Source: Pseudomonadota bacterium
GTDB taxonomy: Bacteria; Myxococcota_A; UBA796; GCA-2862545
Assembly: GCA_023954855.1 (NCBI GenBank)
Contig: JAGSGY010000044.1
Span: 1-43,799, forward strand
Direction: 5' to 3'
DNA: 43,799 nucleotides
Shown: positions 1 through 43,799 of the stretch, one piece after another
Layout: every line of letters begins with the position of its first letter
Position numbering within the stretch: position 1 is the stretch's first letter
Made by a program: the position numbers and the translations under genes
The notes under the pieces: generated by a model
The model's database searches: none
What the model saw: the letters and a program-made list of their open reading frames with translations, nothing else
Told to the model about the DNA's origin: nothing

Positions 1-327
1 ATCGAAGGTCCATTCGCAGTCGTCGAGTGGGACCACGGCGGGCTCGAAGACGTCCCGCTCACGCGCATCCCCTGCCCCCGTGAAGGGGCCCAGCTGCACG
101 TTCGAGCACGCAACCATTCAACACCCGACGTGAATCTTCGCGTCACCACTCTCCCAAGGAGGCCGCGATGCAAATCGCAATGGAAGACAAGCAACGAGCG
201 CTCGAGGGCGCCCTCACCAACCTCGACAAGCAGTTCGGTCGTGGAACCGTCATGCGACTCGGAGACCAGAGCAGCGCCGAGATCGAGGCCGTCTCGACGG
301 GCTCGATTGCCATCGACCGAGCCCTAG
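1..327 (+). CDS. Partial DUF3006-like small protein (C-terminal part)
   Basis: The start lies outside the window. Frame 1 opens with [14 protein letters not shown] and continues [11 protein letters not shown], which resembles the DUF3006 pattern (an 'IEG.yAVvE..dG....vP...lP' small beta-rich domain of unknown function). Third codon positions are G/C-rich up to about base 130. After that the frame stays open into recA and stops only at 325-327, so as read it would overlap the start of recA by about 160 bases. The last 50 or so residues look like an out-of-frame shadow of recA. Either the gene really overlaps, or a frameshift hides an earlier stop; a TGA at 130-132 in the next frame would be the natural end. 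The family call rests on pattern memory only. Confidence 0.35.
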
Positions 328-1184
328 GTATCGGGGGATTGCCCCGCGGACGCGTCATCGAGGTCTTCGGCCCCGAGGCGTCCGGCAAGACCACGCTCAC
401 CCTTCAGCTCATTGCCGAAGTTCAGAAGCAGGGCGGTATCGCTGCGTTCATCGACGCCGAGCACGCACTCGACACCACGTACGCAAAGGCGCTCGGTATC
501 GACATTGACCAGCTTCTCGTCAGCCAGCCCGACTGCGGCGAACAGGCACTCGAAGTCACCGAGACGCTCGTTCGCACGGGTGCCATCGACCTGATCGTCG
601 TCGACTCGGTCGCGGCCTTGACCCCTCGGGCCGAGATCGAAGGCCAGATGGGCGACTCTCACATGGGCCTGCAGGCCCGCCTCATGAGCCAGGCACTGCG
701 CAAGCTCACGGCCATCACAAGCCGGACCGGCACGATGGTGGTGTTCATCAACCAGGTGCGGCAGAAGATTGGTGTCACCTGGGGCAACGGCGAGGTCACC
801 ACCGGCGGCAACGCGCTGAAGTTCTACTGCTCCGTGCGCATCGACATCCGTCGTATCGGCGCCATCAAGGAGCAGGCCGAGCACGTCGGCAACAAGGTTC
901 GCGTGCGGGTCGTGAAGAACAAACTCGCCCCACCCTTCAAGACGGCGGAGGTCGAGATCATCTACGGGCGTGGCATCTGCCCAGCCGGCGATCTGATGTC
1001 TCTCGCCGAAGAGACGGGCCACATCCAAAAGAATGGGGCCTGGTACTCGCGCGGCGACGACAGGCTTGGCCAGGGTCGAGAGAAGGTGCGTGCGCGTCTG
1101 CTCGACGAGCAGGAACTCTTCGACGACCTGCTCGACGACGTGCGGAGCACCCTATTCGGCGCTCCGATTCCTGAGGCCAAGTAG
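168..1184 (+). CDS. recA: Recombinase RecA
   Basis: RecA is the ATP-dependent strand-exchange protein of homologous recombination; its filament also triggers LexA self-cleavage in the SOS response. The 338-residue product is of normal length. It shows the Walker A loop GPEASGKTT at residues 68-76, a Walker B strand ([12 protein letters not shown]), the L1/L2 DNA-binding region around [21 protein letters not shown], and an acidic C-terminus ([15 protein letters not shown]). L2 has VTWGNGE where many RecAs have VMFGNPE, a modest variation. An AAGGAGG motif at 155-161 lies 6 bases before the ATG; an in-frame ATG at 180 is a less favoured alternative. I found no clear LexA operator just upstream. 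The gene converges on the DEAD-box helicase. Confidence 0.97.
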
Positions 1185-1192
1185 GCCAGCGC

Positions 1193-1220
1193 GAGGACTC
1201 GTGCCTAGGCCCGGGTCCTC
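1193..1220. terminator. Hairpin between convergent recA and helicase genes
   Basis: GAGGAC (1193-1198) pairs with GTCCTC (1215-1220), enclosing the palindrome GCCTAGGC. It sits between the recA stop (1184) and the helicase stop codon, which it overlaps. There is no U-tract on either side, so a terminator or mRNA-end-stabilising role is only inferred from position. Confidence 0.35.
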
Positions 1221-2547
1221 AGCGCCTTCCGCCGCGTCCGCCGCCACCACCACGGCGGCCACCGCCACCGCGGCCACCGCCACCGCGGCCACCGCCGAAC
1301 CCTCCGCGCCGGCCACCGCCGCCACCACCGCGACGGCCACCACCGCCACGGCGACCGCCAGAGCTGGGACGACGTCCGCCGGAACGTCCGGTCCGGGGGC
1401 TGGGAATGGCCTCGTTCAAGTGGTAGGGCTGGTCGAGGATGGGGGTGATCGGCACCCCAGTGAGCTGCTCGATGTCCAACAGGTAGTCGCCTTCCGAGAT
1501 GTCGCAGAAGGAGATGGCCATGCCGCCGCGTCCAGCGCGACCGGTCCGGCCGATGCGGTGCACGTAGCTCTCCGACTCATTGGGAAGGTCGAAGTTGAAG
1601 ACGTGCGTCACACCCTCGATGTCGATGCCTCGCGAGGCGACGTCGGTGGCGACGAGGACCTTGATCTCTCCCTCGCGGAAGCCATCGAGCGCCCGGGTGC
1701 GGGCATTCTGGGACTTGTTGCCATGAATGGCGGCGGCGGTGAAGCCAGCCTTGTCGAGCGACTTCACGAGGCGATTGGCGCCGTGCTTCGTACGCGTGAA
1801 CACGATGGTCCGCTCGATGTCGAGCGTGTCGAGGAGGTGTGCGAGTAGGTGGCGCTTGTTGGTCTTCTCGGTAAACATCACCTGCTGCTCAATGCGCTCG
1901 ACGGTCGTGCTCTCGGGGGCCACTTCCACGCGAACGGGCTCGTCCAAGAAGTCCGCAGCGAGATGCGCGATGGCGGGGGGCATGGTCGCCGAGAACAGCA
2001 GGTTCTGCCGGTCGTCCGGAAGCAGGCGCAAGATCTTGCGCAGGTCGTGGATGAAGCCCATGTCGAGCATGCGGTCCGCTTCATCGAGAATCAGGAACTC
2101 CACACTGCTCAAGTGCAGGTGCCCCTGCTGCACCAAGTCGAGTAGACGGCCGGGCGTGGCGACCAACACGTCAAACCCACGGCGAAGCGCGGTGACCTGT
2201 GGCCCCTGACCAACCCCGCCGAAAATCACGAAGTGCGAGACGTCCAGGTACTTTCCGTAGGTCCGGAAGCTCTCCCCAATCTGGGTTGCGAGCTCGCGGG
2301 TCGGGGTGAGCACCAGCGTGCGAATCGGGCGCCGTCCTCCGAAGGGGTCGCCTGCGAGGTGCTGCAGGACTGGCAGCGCGAATGCGGCGGTCTTGCCCGT
2401 GCCCGTCTGTGCGACGCCGAGGACATCTCGTCCCTCGAGAAGCGGCGGAATCGCACGTACTTGGATGGGTGTCGGCTCGGTGTAGCCCTGGTCGTCAAGG
2501 GCACGGCGCAGGGGTTCCATCAGGTTCAGTTCGTCGAATGTGCTCAC
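1219..2547 (-). CDS. rhlE: DEAD-box RNA helicase (RhlE-like) with Gly/Arg-rich tail
   Basis: ATP-dependent RNA helicase expected to act in ribosome assembly or RNA decay. With the GTG start at 2547 the protein has 442 residues and begins MSTFDELNL, the usual beginning of this family; a longer frame upstream to 2640 reads as unrelated residues. Motifs in order: Q motif (PTPIQ), motif I AQTGTGKT (46-53), [19 protein letters not shown] (155-158), SAT (186-188), [10 protein letters not shown], and motif [10 protein letters not shown] (330-337). From about residue 388 the protein is almost only Gly and Arg, an RGG-type tail likely to bind RNA non-specifically. The tail DNA is highly repetitive. 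The gene is divergent from pepP. The subfamily name is by resemblance; csdA- or dbpA-type roles are possible. Confidence 0.92.
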
Positions 2548-2709
2548 GAAGCTCTCGTCGCTGCGAGGACGGCAGAGCCCCCGTGTGTCGGCCGCGAGTA
2601 CCGGATTGGGGCGGCCGTGTCCACATTTGCGGCCCTCCAACGGCCACCGCGGCGAGCGGTCGAAGGCGAATGCAATCGGTTAGAAGACCCGAACCTGGAG
2701 ACTCGGCCC

Positions 2710-4095
2710 ATGCTCGACCCCGCCATTCACCGCCTACGACGCGAACGACTGCAACGCGAGGTCAGCGGCCCGATTCTGCTGATGGGCAATGGAACGCGGG
2801 CGCGAAATCTCCCAATGAACCACCTGCCCTTTCGGCAAGACAGCACCTTCCTCTACTTCCTCGGGTACGCGGGACCCGACGCGGCCGCGCTCATCGAGGA
2901 CGGTGAGACGACCCTGTTTTTGCCGATTCCCGGCGACGATGATGAACTCTGGCACGGCCCGACCCCAAGTCCGGAGCAAGTCGGCGCCGGGCTCGGAATT
3001 CGCGATGTGCGCGACATCGCCACGCTCGACACTCACTTGGCCGGTCGCACGGTCAAGAGTCTCGCAGTGGCAGACGCCACCGCCAACCGTCGAGCCGCCG
3101 CGTGGGCCGGGCCCCTAGTATTTGGAAGGACCTACGGCGACCCAGAGCTGGTGGCATCCGTGATTGGGATGCGCAGAAACAAGTCGGAGGCCGAGCTCAC
3201 GGAGATGCGCCGCGCCGCTGCCATCAGCGCCCGCGCTCACCGCGCTGCCATGGCCGCCACCCGCCCAGGCGAGTCCGAGCGTGCACTAGCCGTCCTGTTC
3301 GAGGCCGTCCTTGGACTGCACGGCGCCGTCCCCGGCTACGGGACCATCCTCACCCGTCGGGGCGAGGTGCTCCACAATCACGGCCACGACGGAGTTCTAG
3401 AATCGGGCGATCTGCTCCTGCTCGACGGCGGCGGCGAAGTCGACACTGGCTATGGAGTGGACATCACCCGAACCTGGCCCGTGTCCGGAACCTTCAGCGG
3501 CCGCCAGCGCGCCGCCTATGATGCCGTCCTCGAAGCCGAGCTCGCCAGTATCGCGCTCTGCACCATTGGACGGCGCTACAAGGAAGTCCACGACGCATCT
3601 TCGCGCGTGCTCGCCCAGTTCCTCATCGACGAGGGCTTGGCTCATGGAAGCGTCGATACCATCGTGGCCTCTGGAGCACAGGCCCTGTTCTTCCCGCATG
3701 GCGTGGGCCACCACCTCGGCATGGACGTCCACGACCTCGAGAACTTCGGCGACCTGCCGAGCTACCCCTCTGGTCGCGGCCGGCCCAACCAGTTCGGCAC
3801 CGAGAACCTCCGCCTAGACCTGCCGCTCGAGGCGGGCTGGGTGGTCACCATCGAGCCCGGCTTCTACGTCGTCCCCGCCATCCTTCGTGACGGCACCCTT
3901 AGAGAGCGCTTCGCGGGTCAGGTCGACTTCGACAAGGCCGAAGCCTGGCTCGGATTCGGGGGCATCCGCATCGAGGACGACATCCACGTTTCTCACGATG
4001 GCCCAGAGGTGCTCACATACGCCGTGCCCAAGAAGCCCGAAGAGGTCGAGTCCCTGGTGGGCACGGCCCCTCCCATCGCGACGCGGCTGTGCTGA
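2710..4095 (+). CDS. pepP: Xaa-Pro aminopeptidase (aminopeptidase P)
   Basis: Metallopeptidase of the M24 pita-bread fold that removes an N-terminal residue followed by proline, probably cytoplasmic. The 461-residue product has an N-terminal AMP_N domain (about 1-130) and a C-terminal peptidase domain. All five expected di-metal ligands are visible: D239 and D251 (in LDGGGEVDTGYGVDITRT), H334 (in PHGVGHHLG), E382 (TIEPGF) and E422 (IRIED). The first two are 12 residues apart rather than the usual 11. The ATG at 2710 is preceded by GGAG at suitable distance; the frame is open further upstream but only as antisense of the helicase. Its TGA overlaps the GTG start of the next gene, so the two are probably translationally coupled. 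Confidence 0.93.
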   Translation: MLDPAIHRLRRERLQREVSGPILLMGNGTRARNLPMNHLPFRQDSTFLYFLGYAGPDAAALIEDGETTLFLPIPGDDDELWHGPTPSPEQVGAGLGIRDVRDIATLDTHLAGRTVKSLAVADATANRRAAAWAGPLVFGRTYGDPELVASVIGMRRNKSEAELTEMRRAAAISARAHRAAMAATRPGESERALAVLFEAVLGLHGAVPGYGTILTRRGEVLHNHGHDGVLESGDLLLLDGGGEVDTGYGVDITRTWPVSGTFSGRQRAAYDAVLEAELASIALCTIGRRYKEVHDASSRVLAQFLIDEGLAHGSVDTIVASGAQALFFPHGVGHHLGMDVHDLENFGDLPSYPSGRGRPNQFGTENLRLDLPLEAGWVVTIEPGFYVVPAILRDGTLRERFAGQVDFDKAEAWLGFGGIRIEDDIHVSHDGPEVLTYAVPKKPEEVESLVGTAPPIATRLC

Positions 4096-4511
4096 ATCCA
4101 GCGTTCTGGTTTCTGAGTATCGGCCTTGCTGCCGTGCTCACGACTGGGATGTATCTCTCCGTGCGACGCCAACGCGACTGCCCCGCCTGTCGAACAAAAA
4201 TGGAGCACCTGCAGCCTCCTGAGGGCCGCAGCTACGAAGTCCTGGCTTGTCCCGCGTGTCCAACCTGCACCACCTTGGCCGTCGGTCACCGAGCGCGCTT
4301 CTCGTGGTGCCCCGCATGCAAGCAGCGCTCCCTCCAGACACCGAGCATTCGACTCCCCGAGTCCGACGGCCACCTCATCGTCGAGGTGCGTGAACACTGC
4401 CACCTCTGTCCCCACGAAGATGTGGTTGTCGTCATGGCGCCCTCACCTCCACGCGGAATCGTGGTGTCGTTCGAAGCGCGGAAGCGACGTCGCGGCTCGC
4501 GGAAGGACTAG
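4089..4511 (+). CDS. Small membrane-anchored protein with CxxC (zinc-ribbon-like) motifs
   Basis: Not recognised as a named family. The 140-residue product starts at a GTG inside the end of pepP. It opens with one hydrophobic segment (FWFLSIGLAAVLTTGMYL, residues about 7-24) and then a Cys-rich soluble part. Cys pairs are CPAC, CPACPTC, CPAC and HCHLCPH, consistent with one or two zinc ribbons. The C-terminus is basic (RKRRRGSRKD). The arrangement suggests a membrane-tethered zinc-binding domain facing the cytoplasm. Overlap with pepP suggests coexpression, but no function can be assigned. Its TAG stop (4509-4511) shares the tetranucleotide CTAG with the stop of nadB on the other strand. Confidence 0.7.
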   Translation: MLNPAFWFLSIGLAAVLTTGMYLSVRRQRDCPACRTKMEHLQPPEGRSYEVLACPACPTCTTLAVGHRARFSWCPACKQRSLQTPSIRLPESDGHLIVEVREHCHLCPHEDVVVVMAPSPPRGIVVSFEARKRRRGSRKD

Positions 4512-6109
4512 TAGCGATGCATGAGCGTGGTGTCGTGAATCCACCGCGCGTCGCGTTCGGGAAAGTCCAGGGTGTAGTGCAGGCCCCGACTCTCCCGGCG
4601 CTTCAGGGCTGACTCGATCACCAGCTCGGCCACCTTCGCGAGGTTCCGAAGCTCGATCAAGTCCGCGGTGACCCGGAAGTCCCAGTAGTACCGGTTGATC
4701 TCATCGCGAATCAGATGAATCCGCCGCAGCGCGCGCTTCAGCCGGCGGTGTGTCCGTACGATTCCGACGTAGTTCCACATGAACCGACGAATCTCCTCCC
4801 AGGTCTGGGTGATGACCACGAGCTCGTCGGAGTCGACCGCTGAGCCTGGGTTCCACTCTGGGAGCTCTCGGTGCGGGGGCAGCTCACGCTCGGCGAGACG
4901 GGCAGCGGCCCGCGTCGCAAACACACAGGCCTCGAGCAGAGAGTTGGATGCAAGCCGATTCGCGCCATGAAGCCCGGTGCAGCTGCTCTCGCCGATCGCG
5001 AAGAGGTTCTCGACATTGCTCTCGCCGTGTAGGTCCGTCTGCACCCCACCACAGAAGTAGTGAGCGGCGGGCACGACTGGCACGCGCTCCTTGGACATGT
5101 CGATGCCCAGCGACTTCAGGCGTGCGTCAATGTTCGGGAAGCGCCGCGACAGCTCTTCCCCGCTGAGGTGCCGCATGTCCAGGTAGGCACAGTCTCGACC
5201 GGTCCGCTTGAGTTCGGCGTCAATGGCGCGCGCCACGACGTCGCGCGGCGCGAGCTCAGCCCGTTCGTCATAGTCGAGCATGAACCGGTGTCCATCGGCA
5301 TCGTAGAGCAGACCGCCGTCGCCTCGCAGCGCTTCGGAAATCAGGAAGCTCTTCGCCCGCGGATGGTACAGCGAGGTCGGATGGAACTGGACGAACTCCA
5401 TGTTCGCGACCCGCGCACCCGCCCTGTAGGCCATCGCCATTCCGTCGCCGGTCGCGACATCGGGATTGGTTGTGTAGACGTAGACCTTGCCCGCGCCACC
5501 CGTCGCCAGCACGACCGCTCGTGCGCCGTAGGTGTGAACGAGGTCCTCTTTCGTGTCGAGGACGTAGGCCCCGAGCACGCGGTTGGTCGGCTCCGGAATC
5601 TCGCCCTCTTGGCGTGCCAACCATTGCGACGTGATCAAATCCACCGCGATCTGGTGTGTCGCCACCTGAATGCGCGGGTGCCCCTTGCACGCCTCACCGA
5701 GCGCTCGCACCATCTCCGCACCGGTCAGATCATCCGAGTGCAAGATGCGACGGGCACTATGCCCCCCCTCGCGATGAAGTGAGTAGGTGTCGTCGGCCTT
5801 CTTCGTGAACTCCGTCCCAAGGTCGATGAGCCGGTGGATAACCGAGGGCGCCTCCCGAACCGTCACCTCAACGGCTTCGCGACGACAGAGTCCAGCGCCC
5901 GCCATGAGGGTGTCCTGGATGTGAGCATCGAAGTTGTCATCTTCGTCCCAGACCGCGGCGATCCCACCCTGCGCGTAGCGGCTATTGGACTCACCAAACT
6001 CAGCCTTCGTGACCAGGGCAACCGTACCGTGCTCAGCGGCCTCGAGAGCGAACCACATGCCAGCTACGCCGGAGCCAATCACGAGATAGTCAGTCTGTAC
6101 ACGACCCAA
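4508..6109 (-). CDS. nadB: L-aspartate oxidase
   Basis: FAD enzyme that oxidises L-aspartate to iminoaspartate, the first step of de novo NAD synthesis (with NadA). The 533-residue product has the FAD-binding GSGVAG (12-17), the QGGIAAV loop, the HPTSLYHP segment with H243, R289 in APRDVVARAID, and the family hallmark HGANRLASNSLLEAC (381-395). These distinguish it from fumarate reductase and succinate dehydrogenase flavoproteins, although the fold is shared. The start is a TTG at 6109 preceded by GGAGG at about 4 bases. No nadA or nadC lies next to it. An inverted repeat at 6121-6154 lies just upstream and could be an operator or leader hairpin. It ends tail to tail with the zinc-ribbon-like gene. 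Confidence 0.94.
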   Translation of the reverse strand: MGRVQTDYLVIGSGVAGMWFALEAAEHGTVALVTKAEFGESNSRYAQGGIAAVWDEDDNFDAHIQDTLMAGAGLCRREAVEVTVREAPSVIHRLIDLGTEFTKKADDTYSLHREGGHSARRILHSDDLTGAEMVRALGEACKGHPRIQVATHQIAVDLITSQWLARQEGEIPEPTNRVLGAYVLDTKEDLVHTYGARAVVLATGGAGKVYVYTTNPDVATGDGMAMAYRAGARVANMEFVQFHPTSLYHPRAKSFLISEALRGDGGLLYDADGHRFMLDYDERAELAPRDVVARAIDAELKRTGRDCAYLDMRHLSGEELSRRFPNIDARLKSLGIDMSKERVPVVPAAHYFCGGVQTDLHGESNVENLFAIGESSCTGLHGANRLASNSLLEACVFATRAAARLAERELPPHRELPEWNPGSAVDSDELVVITQTWEEIRRFMWNYVGIVRTHRRLKRALRRIHLIRDEINRYYWDFRVTADLIELRNLAKVAELVIESALKRRESRGLHYTLDFPERDARWIHDTTLMHRY

Positions 6110-6120
6110 GGGACCTCCGT

Positions 6121-6154
6121 CGGGGTTGCCCAGTGTATCGCGCGCGCAACCCCG
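6121..6154. promoter_or_regulatory. Inverted repeat in the nadB / phosphatidyltransferase divergent gap
   Basis: CGGGGTTGC (6121-6129) is repeated in inverse as GCAACCCCG (6146-6154), a perfect 9-base pairing with a 16-base spacer. It lies 11 bases upstream of the nadB TTG and 28 bases upstream of the divergent ATG at 6183. It may be a repressor operator for NAD synthesis or an mRNA leader hairpin; the sequence alone does not decide. Confidence 0.4.
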
Positions 6155-6182
6155 GCTCGCGAAGACTGATTATGAGCCGGCG

Positions 6183-6779
6183 ATGCGCTGGCTTCCCCAC
6201 ATCCTCACCGCTTCCCGCGGCTTCGCCGGCCCCGTTGTGGGCTACATCCTGCTGTCCGGGTACCACTGGGTCGCCTTCTGGCTGTTCATCACCGCCGCCC
6301 TCACCGATCTGATTGACGGCTGGCTCGCGAAGAAGCTCGACGCCCCCAAGGGCATTGGCGACTGGCTCGACCCGACGGCCGACAAGTGCCTCGCCGACTT
6401 CACCTGGTGCGCACTCTGGCTGAATGGATGGGCCCCAGGCTGGCTGTTCTGGCTGTTGATGACCCGAACGGCCCTGATCGCCTTCTTTTGGTGGAAGGCT
6501 CGCTTCTCAGGGTTCACCTACGAGCCCAACCTCCTCGGCCGGTGGATGATCAGTTTCGAGGGCACCGCCGTCGGCGTTCTCTTGTTCCATGGGCCCTGGC
6601 TCGACGTGCACTGGCCGAGCGTCGGACTGGTGCTCGGCGCCTTCACCTTGTTCCTCTCGGTCGCGTCTGCGCTGCAGTACATCTTCACGCCACCCGAACC
6701 AACGGTTGACGCGGACGACCCGAAGTGTGATGACAGCGCACCATGGCCCAACAGCAGCCGCCCATCGACCCCAACCTGA
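6183..6779 (+). CDS. CDP-alcohol phosphatidyltransferase family protein (first of two)
   Basis: Integral membrane enzyme that transfers a phosphatidyl group from CDP-diacylglycerol to an alcohol in phospholipid synthesis. The 198-residue product has the family signature: D42, D45-G46, A49, G59, D63 and D67 in DLIDGWLAKK...GIGDWLDPTADK. The usual Arg after the Ala is Lys (K50). Five or six hydrophobic segments follow. The ATG at 6183 starts a typical N-terminus (LPHILTASRG); an upstream extension reads into non-coding sequence. The C-terminus overlaps the next gene of the same family by 37 bases, which argues for an operon and an ancient duplication. Substrate (glycerol-3-phosphate, serine, or other) cannot be told. 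Confidence 0.85.
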   Translation: MRWLPHILTASRGFAGPVVGYILLSGYHWVAFWLFITAALTDLIDGWLAKKLDAPKGIGDWLDPTADKCLADFTWCALWLNGWAPGWLFWLLMTRTALIAFFWWKARFSGFTYEPNLLGRWMISFEGTAVGVLLFHGPWLDVHWPSVGLVLGAFTLFLSVASALQYIFTPPEPTVDADDPKCDDSAPWPNSSRPSTPT

Positions 6780-7333
6780 TCACCCTGGCGCGGCTTCCGC
6801 TCGCGCCCCTCGCAGTGGTGTTTCTCACCATGGAGACGGTGACGGGTGTGGTTGTCGCCGCTGTCCTCGCGCTTCTGCTCGAGTTGACGGACCTGCTCGA
6901 CGGCAAGATCGCACGCGACTACAACGCCGTGAGCGACTTCGGAAAGCTGTTCGACCCGTTCTCCGATGCCTTCTCGCGGTTCACGCTGTTCCTTGGGCTG
7001 TACGCAATCGGTGTCGCTGACTTGTGGATGATCATGGCGATCTTCTACCGCGACTCGTCGGTCAGCTTCTTCCGCACGGTCGCTGCCACCCGCAATGTCG
7101 TCATCGCCGCGCGCCAGTCCGGAAAGATCAAGGCCGTCGTTCAGGGCGTCGGCACCCAGATCATCTTCATCACCCTGGTCGGCCAGGAGTTCCGGCCGGA
7201 CCTTCCCCTCGACACCGTCGCTTGGGGTGTGATGCTGGTGGTGACCCTCGTGACCCTGTGGTCGTTTGTCGACTACTTCTTCGGCAGCCTGCCCGTCTTG
7301 CGGGAAGCCTGGTCGGACCGCGGAGAGAACTGA
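6743..7333 (+). CDS. pgsA: CDP-alcohol phosphatidyltransferase, PgsA-like (second of two)
   Basis: Likely CDP-diacylglycerol--glycerol-3-phosphate 3-phosphatidyltransferase, which makes phosphatidylglycerol phosphate in the inner membrane. The 196-residue product has a canonical signature: D50, D53-G54, A57-R58, G67, D71 and D75 (TDLLDGKIAR ... GKLFDPFSDA). The N-terminus NLITLARLPLAP and the later SGKIKAVVQGVGTQ resemble PgsA. About five membrane spans can be drawn. It begins inside the preceding family member and is followed one base later by pyrD, so the three genes form a unit. Identity as PgsA rather than another family member is a best guess. Confidence 0.8.
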   Translation: MAQQQPPIDPNLITLARLPLAPLAVVFLTMETVTGVVVAAVLALLLELTDLLDGKIARDYNAVSDFGKLFDPFSDAFSRFTLFLGLYAIGVADLWMIMAIFYRDSSVSFFRTVAATRNVVIAARQSGKIKAVVQGVGTQIIFITLVGQEFRPDLPLDTVAWGVMLVVTLVTLWSFVDYFFGSLPVLREAWSDRGEN

Positions 7334-7334
7334 C

Positions 7335-8369
7335 ATGCTGAACGTCGGCTGGCCCCTCACCCGACGTGTGATCTTCAGTATGGACGCAGAGGTGGCTCAT
7401 GAGCGCACCCTCGGCCTGCTGTCTACCGCACCCAGGCTGTTCGGTGCACTCGCCAACCTCACCATGGGCCCTCCGCCTGCCTCGCTGGCGCGCGAGGCGT
7501 TCGGGGTGAAGCTTGCCGGCCCGGTCGGTCTGGCTGCCGGCCTCGACAAGAACGGTGTGGCCATCCCCTTCTGGCCCAGCTTGGGCTTCGGCTTCGTAGA
7601 GGTCGGAACCGTCACGGCTCACGCCCAGGTCGGAAACCCCAAGCCGCGCATGTTCCGCCTTCCCGAGGACCACGCGATCTTGAATCGCATGGGCTTCAAC
7701 AACGGTGGCAGCGAAGATCTGGCACACCGTCTCCGCCAGCTACGGGAGAGCGGTCACTGGCCAGCCTGCCCCGTCGGCGTGAACATCGGCAAGAGCAAGA
7801 TCACCCCGCTCGACGAGGCCGCAGACGACTACAGGACCTCCGCCCGCCGCGTCGCGGAGCTCGCCGACTACCTGACCGTCAATGTGTCTTCACCGAACAC
7901 TCCAGGACTTCGCGAGCTCCAGGACAGAGAGCCCCTCAAGGCCATTCTGAACGCCGTCTTGGAAGAAGCGGGCGACACACCCGTTCTCGTCAAGCTCGCC
8001 CCTGACCTCACCCACGAGGCGATTGCCGAGGTGGTCGACCTTGCGGTGGAGCTCGGACTTGCCGGACTGATCGCCACAAACACCACGCTCTCTCGCGAAG
8101 GGCTCACCCACGACCCCGAACAAGCCGGTGGCCTCTCGGGCCGCCCGCTGTGGCCCCTCGCCCGCAATCGCATCCAGGCGGCTCTCGACGCCAGTGCCGG
8201 ACGTCTTCCCGTCGTCGGCGTGGGTGGAATCCACACCGCCGATCAGGTCGCCGATCTCCTCAGCGCGGGGTGTGTCGCCGTGCAACTGTACAGCAGCCTG
8301 ATCTTCGAAGGTCCCGCTCTTCCCTACCGCATCCACAAGGAACTGGGCGCGCTCCCGGTTCGCAACTGA
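7335..8369 (+). CDS. pyrD: Dihydroorotate dehydrogenase (quinone), class 2
   Basis: FMN enzyme oxidising dihydroorotate to orotate in pyrimidine synthesis, passing electrons to the membrane quinone pool. The 344-residue product has the N-terminal membrane-associating helix region typical of class 2 (PLTRRVIFSMDAEVAHERTL), GLAAGLDKNG, the FGFVEVGTVT strand, and NVSSPNTPGLR (183-193) with the class 2 catalytic serine (S186). NTTLSREG and GVGGIHTADQ follow. The ATG at 7335 begins one base after the TGA of the pgsA-like gene. Class 1 enzymes would have Cys at the catalytic position and lack the N-terminal extension, so class 2 is secure. Confidence 0.96.
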   Translation: MLNVGWPLTRRVIFSMDAEVAHERTLGLLSTAPRLFGALANLTMGPPPASLAREAFGVKLAGPVGLAAGLDKNGVAIPFWPSLGFGFVEVGTVTAHAQVGNPKPRMFRLPEDHAILNRMGFNNGGSEDLAHRLRQLRESGHWPACPVGVNIGKSKITPLDEAADDYRTSARRVAELADYLTVNVSSPNTPGLRELQDREPLKAILNAVLEEAGDTPVLVKLAPDLTHEAIAEVVDLAVELGLAGLIATNTTLSREGLTHDPEQAGGLSGRPLWPLARNRIQAALDASAGRLPVVGVGGIHTADQVADLLSAGCVAVQLYSSLIFEGPALPYRIHKELGALPVRN

Positions 8370-8390
8370 GCGGGAACACGATCGTTTCCC

Positions 8391-8417
8391 TTGACACCCA
8401 TTCCGACCGGATTAAAT
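8391..8417 (+). promoter_or_regulatory. Putative sigma70-type promoter of tRNA-Gly
   Basis: TTGACA (8391-8396) is a perfect -35 hexamer. A -10-like TTAAAT (8412-8417) follows after 15 bases, slightly short of the usual 16-18. The tRNA starts 40 bases further on. Confidence 0.45.
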
Positions 8418-8457
8418 GCGGTGCGCTTCGCAAGACGAACATCTTGCCGCACACCCT

Positions 8458-8532
8458 GCGGGTGTAGCTCAGTGGTAGAGCTCCACGTTGCCAACGTGGT
8501 TGTCGTCAGTTCGAATCTGATCACCCGCTCCA
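8458..8532 (+). tRNA. tRNA-Gly (anticodon GCC)
   Basis: A complete cloverleaf can be drawn. The acceptor is GCGGGTG (8458-8464) with CACCCGC (8522-8528), discriminator U and an encoded CCA (8530-8532). The D arm is GCTCAGTGGTAGAGC. The anticodon stem CCACG/CGTGG encloses the loop TTGCCAA with anticodon GCC at 8490-8492, and the T arm contains GTTCGAATC. It reads GGC and GGU codons. It stands alone, followed by a strong terminator. Confidence 0.97.
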
Positions 8533-8539
8533 TACAAGC

Positions 8540-8575
8540 AAAAGCCGCTTCCCAGTTTTCTGGGGGGCGGCTTTT
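8540..8575 (+). terminator. Rho-independent terminator after tRNA-Gly
   Basis: A 16-base-pair stem (8540-8555 with 8560-8575, two G-T wobbles) closes a TTTT loop. It begins AAAAGCCGC and ends GCGGCTTTT, followed by CGCGTTTT. It starts 7 bases after the CCA end. Confidence 0.85.
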
Positions 8576-8581
8576 CGCGTT

Positions 8582-8751
8582 TTGTCCACAAAATTTGTCC
8601 TGACCCTTGATTTCCCGATTAACGGGGTTCGCGCAACCCCCACCCAATTACCCCGCTTAAACCCCCATTTTCGCGTGCGCAATAATTGAACATATCAGCA
8701 TCGCCGCCCAGGGACGCGATCATGTCCCCAAACTCCACAGAGTTATCCACA
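8582..8751 (+). promoter_or_regulatory. Gene-free stretch with two DnaA-box-like nonamers
   Basis: Between the tRNA terminator and the lipoprotein gene (8576-8803) no gene is visible and the DNA is locally richer in A/T than its surroundings. TTGTCCACA at 8582-8590 differs by one base from the DnaA consensus. TTATCCACA at 8743-8751 matches it perfectly. Both read on the plus strand, about 150 bases apart. Two boxes without a dense cluster, AT-rich unwinding element or dnaA/dnaN neighbours do not make an origin. They could regulate the lipoprotein gene or titrate DnaA. Confidence 0.4.
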
Positions 8752-8754
8752 GGC

Positions 8755-8783
8755 TGTACCGCGGGTCCCGAAACCGCTATGCT
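8755..8783 (+). promoter_or_regulatory. Weak candidate promoter of the lipoprotein gene
   Basis: TATGCT (8778-8783) matches the -10 consensus at four of six positions. TGTACC (8755-8760), 17 bases earlier, matches the -35 at three. The perfect DnaA box lies immediately upstream. Confidence 0.3.
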
Positions 8784-8803
8784 CGCGCACCCTCGGAGGC
8801 TTC

Positions 8804-9277
8804 ATGCGCACCGCTCTCATCCCCCTTCTGTTCGCCCTTTCAGTCACCGGCTGCGGCAAGAAGAGTGCCCCCACCGCCAGCGCGGATGCCCCCGCTCCCG
8901 CCCCGGCTTCGGCTACCATCAGCGTCTCGATGCCTGGCGGCGGCAACGCAAAGGCCTTCGCCAAGAACCTGATCGATCTCGACATCACCAACTGGAAGCC
9001 GACGGGGTCTGGCTCCTCGGTGCAGTTCATCTACAAGACCTTGGACTTCAAGTCCGACGGAACCTGGGCGGCCGACGCCTCCGTCGAAGCGAACTTCGAA
9101 GAGATCCCCTGTGCCGAGTCGGGCACGTGGGCCATCGCTGACGCCGAGAGTGCGCAGATCGGCACCATCACCTGGACGCTGGCCAAGACCAACTGCGCAA
9201 TGCGCGAAGCAGGCGAAGAGAGCCGTGGTCAGGTCACCATGGGCAAGGGAACTGGATTCGCCGTCGCCTTCAGGTAG
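8804..9277 (+). CDS. Predicted small lipoprotein of unknown function
   Basis: The 157-residue product starts with a short signal peptide (MRTALIPLLFALSVTGC) whose lipobox VTGC places the lipidated Cys at residue 17. The residues after it, GKKSAPTASADAPAPAPA, form a Lys then Ala/Pro-rich linker. A compact domain follows, rich in Ser, Thr, Gly and Trp. Two further cysteines (EIPCAESG and KTNCAMRE) could form a disulfide outside the cytoplasm. GGAGG lies 6 bases before the ATG. I recognise no family; the repeated GTWA / ITWTL strands suggest a small beta barrel or lipocalin-like fold, which is only a guess. Its stop overlaps the convergent flavoprotein gene by 8 bases. Confidence 0.75.
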   Translation: MRTALIPLLFALSVTGCGKKSAPTASADAPAPAPASATISVSMPGGGNAKAFAKNLIDLDITNWKPTGSGSSVQFIYKTLDFKSDGTWAADASVEANFEEIPCAESGTWAIADAESAQIGTITWTLAKTNCAMREAGEESRGQVTMGKGTGFAVAFR

Positions 9278-10862
9278 CCAAGCGGCGCACGACGCCTCGG
9301 GCTGCACGTAGGCCGTCTAGGGCCGAACTCACGATTCCGCCGCCATAGCCGGCTCCCTCGCCGATTGGATACAGATCCGCGACGGTGGTTGAGCATTGGT
9401 GGGCATCGCGCGTGTAGCGAACCGGACTGGTCGTGCGGGTCTCGGGAGCGATCAGCACGCCCTCCGCGCCCGCGAAGCCCGGGATCTTCGCATCAAAGGC
9501 CCGAATGGCCTCCTGCATTCCGCGAACCACCGCCGCCGGAAGCAAGCCACCAAGCGGTGCCGCCTTCACGCCAAGCGGAAAGCTCGTCCGCGGAAGGTCG
9601 TCCGATGGGTCGCGCCCGGCGAGGAAGTCATCCACCCGTTGAGCCGGTGCCTTGCCGTCAGCGCCTCCGAGCTCGAACGCGGCCTGTTCGATCGCATCTT
9701 GGAACGCCAGCCCAGCGAGCGGGTCCTCGCCGCCGTAGTCCTCGACGGTGACCTCCGCGATGATGGCGCTATTCGCCCAGCGCGAGCGTCGAGCCGCAAA
9801 GCTCATCCCATTCACGACGACCCGGTCTGCACGCTCCGATGCGGGAACGACCATGCCTCCTGGGCACATGCAGAATGTGTGCGCCTTGCGCGCGTCTTTG
9901 GCGACGTGCGCGAGCCGGTACGAGGCTGCGGGAAGGTCCCCGCGGGGCCCTCCGTACAGCCCTTGGTCGACCAAGGCCTGAGGGTGCTCGATACGGGCAC
10001 CAATCGCAATCGGGCGAGGGGTCGCCTCCACCCCTGCGCGACGCAGCATGGCAGCGCTGTCTCTCGCAGAGTGACCGGTGGCCACGAACACCGGCCCACC
10101 GCTGATCTCGGACCCATCCGCCAGTCGGACGCCTACACAGCGACCTCCATCCACCAGCAGCTCCTTCACGCACGCGCCGAATCGCACCTCGGCGCCGAGC
10201 TCCTGAAGGCGCGCTCTGAACACCGGCAGGATGGCGCGAACCCGGTCCGTGCCCAAGTGAGCGAGGGCATCGGTGAGAATCTCGGGGTCGGCGCCAAAGT
10301 CGACAAGGCGCCGGAGGATGTAGCCAATCTCGCCGTCACGCCGTCGCGTGTAGATCTTGCCATCCGAGAAGGTTCCAGCTCCACCCTCGCCAAACAACAG
10401 GTTGTTCTCGGGATCGAGTTCGAGGCGACCACGCCAGTGTCCATTGACTGCGGTGACGCGCTCATCCACGGCCCCCCCGCGATCGAGAAGCACCACCGGA
10501 GCTCCCGCCTCAGCGAGGGCGAGGGCCGCGTAAAGACCTGCAGGGCCAGCTCCGACCACAATGGGACGCACCTCTGGCGGCCAACTCTCGACGGACGGCG
10601 TCGGCACTTCTCGGCCGTATCGCAGATCATCACGATCCGCCCAAGGGCGCACCGAGGGGACTCTTCCGAGCACTTCATCTTCATCTTCGACCACTACGCG
10701 GAAGACCGCACGCCAGACCTGGCGCTTGTGTCGCGCGTCGAGACTCTTCTTGATTAGGTCGGTCTCAAGTACGCGCTCCGCCGACACTCCCAGCGCTTCG
10801 GCGACGAGTCTGCGCTCCGACTCTTCGTCTTCCCAGGGGACGTTCCCGATGAGCAAAGCCAA
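9270..10862 (-). CDS. NAD(P)/FAD-dependent oxidoreductase (COG2509-type)
   Basis: Large flavoprotein of the uncharacterised FAD-dependent dehydrogenase group. I place the start at a TTG (10862) preceded by GAAGGAG at 5 bases, giving 530 residues that begin LALLIGNVPW; the frame extends upstream to 11033 but that part is antisense of gap. An N-terminal alpha/beta segment (about 1-90) leads to the FAD dinucleotide-binding motif VVGAGPAGLYAALALAEAG. NLLFGEGGAGTFSDGKIYTR is the hallmark of the group. FVATGHSARD, a CMCPGG motif, and a C-terminal PIGEGAGYGGGIVSSA FAD contact follow. The physiological electron acceptor and substrate are unknown. It is divergent from gap with about 97 bases between them, but a functional link is not implied. 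Confidence 0.88.
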   Translation of the reverse strand: MALLIGNVPWEDEESERRLVAEALGVSAERVLETDLIKKSLDARHKRQVWRAVFRVVVEDEDEVLGRVPSVRPWADRDDLRYGREVPTPSVESWPPEVRPIVVGAGPAGLYAALALAEAGAPVVLLDRGGAVDERVTAVNGHWRGRLELDPENNLLFGEGGAGTFSDGKIYTRRRDGEIGYILRRLVDFGADPEILTDALAHLGTDRVRAILPVFRARLQELGAEVRFGACVKELLVDGGRCVGVRLADGSEISGGPVFVATGHSARDSAAMLRRAGVEATPRPIAIGARIEHPQALVDQGLYGGPRGDLPAASYRLAHVAKDARKAHTFCMCPGGMVVPASERADRVVVNGMSFAARRSRWANSAIIAEVTVEDYGGEDPLAGLAFQDAIEQAAFELGGADGKAPAQRVDDFLAGRDPSDDLPRTSFPLGVKAAPLGGLLPAAVVRGMQEAIRAFDAKIPGFAGAEGVLIAPETRTTSPVRYTRDAHQCSTTVADLYPIGEGAGYGGGIVSSALDGLRAARGVVRRLAT

Positions 10863-10959
10863 AGAGTCTCCTTCACGCCCGTAATCGCGGCGTCTAGGGG
10901 TTTCAATCCCCCGCGCGCCGGGATAACCCACGCTGCTACACCAAACGAAGGAAACCACC

Positions 10960-11973
10960 ATGGCCCTGCGCATCGCGATCAATGGCTTCGGACGCATCGG
11001 ACGCAACGTCTTGAGAGCAGCCTGGAATCGCACGGATATCGAGTTCGTTCACATCAACGACCTCACCTCGGACGACATGCTCGCCTACCTCCTCCAGAAC
11101 GACACCGTGCACCGCCGGTTCGACCAGGACGTGACCGCCGTCGAAGGCGGCCTGAAAATCGGCGAGACGTTCATTCCGACCAGTGCCGAGCGGAACCCCG
11201 CGGACCTGCCCTGGGCCGCACGCGAGGTCGATGTCGTCCTCGACTGCACGGGTGTTTTCACTGACGGCACCAAGGCCAAGGCCCACATCGATGCCGGAGC
11301 GTCGAAGGTCGTCATCTCCGCGCCCGGCAAGAACGTCGACGGCACGTTCGTCATCGGCGTCAACGATGACCAGATCGACCCGGCCAAGCACCACATCGTG
11401 TCGAACGCCAGCTGCACGACCAACTGCCTCGCCCCGGCGGCCAAGGTCCTCCATGAGCGCTTCGGCCTGAAGGATGCCCTGATCACGACGGTTCACAGCT
11501 ACACGATGGACCAGAACCTGCTCGACGCCCCCCACCGCAAGGGCAAGTTCCGCCGCGCGCGTGCGGCGGCCCTGAACATGGTCCCCACCACCACGGGTGC
11601 TGCCACGGCCATCTCGCTCGTCATTCCAGAGCTCGAGGGTAAGCTTCAAGGCATGGCCATCCGAGTCCCCACGCCCGACGTCTCCATCGTCGACGTCGTC
11701 GCACGACTGGACACCTCGACGACCGCCGAGGAAGTCAACGCCGCCTTCGAAGAGGCTGCCGCAGGTGCGCTCCAGGGCGTACTGGACGTGAGCCACGACG
11801 AGCTCGTGAGCAGCGACCTGATTGGCAACGCGCACTCGAGCGTCATCGATGCTTCCCTCACCCAGGTGACGGGCGGCAACATGGTCAAGGTACTGACCTG
11901 GTACGACAACGAGTGGGGCTTCTCGTGTCGCATGATCGACCTCGCCCTGGCCATCACCGGGAAAGCCGCATGA
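10960..11973 (+). CDS. gap: Glyceraldehyde-3-phosphate dehydrogenase
   Basis: Glycolytic NAD-dependent enzyme converting glyceraldehyde 3-phosphate to 1,3-bisphosphoglycerate. The 337-residue product has the Rossmann motif INGFGRIGRN, the catalytic SNASCTTNC with nucleophile C152, and the VHSYTMDQ segment with the partner His. NDLTSDDMLAYLL and KAVG-equivalent regions are normal, and WYDNEWGFSCRM closes the fold. AAGGAAA lies just before the ATG. Its TGA overlaps the ATG of pgk in an ATGA motif, so the glycolytic trio gap-pgk-tpiA is translationally coupled. Confidence 0.97.
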   Translation: MALRIAINGFGRIGRNVLRAAWNRTDIEFVHINDLTSDDMLAYLLQNDTVHRRFDQDVTAVEGGLKIGETFIPTSAERNPADLPWAAREVDVVLDCTGVFTDGTKAKAHIDAGASKVVISAPGKNVDGTFVIGVNDDQIDPAKHHIVSNASCTTNCLAPAAKVLHERFGLKDALITTVHSYTMDQNLLDAPHRKGKFRRARAAALNMVPTTTGAATAISLVIPELEGKLQGMAIRVPTPDVSIVDVVARLDTSTTAEEVNAAFEEAAAGALQGVLDVSHDELVSSDLIGNAHSSVIDASLTQVTGGNMVKVLTWYDNEWGFSCRMIDLALAITGKAA

Positions 11974-13154
11974 TTAAGATCAAGACCCTCGGCGACCTTC
12001 GGCTCGAGGGGGCAACCGTGCTCTGTCGAGTGGACTTCAACGTCCCCCTCGACGGAACGACGATCACCGACGACACCCGTATCCGCGCAGCGCTACCCAC
12101 CATCCAGCATCTGCGTGATGCGGGTGCCCGAGTGATTCTGATGAGCCACTTGGGACGACCGAGGGGGCAACGCGTTGCGAAGCTCTCGATGCTCCCCGTC
12201 GCCGCCCACCTCGCAGGCCTCCTCGACGCCGAGGTCGTGTTCGCTCACGACACGGTCGGAGACGGCGTGGCCGAGCTCGTCCGCGAGCTTCCGGACAAGG
12301 GCGTCCTGGTGCTGGAGAACCTGCGCTTTGACCCACGTGAGAAGAGCGGCAACGACGACTTCGCACGCGCATTGGCTTCACTCGCCACCTGCTACGTGAA
12401 TGACGCCTTTGGCGCGATGCATCGAAAGCACGCATCGATCACGGGTGTTCCGAAGCACCTTCCGTCCGCGGCTGGCCTCCTCGTTCAAGCGGAGCTCGAG
12501 TCCCTGAGCAAGCTCCTCTCGAAGACGGACCGTCCGTTTGGCGCCATCCTCGGCGGGGCAAAGGTCTCCGACAAGATCGGCGTCATCGACAGCCTCTCAA
12601 AGCGCGTGAACCACCTGTTCGTCGGCGGCGCGATGGCCTACACCTTCCTCGCCGCAAAGGGTGAGGACGTGGGTGCAAGCCGTGTCGAGGATGACAAGCT
12701 CGACCTCGCCAATGAACTGCTTGCCACTTGCGCCGAGCGAGGCGTCGAGGTGCACCTGCCCATCGACCACATCGTGGCCGATCGCTTCGCGGAGGACGCG
12801 GAGCCTTCCACGCATGAAGCCATTCCCGAGGGCACGATGGGCCTCGACGTGGGCCCGAAGACGGTCGCTGCCTGGTCCGAGGAGTTCCGTACCTGCAAGA
12901 CCCTGTTTTGGAACGGCCCACTTGGCGTGTTCGAGTGGGATGCCTTTGCCGGCGGCACACGTTCCGTCGCAGAGGTCCTCGCAAGCGGCAAGGCCTGGAC
13001 GCTCGTCGGTGGTGGCGACTCCGCAGCCGCAGTCGCCAAGTTCGGCCTCGGCGAGCGCATGGACCACATCTCCACCGGTGGTGGCGCCTCTCTCGAGTAC
13101 CTCGAGAACGGCAGCCTCGTCGGCCTCAACGCTCTACGCAGGAAGTCACGATGA
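11970..13154 (+). CDS. pgk: Phosphoglycerate kinase
   Basis: Transfers phosphate from 1,3-bisphosphoglycerate to ADP in glycolysis. The product has 394 residues, the usual bacterial length. Visible family blocks are RVDFNVPLDG, the substrate-binding SHLGRPRGQ, LENLRFDPREK, FGAMHRKHAS, GGAKVSDKIGVI, the nucleotide-binding NGPLGVFEWD, and VGGGDSAAAV followed by HISTGGGASLE. The ATG overlaps the stop of gap (ATGA), and its own TGA overlaps the ATG of tpiA in the same way. Confidence 0.97.
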   Translation: MIKIKTLGDLRLEGATVLCRVDFNVPLDGTTITDDTRIRAALPTIQHLRDAGARVILMSHLGRPRGQRVAKLSMLPVAAHLAGLLDAEVVFAHDTVGDGVAELVRELPDKGVLVLENLRFDPREKSGNDDFARALASLATCYVNDAFGAMHRKHASITGVPKHLPSAAGLLVQAELESLSKLLSKTDRPFGAILGGAKVSDKIGVIDSLSKRVNHLFVGGAMAYTFLAAKGEDVGASRVEDDKLDLANELLATCAERGVEVHLPIDHIVADRFAEDAEPSTHEAIPEGTMGLDVGPKTVAAWSEEFRTCKTLFWNGPLGVFEWDAFAGGTRSVAEVLASGKAWTLVGGGDSAAAVAKFGLGERMDHISTGGGASLEYLENGSLVGLNALRRKSR

Positions 13155-13906
13155 GCCGTCGTCCTTTCATCGCCGGAAACTGGAAGCTCAACAAGGGCCC
13201 CGCCGAGGCCGGCGCACTTGCGAGCGAGTGGGTTGCAGCCCTCTCGGACCGCGGCGACGTCGATGTCGCCGTGTTCCCGACCGCTCTTTCGATTGCCTCA
13301 GTCGTCGAGGCAACTCGCGGGTCAGGCATCGAGGTCGGCGTTCAGCAGATCCACGGCAAGACTTCCGGCGCATTCACCGGCACCAACTCTGCGGAGATGG
13401 CACGGGAAGCCGGCTGTACTCGCGTCCTCATCGGTCATTCGGAACGGCGTCAGCTGTTTGGCGAGACCGACGAGATGGTGCGCACCAAGGTCAAGCTCGC
13501 CCTCGCCTCTGGACTGCTGCCGATCGTGTGCGTCGGCGAGACGCTAGAGGAGCGCGACGCTGGCAAGGTCGACGAAGTCGTCCTCGGCCAGGTGTCGGCA
13601 GCACTACTCGGCATTCCCGCCGATCAGCTCTCCGGTGTCACCCTCGCATATGAGCCCGTCTGGGCGATTGGAACCGGACGCACGGCGAGCCCAGACCAGG
13701 CGCAAGAGGTGCATGCCAGCATCCGTGGATGGCTCTCCGAGAACTTCCCGGCCTTCGTCGCTGCCGAGATGCGCATCCAGTACGGCGGCTCTGTGAAGCC
13801 AGCGAACGCCGCCGAGCTGCTCTCTCGCCCCGATATCGACGGCGCGTTGGTGGGTGGCGCCAGCCTCAACGCCGAGAGCTTCGCGGGTATTGTCCGCGAA
13901 GCCTAG
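13151..13906 (+). CDS. tpiA: Triosephosphate isomerase
   Basis: Interconverts dihydroxyacetone phosphate and glyceraldehyde 3-phosphate. The 251-residue TIM barrel has the active-site residues N10 and K12 (GNWKLN), H96 (IGHSERR) and E168 ([11 protein letters not shown]), with the phosphate-binding [10 protein letters not shown] and GALVGGASL loops. It is the last gene of the gap-pgk-tpiA unit. A Rho-independent terminator follows 17 bases after its stop. In many bacteria secG comes directly after tpiA; here secG lies nearby but on the opposite strand. Confidence 0.97.
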
Positions 13907-13923
13907 GGCCTCGCACTTCGGGT

Positions 13924-13964
13924 CGAGCGCGTGTCGAGCAATCGGCACGCGCTCGTGTTGTTTT
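13924..13964 (+). terminator. Rho-independent terminator of gap-pgk-tpiA
   Basis: CGAGCGCGTG (13924-13933) pairs with CACGCGCTCG (13946-13955), a perfect 10-base stem, followed by TGTTGTTTT. It lies 17 bases after the tpiA stop. Confidence 0.8.
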
Positions 13965-14008
13965 GGGCTCAGCCCAACGCGTGGCCAAACCAGGGAGCCC
14001 CAAAGCGA

Positions 14009-14043
14009 AGACGCCCCCCGGAATCAGATTCCGGGGGGCGTCT
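14009..14043 (-). terminator. Long hairpin, probable terminator of tRNA-Leu
   Basis: A perfect stem of at least 15 pairs (AGACGCCCCCCGGAA with its inverse) closes the loop TCAGA. It lies 16 bases past the 3' end of tRNA-Leu on the minus strand and downstream of tpiA on the plus strand, so it can act in both directions. Flanking T-runs are short (CGCTTT on the minus strand). Confidence 0.65.
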
Positions 14044-14059
14044 AGAGCACCTTTTAAGA

Positions 14060-14146
14060 TGGTGCGCGAGGGGGGACTCGAACCCCCACAGCCTTGCAGC
14101 CACTAGGCCCTCAACCTAGCGCGTCTACCAATTCCGCCACTCGCGC
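14060..14146 (-). tRNA. tRNA-Leu (anticodon GAG)
   Basis: A class II tRNA of 87 bases. The acceptor is GCGCGAG pairing with CTCGCGC, discriminator A and encoded CCA (14060-14062). The D arm reads GGCGGAATTGGTAGACGC, typical of Leu. The anticodon stem CTAGG/CCTAG closes the loop TTGAGGG with anticodon GAG. A long variable arm (TGGCTGCAAGGCTGT) and the T arm GGGGGTTCGAGTCCCCC complete it. It reads CUC and CUU. It follows secG on the same strand by 51 bases, the same neighbour as leuU (GAG) in E. coli. Confidence 0.97.
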
Positions 14147-14160
14147 ATTAGCCCCCCGGG

Positions 14161-14187
14161 CTTATCTAGGGCCCGATAAAGCGTCAA
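14161..14187 (-). promoter_or_regulatory. Putative promoter of tRNA-Leu
   Basis: On the minus strand TTGACG (14182-14187) precedes GATAAG (14161-14166) with a 15-base spacer. The -10 lies 14 bases before the tRNA 5' end. Spacing and hexamers resemble those before tRNA-Gly, so tRNA-Leu may have its own promoter besides read-through from secG. Confidence 0.4.
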
Positions 14188-14197
14188 GCAGGATCTG

Positions 14198-14554
14198 CTA
14201 CTCAGGAGCATCCTCTGTCTCAGAAGCGGCCTCAGAACCCTCTTCCTCAGAAGCACGTTCTTGCTGGATCCGCTCGAGTTCGTCATCAAGGTTCACGTCG
14301 TTGCGCAGGCTCTTGTTGGAGTACAGCGACAACGTGATCGACGTCACCATGAAGGCCACGGCGACACCGGTCGTTGCACGGGCGAGAAGGCCCGCGGGAC
14401 CGCGAGGTCCGAACACCTGACCACCACCGCCGCCACCGCCACCAAAGGCCGCGCCGACGTCTCCACCCTTTCCAGGCTGGAGAAGAATCACCAGCACGAG
14501 CAGGATGCAGAGGATGATGTGTACAGACACGACGAAGAGATAGGGGACGAACAT
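14198..14554 (-). CDS. secG: Protein translocase subunit SecG
   Basis: Small membrane subunit of the SecYEG protein-export channel. With the ATG at 14554 (AGGAAG just before it) the product has 118 residues: MFVPYLFVVSVHIILCILLVLV forms the first span, LQPGKGGDVGAAFGGG is the SecG signature, a second span follows (TTGVAVAFMVTSITLSLY), and an acidic tail rich in Glu and Ser ends the protein. A longer reading upstream to 14590 adds an unlikely hydrophilic start. The acidic tail (about residues 85-118) is longer than in the shortest SecGs. It is followed by tRNA-Leu and preceded by fur on the same strand. Confidence 0.92.
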   Translation of the reverse strand: MFVPYLFVVSVHIILCILLVLVILLQPGKGGDVGAAFGGGGGGGGQVFGPRGPAGLLARATTGVAVAFMVTSITLSLYSNKSLRNDVNLDDELERIQQERASEEEGSEAASETEDAPE

Positions 14555-14638
14555 GTTCTTCCTGTGGGCGCACTGCGAGACGCAGGACAAGCCCGTGAGG
14601 CGGCTACTTAGTTCCGCCCGATGCGACCGGCAACCCGT

Positions 14639-15097
14639 CTAGTCAGCCAATTGCTGCTCATGAGGGCACGGGACCCGAAGGCACTCGCCGTAGATCTCAT
14701 GCCGATGGGAAGCCACACGGAACCCGAGTTCCTTGGCCACCTGTTCCTGCCGGGCCTCGACAACGTCATCTTCGAACTCGATGATGTGCCCACAGCGCGT
14801 ACAGATGAGGTGGTCATGGTGGTCGTGGTCAGCCGGCTCGTAGCGGACAGAGTCCTCGCCGAAGCGATGCTCGAGAGCAAGGCCGGCCTCGGCGAGCAGC
14901 TTCATGGTCCGGTAAACCGTCGCAAAACCGATGCTGGCCTGCTCCGCCCTCGCGAGATCGAGGATCTCATTTAGCGAGAGGTGTCTACCGCTTGAGTAGA
15001 ACACCTCCGCAATCACCCGGCGCTGCCGCGTATAGCGAAGACCGGCCGACGTGAGGTGGGCCTCGAACTGACGTAGTCTCTGCTCGGCATCATGCAT
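14639..15097 (-). CDS. fur: Fur-family transcriptional regulator
   Basis: Metal-dependent repressor, most like the ferric uptake regulator. The 152-residue product has an N-terminal winged helix (GLRYTRQRRVIAEVF, then FATVYRTMKLLAEAGL as the recognition region) and a C-terminal metal-binding and dimerisation domain. Ligands visible: the His-rich HDHHDH (91-96), C99 and C102 (CTRC), and C139 with C144 near the end, which would make a structural zinc site. E81 and H73-equivalent positions fit Fur. I choose the ATG at 15097; upstream codons to 15199 overlap the terminator of the ribosomal cluster. Zur or PerR cannot be fully excluded, and no Fur box near its start is obvious. Confidence 0.85.
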   Translation of the reverse strand: MHDAEQRLRQFEAHLTSAGLRYTRQRRVIAEVFYSSGRHLSLNEILDLARAEQASIGFATVYRTMKLLAEAGLALEHRFGEDSVRYEPADHDHHDHLICTRCGHIIEFEDDVVEARQEQVAKELGFRVASHRHEIYGECLRVPCPHEQQLAD

Positions 15098-15123
15098 GAG
15101 GCACCCTAGCCCACGGGGGCTAC

Positions 15124-15155
15124 AAAAAGAGGCCTGTCGACAATCGACAAGCCTC
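15124..15155 (-). terminator. Rho-independent terminator of the ribosomal super-cluster
   Basis: On the minus strand GAGGCTTGTCGA pairs with TCGACAGGCCTC (12 pairs, one G-T wobble, 3-base loop) and is followed at once by TTTTTG. It lies 62 bases after the rplQ stop and is the first classical terminator met along the minus strand after the whole tuf-to-rplQ series. Confidence 0.88.
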
Positions 15156-15217
15156 ACCTCGCTGATGCGAGCGCGCGAACCGGACAGGAGAAGCCGCACA
15201 AACGTACGGCTACCGCC

Positions 15218-15637
15218 TTACTCGGCCGACGGACCTTCGACGAGCTGAACAATAGCCATGGAGGCGTTGTCGCCGCCACGGATGCCAGCCTTGACCACGC
15301 GGGTGTATCCACCCGGACGGTTGGCGAAGCGCTCCGCGTACTCACCGAACACCTTGTCGAGTGCTTCATCATTGTTGATGAGCAAACGAGCACGGCGAAT
15401 CAGGTGCACGCGACGTGCCTTAGCTGCTGCAAGCTCGCCGGCCTCGAGGCCTTCGAGCGAGGGCGCGCCCTTTCCGAGCGAGATGACCTTATCCGCAAAG
15501 CTGCGGAGTTCCTTGGCCTTCGGCTCGGTGGTGCGGATCTGCCCGTGCAGCATCAGCGATGTGACCATGTTTCGGAACATCGCCTTGCGGCTCGAGCTGT
15601 TCCGACCGAACTTACGTCCAGACTTACGGTGACGCAT
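15218..15637 (-). CDS. rplQ: 50S ribosomal protein L17
   Basis: Large-subunit protein near the exit tunnel. The 139-residue product begins MRHRKSGRKFGRNSSSRKAM, with FRNMVTSLMLHGQIRTTEPKAKELR and later GYTRVVKAGIRGGDNASMAIVQLV, all standard L17 blocks; it is somewhat longer than the shortest L17s (about 115-127). GGAGGAG precedes the ATG. It is the last gene of the alpha operon, 21 bases after rpoA, and is followed by the terminator at 15124-15155. Confidence 0.96.
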   Translation of the reverse strand: MRHRKSGRKFGRNSSSRKAMFRNMVTSLMLHGQIRTTEPKAKELRSFADKVISLGKGAPSLEGLEAGELAAAKARRVHLIRRARLLINNDEALDKVFGEYAERFANRPGGYTRVVKAGIRGGDNASMAIVQLVEGPSAE

Positions 15638-15658
15638 TGGGTCTCCTCCCCTCTCGGA

Positions 15659-16666
15659 CTAGCCGACCTTGTGCTTGGGGAAGTTGTGCAACTTCATTCC
15701 AAGCGCGAGGCCGAGGTCGGAAAGGATGTCCTTGATCTCGTTGAGCGACTTCCGGCCGAAGTTCTTCGTCTTCAGCATCTCGGCTTCGCTCTTCTCGACC
15801 AACTGGTAAATGTATTCGATGCCGGCGTTCTGCAGGCAGTTCTGGGAGCGGACCGACAGCTCGAGCTCGTCGACGCGCTTGAAGAGGTTCTCGTTGAACT
15901 CCTCTTCCTCTGCATCGTCTTCCTCGACCTCCGGCTCATCCTCTTCAGCGAAGTTGATGAACACCTGGAGCTGCTCCTTGAGAATCTTTGCAGAGAACGC
16001 CAGGGCGTCCTCGGGAACGACGGAACCGTCGGTCCAGATCTCAAGAGCAAGCTTGTCGTAGTCCGTGCGCTGGCCAACGCGAGCGTTGGTGACCAGGTAG
16101 CGGACGCGCTTGATGGGGCTGAAGATGGCGTCGACGGGGATGGTGCCGAGCGGCGCCGCCTCGTCCTTGTTCTCGCCCGCAGGCACGTAGCCCTTGCCCA
16201 TCGCGACCGTGAGCTCAGCGTGGAAGCTGCCCTCTTCGGTCAGGGTGGCAATGGGGTGCTCGGGGTTGAGGACTTCGCAGTCGGCATCGAAGGTCAGCTG
16301 ACCTGCGCGCACGACCGTAATCTTGCCGCGCTCGCCCTCAGCGGAGAGCGTGGCACGCACGACCTCGGTCGAAGAAGTGCGAAGCAAGACACCCTTGATG
16401 TTGAGAATGATGTCGGTGACATCCTCGACAACGCCAGGGATGGAGGAGAACTCATGAAGAACGCCGTCGATCTTGACTGAGGTCACTGCCGCGCCCTGAA
16501 GGCTCGACAGGAGAATCCGGCGAAGGCTGTTGCCAATCGTCGTACCGAAGCCACGCTCCAGCGGACGAATGACGAACTTGCCGTAGGTCTGGCTCGACTT
16601 GGAGTCGCGCTCGACGCGGCGGGGCTTGATGAGGGCGCGCCAGTTGGCGTACACGGTCTCTTCCAT
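15659..16666 (-). CDS. rpoA: DNA-directed RNA polymerase subunit alpha
   Basis: Scaffold for polymerase assembly and contact point for UP elements and activators. The 335-residue product has the N-terminal dimerisation domain ([21 protein letters not shown] near residues 30-50), a very acidic linker ([16 protein letters not shown]) and the C-terminal domain beginning [13 protein letters not shown], whose Arg matches E. coli R265. The ATG at 16666 has TGAGGA at 7 bases; the frame runs on upstream to 16702 without family character. rpsD, normally just before rpoA, is missing; the 98-base gap holds a hairpin instead. Confidence 0.97.
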
Positions 16667-16734
16667 AGTGGAATCCTCAACGAGCTTCAGCGACCAGCCC
16701 AACCGGCCGCTCTACGCTCGAGAATAGGGGAAAG

Positions 16735-16755
16735 AGGCCGGTGGGCAACCGGCCT
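16735..16755 (-). promoter_or_regulatory. Stem-loop between rpsK and rpoA
   Basis: AGGCCGGT and ACCGGCCT form a perfect 8-base stem with a 5-base loop. On the minus strand CTTTCCCC follows, a weak U-run. It occupies the place where rpsD normally stands and could attenuate or process the message ahead of rpoA. A second copy of AACCGGCC at 16701-16708 offers an alternative pairing. Confidence 0.5.
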
Positions 16756-16764
16756 AAGCACAAG

Positions 16765-17148
16765 CTAGACGCGACGCTTCTTGGGCGGGCGACAGCCGTT
16801 GTGCGGAATCGGGGTGACGTCCTTGATGTGCGTAATGCGCAGGCCAGAGTTGGCGATTGCACGCAGCGCGGACTCACGTCCGGTGCCAGGGCCCTTCACG
16901 TGGACGCCCAGGCTCTTCATGCCCTGGTCCATGGCCTTCTTACAGGCATCCTCAGCAACGAGCTGCGCCGCGAACGGTGTACTCTTGCGGGATCCCTTGA
17001 ACCGAAGAACTCCAGCGGAGCTCCAAGCCACGGCGTTGCCGTTGGCATCGGTGATGGTCACCATGGTGTTGTTGAACGTTGCCTGAATGTGGGCAACGCC
17101 AACGGGAACGTTCTTCTTGGTCTTCTTCTTGGTCTGACGACGAGCCAT
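16765..17148 (-). CDS. rpsK: 30S ribosomal protein S11
   Basis: Platform protein of the small subunit. The 127-residue product shows [33 protein letters not shown], and the C-terminal [26 protein letters not shown] family block. The N-terminus is lysine-rich ([11 protein letters not shown]). GGAGG precedes the ATG. It lies 12 bases after rpsM. Confidence 0.97.
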
Positions 17149-17160
17149 ACTAAACCTCCC

Positions 17161-17529
17161 CTATTTCTTCTTACCGGCAATCGCACGACGCGGACCCTTG
17201 CGGGTACGAGCGTTGGTGTGCGTGCGCTGACCACGAGTGGGGAGACCGCGGCGATGACGCACGCCACGGTAGGCACCCAAGTCGATGAGACGCTTGATGT
17301 TCATGGCAACTTCCTTGCGGAGGTCACCTTCGACCTGGCAGTTCTGCTGGATCGTCTCACGGAGACGAGCCACTTCGCGGTCCGTCAGACGGGCCACGCG
17401 AGTCATGCCATCGAGCCCCGCGAGCTCGACAATCTGCCGAGACGTGGTGGGACCAATGCCGTAAATGTACGTCAGCGCAACCCAAATGGGCTTATTGCGC
17501 GGAAGATCGACGCCTTCGATGCGAGCCAA
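17161..17529 (-). CDS. rpsM: 30S ribosomal protein S13
   Basis: Head protein of the small subunit that contacts the P-site tRNA. The 122-residue product begins [12 protein letters not shown] after the start and contains [15 protein letters not shown], the [21 protein letters not shown] block and a basic tail. The start codon is TTG at 17529, with AAAGGA at 6 bases; no ATG is available. infA and rpmJ, usually just upstream, are absent; map ends 54 bases before. Confidence 0.96.
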
Positions 17530-17583
17530 ATTGTTTCCTTTGCCCTTCCGGGCTGCCGGGTGACGAATGTCCCCGACCCGTGA

Positions 17584-18366
17584 TCATGCCTTCGGCCGGT
17601 TGGCGTCTAGCATCGTGAGAATTTCGGGTCCGCGCGGTGTAATCGCGACGGTATGTTCGAAATGAGCAGCCAAGCTGCCATCTACAGTGACGACGGTCCA
17701 GCCATCATCCAGTGTCTTCGTGTGGTGGCTTCCCATGGTGATCATGGGCTCGATCGCGATGCACATACCTGGTTTGAGCAGCTGCCCCGACCTGGCTTTG
17801 CCGTAGTTCGGAACGGACGGTGGTTCGTGAAGAAGCCGTCCGATGCCGTGTCCTACATACTCTTGAACGATGCCAAAGCCGTGAGGCTCGACGAAGGACT
17901 GAATCGAGTGGCCGATGTCACCGATCCGATTGCCCGGCGTAGCCGAAGCGATGCCCTCATACATGCTCCGCTCGGTCACGTCAAGAAGATGCCTGACCTC
18001 TGGGTCACCCTCTCCGACCACCGCGGTGAACGCGCAGTCAGAATGGTATCCCCCATAGATGAGGCCAACGTCGACGCTAATGATGTCTCCATCAACCAGC
18101 GGAACCGCATTGGGAATGCCGTGAACCACGGCTTCGTTGGGCGAAGCGCAGATCGTCGCCGGGTACACAACGTCGCCCGGCTTGTACCCCTTGAAGGAGG
18201 GAATTCCGCCGCGCTCCCGAATGGCAGCCTCAGCTAGACCATCGAGATCGCCGGTGGTCACTCCAGGGGCGATCGCCTCGCGTAGGAGAGCAACGACTTC
18301 CGCCAGACGGCCACCGCTGGACCGCATGACGTTGAGCTCCCAGGGCTCCTTCAGGCGCGCACGCAT
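17584..18366 (-). CDS. map: Methionine aminopeptidase, type I
   Basis: Removes the initiator methionine from nascent proteins. The 260-residue product has all metal ligands: D99 and D110 (SVDVGLIYGGYHSD), H173 (GHGIG), E206 (IEPM) and E237 (FEHTV), plus the conserved H82 (VVHGIP). The ATG at 18366 lies one base after the secY stop, so it is tightly coupled to secY. adk, which usually separates secY from map, is missing. The frame continues upstream to 18432 inside secY but without family character. Confidence 0.96.
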   Translation of the reverse strand: MRARLKEPWELNVMRSSGGRLAEVVALLREAIAPGVTTGDLDGLAEAAIRERGGIPSFKGYKPGDVVYPATICASPNEAVVHGIPNAVPLVDGDIISVDVGLIYGGYHSDCAFTAVVGEGDPEVRHLLDVTERSMYEGIASATPGNRIGDIGHSIQSFVEPHGFGIVQEYVGHGIGRLLHEPPSVPNYGKARSGQLLKPGMCIAIEPMITMGSHHTKTLDDGWTVVTVDGSLAAHFEHTVAITPRGPEILTMLDANRPKA

Positions 18367-18367
18367 T

Positions 18368-19705
18368 CTAGAGCACGGCGTTGCCGCCGCCCTCCATCCG
18401 CGTACGGCGTCCCCGGCTACCGGTCGGCCCACTGATGCCGTCGTAGTGACGAGTCATCAGGTGCGCTTCAATCTGGGCGACGGTGTCAAGGGTGACGCCG
18501 ACGATGATGAGCAGGCCCGTGCCACCGAAGTAGAACGGCACGTTGAACTCCGTCACCAGAATGGTCGGGAGGATGCAGACCACCGCCAGGTACACGGCAC
18601 CACCAGCGGTGAGCCGGGTAAGCAGACGATCGATGTACTCGGCCGTCTCGTTTCCGGGACGGATGCGTGGCACGTAGCCACCCTGCTTCTTCAGGTTCTC
18701 GGCCACATCGACGGGGTTGAACGTCACCGCCGTGTAGAAGAACGCGAAGAAAATGACCAGGCCGGCGTAGACGATGTTGTACAGCCAGCGACCTGGGAAC
18801 AGCGCACCGCCGATGAAGTCGAGGATGGCGAGGTCCCAGAAGGTTCCGATGGTGTTGGGGAACATCAGCAGGGACGAAGCGAAGATCGGCGGGATAACGC
18901 CGGCGGTGTTCACCTTGAGCGGCAAGTGCGTCGACTGCCCCTCGTAGACCGTACGTCCCAAGATGCGCTTCGCATACTGAATGGGGATCCGTCGCTGCCC
19001 GCGTTCGATGAACACGATGCCCATCACCACGCCGAACATGAAGATGAGAAGCAGCGAGGCCTGGAACAGGTTGAGGTCGCCAAGCTGAATCAGCTGGAAC
19101 AGCTGCGCAGCACCTGCAGGAATCGCCGCGACGATTCCAGCCGTGATGATGATCGACGCACCGTTTCCGATGCCCCGCTCAGTCATCTGCTCACCAAGCC
19201 ACATGACGAAGCATGCACCGCCCGTCATCGTCAGCATGGTCATGACGCGGAAGCCCCAGCCCGGCTCAATCACCACGTCGGCGGTACCGACGCGCATCTG
19301 CTCCATACCCACGGCCATCGAGAACGACTGCACAAGGGCAATCGCAATCGTCAGGTACCGCGTGTACTGAGTGATCCGGTTCTGGCCTTGCTGGCCTTCC
19401 TTCTTGATCCGCTCAAGGGCGGGCCACATCACCGTCAGCAACTGCATGATGATGGAAGCCGTGATGTACGGCATGATCCCGAGAACGAACACACTGAACT
19501 GTGTCAGCGCTCCGCCTGAGAACATGTCGTACAGCCCGAACAGAGTGTTCTGCTGCTGGTTGAAGAACTCACCCAGCGCAACCCGGTCAATGCCGGGTGC
19601 GGGAATGAAGATGCCCAGACGATAGACGCCAAGCATCCCCAAAGTGAAGAGGACCCGCTTTCGCAGATCCTCCATCTCCCAGATGTCCGTGAAGACGTTG
19701 CCCAC
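18368..19705 (-). CDS. secY: Protein translocase subunit SecY
   Basis: Central pore of the Sec export channel, with ten membrane spans. The 445-residue product begins at a GTG (19705): GNVFTDIWEMEDLRKRVLFTLG, followed by GIFIPAPGID, the plug region (LYDMFSGGALTQFSVF), IMPYITASIIMQLL, and the cytoplasmic loop QGQNRITQYTRYLT. The loop PVDVAENLKKQGGYVPRIRPG contacts SecA and the ribosome. It follows rplO by 8 bases. Confidence 0.97.
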   Translation of the reverse strand: MGNVFTDIWEMEDLRKRVLFTLGMLGVYRLGIFIPAPGIDRVALGEFFNQQQNTLFGLYDMFSGGALTQFSVFVLGIMPYITASIIMQLLTVMWPALERIKKEGQQGQNRITQYTRYLTIAIALVQSFSMAVGMEQMRVGTADVVIEPGWGFRVMTMLTMTGGACFVMWLGEQMTERGIGNGASIIITAGIVAAIPAGAAQLFQLIQLGDLNLFQASLLLIFMFGVVMGIVFIERGQRRIPIQYAKRILGRTVYEGQSTHLPLKVNTAGVIPPIFASSLLMFPNTIGTFWDLAILDFIGGALFPGRWLYNIVYAGLVIFFAFFYTAVTFNPVDVAENLKKQGGYVPRIRPGNETAEYIDRLLTRLTAGGAVYLAVVCILPTILVTEFNVPFYFGGTGLLIIVGVTLDTVAQIEAHLMTRHYDGISGPTGSRGRRTRMEGGGNAVL

Positions 19706-19713
19706 TTAGCTAC

Positions 19714-20181
19714 TCAGGCACCGGCGCCCGGAACGGGCCCCTCGACAGAACCACCAGCGGCGAGAATCTTCTCCGCGGCGGTTCGGCTTAGCTTGGACAC
19801 GCGAACATGGAGGGCAACCCCCAACTCGCCTCGACCAAGCACCTTCACTCCATCCTTGCCAATCCGGCTGATGATTCCAGCAGCCTTCAAGGACTCCGCC
19901 GTCACCTCGCTGCCCGCCTCTAGATCGGCGAGACGTGCGACGTTAACGACTTCGAAGTCCTTGGCGAAGATGTTCGTGAAGCCCTTCTTCGGCAGACGCC
20001 GCTGAAGGGGCATCTGACCACCCTCGAAACCTGGACGGCGGCTGTAACCAGAGCGCGACTGGGCGCCCTTGGTACCGCGGCCTGCGGTCTTACCCTTGCC
20101 GGACCCCTCTCCACGACCCACGCGCATGCGCGAGCGAGTCGAGCCCGGGGAGGGCTTCAGGTTGGAAAGCTCGTTTGCCAT
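19714..20181 (-). CDS. rplO: 50S ribosomal protein L15
   Basis: Late-assembling large-subunit protein. The 155-residue product has the Gly/Arg/Lys-rich N-terminal arm (RVGRGEGSGKGKTAGRGTKG, GYSRRPGFEGGQMPLQRRLPK) and the C-terminal globular part ending in an Ala/Gly-rich tail. ATG at 20181; 17 bases after rpmD and 8 before secY. Confidence 0.96.
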   Translation of the reverse strand: MANELSNLKPSPGSTRSRMRVGRGEGSGKGKTAGRGTKGAQSRSGYSRRPGFEGGQMPLQRRLPKKGFTNIFAKDFEVVNVARLADLEAGSEVTAESLKAAGIISRIGKDGVKVLGRGELGVALHVRVSKLSRTAAEKILAAGGSVEGPVPGAGA

Positions 20182-20198
20182 CTTAATGCTCCCGTCGC

Positions 20199-20384
20199 CT
20201 ATTCGGCGAGCTCCTCAACCTCTACGAGGTGAAGGACCTTCTTGACCATTCCGCGAACTGCCGGAGTGTTCTCCAGCTTCCGGGACTGTCCGATCTTGCG
20301 GAGTCCCAGGCCCTGAATGGTCGCGACCTGCTTAGCGCTGCGCCCAATGGCGCTGTGCTTCAGTGTGACTTGCAGAAACTTCAT
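20199..20384 (-). CDS. rpmD: 50S ribosomal protein L30
   Basis: Small large-subunit protein present in many but not all bacteria. The 61-residue product has the L30 pattern: VTLKHSAIGRSAKQVATIQGLGLRKIGQ, then NTPAVRGMVKKVLHLV. It lies 8 bases after rpsE and 17 before rplO, its usual place. Confidence 0.95.
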   Translation of the reverse strand: MKFLQVTLKHSAIGRSAKQVATIQGLGLRKIGQSRKLENTPAVRGMVKKVLHLVEVEELAE

Positions 20385-20392
20385 CGTTCCCC

Positions 20393-20941
20393 CTACGCCG
20401 ACGCCGACGGAGCGACGACCGTGTAGTTCGCCAGCACGTCCTCAATCGGACGACCAACGCGGGCCGAGTAGGCTTCAGGCGTCTCGAGCTGCGACAGCGC
20501 ATCGAACGTCGCCTTGACGACGTTGTGCGGGTTCGACGAACCGAGGCACTTGGTGAGCACGTTGTGCACGCCGAGGGCCTCCATGATCGCGCGCACTGCG
20601 GGACCGGCGATAACACCGGTACCAGCCGAGGCGGGACGCAGCAGAACGCGACCGGCACCGAAGTGGCCCGTAACGTCATGCGCGATGGTGTTTCCAGTCA
20701 GCGCGTACTTCTTCATGGCCTTCTTGGCGCGCTCGGTACCCTTGCGGATAGCCTCGGGCACTTCGTTTGCCTTTCCAAAGCCGACTCCGACAGAGCCTTC
20801 ACCGTCACCCACGACCACGATGGCCGAGAAGCTGAAGCGACGACCGCCCTTCACAACCTTGGCCACCCGGTTGATGTAGATGACCTTGTCGATGAGGTTG
20901 GAGTCCGCGTCATTACGACGACGCCGGTTGTTCCTGTTCAT
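20393..20941 (-). CDS. rpsE: 30S ribosomal protein S5
   Basis: Small-subunit protein important for decoding accuracy. The 182-residue product has [68 protein letters not shown] and the [13 protein letters not shown] block. The double-stranded RNA-binding half and the C-terminal ribosomal fold are both complete. It follows rplR by 30 bases. Confidence 0.97.
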
Positions 20942-20971
20942 GTATGCTCCGTGCCAAGCAGCGCTCAGCCG

Positions 20972-21331
20972 CTAGAACTTCAGCCCACCCTCACGGGCGG
21001 CATCTGCGAGAGCAGCGACGCGGCCGTGATAGAGATAGCCGTTGCGATCAAAGACGACGGTACCGATGTCAGCTGCCTTCGCCTGTTCAGCGATTGCCTT
21101 GCCAACGCCTGCTGCGCCGTCGCGGTTGCCACCCGAACCCTCGAAGCTGCCCTGCACGGACGAAGCCGATGCGAGGGTTGCTCCAGTGGAGTCATCGATG
21201 ATCTGCGCGTAGATATGCTTCGCGCTCCGGAACACACTCAAGCGCGGACGCTCGGTGGTGCCATGCACCGACTTACGGATGTGCGCCTTACGACGAAGAC
21301 GCGACTTGTGCCTGGGGTTTGTCTTTCCCAT
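20972..21331 (-). CDS. rplR: 50S ribosomal protein L18
   Basis: 5S rRNA-binding protein of the central protuberance. The 119-residue product has [45 protein letters not shown] and the C-terminal [24 protein letters not shown]. The basic N-terminus ([12 protein letters not shown]) is typical. It follows rplF by 12 bases. Confidence 0.97.
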
Positions 21332-21343
21332 AATTCCTCCGGC

Positions 21344-21877
21344 CTAGGCCGACTTACCGGCCTTGAGGGAGACGTGCTCGCCTTCGTACCGGATGCCCTT
21401 ACCCTTGTAGGAGTCAGGACGGCGGAACGCGCGAATATCAGCGGCGACCTGCCCAACCAACTGCTTGCTGATGCCCTTGACGGACAGCTTCGTGGACTTG
21501 TCCACCGCAATGGCGATTCCCGTGGGAATTGCGTAGTTGATCGGGTGCGAGTAACCGAGCTGCATGACAAGGTTCGACCCTTGCACGTCTGCGCGGTAAC
21601 CAACGCCGATGATCTCAAGGCGCTTTTCAAAGCCCTGATGCACGCCCTGGACCATGTTGTTCACAAGTGAACGCATGAGACCATGGTTGGCACGAGCCTG
21701 CTTGCCGTTTCCGGCACGCTCGAACACGACCTGGCCGTCGGCAACCTGAACGGCAACCGACCCGACGAGGGCCTGCGCAAGCTGTCCCTTCGGACCCTTG
21801 ACGCGAACCTCGCCACCGGCGACTTCAACAGTCACACCAGCGGGAACGGTGATGGGCTTGTTTCCAATGCGAGACAT
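21344..21877 (-). CDS. rplF: 50S ribosomal protein L6
   Basis: Binds 23S rRNA near the sarcin-ricin loop. The 177-residue product starts MSRIGNKPITVPAGVTVEV, has KGPKGQLAQ, and ends with the second L6 repeat containing GYRADVQGSNLVMQLGYSHP and the PDSYKGKGIRYEGE signature. It follows rpsH by 9 bases. Confidence 0.97.
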   Translation of the reverse strand: MSRIGNKPITVPAGVTVEVAGGEVRVKGPKGQLAQALVGSVAVQVADGQVVFERAGNGKQARANHGLMRSLVNNMVQGVHQGFEKRLEIIGVGYRADVQGSNLVMQLGYSHPINYAIPTGIAIAVDKSTKLSVKGISKQLVGQVAADIRAFRRPDSYKGKGIRYEGEHVSLKAGKSA

Positions 21878-21886
21878 GTGGAACTC

Positions 21887-22285
21887 CTACCAGACGTGGC
21901 AGAGGACTTCGCCACCGACGCCGGCCTGACGGGCCTGACGGTCGGTGAGTAGCCCACGCGATGTCGTAAGGATTGCAATTCCGAGACCGCTACGGACGCG
22001 GGGAAGCTCATCCTTGCCGACGTATGCACGACGGCCGGGACGAGACACGCGCTCGATTCCACGAATGGAACCGCGGCTGCCGTTGTCGTACTTAAGGAAG
22101 ACCTTGAGTCGTCCCTGCACGGCGTCAGCGTTCTCGACGTAGCCCTCGATGAAGCCCTCGTTCTTGAGGACTGCAGCGATGGCTACTTTGATGTTTGACC
22201 GCGGCATGGTCACGGTGGGATGGCCGGCCTGCTGGCCGTTCCGAATCCGCGTGAGCATATCAGCGATTGGGTCAGTCATGGACAT
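21887..22285 (-). CDS. rpsH: 30S ribosomal protein S8
   Basis: 16S rRNA-binding assembly protein and, in E. coli, translational repressor of the spc operon. The 132-residue product has [15 protein letters not shown] near the start and ends with the family block [33 protein letters not shown]. Two in-frame ATGs are available; the first (22285) has AGGAGG at 8 bases and is preferred over 22279. rpsN should precede it but does not. Confidence 0.96.
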
Positions 22286-22339
22286 GAAGGATTCCTCCTG
22301 GCGGCGGTTTCCGAAGACCTGCCACCAATGAGCAGGGCC

Positions 22340-22891
22340 TTAGGCCGCGAACGGCATACCGAGGTGCTTGAGCAAGGCGCGGCCCTGCTCATCACTCGTG
22401 GCCGTCGTAACGAAGGTGATGTTCATTCCGGTGATGCGACTGACTTTGTCGTAGTCGATCTCAGGAAAGATGATTTGCTCGGTGACGCCAAGGGAGTAGT
22501 TCCCGCGACCGTCGAAACCGCCAGGGTTCACACCCCGGAAGTCCCGAATACGCGGAATCGCCACCGAGACAAGCCGATCGAGGAATTCCCACATGCGCGG
22601 GCCACGAAGCGTGACACGAGCACCGATGGGCATACCCTCACGAAGCTTGAAGTTTGCGATGGACCGGCGGGCTCGCGTAATGACAGCGCGCTGACCGGCG
22701 ATGAGCGTAAGCTCCTCGCGAGCGGCCTCCAGCAACTTGACGTTCTGAGTCGCCTCCTTCATGGAGAGGTTCAGAACAATCTTGTTGAGGCGCGGCACCA
22801 TCATTGCGTTGGAGTATTCAAACTCCTCCTGCAGGGCCGGAATCGCGGTCTCGGCGTACCGGACCTTAAGACGAGGACTCGTGTTTGCCAT
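22340..22891 (-). CDS. rplE: 50S ribosomal protein L5
   Basis: 5S rRNA-binding protein that touches P-site tRNA. The 183-residue product has [40 protein letters not shown], the [20 protein letters not shown] block, and a C-terminal [19 protein letters not shown]. It follows rplX by 8 bases. The normal next gene, rpsN, is missing; a 54-base gap leads to rpsH. Confidence 0.97.
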
Positions 22892-22899
22892 GATGTCCC

Positions 22900-23223
22900 T
22901 CAGCCGTCAATCGCCGCGCCAGTGGCGCGATCGATGCGGATCTTCTTGCCCTCGACCACCGAGTAGCCAACCTTCACGCGACGATTCTCGTCAGCGTTCC
23001 AGAGAGCAACGTTGGAGACATCGATGGACGCCTCCTTCTCGATGATGGCGCCGGGCTGGTCGCCCGTCGGGCGCTGATGACGCTTGACTCGAGCAACGCC
23101 GTCCACCACCACGCGACGCTCCGTTGGGAGCACGCGAAGTACGCGACCGACCTTACCCTTGTCTTTTCCGGCAATAACGACAACGGTGTCGTCAGCCTTG
23201 ATGCGGCACTTTGCATTAGCCAT
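22900..23223 (-). CDS. rplX: 50S ribosomal protein L24
   Basis: Early assembly protein at the tunnel exit. The 107-residue product has the KOW segment [21 protein letters not shown], then [21 protein letters not shown] and the zinc-free C-terminal half ([19 protein letters not shown]). It lies 16 bases after rplN. Confidence 0.96.
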
Positions 23224-23239
23224 GGTTTCCTCCAGCGAC

Positions 23240-23608
23240 CTAAAGAACTTCAGGCGCGAGGGAGACGATCTTCATGAAGCTCTTGCTGCGGAGCTCACGA
23301 CCCACGGGCCCGAAAATACGGGTTCCGACCGGCTCGTTGTCCTTGTTCAGCAGAACTGCAGAATTCACGTCAAAGCGGATGTAGCTACCGTCACGGCGCC
23401 TGATCTCCTTCTTGGTCCGTACGATGACGGCCCGGGCGATCTGACCCTTCTTCACCTTGCCATTCGGCGCGGCGTCTTTGACGGATACGGCGATAATATC
23501 TCCGACAGAGGCGTACTTGCGCTTGCTGCCGCCGAGCACCTTGATGCATCGAACGCGCTTCGCGCCAGAGTTGTCCGCCACGTCGAGGACTGACTCAGTC
23601 TGAATCAT
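23240..23608 (-). CDS. rplN: 50S ribosomal protein L14
   Basis: Intersubunit-bridge protein. The 122-residue product starts [20 protein letters not shown] and includes [41 protein letters not shown] and [24 protein letters not shown], all diagnostic. It follows rpsQ by 24 bases. Confidence 0.98.
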
Positions 23609-23632
23609 AGAAACCCCCTAGGGAACCTGGGC

Positions 23633-23893
23633 CTACTCGAGGCCGCTACGCTGGACGACAGTCCAACGCTTGGTCTTGGAGAGCGGCCGACACTCTTCGA
23701 GTACGACGGTATCGTTGATACGACACTCGTTGTTCTCATCGTGGGCCTTGTAGTTCTTCGAACGCTTCACATACTTGCGGTAGCGGGGGTGCTTGACCAA
23801 CCGCGTGACCTGAACCGTGACCGTCTTATCCATACGATCGGAAATGACGATCCCGGTGACGTTGCGACGCCCGCTTTGCTTCTCATTAGTCAT
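23633..23893 (-). CDS. rpsQ: 30S ribosomal protein S17
   Basis: 16S rRNA-binding OB-fold protein. The 86-residue product has [37 protein letters not shown] and the [21 protein letters not shown] block. It is separated from rpmC by an unusually long 197-base gap with several hairpins, so its expression may be set independently of the genes before it. Confidence 0.96.
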
Positions 23894-24090
23894 CGTTTCC
23901 TCTCTGCCGAACAGTCATGCTGACGGCCCGAGTTCGTGCTCTGTGCACGGCGGTGACGAAGGCTCGCCCGAGGAGGTCTCCTACCCGAAGGTAGGACGCT
24001 CGCCAGGCTGGACTCGTTCCAGCACTTGTCAGTCGTCAAGGCCGACTAGTGCCCGAAGTTGCGCCCCATCAAGGATGGAGCGCCCGCCAC
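23894..24090 (-). promoter_or_regulatory. Structured intergenic RNA between rpmC and rpsQ
   Basis: This 197-base gap codes for nothing I can recognise. In transcript order it holds three hairpins. The first is a 10-pair stem at 24083-24061 (one G-T wobble, 3-base loop). The second is GCTGGA/TCCAGC at 24023-24007. The third is CCTACC-TTCG-GGTAGG at 23995-23980, with a UUCG tetraloop. No U-tract follows any of them. A ribosomal-protein operator, an mRNA processing site or an attenuator are all possible. Confidence 0.55.
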
Positions 24091-24408
24091 TTACTCCTTG
24101 CCCTGCAGCTTGTCAACAATTCCGCTGAGGAAGCCACCCTTCTCTTGGGTGCCCTCTTCGACGGTTGCTTCCGCTGCCTGGAAGGTCTTGGCGTGAAGGT
24201 TGACCAGTGCGTCCTTGTTCAGGCCCGCCGCGATTTCGCGCGTGCGGGTCTCCGTCCGGAGACGGGCGACCGTCTTCCGAAGCGAACCGAGCGTCGCCGT
24301 GTTCTCGAGCTGCTGCTGGCTGTGCGCGAAACGCGCCGCCAGCAACTCACGCTCGGAGGCGATGATCGTGTGGACGAGCTGCTCGTCAGTAAGGTCTGCG
24401 AATGCCAT
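24091..24408 (-). CDS. rpmC: 50S ribosomal protein L29 with C-terminal extension
   Basis: Tunnel-exit protein that helps form the docking site for trigger factor and SRP. Residues 1 to about 64 match L29: LTDEQLVHTIIASERELLAARFAHSQQQLENTATLGSLRKTVARLRT is its two-helix core (given here by description of residues 6-52). The usual length is 60-75 residues; this protein has 105. The extra 41 residues (ALVNLHAKTFQAAEATVEE, then GGFLSGIVDKLQGKE) look helical and amphipathic. The ATG shares one base with the rplP stop (TAATG), so the two are coupled. Confidence 0.9.
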   Translation of the reverse strand: MAFADLTDEQLVHTIIASERELLAARFAHSQQQLENTATLGSLRKTVARLRTETRTREIAAGLNKDALVNLHAKTFQAAEATVEEGTQEKGGFLSGIVDKLQGKE

Positions 24409-24827
24409 TAGAGCACCTCCGCATCACGAGTGACGAAGCGAGTGCCAACGGAAAGCTTGTGGCCAGCGAGGCGAAAAGCCTCACGAGCGACTTCTTCGGC
24501 AACGCCGTCGAGCTCATAGAGAATACGACCGGGCTTGACCAGCGCAACCCAATGATCCGGAGCGCCCTTGCCCTTACCCATACGGGTTTCGGCCGGCTTC
24601 TTCGAAATGGGCTTGTCGGGGAAGATCCGAATCCAGACCTTTCCACCGCGCTTCACATACCGAGTCATGGCGATACGAGCCGCTTCAATCTGACGCGAGG
24701 TCAGCCGTCCGTGATCCGTCGCCTGCAGGCCAAAGTCTCCAAAAGAAACCTCGGACCCACGGTAGGCGAAGCCACGAAGGCGTCCCTTTTGTACCTTGCG
24801 GCGACGAACGCGCTTGGGAGAAAGCAT
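24408..24827 (-). CDS. rplP: 50S ribosomal protein L16
   Basis: Large-subunit protein near the A site. The 139-residue product starts [19 protein letters not shown] and has [40 protein letters not shown] and the [19 protein letters not shown] block. The Arg that is hydroxylated by YcfD in E. coli lies in this last region of the family. It follows rpsC by 20 bases. Confidence 0.97.
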
Positions 24828-24847
24828 TGTAATCTACTCCTAGACGC

Positions 24848-25495
24848 CTAAGCTCCGCGACCGTCGTCGCCGGGAAGCTTTTCGCCCTTGAAGATCCAGA
24901 CCTTGACGCCGATGACGCCGTAGGTCGTTTTGGCCTCTGCGAGACCGTAATCCACGTCTGCACGCAGCGTATGGAGCGGCACTCGGCCGTCCCGGTACCA
25001 CTCGCGACGCGACATTTCCGAACCACCGAGGCGGCCGGCGCACATCACCTTCACACCCTTCGCGCCAGCGCGACGGGCCTGAGTGATCGCCTTCTTCATC
25101 GCACGGCGGAACGACACGCGCTTCACGAGCTGCTGTGCGATGTTCTCGGCGACGAGGATGGCCTCGGTCTCCACCTTGCGAACTTCGATGATGTTCACGA
25201 AGACTTCGGTGGTGGTGATCTGCTGAAGCTCATTGCGCAGCGCATCGAGACCGGTCGCACGCTTGCCGAGAATGATTCCCGGCTTTGCGGCGTGAACGAA
25301 GACCTTGGCCTTGTTCGCGGCGCGTTCGATCATGATGCGGCTCACTCCAGCGGAGTAGAGCTTGCGCTTAATGTGCTGACGGATGCGGAGGTCTTCCTCG
25401 ACATACCGTGCGTAGTCCCGGTCTGCGTACCAGCGGGAATCCCAACCCTGGGTGACCCCCACTCGGAAGCCTACGGGGTGAACCTTCTGACCCAT
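24848..25495 (-). CDS. rpsC: 30S ribosomal protein S3
   Basis: mRNA-entry-channel protein. The 215-residue product begins [20 protein letters not shown], includes a KH domain ([20 protein letters not shown]) and the C-terminal S3 fold with [21 protein letters not shown] and [21 protein letters not shown]. It follows rplV by 9 bases. Confidence 0.97.
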
Positions 25496-25504
25496 GGTGT
25501 CCCT

Positions 25505-25852
25505 CTAGCGAGTCGCCAGGACCACAGTAATGTGGCTGGTCTTCTTGAGAATTCGAGTGGCACGGCCCTGGGCGCGCGGTCGGAACCGACGCAGCGAGGA
25601 ACCCGCATCCACAAAGATGGTCTTGACGTAGAGGTCATCCACATCGAGTTCATCACCACCACGGGCCGCAGCATGCTCTGCATTGGCGACAGCGGATTCG
25701 ATGAGCTTTTTGACCAGAGGTGCAGACTTCTTCGGTGTGAAGGTCAGCATCTCAACGGCCTCAGACACGTCACGGCCTCGCACGAGGTTGGCCACGAGAC
25801 GGGCCTTCTGTGCGGACATGCGGACGTTACGGAGTACAGCGCGACTTTCCAT
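25505..25852 (-). CDS. rplV: 50S ribosomal protein L22
   Basis: Tunnel-lining protein and part of the macrolide-sensitive constriction. The 115-residue product has [45 protein letters not shown] and the loop [20 protein letters not shown]. It lies between rpsS and rpsC with 9 bases on each side. Confidence 0.97.
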
Positions 25853-25861
25853 CAGACCCTC

Positions 25862-26140
25862 CTAGCGGACCTTGCCCTTCCGATCAGCGGCATGACCGCG
25901 GAACGTCCGGGTGGGAGAGAACTCGCCGAACTTGTGTCCGATCATCTGCTCGGTGACGTACACCGGGATGAACTGACGTCCGTTGTGGACAGCGAAGGTG
26001 AGCCCAATCATATCGGGAAGAATGGTCGAACGACGGCTCCAGGTCTTGATGACCTTATTGGTGCCAGCCTGGCGTGTAGCGCCGACCTTCTTGCGGAGGT
26101 GCCCGTCGATGAACGGTCCCTTCTTTACGGAACGAGGCAT
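25862..26140 (-). CDS. rpsS: 30S ribosomal protein S19
   Basis: Head protein of the small subunit. The 92-residue product starts [19 protein letters not shown] and has [40 protein letters not shown], and a basic tail. It follows rplB by 17 bases. Confidence 0.98.
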
Positions 26141-26157
26141 GGTGAATCCCCGCGCTG

Positions 26158-26979
26158 CTACTTGCGGCGCTTAACGATGAAACGAGAGGAGATCTTCCGG
26201 GTGTTGCGCGTGCGGAAGCCCTTGGTCGGCTTGCCCCATGGCGTAACGGGATGACGTCCCTTGGAACGACCCTCACCACCACCGTGCGGGTGGTCGACCG
26301 GGTTCATGGCCGTACCGCGCACATGCGGGCGACGACCAAGCCAGCGCGTACGGCCGGCTTTTCCGATAACGATGTTTTCGTGCGAGGTATTGCCAACCTG
26401 ACCAATCGTGGCCCGGTTCTGACCCCACACCTGACGGAGCTCGCCCGAGGGCAGGCGAAGAAGGACGTATCCGCCTTCCTTGGCCATGACCTGCGCGTAG
26501 CTTCCGGCGGAGCGACAGAGCTGACCGCCGCGTCCCTTGCTGAGTTCGATGTTGTGAACCCAGGTACCAAGGGGAACGGCGACGAGTGTCATCGCGTTGC
26601 CCGGCTTGATGTCCGCCGTGTCGCTGGTGACAACCGTATCGCCGACCTTGAGGCCGAGCGGATGCAGGATGTACCGCTTCTCACCGTCCACGAAGTGGAT
26701 CAGCGCGATGCGAGCCGAGCGGTTCGGATCGTACTCAATGGCCGCAACACGCCCAGGCACACCCTCTTTGTCACGACGAAAGTCGATCAGACGGTAGCGG
26801 CGCTTGTGACCACCACCACGGTGACGCACGGTAATGCGTCCGCGGTTGTTACGTCCGCCCTTCTTCGACATCGGCGCGAGCAGCGAACGCTCTGGAGTAG
26901 AGCGCGTGATCTCGGCGAAGTCAGAGACGGTCATGAACCGCCGACCGGCAGAGGTCGGCTTAAACTTCTTCACAGCCAT
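26158..26979 (-). CDS. rplB: 50S ribosomal protein L2
   Basis: Core protein needed for subunit association and peptidyl transfer. The 273-residue product has [39 protein letters not shown], and the diagnostic [15 protein letters not shown], whose His is the functionally important one near the peptidyl transferase centre. It is full length and follows rplW by 9 bases. Confidence 0.98.
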
Positions 26980-26988
26980 AGTGAATCC

Positions 26989-27279
26989 CTAGAGGCCTGC
27001 GTCGAACACTGGGAGCGACTGCCCCTCAGCGACGGTGACGTATGCCTTCTTCCAGTTGGAACGCTTGCCGACGTGTCGGCCCCAGCGCTTGTTCTTGCCG
27101 CGGATGACCAAGGTGCGAACCTGGGTCACGTTGACGCCGTAGAAGTCTTCGATCGCCTTGCGAATCTGGACCTTGTTCGACGCCACGCCAACTTCGAAGG
27201 CATAGGTGCGGTCGGACCCAAGGTCCGAGGTGGACTTCTCCGTCACGAGCGGACGGACGAGGACGTGTTGAATGCCCAT
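26989..27279 (-). CDS. rplW: 50S ribosomal protein L23
   Basis: Tunnel-exit protein and main docking site for trigger factor. The 96-residue product has VLVRPLVTEKSTSDLGSDRTY, ASNKVQIRKAIEDFYGVNVTQVRT and a basic loop (GKNKRWGRHVGKRSNWKKA). Its ATG overlaps the rplD stop by one base (TAATG). Confidence 0.97.
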   Translation of the reverse strand: MGIQHVLVRPLVTEKSTSDLGSDRTYAFEVGVASNKVQIRKAIEDFYGVNVTQVRTLVIRGKNKRWGRHVGKRSNWKKAYVTVAEGQSLPVFDAGL

Positions 27280-27905
27280 TAGTTACCTCCGAGACGCGCG
27301 GTCACAGCCTTCACGGCGGCCTCGGTCATGACCAGGTTCTGCCGATGCAGGAGGTCGTAGACGTTGAGGCCATCGCTCGGAAGAACGGTGACATTGGAGA
27401 GGTTACGAGCAGAGCGGAGAACCGTCTCGTCGCGCCCGTCGAGAACGACGAGGGCATCGGAGAGCTCAAAGCGTCCGAGGAGATCGACAACCTGCTTGGT
27501 CTTGATCTCGGGAAGCTCCAGCTTGTCGAGGACGACGAGCTTGCTCTCTTCGACACGGCGGCTAAGCGCGCTGACCAGAGCGGCCTTGCGGACCTTCTTG
27601 TTCAGCTTGAACGCGTACGAGCGGGGGGTGGGACCGAAGACGGCACCGCCACCACGCCAGATCGGCGAGCGCTTGTGACCAGCACGGGCGCTGCCCGTAC
27701 CCTTCTGGCGGAACGGCTTCTTGCCACTGCCAGAAACCTCAGCGCGACCCTTCACCTTGTGGGTGCCGGCACGCCGAGCTGCGAGTTGGTAACGAACCGC
27801 AGCGTAGAGAAGGTGCTCTTTGACCTCGCCGCCGAAGACGGCGTCGTCGAGATCAACGGAGCTGACCTTCTCACGAGCGGTGTTGTGAACATCGATAGTA
27901 GGCAT
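27279..27905 (-). CDS. rplD: 50S ribosomal protein L4
   Basis: Tunnel-lining protein; in E. coli also a feedback regulator of the S10 operon. The 208-residue product has [40 protein letters not shown] (the tunnel extension), [22 protein letters not shown] and a C-terminal alpha/beta region. It comes 17 bases after rpsJ; rplC, which normally lies between them, is not there. Confidence 0.97.
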
Positions 27906-27922
27906 CGGAGAGTCCTATACAG

Positions 27923-28237
27923 CTACGAGAGCTTGATCTCGACGTGGACACCTGCAGAGAGGTCGAGCTTCATGAGCGCGTCCACGGTCTGCTGGGTGGG
28001 TTCCATGATGTCGAGGAGCCGATGATGGGTACGCCGCTCAAACTGCTCACGCGACTTCTTGTCGATGTGCGGCCCACGAAGCACGGTCCACCGGTTGATG
28101 GTGGTCGGCAACGGGAACGGGCCACGGATATCGACACCAGTACGCTTCGCGGTCTCAACGATCTCGCGGGCGCTCTTGTCGAGCAGCTTGTGGTCGTACG
28201 CCTTGAGGCGGATACGGATCTTGTTGTTCGAAGGCAT
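27923..28237 (-). CDS. rpsJ: 30S ribosomal protein S10
   Basis: Head protein of the small subunit and, with NusB, part of transcription antitermination complexes. The 104-residue product has [27 protein letters not shown]-type helices (residues 6-32) and [20 protein letters not shown], then [18 protein letters not shown]. It starts 14 bases after tuf. Confidence 0.97.
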
Positions 28238-28251
28238 AAGCTTTCCCTGAA

Positions 28252-29445
<1,194 letters not shown>

Positions 29446-29708
29446 GGGAGACTCCAGGTGGCCGCATCATTGATGTGCGGCGGTGGAAAGCTATCTGGGA
29501 CGACCCAAGAGGCCCCGAAGAGGTCCACGCGACTTCGCGTGCGCTCTCCGAAAATTCGTCAGGGTCTTGTCGACCGGCGCTTATTAGTCGCTCAGCGAAT
29601 GGTTGGCCACTCACAGGTCCGACAAAGCCGATCGTTTGAGAAAAGAGATGAGTGACTACGCGCCACTCGGGCGGAGGCGAGGACCAAAAGCCCTCACCCC
29701 AGTGTGCA
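29446..29708 (-). promoter_or_regulatory. 263-base rpsG-tuf intergenic region with hairpins
   Basis: No gene is visible here; fusA would be expected. Stem-loops include CACGCG/CGCGTG (29526-29541) with a 4-base loop, and a bulged stem of GCCGCA with TGCGGC (29461-29481) about 20 bases before the tuf ATG. Promoter hexamers are not convincing on the minus strand. The length suggests a tuf-specific leader or internal promoter. Confidence 0.4.
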
Positions 29709-30179
29709 CTACCAGCGGTAGTGCGAGAACGCCTTGTTGGCCTCGGCCATACGGTGCACGTCCTCACGCTTCTTCATTGCGCCACCGCGACGATGACTCG
29801 CCTCGATGAGCTCGTTCGCGAGCTTTTCGCGCATCGAGCGTCCGCCGCGCGAGCGAGCGAACTGAATGAGCCAGCGCATGGCGAGTGCCGTGCGACGGGA
29901 GGGACGAACCTCGATCGGCACCTGGTAGGTCGAGCCACCGACGCGGCGGGACTTAACCTCGACCATCGGCGACACGTTTTCCAGGGCCTGGCGGAACACC
30001 AGAACGGGATCTTCCTTGGTGCGCTGCTCGATGATGTCGAGAGCTCCGTAGACGATGCCCTCGGCGATGGACTTCTTGCCATCGCGCATGACGCAGTTCA
30101 TGAACTTGGAGACAAGCAAGTCTCCGAAACGGGGATCCGGGAGGATCTCACGCTTCGCTACTTGGCGGCGACGCGGCAT
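29709..30179 (-). CDS. rpsG: 30S ribosomal protein S7
   Basis: Assembly-initiating protein of the 30S head and, in E. coli, repressor of the str operon. The 156-residue product starts [20 protein letters not shown] and has [46 protein letters not shown] and a C-terminus including [20 protein letters not shown]. It follows rpsL by 9 bases. Confidence 0.97.
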
Positions 30180-30188
30180 GGGTACTTC

Positions 30189-30563
30189 CTACTTCTTCGG
30201 ACGCTTGGCGCCGTACTTCGAGCGGCCCTGACGACGGTCAGAAACACCGGAAGCGTCGAGCGCACCGCGGATGATGTGGTAACGGACACCCGGAAGGTCC
30301 TTGACTCGGCCGCCACGAACCAACACGGAGTTGTGCTCCTGGAGGTTGTGACCCTCACCGGGGATGTAGGAGGTGACCTCCATTCCGTTGGTGAGACGGA
30401 CGCGAGCGACCTTACGAAGAGCCGAGTTCGGCTTCTTAGGAGTCGTTGCGTAAACGCGAGTGCAGACACCGCGCTTTTGGGGGCATGCGCGCAGGGCCGG
30501 AGCCGTGCTCTTGCGCTTGACCTTCTTACGGCCATTCCGCACGAGCTGGTTGATGGTCGGCAT
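30189..30563 (-). CDS. rpsL: 30S ribosomal protein S12
   Basis: Decoding-centre protein. The 124-residue product has [18 protein letters not shown], the segment [20 protein letters not shown] with the Lys at the position of streptomycin-sensitive K43, and [20 protein letters not shown] with the K88-equivalent Lys. It therefore looks streptomycin-sensitive. It is separated from rpoC by 141 bases with a hairpin and a possible promoter. Confidence 0.97.
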
Positions 30564-30645
30564 GAGAATCCTCGAAAATTCGACCCCGGGTGGGATCGTA
30601 TACAGTAGAGCGTCCGGATGAACCGGCTTTGCTCGGCCGGCGGGA

Positions 30646-30672
30646 CTTATGGGCTTGAGGCCCCGCTGTCAA
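30646..30672 (-). promoter_or_regulatory. Candidate promoter before rpsL
   Basis: On the minus strand TTGACA (30667-30672) is followed after 15 bases by CATAAG (30646-30651), which matches the -10 at four of six positions. This would give the str genes their own start inside the super-cluster, with a leader of about 80 bases. Confidence 0.35.
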
Positions 30673-30674
30673 GC

Positions 30675-30698
30675 GGAGGCCGGCGATCACCGGCCTCC
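30675..30698 (-). terminator. Strong stem-loop right after rpoC
   Basis: GGAGGCCGG pairs perfectly with CCGGCCTCC around a 6-base loop, starting 7 bases after the rpoC stop. Flanking CCCGCT and AGCGGG extend the stem around a 7-base bulge. No U-run follows; TTGACA comes next instead. It could be a partial terminator, a processing site or a 3'-end stabiliser. Confidence 0.5.
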
Positions 30699-30704
30699 AG
30701 CGGG

Positions 30705-35525
<4,821 letters not shown>

Positions 35526-35599
35526 GGCGATCTCCTGGAAGCGGGGGGTGGCCCTAGGGGCCTAAAATTGGGGAAAGATAGAGAGGCGTAGGCTCGCGC

Positions 35600-39784
<4,185 letters not shown>

Positions 39785-40123
39785 CAGGACACTCCTCTCA
39801 CTCGGGAGACGGCCGAACCGTCAGCGCGAGTGGCTCCGAGGGAAAATCGCTTGGTGGGGTCGCTCACGCGGGTGCGGTTCGCAGCGCGGAACACCTGGTC
39901 AACCCCGTTCTCTGAAGACAGAGAAATCCCGATCCGTGCGCGTGCGATGCCGCGGCCGGTTGTCGGGGATGGGGTGAACGAAATGTTCATGCGTGGGCGT
40001 GACCTGCCTGGGGTGGCTTACCGGCAATGGGTGCGAGCACCCGAATTCGCTCGTCAAACGACGAGCAGCCCACTCCACGACCGCCGGTAAGAGGCCGTGA
40101 AGTGGGCTTTACGTAGTCGATGA
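39785..40123 (-). promoter_or_regulatory. 339-base rplL-rpoB gap with interleaved (pseudoknot-type) stems
   Basis: No gene can be supported here. The promoter-distal part (39785-40016) shows a small hairpin, TTCTCT/AGAGAA (39908-39925), and little else. Just after rplL lies a dense structure at 40017-40108. AGCCCACT (40067-40074) pairs with AGTGGGCT (40101-40108). CTTACCGGC (40017-40025) pairs with GCCGGTAAG (40083-40091), inside the loop of the first stem. Two local hairpins sit between: GCTCGTC-AAAC-GACGAGC (40049-40066) and GGGTG-CGAG-CACCC (40029-40042 on the plus strand). In E. coli the same gap holds a partial terminator and an RNase III site, so a similar role in setting rpoBC against rplJL is likely. 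Confidence 0.6.
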
Positions 40124-40498
40124 CTACTTGACCTCGACCTCGGCGCCTGCCTCGACGAGCTGACCCTTGACCTGCTCGGCCTCCTCCTTGGAGACGGCCT
40201 CCTTGATCTTGGCCGGCACGCCTTCGACGAGGCCCTTGGCATCCTTGAGCCCGAGGCTCGTGATGGCACGGACCGCCTTGATAACGGCGATCTTGTTGCC
40301 ACCGAACGACGTCATGATGACGTCGAACTCGGTCTGCTCTTCGGCAGCTTCCGCGGCACCGCCACCAGCGGCGACGGCCACGACGGGGGCCGAAGCCTCG
40401 ACGCCGAGCTCGTCCTCAAGGGTCTCAATGAGGCCCTTGACTTCGGAAAGCTTGAGGTTCTTGATGTAGTCGACAACCTGGTCCTGAGTAACGGACAT
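40124..40498 (-). CDS. rplL: 50S ribosomal protein L7/L12
   Basis: Stalk protein, present in several copies, that recruits translational GTPases. The 124-residue product has an N-terminal dimerisation helix region ([20 protein letters not shown]), an Ala/Gly/Glu-rich hinge, and the C-terminal domain [20 protein letters not shown] with [14 protein letters not shown]. The ATG at 40498 has GGAGG at 5 bases; an upstream in-frame ATG at 40510 lies before the ribosome binding site and is rejected. Confidence 0.97.
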
Positions 40499-40558
40499 GG
40501 GTTCCTCCAAAGGAATACCCGCGAGGCGAAGCCTCTGGGGTTCAGAGATTTCGAAGCG

Positions 40559-41083
40559 TTAGGAGCTCTCTTCGAGCTTCGCCTCGTAGTTCTTGAGAAG
40601 GTAGAGCAAGTCCCGAGCAGGGGCCTGCAGGACACCGAGGATCTGCCGCGGGCCTTCCTGAATCGTGCGAAGAAGCGTTGAAAGCAACTCCTCACGGCTG
40701 GGAAGATCTGCGATGGCAAGGACGCCCTTCTCATCGAGAACGGTGCCCTCAAAGAACCCTGCCTTAACGGCGAGGTTCTCGTTGTCCTTCAGCTGGCCCT
40801 TGAGCAACTTCGCAGCTGCTGCCGGGTCTTCGCCGGAGAACAGAACGCCAATCGGACCCCGAAAGTGCTCAGCCAGAGGCTCGAGCTCAGTTCCGGAGAC
40901 AGCAAGCTTGCACAGAGTGTTCTTCACGACTTTGTAGTGAAGTCCGGCAGGCTCGCAGGCGCGGCGAATGGCATCCATCTGAGCAACAGTGGAGCCCGTG
41001 AAGTCCGTGAGGACCACAAAGGGTGCCTCCGCGAACTGTCCGCGCATCTGATCGACGAATTCGGCCTTATCAGTACGATTCAT
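40559..41083 (-). CDS. rplJ: 50S ribosomal protein L10
   Basis: Base of the L7/L12 stalk and, in E. coli, translational repressor of rplJL. The 174-residue product has KAEFVDQMRGQFAEAPFVVL, LHYKVVKNTLCKLAVSG, FRGPIGVLFSGEDPAAAAK and a C-terminal helix for L12 binding. It starts 8 bases after rplA, so any leader needed for L10 binding would overlap the rplA coding region. Confidence 0.96.
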   Translation of the reverse strand: MNRTDKAEFVDQMRGQFAEAPFVVLTDFTGSTVAQMDAIRRACEPAGLHYKVVKNTLCKLAVSGTELEPLAEHFRGPIGVLFSGEDPAAAAKLLKGQLKDNENLAVKAGFFEGTVLDEKGVLAIADLPSREELLSTLLRTIQEGPRQILGVLQAPARDLLYLLKNYEAKLEESS

Positions 41084-41091
41084 AGGTCACC

Positions 41092-41811
41092 TCACCGAGA
41101 CTCGGACGCGAGGCGGGTAGCCTCGTTGGCGTCGAGACGAATGCCCGGGCCCATGGTTGTACTGATGGCGATACCTCGGACGTACATGCCCTTGGCGCTC
41201 GCAGGCTTCAGACGAACCAAAGTCTGAACCAAGCTGACGATGTTATCGCGCAGCTGGTCAGGAGTCATGCTCGCCTTGCCAACGGGGGCATGGACGATAC
41301 CGGCACGTTCGACCCGAAAGTCGACGCGACCAGCCTTGAGCTCCTTGACGACGTCGGCAACCTTTTCAGGGCCAACGACCGTTCCAGTCTTCGGGTTCGG
41401 CATCAAACCGCGAGGTCCGAGCACTCGACCGAGCCGACCGACCTTGGCCATCATGCTGCGAACAGCAACAGCCTTGTCGAAGTCGGTCCAGCCGCCCTGA
41501 ATACGGGCGACAAGATCATCCGAACCAACGAAGTCGGCGCCAGCCTCCTCCGCGGCACGCGCCGCATCGCCGTCTGCAAAGACAGCAACGCGAACGGACT
41601 TGCCGATTCCGTGAGGCAGGCTCACCGCGCCACGAACCATCTGGTCCGCCTGGCGGGGATTCACCCCTAGGCGCACAGCAATGTCGACGGATTCGTCGAA
41701 CTTGGCGCCTGCGGTCTTCCCGATGAGCGCTACCGCCTCATCGATCGAGTACCGCTGCCCGTCACTGACGAGCTGCGATGCATTCCGATACCGCTTTCCG
41801 TGTGTTGTCAC
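41092..41811 (-). CDS. rplA: 50S ribosomal protein L1
   Basis: Mobile-stalk protein that helps release tRNA from the E site and represses its own operon in many bacteria. The 239-residue product has a GTG start (AAGGAG before it). Blocks include FDESVDIAVRLGVNPRQADQ, VSLPHGIGKSVRVAVF, LGRVLGPRGLMPNPKTGTV and the C-terminal LKPASAKGMYVRGIAISTTM. It is separated from rplK by 103 bases. Confidence 0.97.
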   Translation of the reverse strand: MTTHGKRYRNASQLVSDGQRYSIDEAVALIGKTAGAKFDESVDIAVRLGVNPRQADQMVRGAVSLPHGIGKSVRVAVFADGDAARAAEEAGADFVGSDDLVARIQGGWTDFDKAVAVRSMMAKVGRLGRVLGPRGLMPNPKTGTVVGPEKVADVVKELKAGRVDFRVERAGIVHAPVGKASMTPDQLRDNIVSLVQTLVRLKPASAKGMYVRGIAISTTMGPGIRLDANEATRLASESR

Positions 41812-41914
41812 GGTAGTTTCTCCTTGGTAATGAGCGCACCCAAAGGCACCCCATCACTCACGCCGGCCGGGGTAAACGGGAGTCGACCACCCTCCCCCGG
41901 TTACGGACGCTGGA
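41812..41914 (-). promoter_or_regulatory. rplK-rplA gap with a nested stem-loop
   Basis: CTCCC/GGGAG and CCGG/CCGG form a bulged stem at 41867-41900. Closer to rplA, GTGATG and CATTAC (one G-T wobble) enclose two GGGTGC repeats. This is a plausible site for L1 or read-through control, but the known L1 target pattern is not clearly matched. Confidence 0.35.
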
Positions 41915-42343
41915 TCAGTTGACGATAATTCCCATTGACACGGCTGTACCACGAACCTGATTCATGGCCGACTCCAGGTTGGTACAGTTCAAGTCGGGAA
42001 GCTTGGTCTTCGCAATCTCTTCCACCTGGGCTTCGGTCACAGTTCCAACCTTTTCACGGTTGGGCTGTCCGGAACCCTTGGCGACACCCGCTGCCTTGAG
42101 CAGCAAGACGGCGACCGGCGGGGTCTTTGTCACGAACGAGAAGCTGCGGTCGGAGAACACCGTAATGACCACAGGGATCACCAGGCCCTCACCAGCCTGG
42201 GGCTTGGTGCGGGTGTTGAACTCGTCGCAGAACTGCTTAATGTTCACGCCGGCCTGTCCCAGGGCGGGACCGACTGGCGGAGCGGGGCGGGCCTGCCCTG
42301 CGGGAATCTGCAGCTTGATCTGGTTTACGACCTTCTTGGCCAT
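41915..42343 (-). CDS. rplK: 50S ribosomal protein L11
   Basis: GTPase-centre protein and the thiostrepton/RelA-linked part of the factor-binding site. The 142-residue product has [57 protein letters not shown] and [21 protein letters not shown]. It follows nusG by 57 bases. Confidence 0.98.
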
Positions 42344-42400
42344 GTTCGTGCTCCCGCCCCCGAAGAGGCGCTGGAAAGTCTGAAAGTGTTGAGCGTCCGG

Positions 42401-42925
42401 TTAGGACAGCTTCTCGACCTGGTGAAAGCCGAGCTCTGTAGAGACGGGACGTCCGAAGATGTTGATCTTCACGCGGAGCTTGCCGCGCTGCTCGCTGATC
42501 TCTTCGACAGTTCCGCGCATGGATGCGTAGGAACCTTCCGTGAGACGAACCTCTTCGCCGAGCTCGAAATCGAGCACGGGACGTGGCGCGGCCTCTTCGT
42601 CGTCGGAGAGCATCGCGGTAATGCGACGGACTTCCTCGTCGGGGACCGGAGGAGGATTGCGAGCGCCACCCACGAAGCCCATCACGCGTGGCGTGTTCTT
42701 CACGAGGTGCCAGGTCTCGTTGTCGAGCACCATCTGCACCAGCATGTAGCCGGGGTAGAAGCGCCGAGTGACCTTGCGCTTGGTCTTTGGATCGACCACC
42801 GTCTCGGACGGCACGAGCACTCGACCAAAACGGTCACCGAGCTCATGAAGCTCGATCCGCTGCTCGAGGCCTCGACGGGCCTTGTCCTCGGAACCGGACA
42901 GCGTATGCACCGCATACCAGCGCAT
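42401..42925 (-). CDS. nusG: Transcription termination/antitermination protein NusG
   Basis: Binds RNA polymerase and Rho or S10. The 174-residue product starts at the ATG at 42925 (MRWYAVHTLSGSEDKARRG); a further ATG at 42949 lies before the GGAGAG ribosome binding site. The NGN domain includes RRFYPGYMLVQMVLDNETW and TPRVMGFVGG. The C-terminal KOW domain includes FELGEEVRLTEGSYASMRGT. It follows secE by 42 bases. Confidence 0.97.
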   Translation of the reverse strand: MRWYAVHTLSGSEDKARRGLEQRIELHELGDRFGRVLVPSETVVDPKTKRKVTRRFYPGYMLVQMVLDNETWHLVKNTPRVMGFVGGARNPPPVPDEEVRRITAMLSDDEEAAPRPVLDFELGEEVRLTEGSYASMRGTVEEISEQRGKLRVKINIFGRPVSTELGFHQVEKLS

Positions 42926-42967
42926 GGATGGAACTCTCCTCTCGGCCAAGCCGAGGTAGAAACGAAA

Positions 42968-43351
42968 TCAGCCGGCCGTAAACAGGACCATGTCGGCGAC
43001 CTTCTTCCAGATGAAGTCGTAGCCGCCAAGGACACCCGCTGTGAACAGCGTGGTGACCACCACCGTGGTGGAGGCGCGAACGGTCTCATCTCGAGTAGGC
43101 CAGGTCACCTTGGTCAGCTCATCGACGACTTCGTCGGTGAACTGAACCGCCTGCTCGTTTCGGAGCAAGGCGACGAAGGTGAGGACCCCTGCGACCAGCG
43201 AGAGCACGGAGCTCAGATTCACCAGACCCAACACGCGTGTGTCCGGAACCGCAAACTGCCCAAAACCCGAGACCAAGCCGGCCTGGAAGGCAACCGCGAC
43301 CAGCACGCCTGTGGCGATGAAGCTGAGTACGATGAAACGCTGATGACGCAT
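42968..43351 (-). CDS. secE: Protein translocase subunit SecE
   Basis: Essential clamp subunit of SecYEG. The 127-residue product has three membrane spans (about 6-28, 43-63 and 94-118), like E. coli SecE and unlike the single-span Gram-positive form. The conserved KVTWPTRDE cytoplasmic amphipathic segment precedes the last span. The secE-nusG-rplK order is normal. tRNA-Trp and rpmG, often just before secE, are not present. Confidence 0.93.
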   Translation of the reverse strand: MRHQRFIVLSFIATGVLVAVAFQAGLVSGFGQFAVPDTRVLGLVNLSSVLSLVAGVLTFVALLRNEQAVQFTDEVVDELTKVTWPTRDETVRASTTVVVTTLFTAGVLGGYDFIWKKVADMVLFTAG

Positions 43352-43383
43352 GAAAGAATCCGGCCGTCGGCCCCGATGAGGGA

Positions 43384-43402
43384 GTCACACGGAATGTGTG
43401 AC
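43384..43402 (-). promoter_or_regulatory. Stem-loop upstream of secE
   Basis: GTCACAC and GTGTGAC form a perfect 7-base stem with a 5-base loop. An outer CCCGATG/CATCGGG pairing encloses it, reaching 43413. It lies about 35 bases before the secE ATG and would be in its leader. Confidence 0.45.
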
Positions 43403-43473
43403 GAACATCGGGCGAGTGCGGCCACTAGGTAAGCAGAACGAACCCGGTGGCAAGCGACGTGCCAACTAATGCA

Positions 43474-43512
43474 AAGCGGAAGTCGGCGCAAGAAACGCGC
43501 TGCCTTCCGCTT
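43474..43512 (-). promoter_or_regulatory. Two-part stem-loop after the second tuf
   Basis: AAGCGGAAG pairs with CTTCCGCTT, and inside it GCGC pairs with GCGC around a 7-base loop. It lies 45 bases past the stop of the partial tuf. TGCATTAGTT follows on the minus strand, a poor U-tract. It may be a weak terminator or a processing site between tuf and secE. Confidence 0.45.
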
Positions 43513-43556
43513 CGCCGGTGTGTCCACGCGGGATCGCGCGGACGAAAACGAACGAG

Positions 43557-43799
<243 letters not shown>

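Follow-up and report, generated by a model that had tools for sequence, protein, structure and literature searches.

An H-type pseudoknot predicted between rplL and rpoB in a bacterial rplJL-rpoBC mRNA

The intercistronic region between rplL and rpoB in the 43.8-kb window (the whole stretch of DNA that was analysed, 43,799 nucleotides) is predicted to form a compact H-type pseudoknot in the rplJL-rpoBC mRNA of an uncultured bacterium of deltaproteobacterial/Myxococcota-like lineage, a reading to which we assign a probability of about 0.8 based on modelled folding and on comparison with related genomes. The cluster is located on the minus strand in the order rplJ, rplL, a 339-nt gap, rpoB and rpoC. 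The gap (39785..40123, minus strand) is without coding signature and is bounded by rplL, encoding bL12 (40124..40498, minus strand, stop codon ending at 40124), and by rpoB (35600..39784, minus strand, ATG at 39784), both assigned from their open reading frames and homologues. It exceeds the other gaps of the cluster, as had been pointed out in an earlier note made from the sequence alone. The ribosome-binding site of rpoB is located more than 200 nt downstream of the knot; a GGAG(U)-plus-CC-like sequence found directly before the rpoB ATG (39785-39800, minus strand) recurs across the order as well as in the window, and may possibly be a Shine-Dalgarno sequence only. A DNA search found the element in a single copy in its own genome, by which a repeat element was ruled out.

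The first helix, S1, begins 15 nt past the rplL stop codon and comprises 16 bp in the transcribed (minus) RNA, two G-U pairs included. Its 5' arm AGCCCACUUCACGGCC (40093..40108, minus strand) pairs, from 40108 to 40093, with the 3' arm GGUCGUGGAGUGGGCU (40067..40082, minus strand). The first 8 nt of the 5' arm belong to the perfect 8-bp part of the helix (40108-40101/40074-40067), which was the stem originally recognized, while the remaining eight pairs include G-U pairs that are possible on the sense strand only. The loop of S1, UCUUACCGGC, contains the 5' arm of the second helix, S2 (CUUACCGGC; 40083..40091, minus strand), leaving an L1 of 1 nt and an L2 of 0 nt, and this arm forms a perfect 9-bp pairing with GCCGGUAAG (40017..40025, minus strand). 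The latter is located 41 nt downstream of S1, past two hairpins that lie in loop 3 (L3 = 41 nt): hairpin 2, GCUCGUC-GUUU-GACGAGC (40049..40066, minus strand, stem 40066-40060/40055-40049), and hairpin 3, GGGUG-CUCG-CACCC (40029..40042, minus strand, stem 40042-40038/40033-40029). The two perfect pairings of 8 and 9 bases, their interlocking and the two inner hairpins described in the earlier note were thus recovered at exactly the same coordinates, with the 8-bp stem extending to 16 bp through G-U pairs.

The earlier note had left the choice between an H-type pseudoknot and two mutually exclusive structures. Since S1 and S2 share no base, the two helices can coexist and do not compete; a switch between exclusive folds was therefore rejected, and the pseudoknot, in which the loop of one helix pairs outside that helix without shared bases, was retained. 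Its calculated energy is 12.2 kcal/mol more favourable than that of the best nested fold open to these bases, with a pseudoknot penalty of 9.6 kcal/mol included. The 16-bp S1 is joined to the 9-bp S2 by a 0-nt junction, so that coaxial stacking is possible. Spanning a 9-bp S2 with a 1-nt L1 is geometrically tight, which fraying of its terminal C-G pair would relieve; this pair is absent in the same-genus genome described below.

Structured RNA at this position brings to mind the attenuator that follows rplL in E. coli, and S1 or the knot might likewise stop or pause RNA polymerase before rpoB. The position is the same, the gaps are of similar length (339 versus 319 nt), the E. coli gap has a hairpin followed by U5, and U-rich tails occur after hairpins in the corresponding gap of some members of the order. 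However, a terminator-like site was looked for in the gap of the window and none was found, GCUCGUCG directly follows S1, and hairpins with a U-rich tail are lacking in the gaps of the pseudoknot-bearing genomes G000, G018, G020, G019 and G007. Because the U-tract is absent, S1 is not an intrinsic terminator of the E. coli type, and this candidate was rejected. Rho-dependent or pausing variants are possible, and a Rho-like gene, scoring below the family cut-off, is present in the host. Taken as a whole, we regard attenuation by the knot as unlikely.

It might also be argued that S1 and both hairpins are genuine, forming an ordinary hairpin cluster that acts as an RNase III or decay element, and that S2 is a chance complementarity. 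Hairpins are found after rplL throughout the order, and many gaps yield chance pseudoknots under our layout test. Within the window, however, this is the sole crossing pair of perfect Watson-Crick helices (at least 8 and at least 9 bp, within 120 nt). Dinucleotide shuffling of the gap produced such an interlock 33 times in 8000, and in an energy-ranked search for crossing helices none of 100 shuffles was as good. With S1, both hairpins and the site downstream kept fixed, 3000 permutations of the loop of S1 yielded two that paired equally well with that site, and 2000 foreign windows taken from other gaps yielded none. The folding z-score of the 119-nt region was -5.0 for the sense strand and -2.9 for the opposite strand.

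Further evidence on S2 comes from the rplL-rpoB gaps of about 40 genomes of the order, read together with a wider Myxococcota sample. One genome of the same genus (G018), whose RpoB N-terminus is 89% identical, keeps 15 of 15 shared S1 pairs and eight of nine S2 pairs in an alignment based only on primary sequence; the S2 arms are identical at 15/18 positions, versus 38/67 outside S1 and S2. In S1 one pair has changed in a compensatory manner (U-A to C-G), and three other changes are one-sided, including A-U to G-U and C-G to U-G; because of these one-sided changes and of the G-U pairs in S1, the structure was assigned to the sense RNA. S2 displays one compensatory change (A-U to G-C) along with the loss of its terminal pair, and hairpin 3 is rebuilt with different bases. 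A two-sequence shuffle of this alignment gave a result that is not significant (137/500). The same layout was found in a second, independent genus pair, G020 and G019 (loci L078 and L051), in which both partners have changed in six pairs, including one pair of S2 (G-C to A-U); seven of 500 shuffles of the primary-sequence alignment reach this number. The compensatory changes that the earlier note had proposed to look for in relatives are thus present in both helices and in two genus pairs. They are few in S2, which contributes a single event per genus pair, and random placement of substitutions does as well (P of about 0.12 and 0.15).

Beyond these pairs, the same order of parts recurs with unrelated sequence in the nearest other genus (G013, locus L008), which is sister to the genus of the window in the RpoB tree (99/96), and in G007 (L009), while a version with one hairpin instead of two was found in G024 (L041). 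The S2 loop permutations gave 5/3000, 163/3000 and 66/3000, respectively, for these three loci, in which S1 was selected jointly with S2, that is, with the pseudoknot in mind. In the six two-hairpin genomes, which represent four genera, the 3' arm of S2 is offset from S1 by 41, 41, 47, 50, 51 and 53 nt. In four genomes the pseudoknot is favoured over nested folds by 7-12 kcal/mol, and in G013, G007 and G024 it is of roughly the same stability as these. All these genera belong to one well-supported family clade of the RpoB tree (100/99), in which four further genera (g2, g5, g10 and g13) are without a convincing pseudoknot. When 63 genomes of the order were searched with a covariance model built from two sequences, hits above noise were confined to G000 and G018, and remote homologues were therefore judged by layout. 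Applied to 79 gaps, this layout test is too permissive for individual cases beyond the near family to be taken as proven. Between genera the element cannot be aligned by MAFFT, and cross-genus covariation is not countable on an unbiased alignment. No relatives were found in the viral collection. Support for S2 from these sequence comparisons is good, resting on few genomes; with the helix retained in both genus pairs and one compensatory change in each, we consider its origin by chance complementarity quite unlikely.

Several other gaps of the order deserve mention. The two contigs of G013 that carry an rplL-rpoB junction, C162 (L008) and C630 (L047), hold two different loci, which the RpoB tree places in separate clades, for which reason this bin is probably contaminated. 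Four loci of family f4, genus g21 (L022, L025, L026 and L029) share a different common element in the same gap, GGGUCCUGACGGGCCGGC...GCCGGAGCAAGACCC, whose inner hairpin varies. In genus g22 of that family, the gaps of L030 and L031 contain GAUGAGAC/GUCUCAUC versus GAUGGGAC/GUCCUGUC, an A-U to G-C compensatory change, and an independent pseudoknot is possible there. At the start of the gap of L024 (G052), inspection by eye revealed a strong hairpin closed by a G-run and a C-run and followed by U6, a candidate for an intrinsic attenuator similar to that of E. coli in another family of the order.

A different role for the fold would be that of a regulatory receptor, in which the knot binds a protein (bL10-bL12 or beta/beta') or a ligand and switches the expression of rpoBC. 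Its complexity is in line with such a role, and so is its position in an operon that in E. coli displays autogenous control of both rplJL and rpoBC (PMC10931766). Against this, S1 and S2 do not exclude each other, the rpoB ribosome-binding site is remote from the knot, and Rfam returned no match. In addition, the loops show no sequence conservation between genera, an argument against a ligand pocket and against a protein with sequence specificity, and we find the receptor very doubtful. A small protein encoded in the gap and coupled to rpoB, with the structure as a by-product, is highly improbable: a 68-codon ORF (39784-39990, minus strand) reaches the rpoB start through a TGATG overlap and is matched in G018 by an ORF of 51 codons in the same frame, but the pseudoknot is located upstream of it, the protein alignment needs many gaps, and the coupled ORF was rejected since substitutions are spread evenly over the codon positions (13, 13 and 16).

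For the pseudoknot itself we propose a mechanical role, as the sequence varies between genera while the fold stays, which speaks for mechanics rather than for the recognition of some ligand or of one particular protein. S1 would form right after the rplL stop codon, its loop would pair 41-53 nt downstream to form S2 and thereby enclose the two small hairpins, and the two helices would stack end to end over about two helical turns in the genus of the window. The resulting compact knot would mark the point where the rplJL half of the mRNA gives way to the rpoBC half, and there it could block 3'-to-5' exonucleases behind rplL and so protect this 3' end, and/or, in the genus of the window, offer an RNase III site on the stacked S1-S2. 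Together the two helices provide roughly one to two turns of double-stranded RNA, as expected of an RNase III site, and are shorter in other genera; host genes for RNase III and PNPase are present. Abundant bL10/bL12 and scarcer beta/beta' might in this manner be made from one operon. This function, an intercistronic element that sets apart the fates of the rplJL and rpoBC mRNA, is put forward tentatively, at a little short of even odds. By analogy with E. coli, the balancing of ribosomal-protein and polymerase expression at this junction is plausible. A broader version, in which a lineage-wide pseudoknot class defined by shape only actively sets polymerase-to-ribosome gene expression and replaces the terminator-type attenuator, for example through stalling or release of RNA polymerase or through sensing of beta/beta', seems to us rather improbable.

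Among known systems, Rfam scans of the window at gathering and relaxed thresholds returned no family matches, so that the other possibility raised at the outset, a known RNA family covering the same bases, does not apply, and a search of the open-access literature found no report of a pseudoknot at the rplL-rpoB junction. Two catalogued motifs are comparable by name. The Lacto-rpoB motif (RF01709) is a conserved structured RNA linked to rpoB, and is restricted to the Lactobacillales (PMC2864571); the L17 downstream element (RF01708) is a structured RNA located 3' of a ribosomal-protein gene (PMC2864571), though of another gene and in Lactobacillales and Listeria, and neither has a match in the window. 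With H-type pseudoknots in general the element shares two stems, a loop arm that pairs downstream, short L1 and L2 and a long L3; it differs in that L3 bears two hairpins and in that S1 is long (16 bp) in the genus of the window. The closest parallel is the rplL-rpoB region of E. coli, which occupies the same gene junction with similar length, has structured RNA directly after rplL, is an RNase III substrate (PMC2777011) and contains an attenuator (PMC4670729), and which is thought to set ribosomal-protein expression apart from that of the polymerase (PMC4670729, PMC2777011). If the pseudoknot solves the same problem in another lineage, it is the position that would be conserved and not the mechanism, and the element would represent an uncatalogued, shape-conserved RNA of a kind missed by sequence-based family searches. 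Whereas the E. coli hairpin is followed by U5, the element described here has no U-tract and the loop of its hairpin forms a pseudoknot with a site further downstream, which would make it a new RNA element of the rplL-rpoB intercistronic region, one in which a pseudoknot takes the place of the terminator.
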